In this document: positions 1 to 64,000 of the stretch, one piece after another | How the letters are laid out: the number at the start of each line of letters is the position of its first letter | Position numbering within the stretch: the stretch's first letter is position 1 | Source of the DNA: Geodermatophilus marinus | GTDB lineage: Bacteria; Actinomycetota; Actinomycetes; Mycobacteriales; Geodermatophilaceae | Direction of reading: 5' to 3' | NCBI RefSeq assembly: GCF_003428645.1 | Contig: NZ_QVQH01000001.1 | Span: forward strand, 372,001 to 436,000 | DNA: 64,000 bases | Notes under the pieces: generated by a model | Database searches by the model: none | Told to the model about the DNA's origin: nothing | What the model saw: the letters and a program-made list of their open reading frames with translations, nothing else | Program-made: the position numbers and the translations under genes

Positions 1-86
1 CGCGGCTGGTCGCGGCGGGGGTGGCGCCGTCCGCGCCGGACGTCGGCGCCGACAGCTCGCTGCCGATCGACGTCGTCACCCGCTGA
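1..86 (+). CDS. tsaD: C-terminal fragment of TsaD (tRNA threonylcarbamoyladenosine synthase subunit)
   Basis: Only the last 27 codons are in the window, ending with TGA at 84-86; the reading frame starts at base 3. The tail contains VAPSAPDVGADSSLPIDV, a proline- and serine-rich ending like that of actinobacterial TsaD (Gcp). TsaD transfers the threonylcarbamoyl group to A37 of ANN-decoding tRNAs. Position supports the call: in Mycobacterium tsaD (gcp) lies next to groES-groEL1, and here groES follows on the same strand after one opposing gene. The fragment is too short for a firm assignment. Confidence 0.55.
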   Translation, partial: RLVAAGVAPSAPDVGADSSLPIDVVTR

Positions 87-106
87 CGGGAGTGGATCCG
101 TCGGTG

Positions 107-1321
107 TCACCTCGACGGATCCACTCCGCAGACGAGGGCGGTGGGCCGGCCGGCGACCCGGGTGACCACGACGGTCGCCGAGCCGTCGCCCGGCCCGCGC
201 AGCTGCCGGGCGAGCTGCTCGGGCTCGATCGCCGAGCCGCGCTTCTTCACGACGACCCGGCCGACGCCGCGGGCCCGCAGCAGCGCCCGCAGCCGCTTGA
301 GGTGGAACGGCAGCACCGCGTCGACCCGGTAGGAGGCCACCCACGGGGAGGCGGCGGGCGCGTCGGAGGTGAGGTAGGCGATCGTCGGGTCGACCAGCGT
401 CGCGCCGAGGTCGGCGGCGACGAGCGCGACCAGCCCGGAGCGGATCACCGCCGGGTCGGGCTCGTGCAGCCACGTGCCCACGGGCCCGGTGGGTGCGGAG
501 CCGGGGTCCTCGTCCGCGGTCAGTTCCAGCACCGCGTCCCCGTGCACCAGGGACGCCCGGCGCCAGGCCGTCGACACCCCGCGCCCCCACAGCAGCGCCT
601 CCACGACCGTGCCGCCGGCCGACACCCACTCCGCCTCGACGCCCTCGGGCACCCGCGCGTGGTCCAGGCCGGGCGCGACCTTCACCACCGCCCGCGGCAC
701 CCCGTCGAGCAGCGCGGCCACCGTCGGCCAGGGCGGCGACCAGCGGTCGGGGTCGAGCCGGCGCCGGCCGCCGGCGCGCCGGGCCGGGTCCAGCACGGCG
801 GCGCGGCAGCCGGCGACCGTCCCGCCCTCGGCGGCGGCGACCAGGTCGACGACGTCGGCATCCACCACGGTGACGCGGTCGGCCAGGCCGAGGGCCGCGG
901 CGTTCGCGGCGGTCAGCTCCCGGGCGACGGGGTCCCGGTCCACCGCCACCACCGCCGCGCCGGCCCGGGCGAGGGCGATCGCGTCGGTGCCCGAGGCGCA
1001 CCCGAGGTCGGCGGCGTCCGAGCCGGCCACGCGCAGCCGCGCGGCCCGGCGGGCGGCCAGCGCCGGCCGGCCGGCCTGCTCGAGGGTGTCGGCGGTCAGC
1101 AGCAGGACGTCGGCGTCCGCGCCGAACACCGGCCGGGCGCGGGCCCGCAGCCGGGCGAGCTCCCACGCCGGCCCGGCCAGCTCGGCACCCACCTCGGCGC
1201 GCAGCCGGGTCAGGCCGGCCAGCACCTCGGCGCCCCCGGCGAGGAGGTCGGCGGCCCGGGCGGTGGCCCGTTGCCCGGCGGGGGTGCGCAGCGCGCGCAG
1301 CCTGGTGAGGTCGTCGGGCAC
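107..1321 (-). CDS. class I SAM-dependent methyltransferase, THUMP-like domain protein
   Basis: The 404-residue protein has a Rossmann methyltransferase core: glycine motif DLGCASG at about residues 105-111, an acidic residue ending strand 2 (VDRD, about 127-130) and a DPARR motif at 178-182. The last part is a basic THUMP-like region. Such proteins are usually encoded beside groES or tsaD in actinobacteria. The substrate is unknown; DPARR and the C-terminal domain suggest RNA. The start is set at GTG 1321. The frame stays open upstream to 1726, but that stretch is antisense to groES and its promoter, so it is not taken as coding. It is divergent from groES. Confidence 0.75.
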   Translation of the reverse strand: MPDDLTRLRALRTPAGQRATARAADLLAGGAEVLAGLTRLRAEVGAELAGPAWELARLRARARPVFGADADVLLLTADTLEQAGRPALAARRAARLRVAGSDAADLGCASGTDAIALARAGAAVVAVDRDPVARELTAANAAALGLADRVTVVDADVVDLVAAAEGGTVAGCRAAVLDPARRAGGRRRLDPDRWSPPWPTVAALLDGVPRAVVKVAPGLDHARVPEGVEAEWVSAGGTVVEALLWGRGVSTAWRRASLVHGDAVLELTADEDPGSAPTGPVGTWLHEPDPAVIRSGLVALVAADLGATLVDPTIAYLTSDAPAASPWVASYRVDAVLPFHLKRLRALLRARGVGRVVVKKRGSAIEPEQLARQLRGPGDGSATVVVTRVAGRPTALVCGVDPSR

Positions 1322-1370
1322 GCCGCCAGCGTGGCGCACGGCCGGTGCTCCCCCGGGTCGGGGGGCCCGG

Positions 1371-1405
1371 TTGAGTGGCTGGCACTCTCCTGGGTAGAGT
1401 GCCAA
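1371..1405 (+). promoter_or_regulatory. groES promoter with CIRCE operator (HrcA site)
   Basis: Half-sites CTGGCACTC (1379-1387) and GAGTGCCAA (1397-1405) are separated by exactly 9 bases and match 8 of 9 positions as an inverted repeat. This is the CIRCE layout bound by the heat-shock repressor HrcA. TTGAGT (1371-1376) and TAGAGT (1395-1400), 18 bases apart, could be the -35 and -10 boxes, which would put the operator over the core promoter. The groES start is about 107 bases downstream. Confidence 0.85.
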
Positions 1406-1511
1406 CCGACACGGGCAGGTGCCTGACCCCCGCGACGGCAGGCCCGGCCTTCGTGCCACAGCATCAGCTCCACCTACCCAGCCGTCCGAGCCAGAAGGGG
1501 GCGTCACCGAC

Positions 1512-1820
1512 GTGACGACCGCTACCAAGGTCACCATCAAGCCGCTGGAGGACCGCGTCGTGGTCCAGGCCAACGAGGCCGAGACCACCACCGCCTCGGG
1601 TCTGGTCATCCCCGACACCGCCAAGGAGAAGCCGCAGGAGGGCACGGTCGTGGCCGTGGGCCCCGGCCGCGTCGACGACAACGGCAACCGCGTCCCGCTC
1701 GACGTCAAGGTCGGCGACGTCGTCATCTACTCCAAGTACGGCGGCACCGAGGTCAAGTACGCCGGCGAGGAGTACCTGGTGCTCTCCGCCCGCGACCTGC
1801 TCGCCGTCGTCGAGAAGTAA
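1512..1820 (+). CDS. groES: co-chaperonin GroES
   Basis: This 102-residue Hsp10 has the family layout: the N-terminal [12 protein letters not shown] strand, the mobile loop that binds GroEL (about residues 22-38, containing [16 protein letters not shown]), and the C-terminal [14 protein letters not shown] strand. It caps the GroEL ring during protein folding in the cytoplasm. GTG 1512 was chosen because it gives the family length; a purine-rich AGAAGGGGG lies about 12 bases upstream. The frame is open to 1419 but the extra N-terminus has no family match. It heads the CIRCE-controlled groES-groEL pair. Confidence 0.97.
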
Positions 1821-1822
1821 GG

Positions 1823-1965
1823 GGACCCCGTCGCCCCCACCGCTCGCGAGCTCGCGGCGGGGCCCTGCGACGGGGCCGGTTCCAGCACCCTGCGACGGGG
1901 CCGGTTCCAGCACCCTGCGACGGGGCCGATCCCGGCCCTCACAGGGGTCGTTCCAGCACCTCGCG
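1823..1965 (+). repeat. stop-proximal palindrome with short tandem array (copy after groES)
   Basis: The element starts 3 bases after the groES stop. Outer arms GGACCCCGTCGC (1823-1834) and GCGACGGGGCC (1867-1877) pair completely apart from one bulged A. An inner stem CCCCaCCGC / GCGGcGGGG surrounds a CTCGCGAGCTCG loop. Two identical 25-base units (1878-1902, 1903-1927) follow, each GGTTCCAGCACC plus a copy of the right arm, and then a decayed unit to about 1965. It fills most of the 222-base groES-groEL gap. It belongs to the window-wide family also seen at 16946, 44949, 48401, 54259, 58327 and 62243. Confidence 0.9.
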
Positions 1966-1988
1966 TCCGCCCCGGCGACCCGTACTGA

Positions 1989-3680
<1,692 letters not shown>

Positions 3681-3684
3681 GCGA

Positions 3685-3735
3685 GGACCCGGGTCAGGGG
3701 CGCGCCCACCGGGCGCGAGCCGCTGACCCGGGTCC
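3685..3735 (+). terminator. groEL terminator hairpin
   Basis: GGACCCGGGTCAG (3685-3697) pairs perfectly with CTGACCCGGGTCC (3723-3735), four bases after the groEL stop; the loop holds a smaller GC stem. A second hairpin, GCGGGGGTCGG (3745-3755) with CCGGCCCCCGT (3770-3780), lies between this and the end of the opposing marR gene and may serve that strand. Confidence 0.75.
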
Positions 3736-3807
3736 GAGTCGATGGCGGGGGTCGGTCCGGTCCGCCGGGCCGGCCCCCGTCGCCGTCCCCGTCCCGGGCT
3801 CGGGCGC

Positions 3808-4253
3808 TCAGCCGGTGTCGGTGACGAGCGCGGCGACGAGCCGGCGGACGACGTCCCGGCACGCGGTCAGCTCGGCCGCGGTCGCGCCCGCGGCCGCCAG
3901 CACCCGTGCGCGCTGGTCGTCGCCCCGCCGGACGAGGTCCTCGAGCGTCCGGCGCCCTCGTCGGTGACCGACAGCAGCGGTGCGGGCCGGTGGTCCGGGT
4001 TGGCCGCGCGCGCCAGGAGGCCGGCAGCGACCAGGTCGTCGGCCACCCGCTGGACCGACTGCCGCGCCAGGCCGAGCCGGCGCGCGGTGCCGGCGGCGGT
4101 GCGGGGCGCGTCGGACAGCACGCTGAGCACGTGCCACCGGGCCGCGGTCTGCCCCGCGCCGGCGGCGATCGCCTCGCTCGTGCGGCGCGAGGTGCCGGCG
4201 AGCTCGTAGACGTCGGCGACGAGCAGGCGGTAGGCCGTGAGGACGTCGTCCAT
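3808..4253 (-). pseudogene. MarR-family regulator, disrupted by one frameshift
   Basis: The N-terminal part (ATG at 4253, MDDVLTAYRLLVADVYELAG) contains the winged helix: RWHVLSVLSDAP, then TARRLGLARQSVQRVADDLVAAGLL, then PLLSVTDEG. After VTDEG the frame runs into unrelated sequence, while the expected C-terminal helices (RRTLEDLVRRGDDQRARVLA and onward to VTDTG) continue in a neighbouring frame to the stop at 3808. One missing base in the GC run near 3949-3958 explains this. The 446-base span, one short of a multiple of three, would otherwise give a normal 148-residue MarR. It is either a recent inactivation or an assembly error. Confidence 0.8.
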
Positions 4254-4259
4254 GTGTGA

Positions 4260-4288
4260 CAGCACACTGCCGTGATGGCAGGGTGCTG
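4260..4288. promoter_or_regulatory. inverted-repeat operator candidate between marR and its divergent gene
   Basis: CAGCAC-A-CTGCC (4260-4271), a GTGAT centre, then GGCAG-G-GTGCTG (4277-4288) form an imperfect 29-base palindrome. It lies in the 49-base gap between the two divergent start codons, the usual place for a MarR auto-operator. Binding is inferred from position and symmetry only. Confidence 0.6.
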
Positions 4289-4302
4289 ACGGAGGTGGCG
4301 AC

Positions 4303-4812
4303 ATGCTGGCGGACGCGCTGCACGCGCCCGGCCCGGCGCCCGGGGTCGACCTCGACGACTTCGGGCGCCTCGTGGGGGCCTGGGACCTCGACTGGACCGG
4401 CCTGGGCCCCGACGGCGCCTGGCACCGGGCCGAGGGGGAACTGCACGTGGGCTGGGTGCTGGGCGGCCGTGCCGTCCAGGACGTCTGGATCGTCCCCGGC
4501 CGGGGGCGGCCCGGCGCGGGCCTCCCGCCGCTGGCCTTCCACGGGACGACGGTCCGCTTCCGGGACCCGGCCGGGGGCCGCTGGCTGTCGACCTGGATGG
4601 ACCCGGTCAACGGCCGGGTCCGGCGCTTCGTCGGCCGCCGGCAGGGGGAGGACGTCGTCCTGCTCAGCGATGACGAGGAGCCCCGGCTGCGCTGGCGGTT
4701 CACCGGCGTCACCCCCGGCGCCTTCACCTGGTCGGCGGAGACCTCCCGCGACCGGGGCGCCACGTGGGTGCACGACGAGCGCATGGCCGCCCGGCGCCAC
4801 GAGGGCGGGTGA
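4303..4812 (+). CDS. DUF1579-like conserved hypothetical protein
   Basis: The 169-residue soluble protein has no signal peptide or membrane segment. It is rich in Trp and Gly, with the strand pattern of a small beta-barrel of DUF1579 or lipocalin-like type (GAWDLDWTGLGPDG, then GWVLGGRAVQDVW, FHGTTVRFRD, WRFTGVTPGAFTWSAE). Proteins of this type are often read as ligand- or heme-binding barrels, but function is unknown. Divergent transcription from the marR gene suggests that regulator controls it, responding to a small molecule. ATG 4303 follows GGAGG at about 4291. Confidence 0.6.
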   Translation: MLADALHAPGPAPGVDLDDFGRLVGAWDLDWTGLGPDGAWHRAEGELHVGWVLGGRAVQDVWIVPGRGRPGAGLPPLAFHGTTVRFRDPAGGRWLSTWMDPVNGRVRRFVGRRQGEDVVLLSDDEEPRLRWRFTGVTPGAFTWSAETSRDRGATWVHDERMAARRHEGG

Positions 4813-4815
4813 GCG

Positions 4816-4855
4816 ACCGAGGGCCGGTCCAGCAGGTGCTGGACCGGCCCTCGGT
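4816..4855. terminator. bidirectional terminator
   Basis: A perfect 19-base stem, beginning ACCGAGGGCCGGTCC and ending GGACCGGCCCTCGGT, lies 3 bases after the stop at 4812 and before the end of the opposing whiB gene (stop at 4874). It probably stops transcription from both sides. Confidence 0.85.
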
Positions 4856-4873
4856 GAGATCAGGGGGGCGGGC

Positions 4874-5173
4874 TCACACGCCCGCGGCGACGGCGGCGGG
4901 CTCCGCGGCGATCAGCCGGGCCCGCTCCTCCTCGCTCATGCCGCCCCAGACGCCGTAGGGCTCGCGGACGGCCAGGGCGTGCTTCAGGCAGGCGTCGACG
5001 ACGGGGCAGCGGGCGCACACGGCCTTGGCGGCCTGCTGGCGCCGGGCCCGGGCCGGGCCGCGCTCACCGTCCGGGTGGAAGAACAGGGCGGTGCTCTCGC
5101 CACGGCAGGCCCCGTGCAGCTGCCAGTCCCACACCTCGGCCACGGGTGTCGGGAGTCGGCGGATGTCGGCCAT
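4874..5173 (-). CDS. whiD: WhiB-family iron-sulfur regulator (WhiD/WhiB3 type)
   Basis: A 99-residue Wbl protein with the four cluster-binding cysteines at 23, 53, 56 and 62 (C-x29-C-x2-C-x5-C) and the GVWGG turn at about residue 74. Wbl proteins carry a 4Fe-4S cluster and act with the primary sigma factor. The start MADIRRLPTPVAEVWDWQ and the position beside groEL1 and bldM match WhiD of Streptomyces (sporulation) and WhiB3 of Mycobacterium (redox response). ATG 5173 is preceded by AGGAGG. The 259-base gap to the divergent bldM gene should hold both promoters. Confidence 0.9.
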   Translation of the reverse strand: MADIRRLPTPVAEVWDWQLHGACRGESTALFFHPDGERGPARARRQQAAKAVCARCPVVDACLKHALAVREPYGVWGGMSEEERARLIAAEPAAVAAGV

Positions 5174-5432
5174 GTCGGTCCTCCTCGGCTCGGTGCCAGC
5201 CGGAGGGGACATACCGGCCGCACGGGGCCGGTGCCCTTCGCCTCGACGGGTCAAACACACGTCGACCCCGCATTTTCCCGGTTCCGCCCTCCCTCCGCTG
5301 GGTGAGAGGCGCTGTCGCCGCCCCGGGCAGTCGATCAAGGTGATCCCAGGTCGTGCCGTACCCGTGGGGAGCCCCTCGCGGGGCGGCCGTGATCCGGGGG
5401 CATGGACGTCGCCGGGGGGACGAGGAGCAACC

Positions 5433-6182
5433 GTGATCGACGACAGGATGCGGGGCCCGGGTCAGGGCACCACCACCGTCTGGGTCTACGACGAGCGCCG
5501 GCGGGTGCGCGACGACATCGCCGGCCGCCTGGTGGCGCTGCCGTTCGTCAGCCGGGTCGAGGTCGTCGGGGACGCCGCCGCGCTCATGGCCCGTCTGGCC
5601 ACCCGGATGCCCGACGTCCTGCTGATCGGCACCCAGCGCGCCGTCGACTCCGGCCTGACGGTCGCCACCCAGGCCCTGCGGGCGCACCCCCGGCTGCGGG
5701 TGCTCGTGCTCGGTGCCCCCGACGACGCCGAGACCGTGCGGGCCGCCGTCGCCGCGGGCGCCCGCGGCTACCTGCGCTGGGACGCCAGCGCGCTGGAGAT
5801 GGGCCTGGGCCTGTCCCGCGTGGGGCTGCGCGTCGACGGGCGGCCGCCGGTGCCGGGTGCCCCGCACGCCGGGGTCCCGCTGGCCTCGGTCGGCCCCTCG
5901 AACGGGGCGCCGTCCTGGAGCGCCGCCACCCCGCTGGCCGGCTCCGCCCCCACGACGGTGCGCTCCACGGTGCGCGAGGTCGCCCCGGTCGCGCTGTCCA
6001 TGCGGGAGATGCAGGTGCTCACCGGCATGAGCCAGGGGAAGAGCAACGCGCAGATCGGTCGCGAGCTCTACCTCTCCGAGGACACGATCAAGACCCACGC
6101 CCGCCGGCTGTTCCGCAAGCTCGGCGCCAAGGACCGCGCCGAGGCGGTCGCCACCGGGTTCCGCCGGGGCATGATGCAGTGA
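5433..6182 (+). CDS. bldM: BldM-like atypical response regulator
   Basis: The 249-residue protein ends in a LuxR/FixJ helix-turn-helix (about 183-245) whose SMREMQVLTGMSQGKSN and LYLSEDTIKTHARRLFRKLG closely follow Streptomyces BldM. The receiver domain (about 10-125) is degenerate: where the phospho-acceptor Asp should end strand 3 the sequence is VLLIGTQ, and the switch lysine is an arginine (GYLRWDAS). It is therefore probably phosphorylation-independent. BldM controls development and partners the Wbl protein WhiI in Streptomyces. A linker of about 50 residues makes it longer than the family norm of about 200. GTG 5433 follows GAGGAG. Confidence 0.85.
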   Translation: MIDDRMRGPGQGTTTVWVYDERRRVRDDIAGRLVALPFVSRVEVVGDAAALMARLATRMPDVLLIGTQRAVDSGLTVATQALRAHPRLRVLVLGAPDDAETVRAAVAAGARGYLRWDASALEMGLGLSRVGLRVDGRPPVPGAPHAGVPLASVGPSNGAPSWSAATPLAGSAPTTVRSTVREVAPVALSMREMQVLTGMSQGKSNAQIGRELYLSEDTIKTHARRLFRKLGAKDRAEAVATGFRRGMMQ

Positions 6183-6196
6183 CATGGCGGTCCTCC

Positions 6197-6419
6197 GGGC
6201 CGCACCGCGGCCACGTGCCGTCCCCGGCTCGCGCCGAGCCGCTCGGTCGTGCCCACCTCGGGGGACCCTGCGGGCCCCCGCTCGTCGGGCCGCACCGCGG
6301 CCACGTGCCGTCCCCGGCTCGCGCGGAGCCGCTCGGTCGTGCCCACCTCGGGGGACCCTGCGGGCCCCCGCTCGCCGGGCCGCACCGCGGCCACGTGCCG
6401 TCCCCGGCTCGCGCCGAGC
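6197..6419. repeat. 90-base tandem repeat, about 2.5 copies
   Basis: Copies start at 6197, 6287 and 6377; the last is cut at about 6419. Each begins GGGCCGCACCGCGGCC and includes a small hairpin GGGGGACCC-TGC-GGGCCCCC. Differences between copies are few, so the array is recent. Because 90 is a multiple of three, the repeat keeps several frames open on both strands, but I see no ribosome site or family match and treat those frames as non-coding. It occupies the gap after bldM. Apart from this array and the terminator at 6458, the 6183-6665 region shows only the promoter area of the next operon. Confidence 0.9.
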
Positions 6420-6457
6420 GGTGCCGCCAGGGCATCGATCCCCGCGGCGGGACGAGA

Positions 6458-6504
6458 ACACGGTGAGCGCCCCCTCCCGGCTCGGGAGGGGGCGCTCACC
6501 GTGT
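6458..6504. terminator. strong intrinsic hairpin
   Basis: A 22-base perfect stem (ACACGGTGAGCGCCCCCTCC and its complement) surrounds a 3-base loop. It lies about 275 bases after bldM and 160 before the tct operon, so it insulates the two. Confidence 0.85.
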
Positions 6505-6625
6505 CCTCCCGGTCGTCAGGGCGACCGGCCGGCCGGCCCGAGCGGCGCTGATCCGGTCGCTACCCGACCCCGCTGGATCGTTGTGCGTTCGAGACGCCGT
6601 CGTCCGTGCCCTGTGCTTACATCCT

Positions 6626-6641
6626 AGTGACCCGCGTCACA
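6626..6641. promoter_or_regulatory. Crp-type operator in front of the tct operon
   Basis: AGTGA-CCCGCG-TCACA matches the actinobacterial Crp consensus TGTGA-N6-TCACA at 9 of 10 positions, with a perfect GTGAC/GTCAC core. It is 25 bases before the first tctC start. A TACATC box at about 6619 could be the -10. Regulation by cAMP-Crp would fit a catabolic uptake operon, but is inferred. Confidence 0.55.
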
Positions 6642-6665
6642 GCCGGATGCAGTCCTGGGGGACCG

Positions 6666-7634
6666 ATGCGCACTGCGGCAGCGCTGGTGGGGCTCGCCGT
6701 CGTCGCGCTCCTGGCCGGCTGCGGCGAGGAGCAGGCCGGTGGCGGTGATGCGGCGTCGTACCCGACCGAGTCGATCCGGCTGCTCGTGCCCTACGACGCC
6801 GGCGGCCCGACGGACCTGACCACCCGCACGGTCGGCGCCTGCCTCGAGAGCGAGCTCGGCCAGACCGTGGTGGTCGAGAACCTGCCGGGCGGGTCCGGTG
6901 CGCTGGCCACCACCGAGCTGGTCGGCGCCGAGCCCGACGGGTACACCCTGTCGCTGGTCACGGCCGGCACCACGGTGCTGACGCCGCTGGCCAACGAGGT
7001 CGGCTACACCAAGGACGACATCACCCCGATCGGCGTCATGGCGGAGGTGCCCTCCGTCCTCGCGGTCGGCGCGGACTCGCCGTACGCGTCGGCCGAGGAC
7101 TTCTTCGCCGCGGTGGAGGCCGACCCCGGCGCCGTCTCGGTCGGCGTCCCCGGCGCCTCCACCCCGCAGGCCATCGAGCTGCAGCGGCTCGCCGACGAGC
7201 ACGGCGCGGAGGTCACCACCGTCCCGTTCGACGGGAACGCGGAGATGACCACCGCCCTGCTCGGCGGCAACGTCGACGCCGTCCTCATCAACGCCTCGCT
7301 GGACGTGGTGGAGAACATCGACGCGGGGTCCTTCGTCCCGCTCGTCGCCTCCTCGGAGGAGCGGCTGTCCTGGCTCCCCGACACCCCCACCTTCACCGAG
7401 CTCGGCTACGAGGGCCTGACCCTGTCCGGCTCCACGTTCGGGCTGGCCGGCCCGGCCGGCCTGCCCGACGAGGTGGCCGGCACGCTCGAGGACACGCTGC
7501 GCGGGTGCCTGGAGCAGGAGGAGGTCCGCCAGCAGCTCGGTGACCGCTACGTGCCCGAGGAGTTCGGCACCGCCGAGGACCTCCGCGCGGTCCTCGACGA
7601 GACGCAGGAGGTGTACGAGCCCATCCTCGGCTGA
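6666..7634 (+). CDS. tctC: TctC/Bug-family solute-binding lipoprotein 1 of a tripartite tricarboxylate transporter
   Basis: A 322-residue extracytoplasmic binding protein with an N-terminal lipoprotein signal (hydrophobic stretch then LLAGC at about residue 19). The Bug fold is shown by SIRLLVPYDAGGPTDLTTR near the start and VSVGVPGASTPQAIELQRLA in the middle. These proteins capture carboxylates and deliver them to the TctAB membrane permease, driven by an ion gradient. ATG 6666 follows GGGGGA; the frame is open to 6606 but the lipobox fixes the start. It is the first gene of a six-gene operon. Confidence 0.9.
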   Translation: MRTAAALVGLAVVALLAGCGEEQAGGGDAASYPTESIRLLVPYDAGGPTDLTTRTVGACLESELGQTVVVENLPGGSGALATTELVGAEPDGYTLSLVTAGTTVLTPLANEVGYTKDDITPIGVMAEVPSVLAVGADSPYASAEDFFAAVEADPGAVSVGVPGASTPQAIELQRLADEHGAEVTTVPFDGNAEMTTALLGGNVDAVLINASLDVVENIDAGSFVPLVASSEERLSWLPDTPTFTELGYEGLTLSGSTFGLAGPAGLPDEVAGTLEDTLRGCLEQEEVRQQLGDRYVPEEFGTAEDLRAVLDETQEVYEPILG

Positions 7635-7678
7635 CCCACGCCCGCCGCGCCGCCCCGCCGTCCTTCCCGGAGGAACAG

Positions 7679-8668
7679 ATGCACCAGACCCGAACTGCCG
7701 CACCCGCGCTGCTCGCGGTGTCCGTCCTGACGCTCGCCGCGTGCGGGAACGACGGGGACGACGCGACGGGCTCCGGCGGGGGCGCCTCGGACTACCCGAC
7801 CGAGAGCATCAACCTCATCGTCCCCTACGCCCCGGGCGGACCGACCGACCTCGCCGCACGCACCATCGGCAGCTGCCTGGAGGAGCAGCTGGGGCAGACC
7901 GTGGTCGTGGAGAACCGGGAGGGCGCCTCGGGCTCGGTCGGCATGCAGGCCATGCTGGCCGGGGGCGACGACGGGTACACCCTGTCGCTGATCGCGGTGC
8001 CCGCGACGGCCACCAACCCGCTGCAGGAGGACGTCGGCTACACCAACGAGGACTACGTCCCGATCGCCGCGGTCACCGAGATCCCGTCGGTGCTCGCCGT
8101 GGAGGAGGGCTCCCCGTACGAGGACGCCGCGGCCTTCTTCGAGTACGCCGAGGCCAACCCCGGCGCGCTCAACGTCGGCGTCCCCGGCACGACGACGTCC
8201 CAGGCGATGGAGCTCCGGCGGCTGGCCGAGGAGTACGGCGTCGAGGTCACCGCGGTGCCGTTCACCGGCAACGCCGAGATGACCACGGCCCTGCTCGGCG
8301 GCAACGTCGACGCCGTCTTCATCAACGCCTCGCAGGACGTCCTGGAGAACATCGAGGCCGGCAGCTTCACGCCGCTGGCCGTCAGCCCGCCGGAGCCGGT
8401 CGACTACATCGACGCCCCGACGCTGGCGGAGTCCGGCTTCCCCGAGCTGACCAGCAGCGTGTCCGTCTTCGGCCTGGCCGCGCCGGCGGGCGTCCCCGAC
8501 GACGTGGTCACCACGCTCGAGGGCACGGTGGAGGAGTGCCTGGGGCAGGAGGAGGTCCGGCAGCAGCTCGGGGAGCAGTACGTGCCCGACGAGTTCGTCG
8601 GCACCGACGCCTTCTCCGAGCGGATCGACCAGATCGTCGAGGCCTACGGGCCGATCCTGCAGGAGTGA
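7679..8668 (+). CDS. tctC: TctC/Bug-family solute-binding lipoprotein 2
   Basis: A 329-residue paralogue of the preceding gene with its own lipoprotein signal (VLTLAAC at about residue 22) and the same core (SINLIVPYAPGGPTDLAART, LNVGVPGTTTSQAMELRRLA, NAEMTTALLGGNVDAV). The two proteins match along their length, which indicates a tandem duplication. They diverge in ligand-facing loops, so they may widen the substrate range of one permease. ATG 7679 is preceded by GGAGGA. It lies 44 bases after its neighbour. Confidence 0.9.
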   Translation: MHQTRTAAPALLAVSVLTLAACGNDGDDATGSGGGASDYPTESINLIVPYAPGGPTDLAARTIGSCLEEQLGQTVVVENREGASGSVGMQAMLAGGDDGYTLSLIAVPATATNPLQEDVGYTNEDYVPIAAVTEIPSVLAVEEGSPYEDAAAFFEYAEANPGALNVGVPGTTTSQAMELRRLAEEYGVEVTAVPFTGNAEMTTALLGGNVDAVFINASQDVLENIEAGSFTPLAVSPPEPVDYIDAPTLAESGFPELTSSVSVFGLAAPAGVPDDVVTTLEGTVEECLGQEEVRQQLGEQYVPDEFVGTDAFSERIDQIVEAYGPILQE

Positions 8669-8712
8669 GCGGTCCGCCCGCGGTCCCGTCCACCCGCTCG
8701 TGGGGAGAGTCG

Positions 8713-9165
8713 ATGTCCAAGCAGCTCTACCGCCTCGGACCCCTGCTCCTGGTCGTCATCGGCGTGGCCGCTGCGCTGGCCGCCCGCGGCCTGGGCCTGG
8801 GGGAGCTGAGCACCCCCGGCCCGGGTCTGTGGCCCTTCATGGTGTCGATCCTGCTCACCGTCACCGGCGTGGTGCTGCTGGTCATCGACGACCCGGCGGA
8901 CTACGAGCCGTGGACCCGCGGCACGCTGGGGATCGCCCTCGGGCTGGTCAGCCTGGGGGCGTTCATCCTGCTGTTCCAGGCGATCGGCTTCCTGGTCTCG
9001 GCGATGCTGATGCTGCTGTTCTGGCTGCGCATCTTCGCGCGGGAGCCGTGGCGCTGGGCCGTGCCGCTCGCGGTGATCGGCGCCCTGGTGTTCCACCTGC
9101 TGTTCGTCGAGGCGCTGGCCGTGCCCTTCCCCGACGGCATCGTCTTCGCACCGGCCCGGGGCTGA
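8713..9165 (+). CDS. tctB: TctB small membrane subunit
   Basis: A 150-residue protein with four predicted membrane helices (about 8-24, 38-58, 74-98, 115-135), the size and layout of TctB, the small permease subunit of tripartite tricarboxylate transporters. Sequence is poorly conserved in this family, so the call rests on topology and on its position between tctC and tctA. ATG 8713 follows GGGGAGAG. The stop at 9163-9165 is one base before the tctA start, implying coupled translation. Confidence 0.85.
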   Translation: MSKQLYRLGPLLLVVIGVAAALAARGLGLGELSTPGPGLWPFMVSILLTVTGVVLLVIDDPADYEPWTRGTLGIALGLVSLGAFILLFQAIGFLVSAMLMLLFWLRIFAREPWRWAVPLAVIGALVFHLLFVEALAVPFPDGIVFAPARG

Positions 9166-9166
9166 C

Positions 9167-10786
9167 GTGGAGATCCTCGACGGCATCGGCCAGGGGTTCT
9201 CGGTCGCGCTCGACCCCACCAACCTGCTGTACGTCTTCCTCGGGGTCCTCATCGGCACGGTCATCGGCGTGCTGCCCGGCCTCGGCCCCACCGCGACGAT
9301 CGCGCTGCTGCTGCCGCTGACCTACGAGATCGACCCGACGACGGCGATCATCCTGCTCGCCGGCATCTACTACGGCTCGATGTACGGCGGCACGATCACC
9401 TCGGTGCTGCTGCAGCTCCCCGGCGAGGCGGCCTCGGTCGTCACCACCTTCGACGGCTACCAGATGGCCAAGCAGGGCAGAGCCGGACCGGCGCTGGGCA
9501 TCGCGGCGGTCGGCTCCTGGATCGGCGGCACGCTCGCCGTCATCGGGCTGACCCTGCTGGCGCCGCCGCTGGCCGACCTCGCGGTCGAGTTCGGCCCGCC
9601 CGAGTACGTCGCGCTCACCGCGCTGGGCATCCTGCTGGTGACCTACCTGGGCACCCGCCACCCGGTGAAGAGCCTGTCGATGGCTGCGCTCGGGCTGCTC
9701 CTGGCCACCATCGGCCAGGACGCGATCACCGGGACCACCCGCTTCACCTTCGACCAGATCTCGCTGTTCGACGGACTGGACTTCGTCGCCGTCGCGATGG
9801 GCCTCTTCGGCGTCGGCGAGATCCTCCACAACGTCGAGAAGACGGAGAAGGCCCAGGCCGTCGTCGGGAAGATCAAGAACATCTGGCCGTCCCGCGAGGA
9901 CTTCCGCGCCTCCGCCGGGCCCATCGCCCGCGGGTCGGTGATCGGCTTCTTCATCGGCGTGCTGCCCGGCGGCGGTGGCGTCATCTCCTCGCTGGCCTCC
10001 TACGCCACGGAGAAGCGGCGGGCCAAGGACCCCACCCGGTTCGGCAAGGGGGCCATCGAGGGGGTGGCCGGCCCGGAGACGGCGAACAACGCGTCGTCCA
10101 CGTCGGCGTTCATCCCGCTGCTCACCCTCGGCATCCCGGCGAACGTCGTGCTGGCCCTCATCTTCGGGGCCCTGCTCATCCAGGGCGTCACCCCCGGCCC
10201 CCAGCTCATCTCGCAGAACCCGGAGATCTTCTGGGGCGTCATCGCCTCGATGTACATCGGCAACGCCATGCTCCTGGCGCTGAACATCCCGCTCGTCGGC
10301 TTCTTCGTCCAGCTGCTGCGGGTGCGCTCGGGGATCCTCGCCTCCTTCGCGCTGCTGGTGACCATGGCCGGCGTCTTCTCGGTCAACAACGACCCCTTCG
10401 ACATGTGGGTCGTGCTGGTCTTCGGGATCATCGGCTGGTTGATGAAGAAGACCGGCTTCGAGCCCGGCCCGCTGGTGCTCGCCTTCGTGCTCGGCTCGAT
10501 CCTGGAACGGGCGTTCCGCCAGTCCATGCTCCTCTCGGGCGGCGAGTTCTCGATCTTCCTCACCCGGCCGATGTCCGGCGTCCTGTTCGCCGCCATGGCC
10601 CTGGTGATCACCGTGAGCACGCTGACCGCCCTCCGCCGCCGGCGCCGGAGCCGGCCGGCCACGCCGGGCGAGGAGGACCTCGCCGCGGCCGACGCGACGG
10701 CGGAACCGGAGGGCACGCCCGGCGCCGAGTCGGTGGACCGGGACGCGCGCACGCCGGGCACGGGTGAGCGCGACGACCGCGCCTGA
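9167..10786 (+). CDS. tctA: TctA large permease subunit
   Basis: A 539-residue membrane protein with about ten to twelve helices and the TctA signatures GVLPGLGPTATIALLLPLTY near the N-terminus and GVLPGGGGVISS in the mirrored second half, plus AGIYYGSMYGG and NNASSTSAFIPLLTLGIP. It is the ion-coupled transport pore of the system. The last 50 or so residues are a charged cytoplasmic tail rich in Glu, Pro and Gly. It starts at GTG 9167. Substrate is not predictable from sequence; the CoA-transferase genes downstream suggest a dicarboxylate or 3-oxo acid. Confidence 0.93.
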   Translation: MEILDGIGQGFSVALDPTNLLYVFLGVLIGTVIGVLPGLGPTATIALLLPLTYEIDPTTAIILLAGIYYGSMYGGTITSVLLQLPGEAASVVTTFDGYQMAKQGRAGPALGIAAVGSWIGGTLAVIGLTLLAPPLADLAVEFGPPEYVALTALGILLVTYLGTRHPVKSLSMAALGLLLATIGQDAITGTTRFTFDQISLFDGLDFVAVAMGLFGVGEILHNVEKTEKAQAVVGKIKNIWPSREDFRASAGPIARGSVIGFFIGVLPGGGGVISSLASYATEKRRAKDPTRFGKGAIEGVAGPETANNASSTSAFIPLLTLGIPANVVLALIFGALLIQGVTPGPQLISQNPEIFWGVIASMYIGNAMLLALNIPLVGFFVQLLRVRSGILASFALLVTMAGVFSVNNDPFDMWVVLVFGIIGWLMKKTGFEPGPLVLAFVLGSILERAFRQSMLLSGGEFSIFLTRPMSGVLFAAMALVITVSTLTALRRRRRSRPATPGEEDLAAADATAEPEGTPGAESVDRDARTPGTGERDDRA

Positions 10787-10790
10787 CCGG

Positions 10791-10828
10791 CGGTCCCCGC
10801 GCTCTCCGGGCGGCCGGCGGGGGACCGG
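10791..10828 (+). other. intercistronic hairpin between tctA and the CoA-transferase genes
   Basis: CGGTCCCCGC (10791-10800) pairs with GCGGGGGACCG (10817-10827). There is no T-run, so it may be an RNA-processing or stability structure within the operon rather than a terminator. Confidence 0.45.
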
Positions 10829-10846
10829 GCCGGCGCGGCGCAGGGG

Positions 10847-11518
10847 GTGGCGGTGATCGACAAGCGGGTCGCCTCGACGGCCGCGGCGGTGGCGGGGCTG
10901 GCGGACGGCTCCACGGTGCTCGTCGGCGGGTTCGGTGCAGCCGGCGTCCCCGTCGAGCTGGTGCACGCGGTCCTCGAGCAGGGCGCCCGGGACCTGACCA
11001 TCGTGACCAACAACGCCGGCAGCGGTGAGGGCGACGTCGCCGCGCTCATCCGCGAACGGCGTGTCCGGAAGATCATCTGCTCGTACCCGCGCTCGGCGGG
11101 TTCGGTCTGGTTCGAGCAGTTCTGGGCGGCCGGCGAGATCGAGCTGGAGCTCGTGCCGCAGGGCACGCTCAGCGAGCGCATGCGCGCGGCCGGCGCGGGC
11201 CTCGGCGGGTTCTTCACCCCGACCGGGGCGGACTCGCTGCTCGCAGGGGACAAGGAGGTCCGCGTGATCGGAGGACGCCGGCACGTGTTCGAGCAGCCGC
11301 TGCCCGGGGACGTGGCGCTGGTCAAGGCGTTCCGGGCCGACCGCTGGGGCAACCTCGTCTACCGCGCCGCGGCCCGCAACTTCGGGCCGACGATGGCGAC
11401 GGCCGCGGCCCTGACCGTCGTCCAGGTGCGGGAGTTCGTGGAGCTCGGTGCGCTGGACCCCGAGTGCGTCGTCACCCCCGGGGTCTTCGTGGACCGGGTC
11501 GTCGAGGTGGGGGTGTGA
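10847..11518 (+). CDS. 3-oxoacid/3-oxoadipate CoA-transferase, subunit A
   Basis: The 223-residue alpha subunit of a class I CoA-transferase: the CoA-binding GGFGAAGVP motif at about residues 26-34, then TIVTNNAGSGEGDVAALI, GTLSERMRAAGAGLGGFFTP and ADRWGNLVYR. With subunit B it moves CoA from succinyl-CoA to a 3-oxo acid such as 3-oxoadipate or acetoacetate. PcaI, ScoA and AtoD share these motifs and cannot be told apart here. GTG 10847 is used; GTG 10853 is an equally good start with AGGGGG just upstream. It sits 60 bases after tctA. Confidence 0.88.
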   Translation: MAVIDKRVASTAAAVAGLADGSTVLVGGFGAAGVPVELVHAVLEQGARDLTIVTNNAGSGEGDVAALIRERRVRKIICSYPRSAGSVWFEQFWAAGEIELELVPQGTLSERMRAAGAGLGGFFTPTGADSLLAGDKEVRVIGGRRHVFEQPLPGDVALVKAFRADRWGNLVYRAAARNFGPTMATAAALTVVQVREFVELGALDPECVVTPGVFVDRVVEVGV

Positions 11519-12192
11519 CCGCCGCCCGGTTGTCCCCCGTGGAGGTGGCGAACCGGGTGGCCCGGGACATCCCGGACGGCTCCTACGTCAACCTCGGGAT
11601 CGGCCTGCCCACGTTGGTCGGCGACGTGGTGTCCGCCGAGAAGGAGATCGTCTTCCACAGCGAGAACGGGATCCTCGGGATGGGCCCGGCACCGGCGCCC
11701 GGGCTGGAGGACCCGGAGCTGATCAACGCCGGTAAGCAGCCGGTCACCCTCGTCCCCGGCGGGGCGTTCTTCCACCACACCGACTCCTTCACGATCATGC
11801 GTGGTGGGCACATCGACGTCACGGTGCTGGGCGCGTTCCAGGTCTCCGAGGACGGCGACCTGGCGAACTGGGCGACCGACGACGCCCGCATGCCACCGGC
11901 CGTGGGCGGGGCCATGGACCTCGCGGTCGGGGCCAAGCGGGTGCTCGTGCTGATGACCCACACGACGGTCGACGGCCGCCCCAAGATCCTCCGCCGGTGC
12001 ACGTACCCGCTCACCGCGGCCCGGGTCGTGCACCGCGTCTACACCGACCTCGCGGTGCTCGACGTGGGGCCCTCGGGCCTCGTCGTCCGCGACGTGGTCG
12101 CCGGCCTGCCCCGCGCCGAGCTCCAGCGGCTCACCGGCGCCCCGCTGACGTTCGCCGACGACGTGGCGACCCTGTCGCCCGCCGGGCCGTGA
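11515..12192 (+). CDS. 3-oxoacid/3-oxoadipate CoA-transferase, subunit B
   Basis: The 225-residue beta subunit carries the catalytic glutamate in HSENGILGMGP (Glu50), which forms the enzyme-CoA thioester, and GIGLPTLV and GGAMDLAVGAKRV regions typical of PcaJ/ScoB. GTG 11515 overlaps the stop of subunit A (GTGA), ensuring equal synthesis of both chains. Its place at the end of the transporter operon suggests that the imported acid is activated to its CoA ester. A thiolase for the next step is not in the window. Confidence 0.9.
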   Translation: MTAARLSPVEVANRVARDIPDGSYVNLGIGLPTLVGDVVSAEKEIVFHSENGILGMGPAPAPGLEDPELINAGKQPVTLVPGGAFFHHTDSFTIMRGGHIDVTVLGAFQVSEDGDLANWATDDARMPPAVGGAMDLAVGAKRVLVLMTHTTVDGRPKILRRCTYPLTAARVVHRVYTDLAVLDVGPSGLVVRDVVAGLPRAELQRLTGAPLTFADDVATLSPAGP

Positions 12193-14241
<2,049 letters not shown>

Positions 14242-14244
14242 GGG

Positions 14245-15381
14245 ATGAACGTGCGCGACACCGTCGAGATCGGGCTCAACCGCTTCGCCCGCCGGGGCTA
14301 CGACCTCGACGAGGTCTCGATCGTGCCCTCCCGGCGCACGCGGGACGTCGACGACGTCTCCACCGCCTGGCAGATCGACGCCTTCCGGTTCGAGATCCCG
14401 CTGGTCACCAGCCCGTCGGACGCCGTGGTGAGCCCGGCGACCGCCGTGGCCGTGGGCCGGGCCGGGGGCCTGGGCGTGCTCAACGCCGAGGGCCTGTGGA
14501 CCCGCTACGACGACCCCGAGCCCGTCTTCGCCCGCCTCCGGGACGCCGCCGACGGGGGCGCGCCGCCCACGGCGCTGCTCCAGGAGGTGTACTCCGAGAC
14601 GGTCAAGGCGGACCTCCTCACCGCCCGGGTCAAGGAGATGCGCGACGCCGGTGTCACCACCGCCGTCCGGGTCTCCCCGCAGCACACCCTGCAGCTGGCG
14701 CCCACCGTGCTGGCCGCCGGCGTCGACCTGCTGGTCATCCAGGGCACGATCGTCTCCGCCGAGCACGTCACCACCCAGGGGGATGCGCTCAACCTCAAGG
14801 AGTTCATCGCCGACCTCGACGTGCCGGTCATCGTGGGCGGGGCGGCGAACTACCAGACCGCGCTGCACCTCATGCGCACCGGGGCGGCCGGCGTCATCGT
14901 GGGCGTCGGCGCCGACAGCTTCAGCACCAGCGACGCCGTCATGGGCATCCGGGTGCCGCTGGCCAGCGCCATCGCCGACGCCGCGGCCGCCCGCCGCGAC
15001 TACCTCGACGAGACCGGCGGCCGCTACGTGCACGTCATCGCCAACGGGCGCATCGAGACCAGCGGGGCGATCGCCCGGGCGCTGGCCTGCGGTGCCGACG
15101 CCGTCCAGATCGGCGAGCCGCTGCGGATCGCCGAGGAGGCCCCCGGCGGCGGCATCTGGTGGGACTCGGTGGCCGCGCACCCCCGGCTGCCGCGCGGCTC
15201 CACCTCGGCGCCGCTGCCGTCGGCCGGGCCGCTCGAGCAGGTGCTGCTCGGCCCGGCGGCGGCCGCCGACGGCCGCACGAACCTCTTCGGCGCCCTGGCC
15301 CGCACGATGGCCAAGACCGGTTACCGCGACCTCAAGGAGTTCCAGCGGGTCGACCTGGTCATCGGGGGCCGGGAGGCCTGA
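14245..15381 (+). CDS. guaB3: GuaB3 family IMP dehydrogenase-related protein
   Basis: A 378-residue TIM-barrel protein of the actinobacterial GuaB3 family. It lacks CBS domains and the GSICTTR catalytic loop, the usual active-site cysteine region being replaced by [14 protein letters not shown]. tuberculosis GuaB3 is not an active IMP dehydrogenase; family work points to a GMP reductase-like activity in some members, so the reaction here is open. It follows guaB after 3 bases and overlaps the guaA start by one base (TGATG). Confidence 0.92.
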
Positions 15382-16943
15382 TGGAGTTCCCCACCGTCCT
15401 GGTCGTCGACTTCGGCGCCCAGTACGCGCAGCTGATCGCCCGGCGGATCCGGGAGGCGGGGGTCTACTCCGAGATCGTGCCCTCCGACGTGCCGGGCGAG
15501 GAGATCGTCGCGCGCAAGCCCGCGGCGATCGTGCTCTCCGGCGGCCCCTCCAGCGTGTACGCCGAGGGCGCCCCGCAGGTCGACCCGACGCTGTTCGGGT
15601 CCGGTGTCCCGGCGTTCGGCATCTGCTACGGCTTCCAGGCCATGGCCGCCTCGCTGGGCGGCACGGTCGCCCGCACCGGCGACCGGGAGTACGGCGGGAC
15701 GCCGCTGACCGTGACCACGCGCGGCCGGCTGTTCGGCGAGCTGCCGGTCGAGCAGGACGTGTGGATGAGCCACGGCGACGCGGTGTCGCAGGCCCCGCCC
15801 GGGTTCACGGTCACCGCCACCTCCACCGGTGCGCCGGTCGCGGCCTTCGAGGACGTCGACCGCCGGCTGGCCGGCGTGCAGTTCCACCCCGAGGTCCGGC
15901 ACACCGCGCACGGGCAGAGGGTGCTCGAGCACTTCCTGTTCGACATCGCCGGCCTGGAGCCGACCTGGACGACGGCCAACGTGGTCGAGGAGCAGGTCGA
16001 GCGGATCCGCGCCCAGGTCGGGGACCGGCGGGCGCTGTGCGCGCTGTCGGGCGGCGTCGACTCCGCCGTCGCCGCGGCGCTCGTGCAGCGGGCGATCGGT
16101 GACCGGCTGACCTGCGTCTACGTCGACCACGGGCTGATGCGCGAGGGGGAGACCGAGCAGATCGAGCGGGACTTCGTCGCCGTCACCGGCGCCGACCTGC
16201 GGGTGGTCGACGCCCGGGAGCAGTTCCTCGGCGCGCTGGCCGGGGTCGCCGACCCCGAGGAGAAGCGCAAGATCATCGGCCGCGAGTTCATCCGGGTCTT
16301 CGAGCAGGCCGCGCTCGACGTCGTCGCCGACGCGAAGGCGCACGGCGAGAGCGTCGACTTCCTCGTGCAGGGCACGCTCTACCCGGACGTCGTCGAGTCC
16401 GGCGGCGGCACCGGGACGGCGAACATCAAGAGCCACCACAACGTCGGCGGGCTGCCCGAGGACCTCACCTTCACCCTCGTCGAGCCGCTGCGGACCCTCT
16501 TCAAGGACGAGGTGCGCGCGGTCGGCCTGCAGCTGGGCCTGCCCGAGTCGCTGGTCTGGCGGCAGCCCTTCCCGGGTCCCGGGCTGGGGATCCGCATCGT
16601 GGGTGAGGTGACCGCCGAGCGGCTCGACGTGCTGCGCCGCGCGGACGCGATCGCCCGGGCGGAGCTCACCGCGGCCGGCCTGGACCGCGAGATCTGGCAG
16701 TGCCCGGTGGTCCTGCTGGCCGACGTCCGCTCTGTGGGGGTCCAGGGGGACGGGCGGACCTACGGCCACCCGGTCGTGCTGCGCCCGGTCTCCAGCGAGG
16801 ACGCGATGACCGCCGACTGGACCCGGCTGCCCTACGACGTGCTGGCCCGCATCTCCACCCGGATCACCAACGAGGTGCACGAGGTCAACCGCGTCGTGCT
16901 GGACGTGACCAGCAAGCCCCCGGGCACCATCGAGTGGGAGTAA
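15381..16943 (+). CDS. guaA: GMP synthase (glutamine-hydrolysing)
   Basis: The 520-residue two-domain enzyme converts XMP to GMP with ATP and glutamine. The N-terminal class I amidotransferase (1-195) has the nucleophile Cys82 in GICYGF and the catalytic His in VQFHPEV. The synthetase domain has the pyrophosphatase loop SGGVDS, and the C-terminal dimerisation domain ends [27 protein letters not shown]-type. Translation is coupled to guaB3 through the overlapping start. The stop is followed within 3 bases by a palindrome array. Confidence 0.97.
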
Positions 16944-16945
16944 GA

Positions 16946-17157
16946 GGACCCCGCTGCCCCCCACGCCTCGCAGGCTCGGCGCGGGCCCCTGCAGCGGGGC
17001 CGTTCCAGCAGGTCACCGGGCTCGGCGCGGGCCCCTGCAGGGGGGCCGTTCCAGCAGGTCACCGGGCTCGGCGCGGGCCCCTGCAGCGGGGCCGTTCCAG
17101 CAGGTCACCGGGCTCGGCGCGGGCCCCTGCAGCGGGGCCGTTCCAGCAGGTCACCGG
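16946..17157 (+). repeat. stop-proximal palindrome plus 46-base tandem array (copy after guaA)
   Basis: Outer arms GGACCCCGCTGC (16946-16957) and GCAGCGGGGCC (16991-17001) pair apart from a bulged A; the inner stem CCCaCGCC / GGCGcGGG flanks the loop TCGCAGGCTC. Three 46-base units follow (17002-17047, 17048-17093, 17094-17139), each made of spacer GTTCCAGCAGGTCACC plus a copy of the right half, with a partial fourth unit to 17157. The last partial unit supplies the stop codon of the opposing WYL gene. Its arm sequence differs from that of the groES copy but both arms change together. Confidence 0.92.
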
Positions 17158-17837
17158 ACCGGGTGCGCGTCCGGCGGTGGGGTCCCGTAGACCGCGGGAT
17201 CGCGCTGCGGGGCCGTCTCGGTGGTCAGGTCGGCCCGCTCGATCCGTTCCCAGCGGAACCAGCGCGGCGCGTCCCGCTCGCGGCACCAGCCCACGAGGTA
17301 CCAGCGGTCGCCGGTGCGGGCGAGCAGGTGCGGCTCGACCCGGCGCCGGGACGCCGTCCCGTGCCGGTCGCGGTAGCTGATCGCCACGACCCGGCGCCGC
17401 GCCACCGCCTCCTCCAGCACCGCGGCGGTGCCCGGGCGGCGCACCGGGCCGCTGCGCACCCACACCCGCCCGCCGAGGCGCTCCACCTCCGCCCGCGCCG
17501 ACGGGCCGAGCACGTCGAGCACCTTCTCGAGGGCCGCGCGGCCGTCGGCCGCGAAGGGCGCATCGGACGCGCCGGCCAGCGCGACCGCCACCGCGACCGC
17601 CTGCGCCGGGGTGAGGTTGACCGGGGGCAGGGTCGCGACCGCGTCCAGCACGTACCCACCGCCCGGCCCCGCCGTCGCCCAGATCGGCACCCCGCCCTGC
17701 TGCAGCGCGTCGACGTCCCGCTTGACCGTGCGCGTGGACACCTCGAGCAGCTCGGCCAGCCGCCGCGCCGTCCGGCCGCGGGGGCCGGCCCGGCGCAGCT
17801 CCTCGGTCAGCGCGTGCAACCGGTCGGTGCGGTTCAC
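17151..17837 (-). CDS. WYL-domain transcriptional regulator
   Basis: A 228-residue YafY-type regulator: an N-terminal helix-turn-helix (RTDRLHALTEELRR, then RRLAELLEVSTRTVKRDVDAL, about 3-60), a GxPI/AxxGPGGGYVL wing, and a WYL ligand-binding domain (about 130-215) with RRRVVAISYRDRHG, RRRVEPHLLARTGDRWYLVGWC. The length is short, without the C-terminal WCX extension. GTG 17837 is taken as start. It is divergent from a hydrolase gene with a clear inverted repeat between them, so it likely controls that gene and itself. Its TGA stop lies inside the repeat array. Confidence 0.85.
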   Translation of the reverse strand: MNRTDRLHALTEELRRAGPRGRTARRLAELLEVSTRTVKRDVDALQQGGVPIWATAGPGGGYVLDAVATLPPVNLTPAQAVAVAVALAGASDAPFAADGRAALEKVLDVLGPSARAEVERLGGRVWVRSGPVRRPGTAAVLEEAVARRRVVAISYRDRHGTASRRRVEPHLLARTGDRWYLVGWCRERDAPRWFRWERIERADLTTETAPQRDPAVYGTPPPDAHPVR

Positions 17838-17859
17838 GGGCGCAGATCCTGGCAGAGAC

Positions 17860-17879
17860 GGTGACAGGACGGTGTCACC
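17860..17879. promoter_or_regulatory. perfect inverted repeat, candidate WYL regulator operator
   Basis: GGTGACA-GGACGG-TGTCACC, two perfect 7-base arms around 6 bases, lies in the 64-base gap between the divergent WYL regulator and the hydrolase gene. Position and symmetry suggest an operator; no binding data. Confidence 0.65.
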
Positions 17880-17901
17880 AGGGGTGCGGGAGGGTCCTCG
17901 C

Positions 17902-18486
17902 ATGACCACCGTCGCGCTCTTCCACTCCGCACTCGGCGTCCGCCCCGGCATCACCGACGCCGCCGACCGCCTCCGCGCCGCCGGCCACGACGTGGTCGTG
18001 GTCGACCAGTACGGCGGGCGGTCCTTCGACGACTACGCCGAGGCCGGCGCCCACGTCGAGGCGGTCGGCTTCCCCGCGCTCATGGCCACCGCGCTCGACG
18101 GCGTCGCGGCGCTGCCCGACGGCTTCGTCGCCGCCGGCTTCTCCAACGGCGCGGGCATGGCCGAGTACGTCGCCACCCGGCGGCGGGTCGCCGGCCTGCT
18201 GCTGTTCTCCGGCGCTCTGCCCCTCGCCCTCCTGGGGGACGGCGTGCGCTGGCCGGCCGGCGTCCCCGCCCAGCTGCACCACACCACCGGCGACCCGCTG
18301 CGCCGGCCGGAGTGGACCGACCAGCTGCTCGCCGACGCCCGGGCCGGCGGGGGCGCCGTCGAGGTCTTCGAGTACCCGGGAACCGGGCACCTGTTCACCG
18401 ACCCGGGGCTACCGGCCGAGTACGACCCGGAGGCGGCGGCCCTGCTCTGGGACCGGGCCCTCGCCTTCTGCCGCCGGGTCGGCTGA
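17902..18486 (+). CDS. dienelactone hydrolase family protein
   Basis: A 194-residue alpha/beta hydrolase of the dienelactone hydrolase type. The nucleophile elbow is GFSNGAG (about residues 78-84), so Ser replaces the Cys of classical dienelactone hydrolase. The acid is probably in HHTTGDPLRRPE and the His in YPGTGHLFTD near the C-terminus. No signal peptide, so cytoplasmic. Substrate unknown. ATG 17902; no strong Shine-Dalgarno site. Regulation by the divergent WYL protein is likely. Confidence 0.82.
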   Translation: MTTVALFHSALGVRPGITDAADRLRAAGHDVVVVDQYGGRSFDDYAEAGAHVEAVGFPALMATALDGVAALPDGFVAAGFSNGAGMAEYVATRRRVAGLLLFSGALPLALLGDGVRWPAGVPAQLHHTTGDPLRRPEWTDQLLADARAGGGAVEVFEYPGTGHLFTDPGLPAEYDPEAAALLWDRALAFCRRVG

Positions 18487-18602
18487 CCGCCCCGCACCGG
18501 CTGACCGCCGCAGGGTCACCTGACCTGCGCATCTACCGCGCGGATCGCCTGCCCCTGTGCTGGGGTGTCGGGGAGGCAGGCGTCGACGGAGCGGAGGACC
18601 AG

Positions 18603-19661
18603 GTGACCGGCAGTCCCTGGCCCGCCCTGCCCAGCTGGCTGGCCCTCGTGGGAATGGCCGTCGTCATCGTGGTGGTCGGCGTGCGGCTGACCAAGATCGC
18701 CGACACGCTCTCCGAGCGCACCGGGCTCGGCGACGCCGTCGGCGGGGCGCTCCTCCTCGGCGCGCTCACCTCGCTGCCCGGCAACGTCACCGTGCTGACC
18801 GGCGCCCTGGAGGGGGACGCCGGCTTCGCGCTCGGCAACCCGATCGGGGGCATCGCCCTCCAGACGGTCTGGCTGGCCATCGCCGACCTCGTCTACCGCC
18901 GGGCCAACCTCGAGCACGCGGCGGCCTCGCTGGAGAACGTGCTGCAGTCGGTGATCCTCGTCGCCATGCTGGCGATCCCGGTCATCGGGTACGCCACGCC
19001 CGGGCTGGAACTGGGCTGGTTCCACCCGCTCTCCCTGCTGATCCCGCTGCTCTACGCCTACGGCCTGCGGCTGCTCCGCAAGATGCGGGAGGAGCCGATG
19101 TGGCAGCCCACCCGGACCGACCAGACGGCCGACGACGACACCAACGGTGACGGTGACGGCGAGGACGGCGGCGGGGAGGAGGACCCCTACGGCCGGGTCT
19201 CCACCCGCGGGCTGTGGGGGCGGCTGGCGGCCTTCGGGCTCGTCGTCGGCGTCGCCGGGTGGGTGGTCGGCCAGGCCGGCCTCGGGGTGGTCGCCGCGAC
19301 CGGCCTCGACAGCGGGCTCGTCGGCTTCACGCTCACCACGGCGATCAGCTCGTTGCCCGAGCTCGTCGTCCTGATCACGGCGGTGCGCCTGGGCCAGCTC
19401 ACCCTCGGCGTGGGCAACATCGTGGGCGGCAACGTCTACGACGTCCTCATGATCACCGTCGCGGACCTCGCCTACCTGCAGGGCCCGCTGTACCGCGACG
19501 CCGGCCCCACCAGCCTGGTCCTGCTGGGCGGCACGCTGCTGATGACCGCGGTGCTCGCCGCCGGGCTCATCCTGCGCGACCGCAAGTGGATCGGTTTCGA
19601 GGGCGTGTCCATCCCGCTGGTGTATGCCGGCACGGTCGCCCTCGTCTTCGCCAGCGGCTGA
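18603..19661 (+). CDS. sodium/calcium exchanger family membrane protein (CaCA)
   Basis: A 352-residue integral membrane protein with two homologous halves of about five helices. The halves carry the ion-binding alpha-repeats: LGALTSLPGNVTVLTGALEG with GNPIGG, and TTAISSLPELVVLITAV with GNIVGGNVYD. The loop between the halves (about residues 170-195) is very acidic (DDDTNGDGDGEDGGGEEDP), as in Ca-regulated exchangers. Predicted to exchange a cation (Ca or similar) against Na or H across the membrane. GTG 18603 is preceded by GGAGGACCA. Confidence 0.85.
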   Translation: MTGSPWPALPSWLALVGMAVVIVVVGVRLTKIADTLSERTGLGDAVGGALLLGALTSLPGNVTVLTGALEGDAGFALGNPIGGIALQTVWLAIADLVYRRANLEHAAASLENVLQSVILVAMLAIPVIGYATPGLELGWFHPLSLLIPLLYAYGLRLLRKMREEPMWQPTRTDQTADDDTNGDGDGEDGGGEEDPYGRVSTRGLWGRLAAFGLVVGVAGWVVGQAGLGVVAATGLDSGLVGFTLTTAISSLPELVVLITAVRLGQLTLGVGNIVGGNVYDVLMITVADLAYLQGPLYRDAGPTSLVLLGGTLLMTAVLAAGLILRDRKWIGFEGVSIPLVYAGTVALVFASG

Positions 19662-19682
19662 CCGCCGCCCGCGCGCAGCGGA

Positions 19683-19713
19683 GGGGCCGGGGAGCGATCC
19701 GCTCCCCGGCCCC
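19683..19713. terminator. terminator after the exchanger gene
   Basis: A 14-base perfect stem (GGGGCCGGGGAGCG with CGCTCCCCGGCCCC) and a 3-base loop, 22 bases after the exchanger stop and before the convergent gene that ends at 19737. Confidence 0.85.
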
Positions 19714-19736
19714 TGCCGGACCCGCCCCCCGGCGGG

Positions 19737-20033
19737 TCAGCTGCGCCCGCGCCGCACCCTGCGCACCTCGGTGACCAGCAGCGCGACCCCGCCACCGATG
19801 AGGAGGAGCCACAGCAGGCCGCCGTCGGCCACCAGGTCGAAGGGCAGGACCGCGCCGACCATCGCGGTGATCGCCACGACGACGAACACCAGGCCGGCGA
19901 CGAAGGCGGTCAGGTCGATCCCGCGGCGCTGCGGGCGCGGCGGCGGAGCCTCCATCGGCAGGGGCGCCACGTCCCGCCAGGCCGCCTCCTGCCAGGCGGT
20001 CGGGGTCGTCGGGAACTCGCTGTAGTCAGGCAC
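19737..20033 (-). CDS. small membrane protein of the PspC locus
   Basis: About 98 residues (start GTG 20033; GTG 20051 is possible). The N-terminal 40 residues are soluble and proline-rich, followed by two hydrophobic helices (about 42-62 and 68-86) and a basic tail RRVRRGRS. It overlaps the end of the PspC gene by 8 bases, so the two are translationally coupled. No family recognised. It is probably an accessory membrane partner in the envelope-stress module. Confidence 0.65.
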   Translation of the reverse strand: MPDYSEFPTTPTAWQEAAWRDVAPLPMEAPPPRPQRRGIDLTAFVAGLVFVVVAITAMVGAVLPFDLVADGGLLWLLLIGGGVALLVTEVRRVRRGRS

Positions 20034-20931
20034 GGTCCACCTCCACGTCACCGAGACCGGCGTGGATGGTCAGCACGATCTCGGGGTCCCCGTCGCCGGT
20101 CCAGGACGCGGAACCCTCGCCGGCGGAGAACCCGCCGGAGTCGTCGAGGTCGAGCACGTCGACGTCGCCGATGCCGCTCTCGACCTCCACGCGGACGTCG
20201 GCCGAGTCGGGCACCAGCACCTCGACGTTGCCGATCCCCGCGTCCACGCGGGTCTCGATCGGCTCGTCGAGGTCGGACACGTCGACCCGGGAGAGGTCGA
20301 GCAGGGTGTCCCCCACGCCCAGGTGGTAGACCGGGCGCACCGACTCCGCCGTCGCCGGGCGGTAGCTGCGGTCGCCGATGCCGCCGTCGACGTCCTCCCA
20401 CGGCTCCGCGGACGCCGCGGCGAGGGCGAACGACAGGAGCACGCCGAGCCCGATCAGCCCGCCGCGGCCGCGCCGGACGCCGGTGACGGAGAGGGCGACC
20501 AGGCCCAGGCCCACCACCAGCAGGGCCGTGCCGAGGAAGCCCCGGGGCCCGGGGTCCCAGTCGCCGAGCCGGCTGAGCAGCACCAGCACGCCGACCACGA
20601 TGAGCAGCCCGGCCACGGTGATGCGGGGGACGGGGGACCGCGGCGCCGGCGGGCCCGCCGCCCGCCGGGCGGGGGCACCGGGCACGGCGGGGGCGGCCGG
20701 GGTGAGCAGCCACAGGAGCGCGTACACCAGGACGCCGGTGCCGCCGGCGAGGGTGAGGGCCACGAACGCGACCCGCCACAGGAGCGCGTCGATGCCCGTG
20801 TAGTCGGCCAGGCCGCCGGCGACGCCGCCGAGGACGCGGTCGCTGCGGCTGCGCTGCAGCGGCGGTCGCGCCGGCGGGGCCGGTGGCGGGGGGTCGGGGA
20901 ACGGGGGAGCGGGGGGGACGGCGGAGGTCAT
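20026..20931 (-). CDS. PspC-domain envelope protein with LiaF-like C-terminal domain
   Basis: The 301-residue protein begins with a proline-rich cytoplasmic stretch, then the PspC domain (LQRSRSDRVLGGVAGGLADYTGIDALLWRVAF, about 25-80). Three more hydrophobic helices follow (to about 175), and the C-terminal 120 residues form a beta-rich domain with repeated GIGNVEV/GIGDVDV strands, like LiaF-type adhesin/stress sensors. Such proteins sense membrane stress and signal to a neighbouring two-component system. It is divergent from a PspC-bearing histidine kinase 121 bases away. ATG 20931. Confidence 0.82.
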   Translation of the reverse strand: MTSAVPPAPPFPDPPPPAPPARPPLQRSRSDRVLGGVAGGLADYTGIDALLWRVAFVALTLAGGTGVLVYALLWLLTPAAPAVPGAPARRAAGPPAPRSPVPRITVAGLLIVVGVLVLLSRLGDWDPGPRGFLGTALLVVGLGLVALSVTGVRRGRGGLIGLGVLLSFALAAASAEPWEDVDGGIGDRSYRPATAESVRPVYHLGVGDTLLDLSRVDVSDLDEPIETRVDAGIGNVEVLVPDSADVRVEVESGIGDVDVLDLDDSGGFSAGEGSASWTGDGDPEIVLTIHAGLGDVEVDRA

Positions 20932-21052
20932 GGCACCGAGCGTGCCGATCGGCGGGGGCCCCGACCATCAGGGAAGCCCCCCAAACGACCCCGGTCCTCA
21001 TCCCGGGTGGTTCCCCGTGTCGTCGGCACCCCGGCGGTGCGACGATCGGTGC

Positions 21053-22276
21053 GTGACGGAAGCCCCGACGTCGGCCCCGGCGACCGCGCCGCCGAGCGCG
21101 CCGCCGGGTGTGCTGCTGCCCGCGCGCGCACCGCTGGCGCGCCCGCGGTCCGGGCGGATGCTCTCCGGGGTGGCCGCCGGGACGGCCGCGCACCTGCGGC
21201 TGGACCCCCTGGTCGTGCGGATCACGTTCGTCGTGCTGGCGGTGACCGGCATCGGCGTCGTCACCTACGCGCTGCTGTGGTTCTTCATGCCGGTGGCCGA
21301 CGCGGACGCCCCCGCCCCGGCCGCCGCGGTCGGCGACGAGCCCAGCAGCCGGCAGAAGCTCGGGCTCACCCTGCTCGGCGGCGGTGTCCTGGTGCTGGTC
21401 ACCCAGGTCGCCAGCTGGGGCAACAGCGACCTGGTGCTGCCCCTGCTGCTGGTCTGCGGGGGTCTGGCGGTCATCTGGCGGCAGCTGGACACCGGACGCA
21501 CGCTCACCGGCGCGCACGGGCGATGGGCGCTGGCCGGGGGCGTGCTGCTCGGCGTGCTCGGGCTGGTCCTGCTGCTGGCCACGACCGGCCAGCTGGCCAA
21601 CGCGCGCAACGGGTTCACCGCCACGCTGGTGATCCTGGTCGGCGTCGCGCTCGCCACCGCCCCGGTCTGGCGCCGGCTGCTGGTCTCCCGGGAGGCCGAG
21701 CGCACCGCGCGGGTCCGCTCGGAGGAGCGCGCCGCGGTGGCCGCCCACCTGCACGACTCGGTGCTGCAGACCCTCGCGCTCATCCAGCGGCACGCCGACG
21801 ACCCCACCGCCGTGGCCCGGCTGGCCCGCAGCCAGGAGCGCGAGCTCCGCACGTGGCTGTACGAGCCGGCGAAGGCGGCCGGCGGGACGTGGGCGGCGCT
21901 GGTGTCGGGCATGGTCGCCGAGGTGGAGGCCGACCACGACCTCACCGTCGAGTCGGTGGTGGTCGGCGACGCCCCGGTGGACGACGCCCTCGCAGCGCTG
22001 GGCGCGGCCACCCGCGAGGCCCTGGTCAACGCCGCGAAGCACGCCGGCGTGCCGACGGCGGACCTCTACACCGAGGTCACCCCCGGCAGCGTGGCGGTCT
22101 TCGTCCGCGACCGGGGCAAGGGATTCGACCCCGAGACGGTGCCCGACGACCGGCGCGGGCTCCGGGACTCGGTGAGCGGCCGGCTGGCCCGGGTCGGCGG
22201 CACGGCGACCGTGCGCTCGGCCTCGGGGGAGGGGACCGAGGTGGAGCTGGTGCTGCCGCGGGGGGAGGCCGCGTGA
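21053..22276 (+). CDS. PspC-domain sensor histidine kinase
   Basis: The 407-residue protein combines an N-terminal PspC domain (RPRSGRMLSGVAAGTAAHLRLDPLVVRI, about 31-80), further membrane helices, and a NarL-type kinase module. The phospho-acceptor is in AAHLHDSVLQTLALIQRHAD (about 231-250) and the HATPase_c domain has EALVNAAKHAG and GKGFDPETVPDDRRGLRDSV. It is predicted to sense envelope stress directly through its PspC domain and phosphorylate the regulator encoded by the overlapping next gene. GTG 21053. Confidence 0.88.
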   Translation: MTEAPTSAPATAPPSAPPGVLLPARAPLARPRSGRMLSGVAAGTAAHLRLDPLVVRITFVVLAVTGIGVVTYALLWFFMPVADADAPAPAAAVGDEPSSRQKLGLTLLGGGVLVLVTQVASWGNSDLVLPLLLVCGGLAVIWRQLDTGRTLTGAHGRWALAGGVLLGVLGLVLLLATTGQLANARNGFTATLVILVGVALATAPVWRRLLVSREAERTARVRSEERAAVAAHLHDSVLQTLALIQRHADDPTAVARLARSQERELRTWLYEPAKAAGGTWAALVSGMVAEVEADHDLTVESVVVGDAPVDDALAALGAATREALVNAAKHAGVPTADLYTEVTPGSVAVFVRDRGKGFDPETVPDDRRGLRDSVSGRLARVGGTATVRSASGEGTEVELVLPRGEAA

Positions 22277-22941
22277 CCGCGCCGGGTGCCGCCGTCCGCG
22301 TGTTCCTGGTCGATGACCACGCCATGGTGCGCTCGGGCGTGCGCGCCGAGCTCGGGGACGCCGTCGACGTGGTCGGCGAGGCCGGTGATGTCGCCGGTGC
22401 CGTCGAGGGCATCCGGACCGCCCGGCCCGACGTCGTCCTGCTCGACGTCCACCTGCCCGGGGGCGGGGGCCGGGCGGTGCTCGAGGAGCTGCGCGCCGAG
22501 GTCCCGTCGGTGCGCTGGCTGGCCCTGTCGGTGTCCGACGCGGCCGAGGACGTGATCGCGGTCATCCGGGCCGGCGCCCGTGGCTACGTCACCAAGACCA
22601 TCTCCGGCCCCGACCTGCGCGACGCGGTGCAGCGGGTGGCCGACGGCGACGTCGTGTTCAGCCCGCGGCTGGCCGGGTTCGTGCTCGACGCCTTCGCCGC
22701 GACGCCGTCGTCCCCGCCGCCGGAGGACCCCGCGACCGACCCCGGGCTGGACCTGCTCAGCGCCCGGGAGCGCGAGGTGATGCAGCTGCTGGCCCGCGGC
22801 TACACCTACCGCGAGATCGGCTCGCGGCTGTTCATCTCGGTGAAGACGGTGGAGTCGCACGCCTCCAACGTGCTGCGCAAGCTCCAGCTCTCCAACCGCA
22901 ACGAGCTCACCCGGTGGGCGGCCACCAACCGCCTGCTCTGA
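22273..22941 (+). CDS. LuxR-family response regulator of the PspC system
   Basis: A 222-residue NarL/FixJ regulator: receiver (about 8-125) with acidic pair DDH, phospho-Asp in VVLLDVHLPG, Ser and Lys switch residues (ALSVS, GYVTKT), then a LuxR helix-turn-helix (about 155-220, LLSAREREVMQLLARGYTYREIG, SVKTVESHASNVLRKLQ). It overlaps the kinase gene by four bases (GTGA), so the two form a cognate pair. Likely targets include the divergent PspC gene and itself. Confidence 0.9.
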   Translation: MTAPGAAVRVFLVDDHAMVRSGVRAELGDAVDVVGEAGDVAGAVEGIRTARPDVVLLDVHLPGGGGRAVLEELRAEVPSVRWLALSVSDAAEDVIAVIRAGARGYVTKTISGPDLRDAVQRVADGDVVFSPRLAGFVLDAFAATPSSPPPEDPATDPGLDLLSAREREVMQLLARGYTYREIGSRLFISVKTVESHASNVLRKLQLSNRNELTRWAATNRLL

Positions 22942-23094
22942 CCGGCGGACGGGGTGGTTCGTCACTGCCGCGGCCCCGCCGGTGGGACCCCTGGTGCTCG
23001 TGTGAACCGAGCAGCGTGTCGCCGGTGGCAGATGTCGACGAAACGCCGCACACGACTCCACCCGGGAGTTTCCGGAACTTAGAGTCACCGCGTC

Positions 23095-24156
23095 ATGACA
23101 GAGACGTACGCACCGGTGCCGGATGGCCTCCCTGATGAGATCGCCGTCGCGCCGCAGCGGGCCTGGCCGGCCGTCTCGGTGGTCATGCCGGTGCTCAACG
23201 AGGCGCCGCACCTGGCAGCCAGCGTCACCCAGATCCTGTCCCAGCAGTACCCCGGCGAGGTCGAGCTCGTCATCGCGCTCGGTCCCTCCCGGGACGACAC
23301 CGACCGCATCGCCCGCGAGCTCGCCGCCGCGGACCCGCGGGTCAAGCTGGTGCGCAACCCCAGCGGGCGGACCCCGTGCGGTCTCAACACCGCCGTGCGG
23401 GCGTCCAGCCACGGCATCGTCGCCCGCGTCGACGGGCACGGCATCCTGCTGCCCGGCTACCTCGAGCGCGCCGTGTCGCTGCTCGGGTCGACCGGTGCGG
23501 CGAACGTCGGCGGGCTGATGATGGCGGTCGGCGTCACCGGCTTCGAGCAGGCGGTCGCCCGGGCCTACTCGTCGAGGATCGGTCTCGGCGGCGGCAGCTT
23601 CCACGTGGGCGGCGCCGAGGGGCCGGCCGACTCGGTGTACCTCGGCGTGTTCCGCCGCGAGGTCCTCGACCTCCTCGGCGGCTTCGACGAGCACTACCAC
23701 CGCGCGCAGGACTGGGAGCTCAACCACCGCATCCGGCAGGCCGGCGGCGTCGTCTGGTTCTCCCCGGAGCTCGCGGTCACCTACCGGCCGCGCTCGTCCT
23801 GGACCGAGCTGGTCCGGCAGTTCTTCCACACCGGCCGGTGGCGGCGGGAGGTCATCCGGCAGCACCCCGACTCGGTCCGCGCGCGCTACCTCGCGCCCCC
23901 GGCCGCCACGGCCGCCATCCTCGCCGGCACGGTGGCCGGCGTCGCCGGCGCGGTCGCCGACGCCCCGGCGCTGCACCTGGGCTGGCTGGCCCCCCTCGGC
24001 TACGGCGCGGGTGCGGTCGTCGCGGCGCTGGCCGAGGGCCGCGACCTCCCCTGGCGGGCGCGGGCGTGGTTCCCGGCCGTGCTGGCCACCATCCACCTCA
24101 GCTGGGGCAGCGGGTTCCTGTTCGGACGGCGGCCCGGTGACCCCTCGGCTCGCTGA
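23095..24156 (+). CDS. GT2 glycosyltransferase, succinoglycan ExoA-like
   Basis: A 353-residue family 2 glycosyltransferase: VSVVMPVLNEAPHLAASV at about residue 25, a DxD-type VDGHG, an acceptor loop DEHYHRAQDWELNHRIRQAGG, then C-terminal membrane helices (about 265-345). The arrangement and the acidic EDxELxxR-like motif resemble ExoA, which adds a sugar to a lipid-linked intermediate on the inner membrane face. It opens the surface-polymer locus. TAGAGT (23080-23085) nine bases upstream of ATG may be the -10 of a nearly leaderless transcript. Confidence 0.85.
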   Translation: MTETYAPVPDGLPDEIAVAPQRAWPAVSVVMPVLNEAPHLAASVTQILSQQYPGEVELVIALGPSRDDTDRIARELAAADPRVKLVRNPSGRTPCGLNTAVRASSHGIVARVDGHGILLPGYLERAVSLLGSTGAANVGGLMMAVGVTGFEQAVARAYSSRIGLGGGSFHVGGAEGPADSVYLGVFRREVLDLLGGFDEHYHRAQDWELNHRIRQAGGVVWFSPELAVTYRPRSSWTELVRQFFHTGRWRREVIRQHPDSVRARYLAPPAATAAILAGTVAGVAGAVADAPALHLGWLAPLGYGAGAVVAALAEGRDLPWRARAWFPAVLATIHLSWGSGFLFGRRPGDPSAR

Positions 24157-24207
24157 GCAGTGCCTGCGGATGCCCGCGGCGAGTGCTGGTCTAGGAGGAG
24201 TGCCCCA

Positions 24208-27200
24208 GTGAACGTGATTTCGTCGGCCGTCCGCGGAGCGTGGTCCCGGAGGCGTGCAACCGTCCGGCGGGCACTCGTCCTGTCCGCTCGTGGCCTCGGC
24301 GGTGCACCGCTGACCCGGGCACCGAGGGTCAGCATCGTCGTGCCCGTCTACAACGTCGAGCCCTATCTCGCGGCCTGCCTGCGGAGCATCTCGGCGCAGA
24401 CCTACCGCAACATTGAGGTCGTCGTCGTCGACGACGGCTCCACGGACGGGAGCCTCGCCGTCGCCCGGCGCGCCCGCCGGCGGGACCGGCGCATCCGGAT
24501 CGTCACGCAGCCGAACGGCGGCCTCAGCAGCGCGCGCAACAGCGGGACGGCGGCAGCGACCGGCGAGTACCTGGCCTTCGTCGACTCCGACGACCGCATC
24601 GACCGGCGCGCCGTCGCCACGGTCATGAGGTCGCTCCGCAGCACCGGGTCGGACTTTGCCGTCATGAGCTACCGGCGCATGAACAACGAGAAGACCTGGC
24701 CGGCCGGGCCGTGGATCCGCGAGCTGCACTCGGTCGAGCGGCAGCGGTGCACCCTCGAGGAGCTGCCGTCGGTCCTGGTGAACGCGGTCGCCTGGAGCAA
24801 GGTCTACCGGCGCTCCTTCTGGGACGAGGCGGGCCTGCGCTTCCAGGAGGGCGTGCTGTACGAGGACCAGGCCGTCTCGGCCGAGGCCTACGCCAAGGCG
24901 ACGACCTTCGACGTGCTGCCCGACGTCCTCTACGACTGGCGGGTCCGCGAGGACCGCTCCTCGATCTCCCAGCAGGTCGCGACCGAGAACGACCTGCGGG
25001 AGCGGTTCGGCGCCGCCTTCGCCAGCCTGCAGGCGCTGCGCCAGTACGCCTCGCCCCAGGTCCTGCACGAGCGATCGCGGCAACTGCTGGCCAACGACTT
25101 CCGGCTCTCGCTGGCCCAGATCGACTCCGCCGGCGACGACTTCTGGAAGATCCTCGTCGACGGGGTGCGCCAGCTGTTCGACATGGCTCCCGACGACGTG
25201 TGGCCCGACATCTACGCGCAGGCCCGGGCGCTCTACCACCTGGTGCTGCGCGACGACCGGCCGCGCGCCGAGCGCTACCTCGAGGCCAAGGGCCTGACGA
25301 TCACCGCCCACCCCACGGCCGTCGAGGACGGGCGGGTGACCGTACAGCTGCCGCTGCACGACGACCCGGGCGCGGAGTGGCCGGCGGGCTGGAACGAGCT
25401 GGGGCCGTCCCAGACCCCGCTCGTCACGGCGGTGCGCCGCGCGTGGTGGTCCAGCGACCGGGTCGTGGAGATCCGCGGCTGGGCCCACGTCGCCACGCTC
25501 GACCTGGCCCGGTACGGCCGCAGCATCGAGATGTCGCTGCGCTCGGCCGACGGCCGCGTCGTGCCGCTCGAGGTGCGGTCGTGGCCGGACCCCGACATCG
25601 CACGGGTCAGCGGCCACCAGTGGGCCGACGTCAGCGACGGCGGGTTCGCCGTCTCGGTGGACGTCACGACGCTGCCCTCGCTGGATGCCGGCGAGACGAC
25701 GACCTGGCAGCTGTGGGCGCGCGTGGAGACCGCCGGCGTCGTCCGGGAGGCCCCCGTCGGCGGGGTGAACCGGTGGAGCTCGGCCGGGCAGCTGCCGGCC
25801 AGGGACCTCGGCGAGGTCGGCCGGACCAGCCAGCGCATCGACGCGCAGGGCGTCTTCTGCCTCCACACCCACCGGCCGCTCGTCCGGGTGCTCGGCGCCC
25901 GGGGCCAGGGGGACCGGGTGACGCTCGAGCTCGCGACACAGGACGGTGCACCGCTGGACGAGGTGACCGCCACCCGCAAGGGCGTCAGCGTGCCCGGCCG
26001 GGGCGGCCCGTGGGTCGACGGCAGGACGACGGTGACCTTCGTCCTGCCTCGCCGCGAGGGGCAACCGCGGTACTGGAGTCTGCGCAGCCGCCGGGGGGCC
26101 GGTACCCACACCCTGGGCTGGGGTGGCCTGCCGCCGGAGCCCCGCGGGCTGACCGAGGCCGGCGGCGTCCAGTTGCGGCGCACGCGGGCCGGCAACGTGA
26201 CCCTGATCCAGGGCGGCACGGTCGTCGACGTCACGGAGTGGCGGGTCTCCGGCGACCGACTGCTGGTCAGCGGCCGGACGTCGACGCAGGACCAGCTGGC
26301 CGTCGCCTGGAAGACCGACAACGAGGAAATCCCCGGCGCCGTCGAGCGGACCCCCGACGGCTTCGTCGTCTCCTTGCCGCTCACCGCGGATCCGTGGGGC
26401 CACGGGGCCCGCCCGCTCCCGGAGGGCCGCTACACGCTGGTCGCCCGGACCGTGAACCGCCGGGACCCCTCGCGAACCTCGCCGACGGCGCTGGAGCTCT
26501 CCGACGACGCCGTCGCGCAGTTCCCCCTGCCGGTGCGGACGCCACAGCTGCGCGCCCGGCTGGAGCGGTCCCCCAAGGGAGCGGTGACCCTCATCGTCAT
26601 CCCGCCGCGGGCCGACGACGAGCTCGGCGCGCGCAACCAGCGACGCCTGCAGGAGTCGCACCGGACCGCCGACCTCGCCCCCCGCCGCGACGCGGTCCTG
26701 TTCCGCTCGTTCTACGGTGAGAACACCTCCTGCAACGGCCTCGGGGTCCACCGGGAGCTAGTGCGCCGCGGGACCGACCTGACGCTCCACTGGGTCGTCA
26801 AGGACCACTCGGTGCCCGTGCCGGAGGGCGGAGTGCCGGTCCTCCGGGACAGCCGTGAGTTCTACGAGCTGCTGGGGAGCGCCCGCTACGTCTTCGACAA
26901 CGTCCACCAGCCGGACTACACGACCAAGCGGGACGGCCAGGTCTTCGTGCAGACCTTCCACGGCTACCCGTTCAAGCTCATGGGCCGGCCCTACTGGGCG
27001 AAGTCCGGGTACGCGCGGCACCGCGTCGAGTCGTTCGACCGGCGGATGCGCGACTGGGACTACGTCGTCTCCCCGGCGCGCTATGCCACCCCACTGCTGC
27101 GGGACGCCTTCGGTGTCGAGGGGGAGATGCTGGAGATCGGGTACCCGCGCAACGATGTGCTGCTCGACGACCGTGCCGAGCAGGCCAGCGCCCGCACCCG

Positions 27201-27780
27201 CGCCGCGCTGGGCATCGCCGACCACCAGCAGGTGGTGCTCTACGCGCCGACCTACCGCGACAACCTGTCGACGTCGGAGTTCAGGTCCCGCATGGTCGAC
27301 TTCCTGGACGTCAAGCAGTTCTCCCGAGCTGTCGGCCCCGACACGGTCCTGCTGGTCCGGGGGCACGCCATGAACGCCCGGGTGGCGGGCCGGACGGCGC
27401 GCAGCGGCAACGTCATCGACGTCACCGACCACCCCGAGATCACCGACCTCGTGCTGGCCTCCGACGCGGCGGTGCTCGACTACTCCTCCCTCCGCTTCGA
27501 CTACGCCCTGACCGGCAAGCCGATGGTCTTCCTCGTCCCCGACCTGGACCTCTACAAGGACAAGGCGCGCGGTTGGCTGTTCGACTACGAGCCGACCGCC
27601 CCGGGTCCGCTCGTGTCGACCACGGCAGAGGTCGTCGCGGCGGTCTCCGACCTGCGGAGCCTGGCGTCGCGGACCGCGGCAGCGCGGGAGGAGTTCCGGG
27701 CGCGGTACCTCGACCTCGAGGACGGTCGTGCGTCGCAGCGGCTGGTGGACGCCGTCATGGCCCCGCGGGGGGACGCGTGA
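24208..27780 (+). CDS. fusion of GT2 glycosyltransferase and CDP-glycerol glycerophosphotransferase-like domains
   Basis: The 1190-residue protein starts with a GT2 domain (about 40-250: VSIVVPVYNVEPYLAACLRS, VVVVDDGSTDGS, DxD in DSDDR at 126-130). A middle region of about 500 residues, rich in beta strands, has no family I recognise. The C-terminal third (about 810-1190) is a TagF/TagB-type polymerase with SFYGENTSCNGLGV, TFHGYPFKLMG, YAPTYRDN and DYSSLRFDYALTGKP. It likely links a sugar and polyol-phosphate units in a teichoic-acid-like chain at the membrane. GTG 24208 follows AGGAGG; the stop overlaps the exporter gene. Confidence 0.88.
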   Translation: MNVISSAVRGAWSRRRATVRRALVLSARGLGGAPLTRAPRVSIVVPVYNVEPYLAACLRSISAQTYRNIEVVVVDDGSTDGSLAVARRARRRDRRIRIVTQPNGGLSSARNSGTAAATGEYLAFVDSDDRIDRRAVATVMRSLRSTGSDFAVMSYRRMNNEKTWPAGPWIRELHSVERQRCTLEELPSVLVNAVAWSKVYRRSFWDEAGLRFQEGVLYEDQAVSAEAYAKATTFDVLPDVLYDWRVREDRSSISQQVATENDLRERFGAAFASLQALRQYASPQVLHERSRQLLANDFRLSLAQIDSAGDDFWKILVDGVRQLFDMAPDDVWPDIYAQARALYHLVLRDDRPRAERYLEAKGLTITAHPTAVEDGRVTVQLPLHDDPGAEWPAGWNELGPSQTPLVTAVRRAWWSSDRVVEIRGWAHVATLDLARYGRSIEMSLRSADGRVVPLEVRSWPDPDIARVSGHQWADVSDGGFAVSVDVTTLPSLDAGETTTWQLWARVETAGVVREAPVGGVNRWSSAGQLPARDLGEVGRTSQRIDAQGVFCLHTHRPLVRVLGARGQGDRVTLELATQDGAPLDEVTATRKGVSVPGRGGPWVDGRTTVTFVLPRREGQPRYWSLRSRRGAGTHTLGWGGLPPEPRGLTEAGGVQLRRTRAGNVTLIQGGTVVDVTEWRVSGDRLLVSGRTSTQDQLAVAWKTDNEEIPGAVERTPDGFVVSLPLTADPWGHGARPLPEGRYTLVARTVNRRDPSRTSPTALELSDDAVAQFPLPVRTPQLRARLERSPKGAVTLIVIPPRADDELGARNQRRLQESHRTADLAPRRDAVLFRSFYGENTSCNGLGVHRELVRRGTDLTLHWVVKDHSVPVPEGGVPVLRDSREFYELLGSARYVFDNVHQPDYTTKRDGQVFVQTFHGYPFKLMGRPYWAKSGYARHRVESFDRRMRDWDYVVSPARYATPLLRDAFGVEGEMLEIGYPRNDVLLDDRAEQASARTRAALGIADHQQVVLYAPTYRDNLSTSEFRSRMVDFLDVKQFSRAVGPDTVLLVRGHAMNARVAGRTARSGNVIDVTDHPEITDLVLASDAAVLDYSSLRFDYALTGKPMVFLVPDLDLYKDKARGWLFDYEPTAPGPLVSTTAEVVAAVSDLRSLASRTAAAREEFRARYLDLEDGRASQRLVDAVMAPRGDA

Positions 27781-28664
27781 GCGAGCTCGCGAGCTCACGG
27801 GCGGGGACGGCAGCGCTGCGGACGCGACCGACGAGCGCCGGCGGAGGAGGCGGCGGAAACGCGCGCCCGGTCGCCGTGGGTGCGGCCTGGTCGCGGGTGC
27901 GCGGGCTCTGGGAGGCGCGGCGGGTGTTCCGCCTGCTCGTGGTCCGCGACCTCAAGGTCCGGTACGCCGGGTCGGCGCTCGGCTGGCTGTGGTCGGTGCT
28001 CGACCCGCTGCTCATGGCCGCCGTGTACTGGTTCGTCTTCACGGTCGTCCTCGACCAGTCGCTCGGCCTGAGCCCCTACATCGTCTTCCTGCTCGCCGCG
28101 CTGCTGCCGTGGACCTGGTTCAACGGGGCGGTGACCGACACCGCCCGCGCACTCCGCGTGGACGAGAAGCTGGTCCGCTCGACCAACGTGCACCGCGAGG
28201 TCTGGGTGCTCCGGCTGGTCGCCTCCAAGGGCATCGAGTACCTGTGCAGCCTGCCGGTGCTCGCGCTGTTCGCCGTGCTCTACCAGGCCGAGCTGCACTG
28301 GCAGGTGGTGCTGCTGCCGCTGGCCTTCGTCCTGCAGTGCACCCTGCTGGCCGGCATCGGGCTGCTGCTCGCACCGCTGGTCGTCCTCGTCCGCGACCTG
28401 GAGCGGGTCGTCCGGATCGTGCTGCGCCTGTGGTTCTACGTGACCCCGGTCATCTACGGGTCCGTGGACATCCCCGAGGCCTACCAGGCCGTGTTCGCGC
28501 TCAACCCGCTCACGGGCATCTTCTCCCTGTACCGGGGCACGTTCTTCCCCGGGGAGGTCGACTGGGCCCTCGTCGGGATCTCCGCCGTCGAGAGCCTCGC
28601 CGTCCTGCTGATCGGCTGGGCGGTCTTCGCCCGGCTGGAACGCACGGTCCTCAAGGAGATCTAG
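27777..28664 (+). CDS. ABC-2 type polysaccharide/teichoic acid export permease
   Basis: A 295-residue ABC-2 permease: a disordered cytoplasmic start, then LLVVRDLKVRYAGSALGWLWSVLDPLLMAAVYWFVF and five further helices, ending with NPLTGIFSLYRGTFF and a short cytoplasmic tail. The RYxxSxLGxLWxxLxP signature is that of Wzm/TagG exporters, which move lipid-linked polymers to the outer face. GTG 27777 overlaps the preceding stop (GTGA); the ATPase follows after 3 bases. Confidence 0.92.
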   Translation: MSELASSRAGTAALRTRPTSAGGGGGGNARPVAVGAAWSRVRGLWEARRVFRLLVVRDLKVRYAGSALGWLWSVLDPLLMAAVYWFVFTVVLDQSLGLSPYIVFLLAALLPWTWFNGAVTDTARALRVDEKLVRSTNVHREVWVLRLVASKGIEYLCSLPVLALFAVLYQAELHWQVVLLPLAFVLQCTLLAGIGLLLAPLVVLVRDLERVVRIVLRLWFYVTPVIYGSVDIPEAYQAVFALNPLTGIFSLYRGTFFPGEVDWALVGISAVESLAVLLIGWAVFARLERTVLKEI

Positions 28665-28667
28665 TCC

Positions 28668-29423
28668 ATGCACCCGGTGGCCACGGACGGCCCGATCATC
28701 ACGGTGGAGGACGCGGGCATCAGCTTCTCCACCGGCAAACGGCACCGCAGTGCCCGGGAGTTCCTCTTCACGGGCTCCCGGGGCCAGCAGGTGCGGCAGT
28801 TCTGGGCACTGCGGGACGTCTCCTTCGAGGTCGACGCCGGGGAGACGATCGGCGTGGTCGGGGCCAACGGGCAGGGCAAGTCGACGCTGCTCAAGCTGAT
28901 CGCGGGGGTCCTGCTGCCCGACCGCGGCCGGGTCGACGTGCGCGGCGGCGTCGCGCCGCTGATCGAGATCACCGGCGGCTTCGTCGGCGATCTGTCGGTC
29001 CGCGAGAACATCCGCCTGACCGCCGGGCTGCACGGCATGACCAGGGCCGAGATCGACGCCCGGTTCGACGAGATCGTCGACTTCGCCGAGATCGAGGACT
29101 TCCTCGACGCCCCCTACAAGCACCTCTCCAGCGGCATGAAGGTCCGCGTGGCGTTCGCCGTGGTCTCCCGGCTCGAGGAACCGATCCTGCTCGTCGACGA
29201 GGTGCTCGCGGTCGGTGACGCGGCGTTCCGCAAGAAGTGCTACGCCCGCATCGAGGAGATGACCCGTGGTGGGACGACGCTGTTCGTCGTCTCCCACAAC
29301 GAGGCCGACCTGCGCCGCTTCTGCGGGCGGGGCATCTACCTCGCGAAGGGCGGCCTGGTCTTCGACGGCCCGATGGAGGAGGCCCTCGAGCGCTACGGGT
29401 CCGACAGCGGGCTGCTGCGGTGA
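28668..29423 (+). CDS. ABC transporter ATPase for polysaccharide/teichoic acid export
   Basis: A 251-residue Wzt/TagH-type ATPase: Walker A GANGQGKST (65-73), Q-loop region IEITGGFVGDLSVRENI, signature HLSSGMKVRVAFA, and Walker B PILLVDEVLAVGD. It lacks the C-terminal carbohydrate-binding domain of O-antigen Wzt proteins, so export should not depend on recognition of a capped chain end. It pairs with the preceding permease. Confidence 0.93.
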   Translation: MHPVATDGPIITVEDAGISFSTGKRHRSAREFLFTGSRGQQVRQFWALRDVSFEVDAGETIGVVGANGQGKSTLLKLIAGVLLPDRGRVDVRGGVAPLIEITGGFVGDLSVRENIRLTAGLHGMTRAEIDARFDEIVDFAEIEDFLDAPYKHLSSGMKVRVAFAVVSRLEEPILLVDEVLAVGDAAFRKKCYARIEEMTRGGTTLFVVSHNEADLRRFCGRGIYLAKGGLVFDGPMEEALERYGSDSGLLR

Positions 29424-29433
29424 GCCCGGCGTG

Positions 29434-31323
29434 ATGTCCTCCCCCGGCGCCTGGGTGCGCCGGCTGCCCACCCTGCCGGCCCCGGGGGCGCTCCTCGCTC
29501 TGGCCGGGGTCGCCGCCGTGTCGGGCTGGGCCCCCGTGGTGCCGGCCGGCCTCCTGGCGGTGGCGGTCCTCGACGCCCTGGCCACCGACCGCGACGCGGA
29601 TGCCGACGCCGGGCAGGCGCGGCGCGTCGACGCCGCGCTCGGGACGACGCTGTGGGGCCTGGTCCTGCTGCTGCACGGGGCACGGGAGTGGTCGCCCGGC
29701 GTCCTCCGGGTCGTCGTCGTGGCACTCGCCGTCCAGGTGTGCCTCGTCGCCCTCACCTCGGCGGTCCACACCGGCCTCGACGGGCTGCACCGGTACCCGG
29801 CTGCCCGTGGCCTCCCCGGTGTGGGCGCCGTACCGCTGGTCCGCCGCCCCTCGGCGCAGCTGGTGGCCCTGCTGCCGCAGATGGCCCTCCTCGTGCCCGC
29901 CGTCCTGGCGCCGCAGCGACCGGCGGTCGTGGCGGCGGCCGCGGGAGCCGGACTGCTCGCCGGTGCAGCCGCCGTCGTCCGCTGGGTCCTCGCGCTCCAC
30001 CGGGCCCGCGGACGGCGGCAGGCGGTCCTGCAGGGGATGCGCGACCACCTCCGAAGCACGCACCCGACCGTCGTCCTCTACGCCGGCGAGGGTGTGGCGG
30101 CCCTGCACGAGGTCACGATGTGGCTGCCCTCGCTGGAGCGGCTCAGCGTCGACGCGGTGCTGCTCATGCGCAACCGCCGGGCGCTGGAGCGGCTCCCGGC
30201 GACGACCCTGCCGGTGCTCTGCGTGCCCGGGGCGACCGACCTGATGTCCCTGCCGCTGGAGCGGTTCCGCGTGGGGCTGTTCGTCTCCAACGTCGGCAAC
30301 AACATCCACCTACTGCGCGTCCCCGGCGTGCGGACGGCGTTCATCGGGCACGGCGACAGCGACAAGAACGCCTCGGCCAACCCCTACAGCAAGGTCTACG
30401 ACGAGATCTGGGTGGCCGGCCCGGCGGGTCGCGACCGCTACCTGCGCGCCGATACCGGCGTCCGGCCCGACGCCGTGGTCGAGGTGGGCCGGCCCCAGCT
30501 GGAACTGGTCCGCCGGGCCCCGGCGACACGCCCGGACGTCGTGACGCTGCTCTACGCGCCCACCTGGGAGGGCTGGAACAGCGAGCAGGACTACGCGTCC
30601 GTGGCCTCCCACGGCGAGGCGCTGGTCCGTGCGGTGCTGGGGCACCCCGACCGCATCCGGCTGGTCTACCGTCCGCACCCCTACGCGGGCCGCCGGTCAC
30701 CGGCGGTCGCCGCCGCGCACCGGCGGATCGTGGATCTGCTCGGCGCCGCCAACCAGGCCGCGGGGGTCGACGTCCCCACCGTGCTGGAGGCCGAGCCTGC
30801 ACCGGAGGCGTCCTCGGCGGCATCGGCCGAGCGCGACGCCGTCCGGCGGGGGGAGCAGCGACTGGCCGAGCGGCCGCCGACCGCCCACGTCGTCCTGGGG
30901 GCCGGGGCCGTCCCGCTGATCAGCTCCCTCAACGCCGCGTCGGCCCTCGTGACCGACGTGTCCAGCGTCCTCACCGACTTCCTGGCCAGCGACAAGCCGG
31001 TGGCCGTCTGCGACGCCCAGCAGCGCGGGCCCGAGCGGTTCGTCGCCGACTTCCCCTCTGCGGCGTCCGCGACGGTGCTGGCCACCGACCCGGCGGAGCT
31101 GGCCGCCTTCTGCGACGTCGTGACCGGGCGGCGGCCCGACCCCGCTGCCCCGGCCCGCGCCGGCGTCCGGCGGCAGCTCCTGGGCCCCGCGGAACCAACG
31201 GCGACGGCGCGCTTCGACGCCGCCGTCACCGCGCTGGCCGCTCGCGCCCACGCGCTGGGGCCGGTCGCCCCCGATCCCGACCCGACGACCCCGGCAGTCC
31301 CGACCGCAGGCACAGGAAGGTGA
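29434..31323 (+). CDS. TagB/TagF-like polyol-phosphate transferase with N-terminal membrane domain
   Basis: The 629-residue protein has several N-terminal hydrophobic helices (about 15-190) and a C-terminal CDP-glycerol glycerophosphotransferase domain (about 210-600) marked by IGHGDSDKNASANP, YAPTWEGWNSEQDYAS, VYRPHPYAG and VTDVSSVLTDFLASDKPVAV. TagB-type enzymes add the first polyol phosphate to a lipid-linked disaccharide; TagF-type enzymes extend it. The same motif set recurs in the gene at 35738-36982. ATG 29434 is chosen; GTG 29431 is adjacent and no clear ribosome site separates them. Confidence 0.85.
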   Translation: MSSPGAWVRRLPTLPAPGALLALAGVAAVSGWAPVVPAGLLAVAVLDALATDRDADADAGQARRVDAALGTTLWGLVLLLHGAREWSPGVLRVVVVALAVQVCLVALTSAVHTGLDGLHRYPAARGLPGVGAVPLVRRPSAQLVALLPQMALLVPAVLAPQRPAVVAAAAGAGLLAGAAAVVRWVLALHRARGRRQAVLQGMRDHLRSTHPTVVLYAGEGVAALHEVTMWLPSLERLSVDAVLLMRNRRALERLPATTLPVLCVPGATDLMSLPLERFRVGLFVSNVGNNIHLLRVPGVRTAFIGHGDSDKNASANPYSKVYDEIWVAGPAGRDRYLRADTGVRPDAVVEVGRPQLELVRRAPATRPDVVTLLYAPTWEGWNSEQDYASVASHGEALVRAVLGHPDRIRLVYRPHPYAGRRSPAVAAAHRRIVDLLGAANQAAGVDVPTVLEAEPAPEASSAASAERDAVRRGEQRLAERPPTAHVVLGAGAVPLISSLNAASALVTDVSSVLTDFLASDKPVAVCDAQQRGPERFVADFPSAASATVLATDPAELAAFCDVVTGRRPDPAAPARAGVRRQLLGPAEPTATARFDAAVTALAARAHALGPVAPDPDPTTPAVPTAGTGR

Positions 31324-31330
31324 GGGGACA

Positions 31331-32845
31331 GTGCGCGAGATCTACATGCTGATCCACCAGATCGGCACGCAGGCCGGCGGGATGACCCTCTCGATGATGA
31401 CGAGGGCCAACCTGTTCGCCGCGAACGGCTGGCGCGCGGCGCTCGTCACCACCGACCCCCGGCGCGACTACCGCGAGGTCGAGGCGGAGTACCGGCGGCT
31501 CGGCCTGCTGCGGCCCGACGCCCGCCTCCTCAACATCTTCGAGCACCACCGGCAGCAGGCCGGCGCCGCCGACCCGGACGTGCGCGGTGAGTTCGCCGAC
31601 CTGCCGCGCACCGACGAGCCGGGGATGCTCCGTGCCGTCTCGGCCGGGACCGACGGCCGGGGCGCCCGGTACTTCGAGGGCGGGCGCTACCGGATGTACA
31701 AGCAGTGGCGCGCGGACGGTTCGCTTGAGTTCGTCGACTTCTTCGACGACGCGCACCGCCGCACCCGGCGGGTGGAGTTCACCACCGGCGACGAGGCGCG
31801 GCGGGAGCTCAGCTACGACCCCTACGGCACAATCGTCGTCCAGGACCGGTTCCTCGACACCGACGGCTTCTGCTACGCGATGCGCTGGATGGGGGTCAAG
31901 AACCGGGCCGTCTACAAGGTGCTCACCTTCGACCGGTCCGGCGCGGTCCGCGAGTACGGCTCCACGACCGAGTGGGAGACCGCCTGGCTGGACCAGCTGG
32001 CGGCGAGCGGCCCGGCGCGACCGGTCTTCATCGGTGACGGGATCGGCGGCATCGCCACCCTGCCGGGTGTCCGGGCGAACGGGGCCCTGAGGTTCATGCA
32101 GATCCACAACAACCACCTGGCCCAGCCGCTGGTGGACAGGACCACGGTGCAGGCCGACCACGACCGGGTCTTCCGTGCGGCCCGGTCCGTCGACGGGATC
32201 ATCGTCCTCACCGAGCGCCAGCGCCGGGACCTGCACGACATGTACGGCATCGGCGACATCACGCACGTCATCCCGCACGCGTTCGCCGACACCCCGGCGC
32301 TGCAGGAGGAGCGCGAGCCGTGCACGGCGGTGACCGTGGCACGGCTGAGCGACCAGAAGGCCATCGATGCCGGCATCCGGGCGTTCCGCCACGTCGTCGA
32401 GGAGCTGCCGCAGGCCGTCTACCGCATCTACGGCACGGGCGAGGAGCGGGAGAAGCTGGCCCGGGTCATCGAGGAGCAGGGCCTGCAGGGCAACGTCTTC
32501 CTCGAGGGCTTCACCCGCGAGGCGACCAGGCAGATGGCCCGCGCCCAGGTCTCGGTGATCACCTCCGCCTACGAGGGCTTCTGCCTCTCGGCCGCGGAGT
32601 CCTGCCTGCAGGAGACACCGGTGGTGGCCTTCGACGTGGACTACGGGCCCTCGGACATCGTGCCCGGGGACAAGCAGGGGTCCATCCTCCCGGGCCGGGA
32701 CGAGCGCACGCTGGCCCGGGAGATCGTCCGCTACCTGAGCAGCGACCGGCTGCGCCGCAAGGTCGGCGCCCGAGCGCGCCAGTCGGTCCTGGAGCGATTC
32801 GGGGAGCAGGCGGTCTTCGAACGGTGGAACCGCCTCCTGGCCTGA
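31331..32845 (+). CDS. GT4 glycosyltransferase, TagE-like
   Basis: A 504-residue GT-B enzyme with an N-terminal domain that includes an extended beta-rich insertion (about 100-230) and a C-terminal GT4 domain (about 300-500): TVARLSDQKAID, YRIYGTGEEREKL, GFTREATRQMARAQVSVITSAYEGFCLSAAESC. The nucleotide-sugar binding E-x7-E is within YEGFCLSAAESC. The insertion plus motif set resembles TagE, which glucosylates polyglycerol phosphate, suggesting it decorates the polymer. It follows the TagB-like gene after 7 bases; start GTG 31331 preceded by GGTGAGGGGA. Confidence 0.83.
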   Translation: MREIYMLIHQIGTQAGGMTLSMMTRANLFAANGWRAALVTTDPRRDYREVEAEYRRLGLLRPDARLLNIFEHHRQQAGAADPDVRGEFADLPRTDEPGMLRAVSAGTDGRGARYFEGGRYRMYKQWRADGSLEFVDFFDDAHRRTRRVEFTTGDEARRELSYDPYGTIVVQDRFLDTDGFCYAMRWMGVKNRAVYKVLTFDRSGAVREYGSTTEWETAWLDQLAASGPARPVFIGDGIGGIATLPGVRANGALRFMQIHNNHLAQPLVDRTTVQADHDRVFRAARSVDGIIVLTERQRRDLHDMYGIGDITHVIPHAFADTPALQEEREPCTAVTVARLSDQKAIDAGIRAFRHVVEELPQAVYRIYGTGEEREKLARVIEEQGLQGNVFLEGFTREATRQMARAQVSVITSAYEGFCLSAAESCLQETPVVAFDVDYGPSDIVPGDKQGSILPGRDERTLAREIVRYLSSDRLRRKVGARARQSVLERFGEQAVFERWNRLLA

Positions 32846-33045
32846 CTGTGAGGGTGTCAGCCGCCGCTACACCGCCGGGTCTCAAGGCACCACGGTCCCG
32901 GTCATGAGCGCGACGTCCTCCACGCGGATCTCATCGGGCCCACCTCGCACGATGGGGTCGGAGAGCGACTCACGATGCACTGCAGTCACACCGACGACGG
33001 ACACCTCTTCGCTACCGGCGGGCGCCCGGAGTTCCGCTCGCGTCC

Positions 33046-34263
33046 GTGCCAGGGTCGGTCGTGCTCGACATCCGCACCCACGCGGTCACCCAGGGCGTTC
33101 CCCATGTGACGCGACCGGGATCCAGCGCTGGAGATCCTCGGACGCCAGCCCAGGTTTCCGGTGTCACCCAGGGCGCCGGGCCGGCGAATGTCGCTGGACG
33201 GATGCGGGCCCTCGACGGCCTGCGGCTGGTGGTGGCGCTGATGGTCGCCCTCTACCACTACCTGGGCAGGGAGTCGGCGTCCGACTTCTGGGGCGTAGAC
33301 GTCCACCGGGTCTTCCCGAACGCCGACTTCCTGGCCCACTACGGCTGGTTGGGCGTCCAGATCTTCTTCGTCATCAGTGGCTTCGTCATCTGCATGAGCA
33401 GCTGGGGGAAGTCCGTCGGCCAGTTCGCCACATCGCGGGTGGTCCGGCTGTACCCGGTGTACTGGGCGGCCATCTGTCTGACCTTCCTGGTCGTGACGTT
33501 CGTGCCGACCGTGATCGAGGCCCCCACGCTGGGCGCGGTGCTCGCGAACATGACGATGTTCCAGGAGGGGCTCGGCGCGCGGCACGTCGACGGCGTCTAC
33601 TGGACCCTCTGGGTCGAGCTCCGCTTCTACCTGCTCTTCGCCCTGGTCGTGTGGACCGGCCTGTCGTACCGGAAGGTCGCCCTCTTCTGCGCGGCCTGGA
33701 CGATCGCCATCCCCCTGTCGGACCGGATCGGCAACGGGCTGGTGTCGTACCTGGTGCAACCCAAGTACGCCTGCTTCTTCCTCCTCGGGATCGGCTTCTA
33801 CCTGCTGCACCGGTTCGGCAACCAGTTCGTCACCTGGCTGCTCGTCGGGGCGAACGGCGCCTTCACCCTGTTCCGGCTGGAGACGTTCATGCCGCACCAG
33901 GAAGACGTCACCGGCAGGGACGTCCACTACTGGGGCGTGCTGGTGATGGTGGGCCTGATGGCCCTGTTCTTCCTGGCCCTGGTGCGGGGGCGGCTGGACT
34001 GGATGTCTTGGCGGTGGCTGACGGTCGCCGGCGCGCTGAGCTACCCCTTCTACCTGATCCACCAGAACGTCGGGTACACCATGATCGGCGTCCTCGCCGG
34101 GCGGCACGGCGTCTCCGCCTACGTCGTCCTGCCGGCGACGGTGCTCGCCATGCTGCTGCTGTCCTGGCTCCTCCACCGCCTCGTCGAGCGCCCGGTCAGC
34201 GCATTCCTGCAGCGCCAGCTGCGCCGCCCCGGCCTGCTCGACCCGCAGCCCGTCTCCCGCTGA
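33046..34263 (+). CDS. acyltransferase family 3 membrane protein
   Basis: A multi-pass membrane protein of the OafA/YrhL acyltransferase-3 family: MRALDGLRLVVALMVALYHY at the start of the homologous region, GVQIFFVISGFVI, YWTLWVELRFYLLFA and ten or so helices in all. Such proteins O-acetylate surface polysaccharides. The conserved part starts at ATG 33202; upstream GTG codons at 33046 and 33061 are alternatives, so the N-terminus is uncertain. About 200 bases without a recognised gene separate it from the GT4 gene (32846-33045), so it may have its own promoter. Confidence 0.8.
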   Translation: MPGSVVLDIRTHAVTQGVPHVTRPGSSAGDPRTPAQVSGVTQGAGPANVAGRMRALDGLRLVVALMVALYHYLGRESASDFWGVDVHRVFPNADFLAHYGWLGVQIFFVISGFVICMSSWGKSVGQFATSRVVRLYPVYWAAICLTFLVVTFVPTVIEAPTLGAVLANMTMFQEGLGARHVDGVYWTLWVELRFYLLFALVVWTGLSYRKVALFCAAWTIAIPLSDRIGNGLVSYLVQPKYACFFLLGIGFYLLHRFGNQFVTWLLVGANGAFTLFRLETFMPHQEDVTGRDVHYWGVLVMVGLMALFFLALVRGRLDWMSWRWLTVAGALSYPFYLIHQNVGYTMIGVLAGRHGVSAYVVLPATVLAMLLLSWLLHRLVERPVSAFLQRQLRRPGLLDPQPVSR

Positions 34264-34299
34264 GCTCGTCGGCCGGTCCTCCGCGCCGGTGAGCCGCAC

Positions 34300-34880
34300 G
34301 GCTGTGGTGCCGGGCTCGTGTACGAGGGCGACCACCGCGTGATGCTCCGGGCTCGGGTGATCGGCGGTGGCCGTGGAGGAAGTGCGGCCCGGGCCGACGA
34401 CGTCGACCGGGCCGCCCCGGCTGCCGCACCAGTCGGAGGCCGACCGGCGGATCCGCCGGCCGTGGGCGGCCTTCGAGCAGCTGCGCGCCGCGCTGGCCGC
34501 CGGGGTGGACGTCGATCACTGCGCCCAGGTCGACGCCAGCGCGCTGCCGGTCGAGCACCCCTCCCGGGTCCGCGGCCCCGACGGCCGGGTCGGCCCGAAT
34601 GACCTGGTCGCCGGCTCCGGCCGCGACTGTGCGCACGGCGAGTGGTCTCCGGTCCCCGGCTGACCCTCGATACCGATTCGGCCCCAGCGCGCCGGCCTGC
34701 CCCGCGCGCTGCGCCCGGTGATCGCCTGCCGGCGCAACTACATCAAGGTCACCGTCGGCGAGCTCCCCGACCGGATTGCGCCCGCCCACCACGGCGCGCA
34801 CACCTCCTGAGGCCTGCCGACCCGCACCGCCGCCACCATCGCCGCGCACGCCCTGCTACGCGTTCATCCCACCGACCTCG
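34300..34880 (+). pseudogene. decayed DDE transposase (IS982/IS5-like)
   Basis: Fragments of one transposase lie in order on the + strand but in different frames. LPHQSEADRRIRRPWAAFEQLR followed by CAQVDASALPVEHPSRVRG (34367-34663) matches the first catalytic Asp region. After a frame change, LPRALRPVIACRRNYIKVTV, DRIAPAHHGAHTS, a TGA stop (34808-34810), then GLPTRTAATIAAHALL matches the C-terminal HTxxGLLTRTAATIAAH region. The N-terminal third is mostly missing and no terminal inverted repeats were found. It fills the 644 bases where gene direction flips in the surface-polymer locus, marking a past insertion. Confidence 0.75.
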
Positions 34881-34907
34881 GGGTTGGGTCGACCCAGAGG
34901 AGGCGTC

Positions 34908-35741
34908 TCAGGCCCGCAGCCGGGAGGAGGTCACGATTGCGAGGAAGTGGCCGGCCACGGCGAGCAGGGACGCGGGGACCAGCGCCACGAGGAGCACGCG
35001 GGTCCCGGTCAGGTCGCCGGTCACGACGTCGAACAGCGCCGCGGCGACCACCAGCAGGCTCAGCTCGATCGAGTGATAGAGCCGGTGGAACGGCACGAAG
35101 CGGGCCAAGCGTCGCAGCCGGGCCAGGCCCGAGGCGCCAGGCGCGGTGGTGGCCTCGTCGTCGGCTGCCCGCGCCAGGCCGGCCGACGCCCGGGCCACGT
35201 GCACCATGTCGTTGAGCGCCTTGTTCAGCACGATGACCACGGCCAGGAGCGCCCCGAGGGTCGTCCACCCGTACCCGCCGGGCAGGTCGCCGAGCCTGCC
35301 CGCGGCGCGCACCCCCAGGGCCAGCGGGATGAGCGACTCGGTGAGGTAGTGGCCGACCTTGTCCAGGAAGACGCCGAGCGGGCTCGACGTCCCCCGCCAG
35401 CGGGCGACCTCGCCGTCGCTGGCGTCCCAGAGCATCTGCAGCTGGGTCAGCAGCACGGCCAGGAGCGCCCCGCCGAGACCCGGGACGAGCAGCGCGAACC
35501 CCGACGCGGCGCCGGTGACAATCATGAGCGCGGTGACCGCGTTCGCCGTCAGGCCGGCGCGGACCAGCAGGCGGGTCAGGTACGGCGAGACGCGCCGCAT
35601 GTAGAGGTCGCCGGTCCAGTGCTCGGCGGTCCGGCGACCCCGGATGGCCGGCGGCTGGGTGACCTCCCGCAGCTGCGCGATGGTCGGCCGGGCGGGCCGC
35701 TGTGGCGCGGTGCCGGTGGTCTCCGGTGCGGTGGTGCTCAT
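34908..35741 (-). CDS. CDP-alcohol phosphatidyltransferase family protein
   Basis: A 277-residue membrane protein with about six helices. The family signature D-x2-D-G-x2-A-R-x8-G-x3-D-x3-D is present as DASDGEVAR, then 8 residues, G-VFL-D-KVG-H: the fourth Asp, usually the catalytic base, is His. The enzyme class joins a CDP-alcohol and a second alcohol. In this locus a CDP-ribitol or CDP-glycerol product, or a lipid-anchor reaction, is plausible. ATG 35741 overlaps the stop of the preceding TagB-like gene by four bases. Confidence 0.82.
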   Translation of the reverse strand: MSTTAPETTGTAPQRPARPTIAQLREVTQPPAIRGRRTAEHWTGDLYMRRVSPYLTRLLVRAGLTANAVTALMIVTGAASGFALLVPGLGGALLAVLLTQLQMLWDASDGEVARWRGTSSPLGVFLDKVGHYLTESLIPLALGVRAAGRLGDLPGGYGWTTLGALLAVVIVLNKALNDMVHVARASAGLARAADDEATTAPGASGLARLRRLARFVPFHRLYHSIELSLLVVAAALFDVVTGDLTGTRVLLVALVPASLLAVAGHFLAIVTSSRLRA

Positions 35742-36982
35742 CGTGGGCCTTCCGTGGTGCGTGCCGGCCGACGGGCGTCCCGGGCGGCGAGGACCTCGGC
35801 GCAGGCCGCCACGAACCGGGCTGCCGCCGGTCCGTCGGCGGGGTCGCCGAGGTAGTGCGTGCGGAGGCGGGCGCGGACGTCCCGCTCCTCGTCGGTCTCC
35901 AGGCAGCGGCGCAGCAGGGCGCCGGCCGCGCCGGCCTCCCCGGCGGTCACCCGGGGGACGGCCTCCAGCAGGGCCGAGGGCCGGACCAGGGCCCCGGCCT
36001 CCCGGGGGACCGTGACGACGAGCGGCCGGCCGGTGGGCAGCCACTCGGTGGCCATCGACGAGATGTCGGTGACCAGCGCGTCGGCGCCGGCGAAGGCGTC
36101 GGCCAGCGCGGCGCCGCCGTCCACGGTGCTGCCCGTGGCCCGCGCGGCGGGCTCGTCGAACGCCCGGCGCAGCGCGGCGTCGGCCACGGCCACGTCCGGC
36201 CGGTTGGCGCCGGTGCGCGGGTGCGGCCGGTACACCACCCGGAAGCCCTCGGCCAGCAGCGAGCGGACCAGCGCGGCCCCGTGGGTGGCCACCGAGCTGT
36301 AGGCCATGGCCGGCTGGGCGCCCTCCCAGGTCGGCGCGTAGAGCACCGTGGGGGGCTCGCCCGCCGCGCGGGGGCGCCGGGGCGCCACCGCGGGCAGCTG
36401 GGGCCGGCCCACGACGACGAGCCGGTCCGGGTCGAACCACATGAGCTCGTCGCGCACCCGGTCGACCCCGGCCTGGCCGGCGACGAAGGTGAAGTCGTAG
36501 GCCTTGAGCTGGTTGGACGCCGACACGGCCTTGTCGCTCTCGCCGTGGCCGACGTAGACGTGCGCGAGGGAGGCGAAGCGCAGGAACTGGAAGTTGCGCG
36601 GGTGGTGGCTGGCGTAGAGGGCCAGGCCGAGGGCGCCGCGCTCCACCAGCCCCTCCAGGGTGGCGGTCCGGGCGACGCAGTGCACGGGCAGCCGGGTCAG
36701 CGTGCGCAGCCGGGCCGTGGTCCGGCTGTCCTGGGTGAGGAGCACGACGCCGTGCTTCCGGTCCAGGTCGAGCAGCGGCTCCAGCCACTGCTCGACCTGG
36801 TATGCGTTGCGCGGGGGCTCCGGGAAGAACACGGCCACCCGCTGCGCCAGGGCGACGTCGCCGAGGGCCGCGTCCTCGCCGATCCCGTCGGGTTCACCAC
36901 CCGGCAGCAGGCCCAGCCGCCGGACCAGGCGCCCACCGGTGGAGCGCAGCCGGGACGTCAGGACGGGGGGAACGGGTGGCAC
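35738..36982 (-). CDS. TagB/TagF-like CDP-glycerol/ribitol phosphotransferase
   Basis: A 414-residue cytoplasmic-face enzyme with VYVGHGESDKAVSASNQL, TVLYAPTWEGAQPAMAYSS, VYRPHPRTG and VTDISSMATEWL, the same motif set as the C-terminal domain of 29434-31323 but without N-terminal helices. It is predicted to transfer a polyol phosphate from a CDP-polyol onto the growing surface polymer. GTG 36982 is preceded by GGAGGAG. It lies in a minus-strand run with genes for a CDP-alcohol enzyme and a CDP-ribitol synthase. Confidence 0.88.
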   Translation of the reverse strand: MPPVPPVLTSRLRSTGGRLVRRLGLLPGGEPDGIGEDAALGDVALAQRVAVFFPEPPRNAYQVEQWLEPLLDLDRKHGVVLLTQDSRTTARLRTLTRLPVHCVARTATLEGLVERGALGLALYASHHPRNFQFLRFASLAHVYVGHGESDKAVSASNQLKAYDFTFVAGQAGVDRVRDELMWFDPDRLVVVGRPQLPAVAPRRPRAAGEPPTVLYAPTWEGAQPAMAYSSVATHGAALVRSLLAEGFRVVYRPHPRTGANRPDVAVADAALRRAFDEPAARATGSTVDGGAALADAFAGADALVTDISSMATEWLPTGRPLVVTVPREAGALVRPSALLEAVPRVTAGEAGAAGALLRRCLETDEERDVRARLRTHYLGDPADGPAAARFVAACAEVLAARDARRPARTTEGPR

Positions 36983-37015
36983 TGCGAGGACTCCTCCGGT
37001 GGTGCGGGCGTGGCG

Positions 37016-37888
37016 TCAGACGAGCGGTGGGCGCCCGTGCCGGGCCATCCGGGCGGCGGTCCGCCACCGCAGCGGTCGGCGGGGACCGGCCGGCGTCCGC
37101 CACCCCTCCCACCACCCGCCGAACCAGGGCCGAAGCGTCCCGGGGGTGCGCGCGGACCGGACCACCTGGAGCGCCGTCCAGGTCAGCACGTAGGGGACGC
37201 CGAGGGCCCAGGGCAGGTTGCGCCGGGCCAGCCAGACGCGGTTGCGCGCGTTGAGGCGGAAGAATTCCGCGTGGCGGGTCGTCGCGGTCACCGGGTGCGT
37301 GGCCGCCAGGTCGCCGGCGTAGCGCACGGCGGCGCCGGCGTCCCAGACCCGCCACGCCAGCTCGATGCCCTCGTGGGCGTAGAAGAACGGCGCCGGCCAG
37401 CCGCCGGCCGCCTCGAACACCGCCCGGCGCACCACCACCGCGCCCTCCCAGACGGAGAACGCGGCGCTCGGGCGGTGCCGGTCGCCGACCCGCACCCGGG
37501 GCGTCCACCGGCGCGGTGGCGTGCCGCCGCCGGCGGCGTCGACGCGGGGCTGCAGGAGGCCCAGGCCGGGGTCGGCGGCGAACCGGCGGCACGCCTCGGC
37601 CAGGAAGCCGGGATCGGGGAGCGCGGCGTCGTCGTCCAGGAACAGCAGCAGGCCGCCCTCGACGCGGGGCACGCCGGCGTTGCGCCCGGCGGGGATGCCG
37701 ACGTTCTCGGGCAGGGCGAGGGCGGCCACGCCGTCCGGCAGGCCGACCGGCGCCCAGCCGTTGCCGACGACGACCACGTCGGTGCGCACGCCCTCCTGGG
37801 CGAGGACCGAGCGCACCGCCCGGTCGAGGTCGCCGGGGCGCCGGCCCTGGGTCAGGACGACGACGCCGACGTGCGGAACCGGGGCCAT
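37016..37888 (-). CDS. GT2 glycosyltransferase
   Basis: A 290-residue family 2 enzyme: VGVVVLTQGRRPGDLDRAVRSVL, the VVVGNGW loop, NVGIPAGRNAG, DxD in LFLDDDAALPD, and the acceptor-side VWEGAVVVRRAVFEAAGGWPAPFFYAHEGIELAWR. It resembles rhamnosyl- or galactofuranosyl-type transferases used for linkage units, but donor and acceptor are unknown. ATG 37888 lies 17 bases after the CDP-ribitol synthase gene, so it belongs to that transcript. Confidence 0.85.
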   Translation of the reverse strand: MAPVPHVGVVVLTQGRRPGDLDRAVRSVLAQEGVRTDVVVVGNGWAPVGLPDGVAALALPENVGIPAGRNAGVPRVEGGLLLFLDDDAALPDPGFLAEACRRFAADPGLGLLQPRVDAAGGGTPPRRWTPRVRVGDRHRPSAAFSVWEGAVVVRRAVFEAAGGWPAPFFYAHEGIELAWRVWDAGAAVRYAGDLAATHPVTATTRHAEFFRLNARNRVWLARRNLPWALGVPYVLTWTALQVVRSARTPGTLRPWFGGWWEGWRTPAGPRRPLRWRTAARMARHGRPPLV

Positions 37889-37905
37889 GCCGGGGTGGGC
37901 GGAGG

Positions 37906-39402
37906 TCAGGCGCCGTGGACGAGCAGCGGGTCCACCCCTGCGGGGACCACGTCGCCGGGCTCCTCTTCGTGGAGTTCCGCCGCGGCCACGGAGGCGTGGA
38001 GGTGCGAGGCGAGCTTGTCCTCGCGTCGGACGTCCACGATGTGCCCGGTCCAGGAGGAGATCAGCACGTCCAGGGAGGTCTCGGCGACGGCCCCGGGGGT
38101 GAGCAGCGTGCCCTCCGGCTCCCGGCCGAAGGCCCGGGTCCGCATGGGCGTGGCGGTGCGCTCCGGGTTGATGCAGTTCACCCGGACGCCGTCACCGGCC
38201 CACTCGTCGGCCAGCGCCTGCGTCAGGTTGACGACGGCGGCCTTGGCGGAGGAGTAGAGGCTGTAGCCGCTGCGCCCGCGGGTGTAGGAGCTGGACGTGT
38301 AGAGCAGCAGCGATCCGCCGGTCCGCCGCAGGTGCGGGTGGAAGACCTGTGCGATGTGGATCGGGGCGAGGTAGTTGACCTCGGTCGCCAGGAAGACCGT
38401 CTCCTCGCTGGTCGCGGCCAGCTCGCCGCGGGGGAGCACGCCGGCGGTGTTGACCACGAAGTCCACCCGGCCGGTGGCGGCGAGCACCTGCTCGCAGGCG
38501 GCCACGATGTCGGAGCGCCGCTCGACGTGGGTCCGCGTCTCCGAGCGGCTGAAGGTGAAGGTGGTGGCGCCGTAGGACTCGGCTAGGCGCACGATGTCCG
38601 CGCCGATCCCGTAGGAACCGCCGAACACGACGACGGTCTTGCCCTCCAGGGCTGCCCGGTACTCGGCCTCGAACCGCGGCCGGGGCGCATCGTGGCTGTC
38701 GAGCTGGAACAGCTTGTCGGCGATGTAGACGTCGATGGGCTCGGTGACCTTCATGTTGCGGTCCTCGCCCCGGACGACGGCGATCGGCACGTCGGGCAGG
38801 TAGCGCAGCACCACGGTGCAGTCGTCGGTCGCCTCGAAGTCCGGGTCACCGGCGGCGAGCTCGTAGGCCCGCCGGATGACGGACAGGCGGAAGCACTGCG
38901 GGGTCTGCCCCCGGCGCAGCAGCGGCCGGTGCAGCACCTGGTCGATCGTCTGGCCCGTCGCCTCGTCGACCTTGATTATCGTGTCCGCGGAGGGGATGGC
39001 CGTGTCCACGGCCTCGTACTCGTCCAGGGCGTCGACGCAGTCGGCGATGACCCGCTGGCTCAGCAGCGGCCGCACGGCGTCGTGGAAGAGGACGTTGCAC
39101 TCATCGGCGCCCAGCGCGTCGATGGCCCGCTGGGTGGTGGCGTTGCGCGTGTCGGCGCCCTCGAGGACCTCGGTGACCTTCGGGTAGGCGCCCGACCGGA
39201 GGAAGCCGCGGACGGCGTCGAGGTGACCGGGCGTCATCATCACGACGATCTCGTCGATCAGCGGTGAGGCGTTGAGCAGCCCGATGGTGTGCTCGATGAT
39301 CGGCTTGCCGGCGACCTTGATCAACTGCTTGGGGATGGACAGGCCCACGCGCGTCCCCGTGCCCCCGGCCAGGACCACCGCCACGTTCCGCAGTCTCGTC
39401 AC
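37906..39402 (-). CDS. bifunctional cytidylyltransferase / SDR reductase (Bcs1-like, predicted CDP-ribitol synthesis)
   Basis: The 498-residue fusion has an IspD/TarI-like cytidylyltransferase (about 1-235: VVLAGGTGTRVG, PKQLIKVAGKPIIEHTI, HDAVRPLLS) and a short-chain dehydrogenase (about 250-470: VVVFGGSYGIGADIV, NTAGVL, TSSSYTRGRSGYSLYSSAK with the Ser-Tyr-Lys triad). The same fusion in Haemophilus Bcs1 reduces ribulose-5-phosphate and makes CDP-ribitol. This is the best clue that the polymer contains ribitol phosphate. GTG 39402 is fixed by a TACGGT box (39410-39415) seven bases upstream, implying a leaderless minus-strand transcript. Confidence 0.87.
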   Translation of the reverse strand: MTRLRNVAVVLAGGTGTRVGLSIPKQLIKVAGKPIIEHTIGLLNASPLIDEIVVMMTPGHLDAVRGFLRSGAYPKVTEVLEGADTRNATTQRAIDALGADECNVLFHDAVRPLLSQRVIADCVDALDEYEAVDTAIPSADTIIKVDEATGQTIDQVLHRPLLRRGQTPQCFRLSVIRRAYELAAGDPDFEATDDCTVVLRYLPDVPIAVVRGEDRNMKVTEPIDVYIADKLFQLDSHDAPRPRFEAEYRAALEGKTVVVFGGSYGIGADIVRLAESYGATTFTFSRSETRTHVERRSDIVAACEQVLAATGRVDFVVNTAGVLPRGELAATSEETVFLATEVNYLAPIHIAQVFHPHLRRTGGSLLLYTSSSYTRGRSGYSLYSSAKAAVVNLTQALADEWAGDGVRVNCINPERTATPMRTRAFGREPEGTLLTPGAVAETSLDVLISSWTGHIVDVRREDKLASHLHASVAAAELHEEEPGDVVPAGVDPLLVHGA

Positions 39403-39483
39403 GAGCACGACCGTAGCGACAGAGCGTGATCGCACAGTTGCACATGGGATCACCGAGACGGCGTGGGACGAAATGGTGCCAGA

Positions 39484-39503
39484 GGGACGGCCCGGGCCGT
39501 CCC
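39484..39503. terminator. 20-base perfect palindrome after the PIG-L gene
   Basis: GGGACGGCCCGGGCCGTCCC lies two bases past the stop of the minus-strand PIG-L gene. It could terminate that transcript. Perfect symmetry with no loop also allows a protein-binding site. Confidence 0.6.
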
Positions 39504-39505
39504 GG

Positions 39506-40234
39506 TCACGCGGTGTGGACGACGTGGAAGGCCTCCGCCATGCGACCGTGCGGCAGCCCGAAACGGGACGCCGTCTGCCGCATCCAGCCGCCGACGAACT
39601 CCTCGAGGTCGTCGCGGTGGGCCACCTGGCTGACGTGGCTCTTGAGCGCGGCGAACTTCAGCTCCACCACGTCGGTCACGTCCACCGCGTGGTCGGGCCG
39701 GGGGCCGGCCCCGAGCCACACCTCGGAGACCGTCCACGCCTCGAGGCCCTCGTCGGCGAGCAGCTCCGGGAAGGCGAACGGGTTGCGGGCGTCGGGGTAG
39801 ACGGCGCGCAGGGTGGACTCGCCGACGGTCATGTGGTCGGGGTGGCTGGCGCCGATGCGCTCGTAGAACCGCTCCGGGGAGCTGGTCAGCACCCGCTGCG
39901 GGCGGACCTGGCGGATGACGCGGGTGATGTCGCGGCGCAGGTCCAGGGTCAGCTCGAGCCGGCCGTCGGGGTAGCCGAGGAAGCGGACGTCGCGGACGCC
40001 GACCGCCGCCGCGGCGGCCTCCTGCTCCGCGCGGCGCAGCGGGCCCATCCGCTCGCGGGGTGTCTCGTCGAACCCGCCGGCGTCCCCGTCGGTGACGATG
40101 CAGTAGGTGACCTCGGTGCCGGCCTCGGTCCAGGTGGCGACCGTCCCGGCACTGCCGAAGTCGACGTCGTCGGGGTGGGCCAGGACGCACAGCGCGCGCT
40201 CGACGTGCTCGGCGGGCTTCGGGGGTGTCGGCAT
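39506..40234 (-). CDS. PIG-L family deacetylase
   Basis: A 242-residue zinc deacetylase of the LmbE/MshB type: AHPDD (about 19-23) supplies the first metal ligands, and SHPDHMTVG further His ligands. Family members remove N-acetyl groups from GlcNAc-type sugars in mycothiol, teicoplanin and glycan pathways; the substrate here is unknown. Its place next to the surface-polymer locus is suggestive only. ATG 40234 is listed; GTG 40237 is eight bases after a TAGGCT box and may be the true leaderless start. Confidence 0.85.
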   Translation of the reverse strand: MPTPPKPAEHVERALCVLAHPDDVDFGSAGTVATWTEAGTEVTYCIVTDGDAGGFDETPRERMGPLRRAEQEAAAAAVGVRDVRFLGYPDGRLELTLDLRRDITRVIRQVRPQRVLTSSPERFYERIGASHPDHMTVGESTLRAVYPDARNPFAFPELLADEGLEAWTVSEVWLGAGPRPDHAVDVTDVVELKFAALKSHVSQVAHRDDLEEFVGGWMRQTASRFGLPHGRMAEAFHVVHTA

Positions 40235-40386
40235 CACGTCGGGCAAGCCTAGGTGGGTCCTGCGATGCCCCGTCCCCGGAGGCCCACGCGGTCCGGGGTT
40301 CCCCCGGAACGGCATCGGGCGGACCCTGGCGGTCCACGGACCAGGTGCACGGCCGGCCGCTGCGGCCCGCCGGGGGAGGAGCCGAC

Positions 40387-40794
40387 GTGGACCCTGCACT
40401 GTCCCGGGCGCTGGACCGGGTCGCGGACGGGCTGGCCGCCATGGGGGCCGGCAACCCCGGTCCCTACGCGGCCTGCTGGGCCGACTCCCCCGACGTGACG
40501 CTGTTCGGCGCCTGGGGACCGGTCGAGAAGGGGTACCGCGCCGTCACGAAGACCTTCGAGTGGGTGGGCAGCCGCTTCAGCGACGGCCGGCTCGTCCCGC
40601 GCTACGAGGTCGTCGACGTCAGCGGGGACCTCGCCTTCACGGTCGGGTCCGAGCAGGGGGTCGTCCGCGTGGACGGCGGGGAGCCGCGGGAGATGACGAT
40701 CCGGGTGACGCACGTCTACCGGCGCGTCGAGGGCGACTGGTGGCTGGTGCACCGGCACGCCGACTTCCCACCGGCCGACCAGCGGGAGCGCTGA
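40387..40794 (+). CDS. SnoaL-like / nuclear transport factor 2 fold protein
   Basis: A 135-residue NTF2-like protein: an N-terminal helix pair (RALDRVADGLAAMGAGNPGPYAACW), SPDVTLFGAWGPVEKGY, then strands GDLAFTVGSEQGVVRV, MTIRVTHVYRRVEGDWWLVHRHADFP. The closing WWLVHRH strand is typical of DUF4440/SnoaL ketosteroid-isomerase-like proteins. Function unknown. GTG 40387 follows GGGGAGGAG. Confidence 0.75.
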   Translation: MDPALSRALDRVADGLAAMGAGNPGPYAACWADSPDVTLFGAWGPVEKGYRAVTKTFEWVGSRFSDGRLVPRYEVVDVSGDLAFTVGSEQGVVRVDGGEPREMTIRVTHVYRRVEGDWWLVHRHADFPPADQRER

Positions 40795-40803
40795 GCCCGC
40801 CCG

Positions 40804-41100
40804 CTACAGCCGGCCGCGGCCCTGGCGGAGCAGCATCATGCCGAGCGCGGCGCCGTCGCTGCCGAGCGCCTCCTGGAAACGGGCCAGCACCTGCTGCTCG
40901 CGGGCGAGGGAGAGCCGGGTGCCACCCGCGGCCCGGCGCAGCTCACCGATCTCCCGGGAGACGGCCAGGCGTTGGCGGACCAGGCGGATGATCTCCGCAT
41001 CGCAGGCGTCGATCTCCTGGCGCAGCTCGGAGATGCGGGCGTCGGGCGCGGTGGGCGGCGGCGTGGCGGGGGCCGGCGTGGCGGGGATCATGGCGGTCAT
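40804..41100 (-). CDS. chorismate mutase (AroQ type)
   Basis: A 98-residue all-helical protein with ISELRQEIDACDAEIIRLVRQRLAVSREIGELRR, the AroQ helix 1 that carries the catalytic Arg and Lys residues, then LSLAREQQVLARFQEALG. It converts chorismate to prephenate, the branch to Phe and Tyr. Size and position beside pcrA/uvrD1 match the intracellular chorismate mutase Rv0948c of M. tuberculosis, which is boosted by the DAHP synthase elsewhere in the genome. ATG 41100 is preceded by GGAGGAA. Its leader holds an apparent Phe/Tyr attenuator (41145-41252). Confidence 0.9.
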   Translation of the reverse strand: MTAMIPATPAPATPPPTAPDARISELRQEIDACDAEIIRLVRQRLAVSREIGELRRAAGGTRLSLAREQQVLARFQEALGSDGAALGMMLLRQGRGRL

Positions 41101-41144
41101 CGGTTCCTCCGGTGCGGGGGGCCGTCGGGCCCGGAGGACGAGAA

Positions 41145-41173
41145 ACGCCCCGGGCTCCTCGGGCCCGGGGCGT
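41145..41173 (-). terminator. attenuator hairpin in the chorismate mutase leader
   Basis: ACGCCCCGGGC and its complement form an 11-base perfect stem with a 7-base loop. Read on the minus strand the stem is followed at once by TTTCTC, a short T-rich tail as in intrinsic terminators. It lies 16 bases after the leader-peptide stop and 44 bases before the chorismate mutase start, the position of an attenuator. Confidence 0.75.
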
Positions 41174-41189
41174 CTGTTGCGGCGTGTGC

Positions 41190-41252
41190 TCAGCCAGCGG
41201 TGACGGACACCGGAACCCGGTGGCCGTAGTAAAAGCTGCGCGCGGTGAGCAC
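41190..41252 (-). CDS. Phe/Tyr-containing leader peptide of chorismate mutase
   Basis: A 20-codon ORF (GTG 41252 to TGA 41190) on the chorismate mutase strand encodes a peptide starting VLTARSFYYGHRVPV. The consecutive codons TTT TAC TAC (41224-41232) use the two end products of the pathway, and TTT is very rare in this genome, so stalling at low Phe-tRNA would be effective. CAGACT six bases before the GTG may be the -10 of a leaderless transcript. Gene order leader peptide, terminator hairpin, chorismate mutase is that of classic amino-acid attenuators. Confidence 0.7.
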   Translation of the reverse strand: MLTARSFYYGHRVPVSVTAG

Positions 41253-41351
41253 GGCGGGAGTCTGCCACACCCGCGGCGGGCGGCGCCAGCGCACCCGCGG
41301 GGCGCGTGGGGCGGGCGGGTCCGCGACCCGAGGACCGTCGCCCGTCCGAAC

Positions 41352-41429
41352 TACAGTGGTGTGGTCATGAACCCACCCCACGAAAACGCTCCGCTGGCGC
41401 TCCACGTCTCCGTGGGGTCCCCGGGATGA
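41352..41429 (+). CDS. leaderless 20-codon ORF overlapping the pcrA start
   Basis: A TACAGT box (41352-41357) lies nine bases before ATG 41367. The ORF reads MNPPHENAPLALHVSVGSPG and stops with TGA 41427-41429, which overlaps the pcrA start as ATGA. Because pcrA has no good ribosome site of its own, translation through this ORF may feed ribosomes to pcrA. Coding positions are 41367-41429; the feature includes the promoter box. No similarity recognised. Confidence 0.55.
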   Translation, partial: YSGVVMNPPHENAPLALHVSVGSPG

Positions 41430-43720
41430 GCGTCCAGCAGGCCCTCCCCGGCACTGCGTCCCTCCAGCGTTCCGCGTCCGGCTCGGTGGGCCGGGAGCTG
41501 GACCGCATGCTCGCCGGCCTCAACGGCCCGCAGCGCCAGGCCGTGGTGCACGAGGGCGGCCCGCTGCTCATCGTCGCCGGCGCCGGGTCGGGCAAGACCC
41601 GGGTGCTCACCCACCGGGTCGCCTACCTCCTCGGTGCCCGCGGGGTGCAGCCCGGCGAGGTCCTCGCGATCACCTTCACGAACAAGGCCGCGGGCGAGAT
41701 GAAGGAGCGGGTGGCCCAGCTGGTCGGCCCGCGCGCCCGCGCGATGTGGGTGTCGACCTTCCACTCCATGTGCGTGCGCATCCTGCGCGCCGAGGCCGCC
41801 AAGCTCGGGCTGAAGAGCTCGTTCACCATCTACGACCAGGGCGACTCCGTCCGGCTCATGACGATGGTCGCCCGCGACCTGGACCTCGACGCCAAGCGCT
41901 ACCCCGGGCGCAGCCTCGCGGCGCAGGTGTCGAACCTGAAGAACGAGCTGGTCGACGAGGAGTCGTTCACCCCGGTCACCGCGCCGGAGAAGGTGCTCGC
42001 CGAGGCGTACACGCTGTACCAGCAGCGGCTGCGCCAGGCGCACGCGCTGGACTTCGACGACCTGATCATGACGACGGTGAACCTGCTCCAGGCCTTCCCC
42101 GACGTCGCGGAGCACTACCGGCGCCGGTTCCGGCACGTCCTGGTCGACGAGTACCAGGACACCAACCACGCCCAGTACGTGCTGGTGCGCGAGCTGGTGG
42201 GCACGGGTGCCGGCCCGGTGCCGCCGGCCGAGCTGTGCGTCGTCGGCGACGCCGACCAGTCGATCTACGCCTTCCGCGGCGCCACGATCCGCAACATCGA
42301 CGAGTTCGAGCGCGACTACCCCGAGGCCACGACGATCCTGCTGGAGCAGAACTACCGCTCCACCCAGCGCATCCTCAAGGCGGCCAACCAGGTCATCGCC
42401 AAGAACACCGGACGCCGGCCGAAGAACCTCTGGACCGACGCCGGGGACGGCGAGCTCATCGAGGGCTACGTCGCCGAGAACGAGCACGACGAGGCCGCCT
42501 GGGTGGCCGAGCAGATCGACGCGCTGGTCGACGAGGGCCAGGCCAGGCCCAAGGACATCGCGGTCTTCTACCGCACCAACAACGCCTCCCGCGTGTTCGA
42601 GGAGGTGTTCATCCGCGTCGGCATGCCCTACAAGGTCGTCGGCGGGGTGCGCTTCTACGAGCGCAAGGAGGTCCGCGACGCGCTGGCCTACCTCAAGGTG
42701 GTGGCCAACCCCGCAGACGTGGTGAGCCTGCGGCGGGTGCTCAACACGCCCAAGCGCGGCATCGGCGACAAGGCCGAGTCCTGCATCGAGACCTTCGCCG
42801 ACCGCGAGCGGATCGCCTTCGCCACCGCCCTGCGGCGCTGCGCGGAGGTCCCCGACCTCGCCGCCCGCTCGCTCAAGGCGGTGCAGGAGTTCGTCGCGCT
42901 GCTGGAGGAGTTCGAGCACCTGGTCGAGACCGGCTCGGGCCCGGCCGCGCTGCTGGAGAGCATCCTCGACCGCACCGGCTACCTGACCGAGCTGCAGGCC
43001 TCGACCGACCCGCAGGACGAGGGGCGCGTCGACAACCTCAACGAGCTCATCTCCGTGGCCGCGGAGTTCGAGGCGGCCAACCCCGGGGGCTCGGTCACCG
43101 ACTTCCTCGAGCAGGTGTCGCTGGTGGCCGACGCCGACCAGATCCCGGTCGCGGGGGACGACGCCGGCGTGGTCACGCTGATGACCCTGCACACCGCCAA
43201 GGGGCTGGAGTTCCCGGTGGTCTTCCTCACCGGCATGGAGGACGGCGTCTTCCCCCACCTGCGCGCCCTGGGCGACCCGCGGGAGCTGGAGGAGGAGCGC
43301 CGGCTGGCCTACGTCGGCATCACCCGGGCGCAGCAGCGGCTGTTCCTCTCCCGGGCCACGGTGCGCACCAGCTGGGGGCAGCCGGCCTACAACCCGCCGT
43401 CCCGCTTCCTCGACGAGCTGCCGGGCGACACGGTCCGGTGGGCGGGCAAGGAGCCGGTGCCCGCGCCGAGCACGGGTTACCGCTCGGCGCAGCAGCGGGT
43501 CGCCGCGACCGGGCTGTCGACCGGCGGGCTGCGCGGTGGCGCGGGCAACCGGGCGGTCATCTCGGTCGAGGTGGGGGACCGGGTCAGCCACGACGCCTTC
43601 GGGCTCGGGACCGTCGTCGAGGTCACCGGCGTCGGCGACAAGGCCCAGGCGACGGTGGACTTCGGCTCGGGCGGCACCAAGCGCCTCGTCCTCCGCTACG
43701 CCCCGCTCGTCAAGCTCTGA
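41426..43720 (+). CDS. pcrA: UvrD/PcrA-type ATP-dependent DNA helicase
   Basis: A 764-residue superfamily 1A 3'-5' helicase: Walker A AGAGSGKT (51-58), AITFTNKAAGEMKERV, motif II DEYQDTN, motif III GDADQSIYAFRGA, motif IV NYRST, motif V TLHTAKGLEFPVVFLTGMEDGVFPH and motif VI EERRLAYVGITRA. The last 70 residues form the Tudor-like RNA polymerase-binding tail (VGDRVSHDAFGLGTVVEV). Acts in nucleotide-excision repair and transcription-coupled processing. It matches M. tuberculosis UvrD1 in sequence and in location between chorismate mutase and the M23 peptidase. Confidence 0.97.
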   Translation: MSVQQALPGTASLQRSASGSVGRELDRMLAGLNGPQRQAVVHEGGPLLIVAGAGSGKTRVLTHRVAYLLGARGVQPGEVLAITFTNKAAGEMKERVAQLVGPRARAMWVSTFHSMCVRILRAEAAKLGLKSSFTIYDQGDSVRLMTMVARDLDLDAKRYPGRSLAAQVSNLKNELVDEESFTPVTAPEKVLAEAYTLYQQRLRQAHALDFDDLIMTTVNLLQAFPDVAEHYRRRFRHVLVDEYQDTNHAQYVLVRELVGTGAGPVPPAELCVVGDADQSIYAFRGATIRNIDEFERDYPEATTILLEQNYRSTQRILKAANQVIAKNTGRRPKNLWTDAGDGELIEGYVAENEHDEAAWVAEQIDALVDEGQARPKDIAVFYRTNNASRVFEEVFIRVGMPYKVVGGVRFYERKEVRDALAYLKVVANPADVVSLRRVLNTPKRGIGDKAESCIETFADRERIAFATALRRCAEVPDLAARSLKAVQEFVALLEEFEHLVETGSGPAALLESILDRTGYLTELQASTDPQDEGRVDNLNELISVAAEFEAANPGGSVTDFLEQVSLVADADQIPVAGDDAGVVTLMTLHTAKGLEFPVVFLTGMEDGVFPHLRALGDPRELEEERRLAYVGITRAQQRLFLSRATVRTSWGQPAYNPPSRFLDELPGDTVRWAGKEPVPAPSTGYRSAQQRVAATGLSTGGLRGGAGNRAVISVEVGDRVSHDAFGLGTVVEVTGVGDKAQATVDFGSGGTKRLVLRYAPLVKL

Positions 43721-43864
43721 CCCGGGCGGTCGGCCCCCGGCCGGTGGCGCCCGTGGGCTCGTCGCGCGTGGGCCGGTGCCGGGCACAGGCAGCTCTTCCC
43801 ACGTCGGCGGCTCCGGGACGCCGGACATGCTTCCTGTGCCCCGGGGTGGGGGGGGCCGATCCGG

Positions 43865-44674
43865 TCAGGGCACCGAGACGCCGCGCTCGGCGAGGAAGTC
43901 CTCCGGGTCGACGGCGCGGCCGTTTTGGCCGCCGCTGTGGATCTGGTAGTGCAGGTGGGGGCCGGTCGACTGGCCCTCGTTGCCGATCTTCGCGATCGGA
44001 TCGCCGGCGTGCACGATGTCGCCGGCCTGCACCGAGTAGTAGCGCATGTGGCCGTAGACGTGCACGTTGCCGTCGGGGTCCTGGATGTAGACGGCGTTGC
44101 CGTACCCGGAGGCCCGGCCGGCACGGATCACCACGCCGTCGGTGGCCGCCAGGATGGGCGTGCCGAGCGGCGCCGCGAGGTCGATGCCCCAGTGCATGAC
44201 CCCCCAGCGCATGCAGAAGCAGGTGGTCAGGCGGGCGCCCTCGACGGGCCGGGCGGTCGTCGGCCGCCGGGCGGCGCGGGAGGCGGCGAGCTCGGTGAGC
44301 CGGGCCTGCGCCTCGGCCTCGGTGATGCCGCGGCGCACGAGGGCGTCGTCCAGCTCGCCCGCCAGCCCGAGGTCGGAGACCCCGAGGCCGTAGTCGACGG
44401 AGGTCATGCCGGTGGGGACGGGGTCGTCGCCCAGCAGGCCGGGCAGGCCGGCGAGGACGGCGCCCGCGACGAGGGCGGCCAGCCAGACCGGACCGCGCCG
44501 GCCGGGAGGACGGGGGAGGCCGCGGCGGCGCGGGGCGGGCGTCGCGACGGCGGGCGCCTGCTCCGCCGGCGCCTCTGCCGCGGGCACCCGCTCGGCGGGC
44601 GTCCTGTCCACGGGGAGGCGCGGGGTGACCGCGGGTTCCCGGTCGGCCGTCGGCCGCTCCAGCAGGCTGGTCAC
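43865..44674 (-). CDS. M23 family metallopeptidase, membrane-anchored
   Basis: The 269-residue protein has a proline- and glutamate-rich cytoplasmic start, one membrane helix (about 64-82), a linker with a short helical region, and a LytM/M23 domain (about 150-265). The zinc ligands are in HWGIDLAAPLGTPI (H-x3-D) and the HLHYQIH motif near the end. It is predicted to cut peptidoglycan cross-links outside the cell, or act as an amidase activator. It is the syntenic counterpart of Rv0950c. GTG 44674 is preceded by GGAGGTG. Confidence 0.9.
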   Translation of the reverse strand: MTSLLERPTADREPAVTPRLPVDRTPAERVPAAEAPAEQAPAVATPAPRRRGLPRPPGRRGPVWLAALVAGAVLAGLPGLLGDDPVPTGMTSVDYGLGVSDLGLAGELDDALVRRGITEAEAQARLTELAASRAARRPTTARPVEGARLTTCFCMRWGVMHWGIDLAAPLGTPILAATDGVVIRAGRASGYGNAVYIQDPDGNVHVYGHMRYYSVQAGDIVHAGDPIAKIGNEGQSTGPHLHYQIHSGGQNGRAVDPEDFLAERGVSVP

Positions 44675-44830
44675 CGGAGCACCTCCCTGGTGGGTCTGCC
44701 CCTCCGGCCGGGCTGCCGAGCGGCAGACCGCCGGGGGAGCGGCGGTGGCGCGGGCGACCTGTGCGGGTCCCCCTCCGGTTGTCCGGTGCCGTGATCGGAC
44801 GGTAACGATCCGTCATTGCCACCATCGGCC
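44675..44830 (-). promoter_or_regulatory. structured 5' leader of the M23 gene; weak candidate c-di-AMP (ydaO-type) riboswitch
   Basis: Read on the minus strand, the leader contains TCCGATCACGGCACCGGACA followed by GGAGGGGGACCC, which resembles the 5' half of actinobacterial ydaO/yuaA leaders, elements that often precede wall hydrolases. The expected GGTGAATC and CTCACCTCGCAGGCG blocks were not found. A hairpin GGTCTGCC (44722-44729 complement) with GGCAGACC (44693-44700 complement) lies close to the ribosome site. The rest of the 332-base gap (44831-44948) shows nothing recognisable. Confidence 0.3.
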
Positions 44831-44948
44831 GGCGCGGGCGCGTGTCGCCTTGTCTGCAACCCGTGTGACGAATGAGCCGGAAGAGCCGGGTGTGGCGCTC
44901 CGCGGGTCGTCCTGCTCCGGACGGCAGCCACCGGGGCTCAGGGGCGCC

Positions 44949-45001
44949 GCCCTCGTCCAGGGGTCCGCCACGAGCGGGCGAGGGGTGGGGGGACGAGGGC
45001 C
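44949..45001 (-). repeat. stop-proximal palindrome, minus-strand copy (after the lipase gene)
   Basis: On the minus strand, arms GGCCCTCGTCC (45001-44991) and GGACGAGGGC (44958-44949) enclose a CCaCC / GGcGG inner stem and a CTCGCCCGCTCG loop. It begins five bases after the stop of the minus-strand lipase gene, preceded by the AAAGG leader seen at other copies. It is thus in the same orientation relative to its gene as all plus-strand copies. Confidence 0.85.
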
Positions 45002-45006
45002 TTTCC

Positions 45007-45963
45007 TCAGGCCGCGGCGGTGGTCGCGAGCGGTACGGCGACCGGTCGGTGGCCGGCGAGGGTCGCCGCCACCTCGTCGAGGACCTGCCGGTGGAAGGGC
45101 AGGGTCATGTGCCCGATGCCGCGGACCAGCACGTTGCGGACGTGCAGGTCGGGGTGGTCGCAGCGGCCCGCGCGGGTGGGGAGCACCACCTGGTCCAGGT
45201 CGCTGTAGACCGCGGTGATCGGGGTGCGGACCCCCGGGGCCGGCAACGCCAGCTCCTCGAGCACCGGTGAACCCGGGCGCAGCTGCCGCACCAGCGGGGT
45301 GGGCAGCAGGTGCGCGAGCACCGAACCCCGGTGCGGCGTCCCGAGGGTCACGAGGGAGGCCACCCGGGCGTCGCCGCCCTGCCGCTGGACGTGGTAGCGC
45401 GCGATCAGGCCGCCCAGGCTGTGCCCGACCACGTGCACCCGCTCGTGCCCGGTCTGCTCGCAGACCCGCTCCAGGTGCGCACCGAGGTCGGCGGCGCCCC
45501 GGGCGACGTCGTCCAGCAGCGGGCTGTAGTTCCACGAGCAGACGTGGGCGAAGCCCCGCCGGCGGAGGCTGCGCCGCATCACGGCGAAGATCGAGCAGTT
45601 GTCGATCAGGCCGTGCACCAGGACGACGGGGGTCCGCGCGGCCAGCGGGTCGGCGGCGAACAACGCCCGCGCCGCAGGGTTCCGGCCGCCGGGCCGGCGG
45701 CTGGGGTCGGGGCGCACCGGCTCCACCCGCGTGCCCAGCGGGTACATCAGCACGTGGGCGCCGACGAGGGCCAGCTCGGTGATCCCGCCGGTCAGGACCG
45801 CCCGGGAGGCGAGGGCCCGCAACCCCCGTGGCGCGGCCGGGAGGACGGCCTCGGTGTGCGAGGCTGGACCGGTAGGAGGGTCGGCGGCCGGACGCACGGT
45901 CTCCGCCTCCCGTCCTCGGTCCGGGGGCTCCCCGGCTCGACCGACCCGCCGAGGCGGGTGCAC
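45007..45963 (-). CDS. alpha/beta hydrolase, triacylglycerol lipase-like
   Basis: A 318-residue alpha/beta hydrolase: PVVLVHGLIDNCSIFAVMRRSLRRRGF (oxyanion region), nucleophile elbow VHVVGHSLGG, then LVTLGTPHRGS, AVYSDLDQVVLP (acid) and RGIGHMTLPFHRQV (His). PGAP1/lipase-class 2-like proteins of this type are often exported esterases. A hydrophobic stretch at about 55-75 may be an anchor. The N-terminal 40 residues are low in complexity, so the start (GTG 45963) is uncertain; GTG codons further in, for example at about 45897, are possible. Confidence 0.82.
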   Translation of the reverse strand: MHPPRRVGRAGEPPDRGREAETVRPAADPPTGPASHTEAVLPAAPRGLRALASRAVLTGGITELALVGAHVLMYPLGTRVEPVRPDPSRRPGGRNPAARALFAADPLAARTPVVLVHGLIDNCSIFAVMRRSLRRRGFAHVCSWNYSPLLDDVARGAADLGAHLERVCEQTGHERVHVVGHSLGGLIARYHVQRQGGDARVASLVTLGTPHRGSVLAHLLPTPLVRQLRPGSPVLEELALPAPGVRTPITAVYSDLDQVVLPTRAGRCDHPDLHVRNVLVRGIGHMTLPFHRQVLDEVAATLAGHRPVAVPLATTAAA

Positions 45964-46081
45964 CGCCGCAGCGGCGCCCTGTTCACTCGACGGTAATCCC
46001 CGTGTGTGTCGGTCGTCACACGCACGACAGCACCCGGCCGCCGATCGAGGCCGGTTCGTGACCTACCGACGGAGGGGGACC

Positions 46082-47146
46082 GTGACCGCCCGAGACGGTT
46101 CGACCCGGAGACGCCCGGCCGCGGGGGCCCGCGCGCCGTCGGCCCGGCGGTCGCCGGCCCGGGGCGCGGCCGACGCGCGCGGCGGCGGTGCGCGACCCGG
46201 GCCCCCGCCGGGTGACGCGCTCGTCATCGGGCCGGTCCCGCCGCTGGCCCGGGCGGCCGGCGTGCTGCTCGTCCTCTCCGGGGTCGTGGGCCTCGTGGCG
46301 CCGTTCCCGACCTACCTGGTCGTCGGCGGGCAGGAGCTGGTCCGGGGGGACGGCATCGCCGGCGTCCTCGCGGCGTGGCTCGTGCCCGTGGTCTCGGTCG
46401 CGGTGGGGGCCGGGCTGGCCGCCGGGCGGGTGCCTCGGTTCGGGCTGGCCTTCGCCGGCGTCCTCGGGGCACCCGCCCTCGGCCTGCTGGCCATCGAGCT
46501 GTACCGCGCCCGGGACTCGACGGTGCGCCCGGCGGTGGAGGTGCTCGCCGGCGAGCGGGTGCTGACCAGTTCGGTCGAGGTCGGCGCCGGCTGGGTGCTG
46601 GGTGCGGTGTCCCTCGGTCTCCTCGTGCTGGCCGGTGTCGTCGCCGCGGCGGCGTGGGGCCGCACGGTCATGGAGGACGGCGGCGCCCTCGACCCGCTCC
46701 GCCCGGTCCTCGCCGGGGCCGGCGCGGTGCTGGGGGTGGCGACCGTCCTCTGCCTGGTGCTGCCCGCGGCCGACGTCCCCGACCGGGTCGTGACCGACCC
46801 CGTCACCGGCCTGCAGACCGTGGTCGAGCAGCCGGGGCCGCAGGGGCTGCTCGAGCGCCCGGGGCTGGCCCTGCTGGGCGGGCTGCTGCTGGCCGCGGCC
46901 CTGGTGCTGGGGGCGGTGGTGGCGCCGTCCCTGCGCCCCCGGCTGGCGGCGGTCGGCGGGCTGCTGGCGATCACCGCCGTCGTCCTCGCCGCCGGCCTGG
47001 GCGGGCTGCGGGACGCCGGGTCGCCGGACCTCCGGTGGACGCTCGCCGGCGCGGGCCTGCTGGTCGCCGGCCTGGCCTGGGCCGGGCTCACCGCGGTGGC
47101 CTGGCGCGCCCGCCGCGCACCCGCGGTGGAGCGGGGAGGGCGCTGA
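46082..47146 (+). CDS. multi-pass membrane protein of unknown function
   Basis: About 354 residues: a basic Arg/Pro/Ala-rich cytoplasmic stretch of 50 residues, then seven to eight hydrophobic helices, with a loop [24 protein letters not shown] between helices five and six. No family recognised; composition is dominated by Ala, Leu, Gly and Val. GTG 46082 is preceded by GGAGGGGGACC. It is divergent from the lipase gene and stands just before sucC, separated by a perfect palindrome. Confidence 0.65.
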
Positions 47147-47185
47147 GCAGGGCCTCCGCCCGGCGGTGCTGTGATGCGGCCCACG

Positions 47186-47203
47186 CCCCCCGACGTCGGG
47201 GGG
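47186..47203. promoter_or_regulatory. perfect palindrome upstream of the sucC promoter
   Basis: CCCCCCGACGTCGGGGGG lies 21 bases before the TACGGT box (47225-47230) of sucC and 39 after the preceding stop. It could be an operator for sucCD or a terminator for the upstream gene. Confidence 0.5.
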
Positions 47204-47238
47204 ACGGTGCCCGCACGCGGGGTCTACGGTGCCTCTCC

Positions 47239-48399
47239 GTGGATCTCTTCGAGTACCAGGCCCGTGACCTGTTGGCCGCGCACGGCGTACCCGTGCTGCC
47301 CGGCGGCGTCGCCGAGACCCCCGAGCAGGCCGAGGCGATCGCACGGGAGATCGCCGCCCCCGTCGTCGTCAAGGCGCAGGTGAAGACCGGTGGCCGGGGC
47401 AAGGCCGGGGGCGTCAAGCTCGCCGACGACGCCGAGACCGCCCGGGCCCGTGCCGAGGACATCCTGGGCCTGGACATCAAGGGCCACATCACCCACCGCG
47501 TGATGGTCGCCCAGGCCAGCGACATCGCCGAGGAGTACTACTTCTCGTACCTGCTCGACCGCGCCAACCGGACCTTCCTGGCCATGGCCAGCGTCGAGGG
47601 CGGGATGGAGATCGAGCAGCTGGCCGTCGAGCGGCCCGAGGCGCTGGCCCGGGTCCCGGTCGACGCCGCGGTCGGGGTCGACACCGCGAAGGCCGCCGAG
47701 ATCGTCGACGCCGCGGGCTTCCCGGCCGAGGTGCGGGACCAGGTGATCGCCATCGCCGTCCAGCTGTGGGACGTCTTCAGCAAGGAGGACGCCACGCTGG
47801 TCGAGGTCAACCCGCTGGCGAAGGCCCCCGACGGCACCGTGCTCGCGCTCGACGCGAAGGTGACCCTCGACGAGAACGCCGCGTTCCGGCACGAGGGCCA
47901 CGCCGCCCTGGAGGACAGCGCCTCGGCCGACCCGCTCGAGGCGGCGGCCAAGGAGAAGGACCTCAACTACGTCAAGCTCGACGGCGCGGTCGGCATCATC
48001 GGCAACGGCGCCGGCCTGGTGATGAGCACGCTGGACGTCGTCGCCTACGCCGGCGAGGAGTTCGGCGGCGTCAAGCCGGCCAACTTCCTCGACATCGGCG
48101 GAGGCGCCTCGGCCGAGGTCATGGCCAACGGCCTGCACATCATCCTCTCCGACCCCGCCGTGAAGAGCGTCTTCGTCAACGTGTTCGGCGGGATCACCGC
48201 CTGCGACGCGGTGGCCAACGGCATCGTGCACGCGCTGCAGCTGCTCGGGGACGAGGCGACCAAGCCGCTGGTGGTCCGGCTCGACGGCAACAACGTGGAG
48301 GAGGGCCGGCGGATCCTCGCCGACGCCAACCACCCGCTGGTGACCCTGGTGGACACGATGGACGGCGCCGCCCGCCGGGCCGCGGAGCTGGCCGGGTAA
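47239..48399 (+). CDS. sucC: succinate-CoA ligase (ADP-forming), beta subunit
   Basis: The 386-residue beta subunit: N-terminal ATP-grasp domain ([42 protein letters not shown]), ATP-binding and metal sites ([24 protein letters not shown]), and a C-terminal domain with [18 protein letters not shown] and [16 protein letters not shown]. Together with SucD it interconverts succinyl-CoA and succinate with substrate-level phosphorylation in the TCA cycle. GTG 47239 lies eight bases after a TACGGT box, consistent with leaderless transcription. sucD follows after a hairpin element. Confidence 0.96.
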
Positions 48400-48400
48400 G

Positions 48401-48453
48401 GGCCCCGTCCCCCTCATCCCTCGCAGGCTCGGGACGAGCCTCTGGACGGGGCC
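48401..48453 (+). repeat. stop-proximal palindrome between sucC and sucD
   Basis: Begins one base after the sucC stop. Arms GGCCCCGTCC (48401-48410) and GGACGGGGCC (48444-48453); inner stem CTCaTCCC / GGGAcGAG; loop CTCGCAGGCTCG. The inner arms differ from those of other copies at matching positions on both sides, which keeps the pairing. It lies inside the sucCD operon. Confidence 0.9.
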
Positions 48454-48489
48454 ATCGGTGCCCCCCTTCCGAGACAGGACTCAGCAACG

Positions 48490-49365
48490 ATGTCGATCTT
48501 CCTCAACGAGAACAGCAAGGTCATCGTCCAGGGCATGACCGGCTCCGAGGGGCGCAAGCACACCCAGCGCATGCTCTCCTCCGGGACCGCGATCGTCGGC
48601 GGGGTCAACCCGAAGAAGGCCGGCCAGAGCGTCGACTTCGACGGTGCCGGCGTGCCGGTGTTCGGCTCGGTCGGCGAGGCGATGAAGGAGACCGGCGCCG
48701 ACGTCAGCGTCATCTTCGTGCCCCCGGCCGGGGCGAAGGGCGCCGTCGTCGAGGCCGTGGACGCGCAGATCGGGCTGGCCGTCGTCATCACCGAGGGCAT
48801 CCCGGTGCACGACTCGACCTCCTTCTGGGCGCACGCCCAGGGCGGCTCGACCCGGATCATCGGCCCGAACTGCCCGGGGCTGATCAGCCCCGGCCGCTCG
48901 AACGCCGGCATCATCCCGGCCAACATCACCAAGCAGGGGAAGATCGGGCTGGTCAGCAAGTCCGGCACCCTGACCTACCAGATGATGTACGAGCTCCGGG
49001 ACATCGGGTTCTCCACCTGCGTCGGCATCGGCGGCGACCCGGTCATCGGGACGACGCACATCGACTGCCTGCAGGCCTTCCAGGACGACCCGGAGACCGA
49101 GGCCATCGTGATGATCGGTGAGATCGGCGGCGACGCCGAGGAGCGGGCCGCCGACTTCATCGCGGCCAACGTCACCAAGCCCGTCGTCGGCTACGTCGCC
49201 GGCTTCACCGCGCCCGAGGGCAAGACGATGGGTCACGCCGGCGCGATCGTCTCCGGCTCGGCCGGCACCGCGCAGGCCAAGAAGGAGGCCCTCGAGGCCG
49301 CCGGGGTCAGGGTCGGCAAGACGCCCTCGGAGACCGCCCGCCTCATGCGCGAGATCGTCGGCTGA
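48490..49365 (+). CDS. sucD: succinate-CoA ligase (ADP-forming), alpha subunit
   Basis: The 291-residue alpha subunit: CoA-binding Rossmann domain ([34 protein letters not shown]), [11 protein letters not shown], and the phosphohistidine loop [26 protein letters not shown], whose His carries phosphate between the two active sites. ATG 48490, 90 bases after sucC. The operon ends at a strong hairpin. Confidence 0.97.
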
Positions 49366-49373
49366 CGCCTCCC

Positions 49374-49407
49374 CGCCCGCTGCCCCCACCCCCGGGGGCG
49401 GCGGGCG
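49374..49407 (+). terminator. sucCD terminator hairpin
   Basis: CGCCCGCTGCCCCC (49374-49387) pairs with GGGGGCGGCGGGCG (49394-49407), all pairs formed counting one G-U, nine bases after the sucD stop. Confidence 0.75.
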
Positions 49408-49532
49408 GCGCTGCGCCGGGGACTCGGTAGCGTCACGGACGTCGGCCGCGGGGCGTGCCGCGATTGCCTGGCGTGGCGCCGCTCGTCAGCATGCGCCCCG
49501 GTGGAGCCCGGCCGACGGAGGAGTGCCCCGCG

Positions 49533-50753
49533 ATGACCAGCCAGCCCCCGCCCGCGGGCGGGTACGGAGGACCGGGGTGGGGGCAGGAGCCCCCGGGGGA
49601 GCCGCGCCACGGGCACCCCCCCTACGGCGGGCCGTCCCACGAGCAGCCCCCGTACGGGCAGCCGACCCACGGGCAGCCGCCCGGCTGGGGACAGCCGGGG
49701 GCGGGGCAGCAGCCCGGCCACGCCCAGCCGGCGTCCTGGGCCCAGCCGGGCCCGGGTCAGCAGGGGCCCTACGGCCAGCAGCCCGGCGGGCCGGCCCCGC
49801 ACGGGCAGGCGGGCGGAGCCCGGTACGGGGGGCGTCCGGGCGGCGGACCCGCGTTCGACGCCCGGAAGCTGAGGATGGCCGACCTCGTCGTCGCCGGCGG
49901 CACCCTGCTGTTCCTCGTCCTGGCGTTCTTCCCCTGGTACCGGTTCGAGGACGTCTTCTTCGGCGCGGACGTCAGCGTCTGGGGGTGGAGCTCCGGCCAG
50001 GTCACCACGGCGTTCTTCCTCTTCCTGCTCGCCTCGCTGTGGGCCGTGCTGCCGGCGTTCGTGCGCCTCGACCTCGGCTTCCCCCGGTCGTGGATCACCG
50101 TGGGCCTGGCCGGTCTCGGCTTCCTCATGGCCCTGCTGGCCTGGATCGACACCTTCAGCATCGGGCTGTCCTTCTCGTTGTGGGCGCTGCTCGGGTTCCT
50201 GACGGCGCTCGCCGTCCTGGCCTTCGCCGTGCTGGCGCTGCTGCCCGAGCTGACGGCGGGGCGCGCGCTGCCGGGCGGGCTGGCCGACGCCGCGCGGTGG
50301 GCCGACCAGCGGGCTCCGCAGTTCGGTCCCCCGGCCGGGCCGCGGGCCGACGACCAGCAGCCCCGGGAGCAGGCCCCCTACGGCCAGCAGCCGCCGTACG
50401 GCCAGCAGCCGCCGTACGGCCAGCAGCCGCCGTACGGCCAGCAGCCGCCGTACGGCCAGCAGCCGCCGTACGGCCAGGCCCCCTACGGCCAGCAGCCGCC
50501 CTACGGCCAGACCCCCTACGGCCAGACCCCCTACGGCCAGCAGCCGCCGTACGGCCACGCCCCCCAAGGTCAGCAGCCCGCCTACGGGCAGTTCCCCCCG
50601 CCGCCCGGCTGGCCCGCCGGCCCGGCGCCGCACGGGCAGCCCGGCGGTGCCACCCCGCGCGATCCGGGGACGGACCCGGGACCCGGGACCCCGTCCGGCG
50701 GGTCCACCGCCTCCGGGCAGGGGGCGGACCCCGAGCGGCCTTCCGGGACCTGA
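49533..50753 (+). CDS. PYGQ-repeat membrane protein (Rv0954-like)
   Basis: A 406-residue protein with a Gly/Pro/Gln-rich N-terminus (1-108), four hydrophobic helices (about 113-255) and a long C-terminal tail with repeats of PYGQQP. It resembles Rv0954 of M. tuberculosis (34 kDa antigen, DUF5336-like), also between sucD and purN, in topology and in its tyrosine-glutamine-rich tail rather than close sequence. Such tails in actinobacteria may take part in division or envelope assemblies. ATG 49533 follows GGAGGAG. Confidence 0.75.
50383..50560 (+). repeat. 18-base coding tandem repeat (PYGQQP)
   Basis: Units of CAGCAGCCGCCGTACGGC, at first identical in several adjacent copies and then with TAC/CCC variants, encode QQPPYG. 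Exact synonymous identity between neighbours indicates recent slippage expansion. Copy number is likely to vary between strains. Confidence 0.9.
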
Positions 50754-50831
50754 CCCGGGACGCGCCCACCGGTCGTCCCCGGCCGCGGCGCGGTGCCCAC
50801 GACCGGCGCCGCGGCTTGGGACAGTGGGGGC

Positions 50832-52028
50832 GTGGTCTCCCTCCTGGCGCGACTGACCGTGCCCCGGCAGAGCGCGACCGGTGCCCGGTGGCCGGACCGG
50901 GCACCGGCCGTGGCCGCCGCCGCGTCCGCGGCGGTCACCGCCCTCGGCCTGGCCGGCCTGACGCTGGCCGTGGTGGTCGTGCAGACGCTCGACCCGTCCG
51001 GCGGCCTCCCCTTCGGCGGCTCGCTGCGCCTCGCCGGGCAGCTCTGGCTGCTGGCCCAGGGGGGCGAGCTGACGCTGGCATCGGGGCGCTTGTCGCTCGC
51101 GCCGCTGCTCGTCACCCTGCTGCTGGCCTGCGGTCTGGCGAGCGCCGGCCGGGTCGTCGTCCGTGCCTGCGACCTGACCGGGGCCCGCGCCGCGGCGGTC
51201 GCGGTGGGCGTGCTCGCCGCCGTCCACGTGCTGCTCACCGCCGGGGTCGCCCTCGCCGCCGACACGGCCGGCGCCCGCGTCGGCCTGCTGCCCGCGGTGC
51301 TCGGCGCGGCCGTCCTCGCCGTCGCCGCGGCAGGGTGGGGCGTCGTCCGCGAGTCCGGGGCCCTCGACCCCGTCGCGGGACGCCTGCCCGACGCCGTGCG
51401 CCCGCTGCTGCGCGGTGTGCTGGCCGGCTGGCTCGCCGCCGTCGCCCTGGGCCTGGCGGTGGTCGCCGTGGCGCTGGCCTCCGACACCGCGGGCTACGCG
51501 GCGGTGTCCCGCTCGCTGGGTGGTGCCGGCGCCGGGGCGCTGGGCCTGCTGGCCCTCGGCGTCCTGCTGCTGCCGAACGCCGCCGCGGGCGCCCTCGGCG
51601 TGGCGGCCGGGCCGGGCCTGTCCGTCGGCAGCGGGACGCTGGTCTCCGTCCACGGCGTCACCCTCGGCACCGTGCCGGCGCTGCCCCTGCTGGCCGCGCT
51701 GCCCGACACGCAGGCCGTGCCGCTGCTCGCGTTCGCCTCCCAGGTGGTGCCCGCGCTGGCCGGGGTCGTCGCGGGCACCACGCTCGGCCGGCACCTCGGC
51801 GGCAGCAGCGCCGGGTCGGTCGTCGCCGGTCTGTGGGGCGTGCTGGCCGGCGTGCTGCTCGGGGCGGCCTGCGGGCTGTTCGCCTGGGTCGCGGGCGGGT
51901 CGCTCGGGGACGGCGCCCTGGCCGAGGTCGGGGCACCCCCGGTGGCCACGGCGCTGTCCGTCGCCGTCCAGGCCGGCCTCGCCGCGGGCCTGGCCGCCGC
52001 GGTGGCCCGGTGGCGGTCCCCGGCCTGA
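50832..52028 (+). CDS. DUF6350 / PerM-like multi-pass membrane protein
   Basis: A 398-residue, Ala/Leu/Val-rich protein with about nine to ten helices and LLPNAAAGALGVAAGPGLSVGSGTLVSVHGVTLGTVPALPLLAALP, the conserved block of the DUF6350 family. The M. tuberculosis counterpart Rv0955 (PerM), also directly before purN, stabilises divisome protein FtsB and is needed for persistence. GTG 50832 lies six bases after GACAGT. It is likely to work at the septum; the direct evidence is family and synteny. Confidence 0.82.
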   Translation: MVSLLARLTVPRQSATGARWPDRAPAVAAAASAAVTALGLAGLTLAVVVVQTLDPSGGLPFGGSLRLAGQLWLLAQGGELTLASGRLSLAPLLVTLLLACGLASAGRVVVRACDLTGARAAAVAVGVLAAVHVLLTAGVALAADTAGARVGLLPAVLGAAVLAVAAAGWGVVRESGALDPVAGRLPDAVRPLLRGVLAGWLAAVALGLAVVAVALASDTAGYAAVSRSLGGAGAGALGLLALGVLLLPNAAAGALGVAAGPGLSVGSGTLVSVHGVTLGTVPALPLLAALPDTQAVPLLAFASQVVPALAGVVAGTTLGRHLGGSSAGSVVAGLWGVLAGVLLGAACGLFAWVAGGSLGDGALAEVGAPPVATALSVAVQAGLAAGLAAAVARWRSPA

Positions 52029-52095
52029 CCGGCCGCGTCCGCAGGGCCGCGCCGAGCCCGCGAGGCCCGCACGGCGCCCTTGTAGGGTCGCTGCC

Positions 52096-52707
52096 GTGCC
52101 CGCACCCGAGCCGTCCCCGCGGGCGCGGGTCGTCGTCCTGCTGTCCGGCACCGGCTCGCTCTGCGCCGCGCTGCTCGCCGCCACCGACGACCCGGCCTAC
52201 CCCGCGCAGGTCGTCGCGGTCGGCAGCGACCGGGACGCCGCCGGGCTCGAGCACGCCCGCCGCCGCGGCATCCCGACGTTCGCGTGCCGGCTCGGCGCGC
52301 ACCCCGACCGCGCCACCTGGGACCGCGCCCTGGCTGCCGAGATCGCGGCGCACGCGCCGGACCTGGTGGTCTCCGCGGGCTTCATGAAGATCGTCGGCCC
52401 CGCGGTCCTCGCCGCCTTCGAGGGCAGGTTGCTCAACACCCACCCGGCGCTGCTGCCGGCCTTCCCCGGGGCCCACGCGGTGCGCGACGCGCTCGCCGCG
52501 GGCGTCGCGGTCACCGGCAGCACGGTGCACCTGGTCGACGCCGGCGTGGACACCGGCCCGGTGCTCGCGCAGCGCGAGGTGCCGGTGCAGCCCGGGGACG
52601 ACGAGGCCCGGCTGCACGAACGGATCAAGACGGTGGAGCGCGAGCTCCTGGTGGAGACGGTGGCCCGCCTGGTCCCCGCCGTCCGAGGAACGGAGACCCC
52701 TGGATGA
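52096..52707 (+). CDS. purN: phosphoribosylglycinamide formyltransferase
   Basis: A 203-residue transformylase converting GAR to FGAR with 10-formyl-THF, step 3 of purine synthesis. [17 protein letters not shown] binds the phosphoribosyl group, and [20 protein letters not shown] and [12 protein letters not shown] carry the catalytic Asn, His and Asp. GTG 52096 is placed seven bases after a TAGGGT box (52083-52088), implying a leaderless transcript. It overlaps purH by four bases (ATGA). Confidence 0.96.
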
Positions 52708-54254
52708 CCGATCGGACCCCGATCCGCCGCGCGCTGCTGGGCGTGTACGACAAGAGCGGCATCGAGGACCTGGCGCGCGGGCTGGCCGCGGCCGGGGTCG
52801 AGCTGGTCAGCACCGGGGCGACCGCCCGGCGCATCGCCGACGCCGGCGTCCCGGTCACCCCCGTCGAGCAGGTGACCGGCTTCCCCGAGTGCCTGGACGG
52901 GCGGGTCAAGACCCTGCACCCGGCCGTGCACGCCGGCATCCTGGCCGACCGCCGCAAGCCGGAGCACGTCGCGCAGCTCGACCGGCTCGGGATCGGCGCG
53001 TTCGACCTCGTGGTGGTCAACCTCTACCCGTTCACGCAGACCGTCGCCTCGGGCGCCACGCCCGACGAGTGCGTCGAGCAGATCGACATCGGCGGGCCGG
53101 CGATGGTGCGGGCCGCGGCGAAGAACCACCCGTCGGTCGCGGTCGTCGTCGACCCGGCCCGCTACGACGACGTCCTAGTCGCGGTGCGGGAGGGCGGCTT
53201 CACGCCGGCCCAGCGGCAGCGGCTGGCCGCTGCGGCGTTCCGGCACACCGCCACCTACGACATCGCCGTCGCCTCCTGGATGGGCAACGTGCTGGCACCG
53301 GACGACGACTCGGGCTTCCCCGCCTGGGTGGGGGCGAGCTGGGAGCGGGCCGAGGTGCTGCGCTACGGCGAGAACCCGCACCAGGCCGCGGCGCTCTACC
53401 GCAGCGACCGGCCCGGGCTGGCCCACGCCGAGCAGCTGCACGGCAAGCAGATGTCCTACAACAACTACGTCGACACCGACGCCGCGTGGCGGGCCGCGCA
53501 CGACCACGACGACCCCTGCGTGGCGATCATCAAGCACGCCAACCCCTGCGGGATCGCCGTCGGGCCGGACATCGCCTCGGCCCACCGCAAGGCGCACGCC
53601 TGCGACCCCGTGTCCGCCTTCGGCGGGGTCATCGCGGCCAACCGGGAGGTGGACCTCGCGATGGCCGAGCAGGTCGCCGAGGTCTTCACCGAGGTCGTCG
53701 TCGCGCCGTCCTTCACCGCCGACGCGGTGGACGTGCTGACGGCGAAGAAGAACATCCGGCTGCTGCGACTGCCCGACGAGACCCGGCCGGCCACCGAGCT
53801 GCGACCGCTCGGCGGCGGGCTGCTGCTCCAGGTCGCCGACCGCGTCGACGCCGCGGGCGACGACCCGACGACCTGGACGCTCGCGACCGGCCAGCCGCTG
53901 GACGCCGCCGGGCTCGACGACCTCGTCTTCGCCTGGCGCAGCGTCCGCGCGGTGCGCAGCAACGCCATCCTGCTGGCCCACGACCGGGCGACGGTCGGCG
54001 TCGGCATGGGCCAGGTCAACCGGGTGGACGCCGCCCGGCTGGCGGTGACCCGCGCCGGCGACCGCGCGGCCGGGGCGGTCGCGGCCTCCGACGCCTTCTT
54101 CCCGTTCGCCGACGGTCTCCAGGTGCTGCTCGAGGCGGGCGTGCGGGCGGTGGTGCAGCCGGGCGGGTCGGTGCGCGACGCCGAGGTGGTCGCGGCGGCC
54201 GAGGCCGCCGGCGTGCCGCTCTACCTGACCGGCACCCGGCACTTCGCGCACTGA
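52704..54254 (+). CDS. purH: bifunctional AICAR transformylase / IMP cyclohydrolase
   Basis: The 516-residue enzyme does the last two steps of IMP synthesis. The N-terminal cyclohydrolase (1-200) has the MGS-like fold [41 protein letters not shown]; the C-terminal transformylase has the catalytic KHANPCG and RHAVRSNAI-type ([11 protein letters not shown]) regions. ATG 52704 is coupled to purN. It uses 10-formyl-THF, supplied through folD encoded downstream. The stop is followed within four bases by the largest palindrome array. Confidence 0.97.
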
Positions 54255-54258
54255 AGAA

Positions 54259-54570
54259 GGACCTCCTCGCCCCCCGCCACTCGCACGCTCGCGGCGGGTC
54301 CCTGCGAGGAGGCCGTTCCAGCACGTCACCTGCTCGGCGCGGGCCCCTGGAGGGTGGCCGTTCCAACTCGTCACCTGCTCGCGGCGGGTTCCTGCGAGGA
54401 GGCCGTTCCAGCACGTCACCTGCTCGGCGCGGGCCCCTGGAGGGTGGCCGTTCCGGCTCGTCACCTGCTCGCGGCGGGTTCCTGGAGGGTGGCCGTTCCA
54501 ACTCGTCACCTGCTCGCGGCGGGTCCCTGCGAGGACGCCGTTCCAGCACGTCGCCTGCTCGGCGCGGGGC
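54259..54570 (+). repeat. stop-proximal palindrome with 45-base alternating tandem array (copy after purH)
   Basis: Arms GGACCTCCTCGC (54259-54270) and GCGAGGAGGCC (54304-54314) pair fully apart from a bulged A, although their sequence differs strongly from other copies. Five 45-base units (54315, 54360, 54405, 54450, 54495) and a partial sixth follow. They comprise two right-half types: one ending CCTGGAGGGTGGCC, the other ending CCTGCGAGGAGGCC or similar, with spacers GTTCCAGCACGTCACC and GTTCCAACTCGTCACC. The array fills the 329-base gap and ends against the TACCCT box of the next gene. Confidence 0.92.
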
Positions 54571-54583
54571 CTACCCTGCACCG

Positions 54584-55216
54584 GTGCACAGCAGCCGACC
54601 GCACGTCCGACCGCCCGAGGCCGGTGCGGTGGTCGAGGGGCAGGACCTCGCCCGGGTCGACTGGTGGGGCACCGAGCTCGAGGCCGTCACCTTCACCCGC
54701 TGCCGCTTCGAGGACGCCGGGCTGGAGGAGCTGGTCACCCGGCGCTGCGTGTTCGACTCCTGCGTGCTCACCGGCGTCCGCCTGGGCGGCTCCCGGCACA
54801 CCGGGTCGGCGTTCCTCTCCTGCCGCTTCGACCGGGCCCGGCTGTTCGACGCCGTGTGGACCGGGTGCAAGCTCACCGGCTCGCAGTTCCCCGGCGCGGT
54901 GCTGCGGCCCGTGACCTCGGTGGACTGCGACTGGTCGTGGACGTCGCTGCGCGGGGTGGACCTCTCCGGCTCCGACCTCTCCGGCCAGCGGTTCCGGGAG
55001 GCGGACCTGACCGGCGCCGACCTGCGCGAGTGCGACCTCACCGGCGCCGACCTCGACCACTCCCGCCTGCAGGGGGCCGCGTTGCGCGGTGCCGACCTGC
55101 GGGGGGCGTCCACCGACGCCGTCCCCTGGCGCGCGCTGGACCTCACCGGCGTGCGGCTGGACCTCCAGCAGTCCGTCCAGGTCGCCCGCGCCCACGGCGC
55201 CCTGGTCACCGACTGA
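54584..55216 (+). CDS. pentapeptide repeat protein
   Basis: A 210-residue right-handed beta-helix protein. Recognisable A(D/N)LxX-type repeats run from about residue 40 to 190, clearest in LRGVDLSGSDLSGQRFREADLTGADLRECDLTGADLDHSRLQGAALRGADLRGAS. Qnr- and McbG-type members mimic DNA and protect gyrase, but many have unknown roles; no specific activity can be assigned. GTG 54584 lies six bases after a TACCCT box (54572-54577), a probable leaderless start. Confidence 0.85.
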   Translation: MHSSRPHVRPPEAGAVVEGQDLARVDWWGTELEAVTFTRCRFEDAGLEELVTRRCVFDSCVLTGVRLGGSRHTGSAFLSCRFDRARLFDAVWTGCKLTGSQFPGAVLRPVTSVDCDWSWTSLRGVDLSGSDLSGQRFREADLTGADLRECDLTGADLDHSRLQGAALRGADLRGASTDAVPWRALDLTGVRLDLQQSVQVARAHGALVTD

Positions 55217-55253
55217 GACCCCGGCCCGGGCGGGGCGACGCCGTCCCCGCCGC

Positions 55254-56003
55254 CTACCTCCGCGGGCCGGTGAACATCGCCTTCAGCGCACCGAGCAGGC
55301 CCAGCGCCGGGACGGCGGCGGCGAACCAGAACCCCGTGTCGACCTGCTCGAGGTCCCACCCCACGTCGTCCAGCGGGACGAGCACCCCGGCCGCCGCCAC
55401 CAGGCTGACCAGCAGGGCCAGCACCCCGAGGAAGCGGTGCGTGCGGGCCGGCAGCACCGCCAGCAGCCCGAGCACGAAGAGGACCCCGCCACCGAGGACC
55501 ACGGCGAGCGGCTGCCAGAGGCCGGTGTCGAGCAGCACCCCGAAGCCCTGCTCGAGGTCGTCGAGGCCGCGGGTGACGAGGTCCCAGCCGGACAGCTCGC
55601 TGCCGGGCAGCCAGGTCAGGAGCAGGCTCACCGCCGCCGCGATGCCGGCCAGGATCAGCAGCAGGCTGGCGAGCGAGTCCGGGCGCCGGACGGTGACCGG
55701 CTTCGTCGAGTACTCCGGCGTGGTGGGCGGCGCGCCGTACCCCGGGCCGGAGCCGTACCCCGGGCCGGAGCCGTACCCCGGGCCGGTGCCGTACCCCGGG
55801 CCGGTGCCGTACCCCGGGCCGGAGCCGTGGCCCGGGCCGGAGCCGTGGCCCGGGCCGGCCGCGTGGCCCGGGCCGGTGCCGTACCCGGTCGCGCCGGGTG
55901 GCCCCCAGCCCGGCCCGGCGTCCGTGTGCTCACCCACCGGCCGGAGGCCCGGCGTCGTGGTCTCGCGCCAGTCGGCGGGAGTGGACTGCTCGCGCTCGGT
56001 CAT
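55254..56003 (-). CDS. Gly/Pro/Tyr-rich membrane protein
   Basis: A 249-residue protein: an N-terminal tail of 115 residues with repeats of [17 protein letters not shown], then four membrane helices (about 122-245) with short loops. The tail is encoded by 18-base tandem repeats (about 55738-55880). Same architecture, mirrored, as the PYGQ protein at 49533, so they may be distant relatives or functional analogues. ATG 56003; the open frame upstream is not supported. Divergent from folD. Confidence 0.7.
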
Positions 56004-56098
56004 CTGCGCTCCTGGCGGGTCGGCAGCGGGGAGGCCCTGCCGTCGAGCGTAGGACCGTCGGCGGCTCCCCGGCCCGGCGTCGGGCACACTGTGCTGCC

Positions 56099-56971
56099 GT
56101 GGGCGCGACGATCCTCGACGGCAAGGCCACCGCGGCCGCCATCCGGGCCGAGCTGACCGAGCGGGTCGCGGCGCTGACCGCCGCCGGCCACCGGCCCGGC
56201 CTCGGCACGCTGCTGGTCGGCGACGACCCGGGCAGCCGGTGGTACGTCAACGCCAAGCACTCCGACTGCGCGCAGGTCGGCATCGCCAGCATCCAGCGCG
56301 AGCTGCCCGCGACCGCCACGCTCGGCGACGTCCTCGAGGTCGTCGACGAGCTCAACGCCGACCCGGCCTGCACCGGCTACATCGTCCAGCTCCCGCTGCC
56401 CGCGGGCGTCGAGGAGAGCACCGTCCTCGAGCGCATGGACCCCGCCAAGGACGCCGACGGGCTGCACCCGGTGAACCTCGGCCGGCTGGTGCTCAACGTC
56501 CCCGGCCCGCTCCCGTGCACCCCGGTCGGCATCGTCGAGCTGCTCCGCCGCTACGACGTGCCGATCGCCGGGGCGGAGGTCGTCGTCGTCGGCCGCGGCA
56601 TCACGGTGGGCCGCCCGCTCGGCCTGCTGCTCACGCGGCGCACCGAGAACGCCACCGTGACGCTCTGCCACACCGGGACGCGGGACCTGGCCGCGCACCT
56701 GCGCCGGGCCGACGTCGTCGTCGCCGCGGCCGGCGTGCCCGGCCTGGTCACGGCGGACGTCGTCCGGCCGGGGGCCGCCGTCCTGGACGTCGGGGTGAGC
56801 CGGGTCGACGGGAAGATCGCCGGGGACGTCGCGAGGGACGTCGTCGACGTCGCCGGCTTCGTGGCCCCCAACCCCGGCGGGGTCGGGCCGATGACCCGGG
56901 CGATGCTGCTGCAGAACGTCGTCCTCGCCGCCGAGCAGGCGGTCGCCGCCGAGGTCCTGACGTCCTCGTGA
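56099..56971 (+). CDS. folD: methylene-THF dehydrogenase / methenyl-THF cyclohydrolase
   Basis: A 290-residue bifunctional enzyme that makes 10-formyl-THF for purN and purH. The catalytic Lys lies in [26 protein letters not shown] and [11 protein letters not shown] form the folate site; [17 protein letters not shown] binds [21 protein letters not shown] closes the site. GTG 56099; CACACT eight bases upstream is a weak -10. Confidence 0.95.
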
Positions 56972-57011
56972 CCGGGCGCGGAGTGGGCGCGCCGGCCCGG
57001 GGTGCACGGCC

Positions 57012-57311
57012 GTGACCCGACCACCGCTGTACCGGCGGCGCCCGGTGCTGGCCGGGGTCCTCCGCCAGCTCCCGCTGTTCGCGGTGCTCCTCGTGGTGGC
57101 CGCCGGCATGGTCATGGTGGTGCTCGAGCACTGGCGGCGCGGGCTGGTCGTCCTCGGCGCGGCGCTGGCGCTGGCGGCCCTGCTGCGGTTGCTGCTGCCG
57201 GCGCGCCGCATCGGCTTCCTCGCCGTCCGCAGCCGGCCGGTCGACGTCGTCCTCATGGGCGCTGCCGGCGTGACCCTCGCCGCCGTCGCGCTGGCCATCC
57301 CGGCCGGCTGA
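57012..57311 (+). CDS. DUF3017 small membrane protein
   Basis: A 99-residue protein with three hydrophobic helices (about 17-36, 42-60, 78-97) and an arginine-rich loop. Size, topology and position between folD and mdh fit the actinobacterial DUF3017 family. No function is known. GTG 57012, 40 bases after folD, suggests co-transcription. Confidence 0.75.
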   Translation: MTRPPLYRRRPVLAGVLRQLPLFAVLLVVAAGMVMVVLEHWRRGLVVLGAALALAALLRLLLPARRIGFLAVRSRPVDVVLMGAAGVTLAAVALAIPAG

Positions 57312-57368
57312 AGGAGGGGTGGGCACCCGCGCGGGCGCCGGGCGGCGACCGGCGATAGGTTCACGCCC

Positions 57369-58322
57369 ATGGCAGAGCAGCCCCGGAACGGCAAGGTCAC
57401 CGTCGTCGGTGCCGGTTTCTACGGCTCGACCACCGCCCTGCGCCTCGCGGAGTACGACGTCTTCGAGACGGTCGTGCTCACCGACATCGTCGAGGGCAAG
57501 CCCGAGGGCCTGGCCCTCGACATGAACCAGTCGCGGCCCATCGAGGGCTTCGAGACGCAGGTCGTCGGGGTCGGCGGGGGGTCCTACGAGGGCACCGAGG
57601 GCTCGGACGTCGTGGTCATCACCGCCGGGCTGCCCCGCAAGCCGGGCATGAGCCGCATGGACCTCATCGAGACCAACGCGAAGATCGTCCGCCAGGTCGC
57701 GGAGAATATCGCGCGGACCTCGCCGGACGCCGTCGTCATCGTGGTGTCCAACCCGCTCGACGAGATGACGGCGCTGGCCCAGCTGGCCACCGGCTTCCCG
57801 AAGAACCGGGTGATGGGCCAGGCCGGCATGCTCGACACCGCCCGGTTCACCAACAACGTCGCCGAGGAGCTCGGCGTCCCGGTGGGCTCGGTGCGCACCC
57901 TGACGCTGGGCTCGCACGGCGACACGATGGTGCCGGTGCCCTCGCGCTGCACGGTCGACGGCAAGCCGCTGACCGACGTGCTGGCGGCCGACCGCATCGA
58001 GCACCTCGTCGACCGGACCCGCAACGGCGGCGCCGAGGTGGTCGCCCTGCTGAAGACGGGCTCGGCCTACTACGCCCCGTCGGCCGCCGCGGCCCGCATG
58101 GCGCGGGCCGTGATGGAGGACGCAGGCAGCGTCATGCCGGTGTGCGCCTGGGTCGACGGCGAGTACGGCATCTCCGGCGTCTACCTGGGGGTCGAGGCCG
58201 AGATCGGGCGGGAGGGCGTCCGCCGGGTGGTCGAGGGGGACCTGTCCGAGAACGAGCTGACCGGACTGCGCGAGGCCGCCGAGGCCGTGCGCGCCAAGCA
58301 GGCCGACGTAGCCGACCTCTGA
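57369..58322 (+). CDS. mdh: malate dehydrogenase (LDH-like family)
   Basis: The 317-residue NAD-dependent enzyme: VTVVGAGFYGSTTALRLAE dinucleotide fold, TAGLPRKPGMSRMDLIETN (active-site Arg loop), VSNPLDEMTALA, and LGSHGDTMVPVPS with the catalytic His. Arg rather than Gln in the mobile loop fits malate over lactate. ATG 57369 lies seven bases after a TAGGTT box (57356-57361), a probable leaderless start. It is followed by the nested palindrome and then icd. Confidence 0.95.
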   Translation: MAEQPRNGKVTVVGAGFYGSTTALRLAEYDVFETVVLTDIVEGKPEGLALDMNQSRPIEGFETQVVGVGGGSYEGTEGSDVVVITAGLPRKPGMSRMDLIETNAKIVRQVAENIARTSPDAVVIVVSNPLDEMTALAQLATGFPKNRVMGQAGMLDTARFTNNVAEELGVPVGSVRTLTLGSHGDTMVPVPSRCTVDGKPLTDVLAADRIEHLVDRTRNGGAEVVALLKTGSAYYAPSAAAARMARAVMEDAGSVMPVCAWVDGEYGISGVYLGVEAEIGREGVRRVVEGDLSENELTGLREAAEAVRAKQADVADL

Positions 58323-58326
58323 AGAA

Positions 58327-58430
58327 GGACCCCGCTGCCCCCACCGTGGAAGGACCCCGTCCTCCTCACCCTTCGCAAGCCCGGGGTGGGACCCGGGACG
58401 GGGCCGGGGGCGGGACCCTGCAGCGGGGCC
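58327..58430 (+). repeat. nested stop-proximal palindromes between mdh and icd
   Basis: An outer copy with arms GGACCCCGCTGC (58327-58338) and GCAGCGGGGCC (58420-58430) contains a complete second copy in its loop, with arms GGACCCCGTCC (58352-58362) and GGACGGGGCC (58396-58405) and its own GGAAGG leader. The outer arms are of the guaA type, the inner arms of the corC type. The whole begins four bases after the mdh stop and ends 21 bases before the icd start. Confidence 0.9.
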
Positions 58431-58451
58431 ACGAGAGCACAAGGAGAACGC

Positions 58452-59666
58452 GTGAGCAAGATCAAGGTCGAGGGCACCGTCGTCGAGCTCGACGGCGACG
58501 AGATGACCCGGATCATCTGGCAGTTCATCAAGGACCAGCTGATCCTCCCGTACCTCGACGTCAACCTCGAGTACTACGACCTGGGCATCGAGAAGCGCGA
58601 CGAGACCGACGACCAGATCACCGTCGACGCCGCGAACGCGATCAAGCAGCACGGCGTCGGCGTCAAGTGCGCGACGATCACCCCCGACGAGGCGCGGGTC
58701 GAGGAGTTCGGGCTCAAGCGGATGTACCGCTCGCCCAACGGGACGATCCGCAACATCCTCGGCGGGGTCATCTTCCGCGAGCCGATCATCATGTCCAACG
58801 TCCCGCGGCTGGTGCCCGGCTGGACGCAGCCGATCGTCGTCGGCCGCCACGCCTTCGGCGACCAGTACCGCGCCACCGACTTCCGGTTCCCCGGCGAGGG
58901 CACGCTGACGGTGACCTTCACGCCGAAGGACGGCTCGGCGCCCATCGAGCACGAGGTGTTCCAGTCGCCCGGCGCCGGCGTCGCCCTGGCGATGTACAAC
59001 CTCGACGAGTCGATCCGCGACTTCGCCCGGGCCTCGATGAACTACGGCCTGCAGCGCGGCTACCCGGTCTACCTGTCGACCAAGAACACGATCCTCAAGG
59101 CCTACGACGGCCGGTTCAAGGACCTCTTCCAGGAGGTCTTCGACGCCGAGTTCAAGGCCGAGTTCGACGAGGCCGGCATCACCTACGAGCACCGGCTGAT
59201 CGACGACATGGTCGCGGCGTCCCTCAAGTGGGAGGGCGGCTACGTCTGGGCCTGCAAGAACTACGACGGCGACGTGCAGTCCGACACCGTGGCGCAGGGC
59301 TTCGGCTCGCTGGGCCTGATGACCTCGGTGCTGATGAGCCCCGACGGCCGCACCGTCGAGGCCGAGGCCGCCCACGGCACGGTCACCCGCCACTTCCGCC
59401 AGCACCAGCGGGGCGAGGCCACCTCGACCAACCCGATCGCCTCGATCTTCGCCTGGACCCGGGGCCTGGCCCACCGCGGCAAGCTGGACGGCACCCCCGA
59501 GGTGACCCGGTTCGCCGAGACGCTGGAGAAGGTCTGCGTCGACACCGTCGAGGGCGGTCAGATGACCAAGGACCTCGCGCTGCTGATCAGCAAGGAGCAG
59601 CCGTGGCTGAACACCCAGGACTTCCTGGCGGCCATCGACGGCAACCTGCAGAAGGCCATGGCCTGA
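58452..59666 (+). CDS. icd: NADP-dependent isocitrate dehydrogenase
   Basis: A 404-residue enzyme of the dimeric, eukaryote-like class: [53 protein letters not shown] (isocitrate site), [13 protein letters not shown], and [28 protein letters not shown]. It oxidises isocitrate to 2-oxoglutarate in the TCA cycle. GTG 58452 follows AAGGAGAA. A strong terminator lies downstream. Confidence 0.96.
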
Positions 59667-59701
59667 CCTGGTCGGCCTGAGCGCCGCCTGGAACCGCGTC
59701 C

Positions 59702-59735
59702 ACGGGCCCCCGACCCCACCGGGTCGGGGGCCCGT
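59702..59735. terminator. bidirectional terminator between icd and the CAP-domain gene
   Basis: A perfect 15-base stem, ACGGGCCCCCGACCC with GGGTCGGGGGCCCGT, and a CACC loop, 36 bases after the icd stop in a convergent gap. Confidence 0.88.
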
Positions 59736-59815
59736 CGACGTGTGCGGCCCTGCCCCCCGGTGCTGCACGTGCGGGGAGAGGGGCGGACGGTCGTCGCGAC
59801 CGGCGGCCCCCGGCG

Positions 59816-60718
59816 TCAGGCGCCGAAGAGCTGCGTCCACCACGGGCCGCCCGGGCCCTCGGCCACCCCCACGCCCATCGTGCGCAGGTCGCAGTCGAGG
59901 ATGTTGGCCCGGTGGCCCTCGCTGCCCAGCCAGGCCGTCACCACGGCCTGCGCGTCGGGCTGCCCGTAGGCGATGTTCTCCGCCCGCGCGGTGTCGATGC
60001 CGGCCGTCTCGGCGCGGTCGAACGGGTCGAGGCCGTCGGGGTCGGTGTGCGAGAAGTAGTCCCGGTCGCGCATGTCCGCGCTGTGGGCGCGCGCGACGGC
60101 GGCCAGCCCTTCGTCGGCGGCCAGCGCACCGCAACCGGCCTCGGCCCGGGCCGCGTTGACCAGGGTCAGCACCTCGTCCTCCGCGGCCGGGTCGGCGGGC
60201 AGCGCCGCCGCGACGGGCGCCTCGGCGCCGGACCCCGGGTCGCCGCCGGGGACCGGCCTGCCGGCACCGCCGGCCGGCGCCGCGGGCGGCGCCGGCTCGT
60301 CGGTCCCGGGCGTCGCCGGGGCGCCGGCGGGGTCGGCGGGGTCGGCGCTGCCGGGGGCGGACGGCGTCGCCCCGGCGGGGGGTGCGACCGGCTCGGCCCC
60401 CCCTGCCGCCGCCGGCGGCTCCGCCGGCGCCGCTGCCCCGCCGGCGGGCGCCTCGACCACCGCCCCGGCGCCCGGGATGCCGTCGACACCCATCCGGACC
60501 GGGCCGGTGCTCGCCCCGGGGTCGTGCACGCCCGGCGCGGTGGAGGTGGCGGCGGTGGCGTCCAGGCCCACGACCCGGGAGACGGCCGGCACCCCGACCG
60601 CCACCGCACCGCTCAGGACGACGCCGACGAACAGCGGCAGGACGACACGGCGGGCCCGGAGCGCGCGGCGGAGGGCCGAGGGGATGCGGGACGGGGGGCC
60701 TGCCGGCATGTGGTGCAC
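59816..60718 (-). CDS. CAP-domain (SCP/PR1-like) exported protein
   Basis: A 300-residue protein with a basic N-terminus, one hydrophobic signal-anchor helix (about 25-48), a long Ala/Pro-rich linker (about 55-175) and a C-terminal CAP domain: LTLVNAARAEAGCGALAADEGLAAVARAHSADMRDRDYFSHTDPDG, AENIAYG, WLGSEGHRANILDCDLRTMGVGVA. The two His of the CAP cleft are present. Actinobacterial CAP proteins are surface or secreted, with unclear roles. GTG 60718 or ATG 60709 may be the start. Confidence 0.85.
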   Translation of the reverse strand: MHHMPAGPPSRIPSALRRALRARRVVLPLFVGVVLSGAVAVGVPAVSRVVGLDATAATSTAPGVHDPGASTGPVRMGVDGIPGAGAVVEAPAGGAAAPAEPPAAAGGAEPVAPPAGATPSAPGSADPADPAGAPATPGTDEPAPPAAPAGGAGRPVPGGDPGSGAEAPVAAALPADPAAEDEVLTLVNAARAEAGCGALAADEGLAAVARAHSADMRDRDYFSHTDPDGLDPFDRAETAGIDTARAENIAYGQPDAQAVVTAWLGSEGHRANILDCDLRTMGVGVAEGPGGPWWTQLFGA

Positions 60719-60923
60719 GAGGGGTCCTCACGTGGTGCTGGACTCGGGGGCGGAACCTTGGCAAGACTAGCCGTAGGCAAGCGATCACGCACAGTCAGAT
60801 ATGCGCGGCTTCACATCCCCTCGGCTCCACCCGGACGGGGGCCGTGTCCGCTGTCGGGCCGGGGCCGCGGCAGGCAGCATGGTCGGCGTCCGCTGACCGC
60901 CCACACCGAGGAGCGCGCCGCCG

Positions 60924-62237
60924 GTGAGCGACGTCTGGCTCAACATCGTCATGGTCGTGGTCTTCGTGCTGGTCGGCGGTGCCTTCGCCGGTGCGGAGAT
61001 CGCCCTGGTCAGCCTGCGCGAGTCGCAGGTCCGTGCCATGTCCGACCGCGGCCGGCGCGGGCGGACCGTGGCCCGCCTCCTGGAGGACCCCAACCGGTTC
61101 CTCGCCGCGGTGCAGGTCGGTGTCACCCTCGCCGGCTTCTTCTCCGCGGCCTTCGGCGCGAGCACGCTCTCCGAGCCGCTGGCCGACGGGCTGACCGAGC
61201 TCGGCCTCGGCAGCGGGTTCGCGGGCACCCTCGCCTTCGTGCTGGTCACCCTCGCGATCAGCTACCTCTCGCTCGTCGTCGGCGAGCTCGTGCCCAAGCG
61301 GCTCGCCCTGCAGCGGGCGGAGGGCTTCTCCCTGCTCGTCGGCTCCCCGCTCAACGCCATCGCGACCCTGTTCCGCCCGGTCATCTGGCTGCTGTCGGTG
61401 TCGACCAACGCGCTCGTCCGGCTGCTCGGCGGTGACCCGCGCGCCAGCGGGGAGGCGATCAGCCAGGAGGAGCTGCGGGACCTGGTGGCCGCCCACGAGT
61501 CCCTGAGCAGCGACGAGCGCCGGCTCATCGACGAGGTCTTCCGCGCCGGCGACCGGGAGGTCCGCGAGGTGATGACCCCGCGCACGGAGGTGGACTTCCT
61601 CGAGGCCTCGACCACCGTCAGCCGGGCGGCCAAGCAGGTGCACGACTCGAGCCACTCCCGCTACCCGGTGGTGGGGCGGGACGAGGACGACGTCGTCGGC
61701 TTCGTGCACGTGCGGGACCTGTTCCTGCCCAACCACCCGGCCGGCCGGGCGGCCACGGTGGGGGACCTGACCCGCGAGGTGAAGCGGCTGCCGGGCACCG
61801 CCGGCGTCCTCACCGCCCTGTCGGAGATGCGGCGGGAGAACCACCACCTGGCCATCGTGGTCGACGAGTACGGCGGCACCGACGGCATCGTCACGCTCGA
61901 GGACCTCATCGAGGAGGTCATCGGGGAGATCTACGACGAGTACGACGAGGACGTCGCGGCCGAGCCCGAGACGGCCCCCGGCGGCCCCCAGGAGGTCGAC
62001 GGGCTGCTCAACCTGGAGGACTTCCGCGAGGCCACCGGCCTGCACCTGCCCGAGGGCCCCTACGAGACCGTCGCCGGCTACGTGCTCGCCGAGCTGGGCC
62101 GGCTGCCCGAGCCCGGCGACCACGTCGAGGTCGAGGGCCGCGCGGTGACGGTCCTGGAGCTCGACGGACGGCGGATCGCCCGCCTCTCGGTGGACCGGGT
62201 CCCCCAGCCGGCGCCGGCCGAACCGCCGGAGGCCTAG
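60924..62237 (+). CDS. CorC/HlyC-type membrane protein (CNNM/DUF21 with CBS pair)
   Basis: A 437-residue protein: DUF21 membrane domain with three to four helices (about 5-200: FVLVGGAFAGAEIALVSLRESQV, VGELVPKRLALQRAE), a CBS pair (about 215-335: VMTPRTEVDFLEAS, VVDEYGGTDGIVTLEDLIEEVIGEI) and the CorC_HlyC domain (about 350-430). CNNM-family proteins transport or sense Mg2+; the older name hemolysin is misleading. GTG 60924 follows GAGGAG. Confidence 0.9.
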   Translation: MSDVWLNIVMVVVFVLVGGAFAGAEIALVSLRESQVRAMSDRGRRGRTVARLLEDPNRFLAAVQVGVTLAGFFSAAFGASTLSEPLADGLTELGLGSGFAGTLAFVLVTLAISYLSLVVGELVPKRLALQRAEGFSLLVGSPLNAIATLFRPVIWLLSVSTNALVRLLGGDPRASGEAISQEELRDLVAAHESLSSDERRLIDEVFRAGDREVREVMTPRTEVDFLEASTTVSRAAKQVHDSSHSRYPVVGRDEDDVVGFVHVRDLFLPNHPAGRAATVGDLTREVKRLPGTAGVLTALSEMRRENHHLAIVVDEYGGTDGIVTLEDLIEEVIGEIYDEYDEDVAAEPETAPGGPQEVDGLLNLEDFREATGLHLPEGPYETVAGYVLAELGRLPEPGDHVEVEGRAVTVLELDGRRIARLSVDRVPQPAPAEPPEA

Positions 62238-62242
62238 CGGAA

Positions 62243-62296
62243 GGACCCCGTCCTCCCCACCCCTCGCAGGCTCGGGGCGGGGCCCGGGACGGGGCC
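62243..62296 (+). repeat. stop-proximal palindrome after the CorC-type gene
   Basis: Arms GGACCCCGTCC (62243-62253) and GGACGGGGCC (62287-62296); inner stem CCCCaCCCC / GGGGcGGGG; loop CTCGCAGGCTCG. It begins five bases after the stop, with the GGAAGG leader. It lies in the convergent gap to galE and could end both transcripts. Confidence 0.9.
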
Positions 62297-62310
62297 GCGG
62301 AAGGGCCGGC

Positions 62311-63267
62311 TCAGGCTCGCTTCCGCGCGGTCTCCCAGGCGTCGCGGACGATCCCGGTCAGGTCGGTGTGCCGCGGCGCCCAGCCCAGGTCGGCGCGGAT
62401 CCGGTCGCTGGAGGCCACCAGCTGCGCCGGGTCACCGGCCCGCCGCTCGCCGACGACGACCGGGATCGGGTGCCCGGTCACCTCGCGCGCGGCGTCGACC
62501 ACCTGCTGCACCGAGAAGCCGGTGCCGTTGCCCAGGTTGTAGACGCGGTGCTCGCCGGGCTGCGGGGCGTCCAGCGCCAGCAGGTGGGCCTCGGCGAGGT
62601 CGGCGACGTGGATGTAGTCGCGGATGCAGGTGCCGTCGGGGGTCGGGTAGTCCTCGCCGTAGACGGTCATCGCCTCGCGGGTGCCGGCGGCGACCTGCAG
62701 GGCGATCGGGATGAGGTGGGTCTCGGTCGTGTGCCGCTCACCCAGGCCGTGGGCCGCCCCGGCCACGTTGAAGTAGCGCAGGCTGACCGCGGCGAAGTCG
62801 TGCGCGGTCGCGTAGGAGGTGAGCATCGCGTCGACGGCGAGCTTCGTGGCGCCGTAGGTGTTGGTCGGCCGGGTCGGCGCGTCCTCGGGGATCGGCACCT
62901 GCTCGGGCTCGCCGTAGGTGGCCGCGGTCGAGGAGAACACGATGCGCCGGCAGTCGACGGCCCGCATCGCCTCGAGCAGCGCCAGCGTGCCGGCGACGTT
63001 GGTGTCCCAGTAGATCTCCGGGCGGACCTGCGACTCGCCGACCAGGCTCTTGGCCGCGAAGTGCAGCACCGCCTCCGGGCGGACGTCGGCCAGCACGGGG
63101 CCCGAGTCGTGCAGCGAGGCCTGCACGAGGGTGGCGCCGGCGGGCACCGCGTCGGCGTGGCCGGTGGACAGGTCGTCGAGCACGGTCACCTCGTGCCCGC
63201 CTTCGAGCAGGGCGGCGGTGACTACGCTGCCGATGTAGCCGGCCCCACCGGCGACGAGAACGCGCAT
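62311..63267 (-). CDS. galE: UDP-glucose 4-epimerase
   Basis: A 318-residue extended short-chain dehydrogenase: [19 protein letters not shown] site, [24 protein letters not shown] (Ser) and [12 protein letters not shown] (Tyr-x3-Lys), then [14 protein letters not shown] and [18 protein letters not shown]. It interconverts UDP-glucose and UDP-galactose, a donor for surface glycans. ATG 63267 lies seven bases after TAGGGT (63275-63280), so the transcript is probably leaderless. Confidence 0.93.
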
Positions 63268-63341
63268 GACGCCCACCCTAGGAGGGGGCGCGGGCACCGG
63301 CGTCCCGCGATCGGGCGAGATGCGGTCAGGAGGCAGAACAC

Positions 63342-64000
63342 GTGGTCAGCGCACGTCCGGCGATCGAGCAACTACCGGCCTACCGGCCCGGTCGCAACCC
63401 CGCGGACCTCGCCCGCGAGATCGGCGTCCCCCGCGCGGTCAAGCTCGCCAGCAACGAGGTGGCCTTCCCCCCGCTGCCCGCCGTGGTCGAGGCGCTCGCG
63501 GCGACGGCGGCGGAGACCAACCGCTACCCGGACAACGGCGCCGTCGTCCTCACCGGTGCGCTCGCGGAGCGCTACGGCGTCGACCCGGCGCAGGTCGTGA
63601 CCGGCTGCGGGGCGGTCATGCTGTGCCAGCAGCTGGCCCAGTCGTTCAACGACCCGGGCACCAGCATCGCCTTCGCCTGGCGGTCGTTCGAGATGTACCC
63701 GCTGCTGGCCCGGGTGGCCGGCGCGCGGGCGGTCCAGGTGCCGCTGGTGCCGGGCCGCCCCGGGGGACCGGCCGACACCCACGACCTCGAGGGGCTGGCC
63801 GCGGCGGTCGACGACACCACCCGCGTGGTGTTCGTCTGCAACCCGAACAACCCGACCGGGACGGCGGTGCGGCGGGCGGAGCTGGAGGGCTTCCTGGACG
63901 CCGTCCCCGGGACCGCGCTCGTCGTCCTGGACGAGGCCTACCGGGAGTTCGTCACCGACCCCGACGTCCCCGACGGCATGGAGCTCCTGCGCGGGCGGCC
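63342..64000 (+). CDS. HisC-like pyridoxal-phosphate aminotransferase, 5' part
   Basis: The gene runs off the window; about 219 residues are visible. PAYRPGRNP and [16 protein letters not shown] open a class I/II aminotransferase, [18 protein letters not shown] follows, [11 protein letters not shown] contacts the cofactor ring and [10 protein letters not shown] supplies the Asp and Tyr; the cofactor Lys lies beyond the end. It is a histidinol-phosphate or aromatic aminotransferase (HisC/Pat); the two cannot be separated. GTG 63342 follows AGGAGG. Confidence 0.85.

Follow-up and report, generated by a model that had tools for sequence, protein, structure and literature searches.

A family of short imperfect palindromes recurs through the genome of Geodermatophilus marinus (5.23 Mb in 71 contigs), and we put the probability at roughly 60% that it is a REP-like mobile hairpin family of the Geodermatophilaceae, a group of soil and rock bacteria, without a detectable Y1/RAYT transposase in 37 genomes. 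Such a family is not found in print in the literature that we searched. The analysis began from a stretch of 64,000 nt with a GC content of 75%, here called the window, and was extended to relatives, where an orthologous site can be occupied in one species and vacant in another, and at times holds an inverted or nested copy. A preliminary description of the window had reported seven palindromes after stop codons; it had missed the species-variable occupancy, the nesting, the restriction to one bacterial family among the genomes searched and a second class of sites at -10-like boxes.

The element is a 55-nt imperfect palindrome that reads, from its 5' end, roughly GAAGGACC, an arm of variable sequence, an internal loop, an inner stem interrupted by an A·C mismatch, the loop TCGCANGCTC, the matching arms and GGCC(G). 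In most copies, the 5' end consists of purines and AAGG, and the inner stem carries the A·C mismatch, which on the opposite strand would read G·U. The A after GG is present in 212/238 copies, and the loop has the form TCGC N(1-4) GCYC, also in 212/238. The ends, bulged A, mismatch and loop are common to the copies, as had been claimed for the last three features, and the letters of the arms vary yet remain complementary. The position counts given below derive from 284 aligned matches, 251 of which were anchored on GG and 246 of which have distinct flanks; the other 38 were left out.

The covariance model used for the searches has 55 positions and 17 pairs, and its seed consists of six window copies (the one after mdh is excluded) and seven others from the same genome. 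A scan of the window with this model gives seven hairpins, with E values of 3.9e-15 to 4.7e-10, and the next match has an E value of 1.7; Rfam at gathering score has no match in the window. The hairpins coincide with the palindromes reported earlier, with offsets of at most 1-2 nt, and the gene names used here (groES, guaA, lipase, sucC, purH, mdh and CorC) are those of that report. On the forward strand, copies follow the TAA stop of groES (1823-1877, 62.7 bits), the TAA stop of guaA (16946-17001, 76.4 bits), the TGA stop of purH with the spacer AGAA (54259-54314, 73.2 bits) and the TAG stop of the CorC gene (62243-62296, 66.1 bits); another lies in the sucC/sucD gap, immediately 3' of a TAA (48401-48453, 72.9 bits). 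On the minus strand, a copy follows the TGA stop of the lipase gene (44948-45001, 56.6 bits). The palindrome in the mdh/icd gap (58327-58430, forward strand) was correctly placed but is not a single copy: a second element on the same strand (58352-58406, 54.3 bits, outside the model's seed) sits in place of the loop of the outer one. Gene calls made independently with a codon-usage script agree that four of the copies separate co-directional genes.

Tandem arrays occur on the forward strand at 1863-1928 (period 25, 2.6 copies), with a unit made of the element's 3' end and a tail, at 16973-17157 (period 46, 4 copies), with a unit that extends from the hairpin loop through the 3' arm and a tail, and at 54287-54568 (period 45, 6.3 copies), where the unit begins in the hairpin loop, as in the guaA array. 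The window also contains a 90-nt direct repeat that is unrelated to the hairpin family (about 2.5 copies at 6195-6465, between gene calls, with 98% identity between the first two copies) and a tandem repeat with an 18-nt unit (about 11 copies at 50368-50591, within the gene call at 49533-50753).

The family is not limited to the window. A covariance search of the whole genome and of relatives, as the preliminary description had suggested, finds it genome-wide, with at least 162 matches at E <= 1 in the host genome; this is a lower bound because only 150 first-look candidates were scored. In 796 kb of the genome (the window, a further 392 kb of contig C1 and the whole of contig C23), there are 85 matches at 50 sites, which by proportion would give about 330 sites per genome, a rough estimate because the window, chosen for its copies, belongs to the 796 kb. 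At 327,585-328,857 of contig C1 (G000:C1; L055, 7593-8840), about 20 head-to-tail 60-nt copies form an array beside an opposite-strand gene. Among 61 genomes of the order, scanned with stricter filters and with at most 93 candidates scored per genome, the family is present in 34 of the 37 from its own family and in none of the 24 from other families. Copy number ranges from dozens to hundreds per genome across the Geodermatophilaceae; for example, all 150 candidates scored in genome G024 are matches. When these 150 best matches of G024 are placed in 500-kb bins, the bin at 4.0-4.5 Mb holds 30 and the one at 2.5-3.0 Mb, close to where the terminus is presumed to lie, holds only three. Named genomes scanned for an exact pattern gave at least 113 stretches, and we name the Geodermatophilaceae as the bearers because the 80 matches listed all come from Geodermatophilus, Blastococcus, Modestobacter, Goekera, Trujillonella or unnamed Geodermatophilaceae. 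Palindromes are common at high GC, and one could suppose that the copies are chance look-alikes in a 75% GC genome. However, with E values near 1e-9 and below, a constant loop and bulge, and no match in the 24 genomes of other families, this idea is already refuted and we give it practically no weight.

The presence or absence of the element at orthologous sites argues for mobility. After groES, for example, 21 of 30 relatives have a copy in the sense orientation, one (G026) has it inverted and eight are without it; after sucC, nine of 30 are filled in the sense orientation and two (G018 and G021) in the inverted one; and after mdh, eight of 30 have an element (all by eye). The constant orientation reported earlier thus holds inside the window and fails in the relatives, where more inverted copies occur elsewhere. 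At one site, the arm sequences vary from species to species. Between mdh and icd, the outer element stands alone in five relatives (G012, G013, G030, G035 and G036, by eye), as an un-nested orthologue of the nested pair in the host genome. A more general test for nesting, based on self-complementary flanks, gave 35/243 compared with 15 when the flanks of different copies were combined, a modest excess. In several pairs, the native sequence looks replaced rather than split; because the pairs compared were at the species level, only the nested cases indicate which way a site has changed. Several species also share further palindromes between genes, CCTGGCTCAC..GTGAGCCAGG-like or GTCGGGTGGGACGCGC-like and near GATCAGCTC-like stretches (gaps of G003, G006, G012 and G017), which are possibly another repeat family.

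The varying arms looked like covariation, and the preliminary description had taken this to mean that the folded RNA, or a cruciform, is under selection. The covariation itself is robust. In an alignment of relatives' loci (A5, 124 distinct rows; 150 of 164 matches, from 99 of the at least 113 exact-pattern loci), 96.2% of the cells are paired compared with 81.9% after shuffling, and the covariation score is 0.317 compared with 0.082; in this genome (A3, 67 rows), the figures are 91.5% and 74.8%, and 0.373 and 0.127. In both the 796 kb and the 99 relatives' loci, none of 500 shuffles reaches the observed pairing, two-sided cells or covariation score; the alignments are fitted to the model, which favours pairing, and slid versions drop to 42-58%. 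Changes on both sides of a pair number 242 in A5 and 153 in A3, compared with 10 and 19 changes on one side that preserve a standard pair, and unpaired cells number 79/2085 (A5) and 94/1106 (A3), many of them at register-shifting pairs.

The step from covariation to selection on the RNA is unsupported. Selection on a sense RNA should favour G·U over A·C, and the excess sought is absent. In the outer stems of 212 elements, paired by a procedure that scores both alike, there are 31 G·U and 27 A·C; the verdict was taken from these stems only, and the inner part of the same elements has 14 G·U and 276 A·C, which are for the most part the fixed mismatch and cells of the internal loop. Three model alignments, with one register-ambiguous pair excluded, have 18, 10 and 15 G·U compared with 19, 22 and 47 A·C. 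By comparison, tRNA stems (25 of 27 predictions used) have 17 G·U and 2 A·C, a weak control because some predictions look spurious and the filter favours G·U. Therefore, the pairing looks as if it is kept as DNA and not selected as sense RNA, and from these patterns of substitution it would be maintained either by copying from one arm to the other or by subfamilies that spread as ready-made arm pairs. The cruciform named as the other option may still play a part.

Most copies lie beside stop codons. Of the 246 copies, 171 begin within 9 nt 3' of a same-strand stop (one overlaps the stop by 1 nt), and only four were counted inside a called gene. The 171 stops comprise 127 TGA (97 with the element at +4), 30 TAG (21 at +2) and 14 TAA (seven at 0 and five at +2), so the register follows the identity of the stop, with TGA at +4, TAG at +2 and TAA at 0 or +2. 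Since TGA makes up 88.5% of the stops in the gene calls, TAG and TAA are over-represented at the elements. The set of 246 is mixed, with 145 copies from loci fetched by one exact pattern that favours one subfamily and the TGA+4 class (76/109). In the 796 kb, the stop-proximal position reported earlier holds for 28 of 55 distinct anchored copies (at most 9 nt past a same-strand stop) and does not hold for the other 27, array and nested copies included. Six of these 28 are TGA+4 and seven are TAG+2; the TGA+4 register is weaker there because most TGA+4 cases come from the pattern-fetched loci. The groES sites display a related pattern: all 21 sense-filled sites have TAG or TAA and seven of the eight empty sites have TGA, which suggests that the element, with its A-R start, sometimes completes the stop codon. 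The sucC sites are unlike this, with TGA in eight of nine sense-filled sites.

The stop itself appears to matter, and not only its three letters. Where the native gap is at least 60 nt, 23/324 real stops are occupied, compared with 1/151 of the same triplets in 3' regions (P = 0.001) and 5/828 elsewhere; the occupancy of real stops is thus roughly tenfold that of identical triplets in 3' regions. Targeting of TRA triplets alone does not account for this preference for working stops. A short relic of a classical insertion sequence (a MITE) that prefers TA or TRA targets and is filtered by selection would fit the fact that TA-bearing sites are the most occupied (12/42 TAG/TAA stops and 5/281 non-stop TAG/TAA, compared with 11/282 TGA stops and 1/698 non-stop TGA) and that the seven occupied triplets in other intergenic space are all TAG. 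However, triplets of the same sequence that are not stops are occupied far less often, and no target-site duplication and no terminal repeat beyond the hairpin were seen by eye in the species-level pairs, and so, we regard a MITE as improbable.

Mostly in the sense orientation and directly after stops, a strong GC-rich hairpin invites the view that these are lineage-specific transcription terminators or attenuators, with selection acting on the RNA hairpin at the end of the gene. Actinobacterial terminators can be without U-tracts, which is a point in favour of this view. The family resembles intrinsic terminators in placing a GC-rich hairpin after a stop and differs from them in being without a U-tract and in having the hairpin base usually only 0-5 nt from the stop. 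Only two of 238 copies have TTT in the 10 nt after the hairpin, and therefore, the hairpins are not classical terminators; the opposite strand is hardly better as a source of a U-tract, with AAA before 32/246 copies. Convergent gene ends show no excess (6/27 element sites compared with 208/738 genes), copies lie in the sucC-sucD and mdh-icd gaps, and, by eye, most of the relatives inspected have another hairpin downstream of groES and also one after groEL, whether the element is there or not. Together, the missing U-tract, the lack of preference for convergent ends and the other hairpins in the same gaps make U-tract termination unlikely as the main role, and the earlier opinion that simple termination is insufficient is upheld by the 236 of 238 hairpins without TTT and by the counts at convergent ends. 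With the lack of a G·U excess and the variable presence among species added, selection as a terminator or attenuator is rather unlikely. After groEL, a plain hairpin, GAGAGGGCCGGTCCAGC...GCTGGACCGGCCCTCTC, is found in several species (L341-L360), with or without the element, and resembles an ordinary U-poor terminator.

A somewhat better case, although still an unlikely one, can be made for a hairpin selected at stops for translation-linked control, through ribosome hindrance or mRNA stabilisation, with mobility incidental. PMC12306157 reports that E. coli REPs within 15 nt of a stop stall ribosomes and that REPs stabilise mRNA, and by analogy a hairpin that starts 0-5 nt past the stop could have the same effects. 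The preference for real stops over the same triplets would be expected, as would the recurrence of certain genes: among ten genomes, groES is occupied in nine, purH in six, guaA in five and sucC in four, and four of 29 genes are occupied in at least four genomes compared with about 0.5 if occupancy were independent, in a window chosen for having copies. However, vertical inheritance also yields recurrence, and the register varies with the identity of the stop, which the geometry of the ribosome does not demand. Occupancy of the window genes is also patchy across the ten genomes, from 8/32 in G015 to 0/35 in G009, and G001 has four occupied genes where G009 has none at 35, though the flanks are similar.

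The second and rarer class of sites is made up of 17 copies placed ahead of an opposite-strand gene, 15-38 nt from its start; they are partly dependent, with one locus represented in three species and one in two. In 15 of the 17, ANNNTA, the reverse of a TANNNT -10 box, lies 2-9 nt before the stem, compared with 87/752 genes in a like window; the control set may include genes that bear an element, and the stretch examined in it was set at a single offset. The purine-rich end faces the gene at both the stop sites and the -10-like sites.

Returning to a REP-like mobile family, the obvious mobiliser would be a RAYT, and this candidate was rejected: the Y1 transposase domain (Y1_Tnp, PF01797) is absent from all 37 family genomes (the host and 36 others), with the search control positive in five of 14 genomes. 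A composite transposon finds no support either. Ten genes picked from those between neighbouring copies include no transposase; nine belong to ordinary Pfam families (an aldehyde dehydrogenase, two PQQ-repeat and two 6PGDH-like proteins, a cation efflux protein, FtsZ, AdoHcyase and a CoA-ligase family member) and one has no family. A transposon that moves as single-stranded DNA on the lagging strand might show a replication-strand bias; none was seen, with 81/150 elements (the 150 best matches) compared with 155/292 genes and the terminus assumed opposite dnaA.

The literature offers several relatives in kind. A BOX-PCR paper (PMC2625358) reportedly names the Geodermatophilaceae. We found no paper that ties repetitive extragenic palindromes to Geodermatophilus, and in the passages found of the G. 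obscurus genome paper, palindromes are unmentioned and no such repeat is described. By the broad definition of REPs, the element is extragenic, palindromic and present in many similar copies per genome, and at 55 model positions it is longer than the usual length of about 14-40 nt. The GTAG REPs that accompany RAYTs share with it the high copy number, the intergenic imperfect hairpin, an unpaired end before the stem and the position near ORF 3' ends (PMC3733652, PMC2817692); the former says that they 'often provide' the TAG stop. However, those REPs measure 20-40 nt and have a constant GTAG tag. Here, the nearest T-R-R triplet within 10 nt before the stem is TGA in 134 of the 246 copies, TAG in 44, TAA in 21 and none in 47, and because TAG is nearest in 44 only, GTAG is possible in at most 44/246. 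Since the tests for the tag and for a RAYT both failed, we do not file the family among the GTAG REPs. The CGTC-tagged REPs, mostly alphaproteobacterial, 'apparently lack a dedicated transposase' according to PMC3733652, and none was found here either, but our elements have no unpaired CGTC tag and the 5' flank is purine-rich. The word Actinobacteria is absent from the main text of PMC3733652, and Geodermatophilus and Blastococcus are unnamed in the main texts of both REP surveys (PMC3733652, PMC12306157). The RepRanger table in the latter gives REP counts for three Actinomycetota, none of them Geodermatophilaceae, and its text does not name Modestobacter; its REPs are likewise palindromes close to stops, under a broad definition of a palindrome rather than as one family of related copies.

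Two other systems share part of the design. The integron attC sites have arms that vary but stay paired, with recognition carried by bulges and loop, and they differ from the element in size and ends. The MIRU of mycobacteria are actinobacterial, inserted at stop codons, oriented with the gene and prone to tandem arrays, all features in common with the Geodermatophilaceae element, but they are located where a stop and a start codon overlap and are not known to form such hairpins. Among the 21 same-direction element sites in the 796 kb, none has a gap of 10 nt or less after subtracting 60 nt, as a MIRU-like overlap site would.

From these comparisons and patterns, we infer how the element might move and how it might act on terminating ribosomes. 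The mobile form would be single-stranded DNA folded into a hairpin, and recognition would rest on its ends, bulge, mismatch and loop, so that the arms may drift as long as both drift together, for example when one is copied from the other. Breakage at the loop would give the nested insertions and the tandem arrays whose units start in the loop. Copies would persist where they are least harmful or somewhat useful, that is, beside stop codons, and in the mRNA the hairpin would act as stop-proximal E. coli REPs reportedly do, by hindering ribosomes at the stop and blocking 3' exonucleases, and not as a U-tract terminator. A bolder and quite tentative proposal is that a mobile DNA hairpin tells a working stop from the same triplet elsewhere, with insertion or survival coupled to translation termination, and that it is spread by an enzyme other than Y1/RAYT that reads the folded strand by its ends, bulge, mismatch and loop and leaves the arms free.

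In conclusion, what looks like textbook covariation can apparently arise without a selected RNA; if so, a strand check of G·U against A·C would be needed when RNAs are sought by covariance in GC-rich genomes. The family adds to the Actinomycetota a well-defined set of REP-like elements with no known mobiliser and with a target register tied to the stop codon. With it, the old question of how REPs come to select the ends of genes can be put to the test, through species pairs in which a site is filled in one and empty in the other and through a complete genome that carries at least 150 copies.
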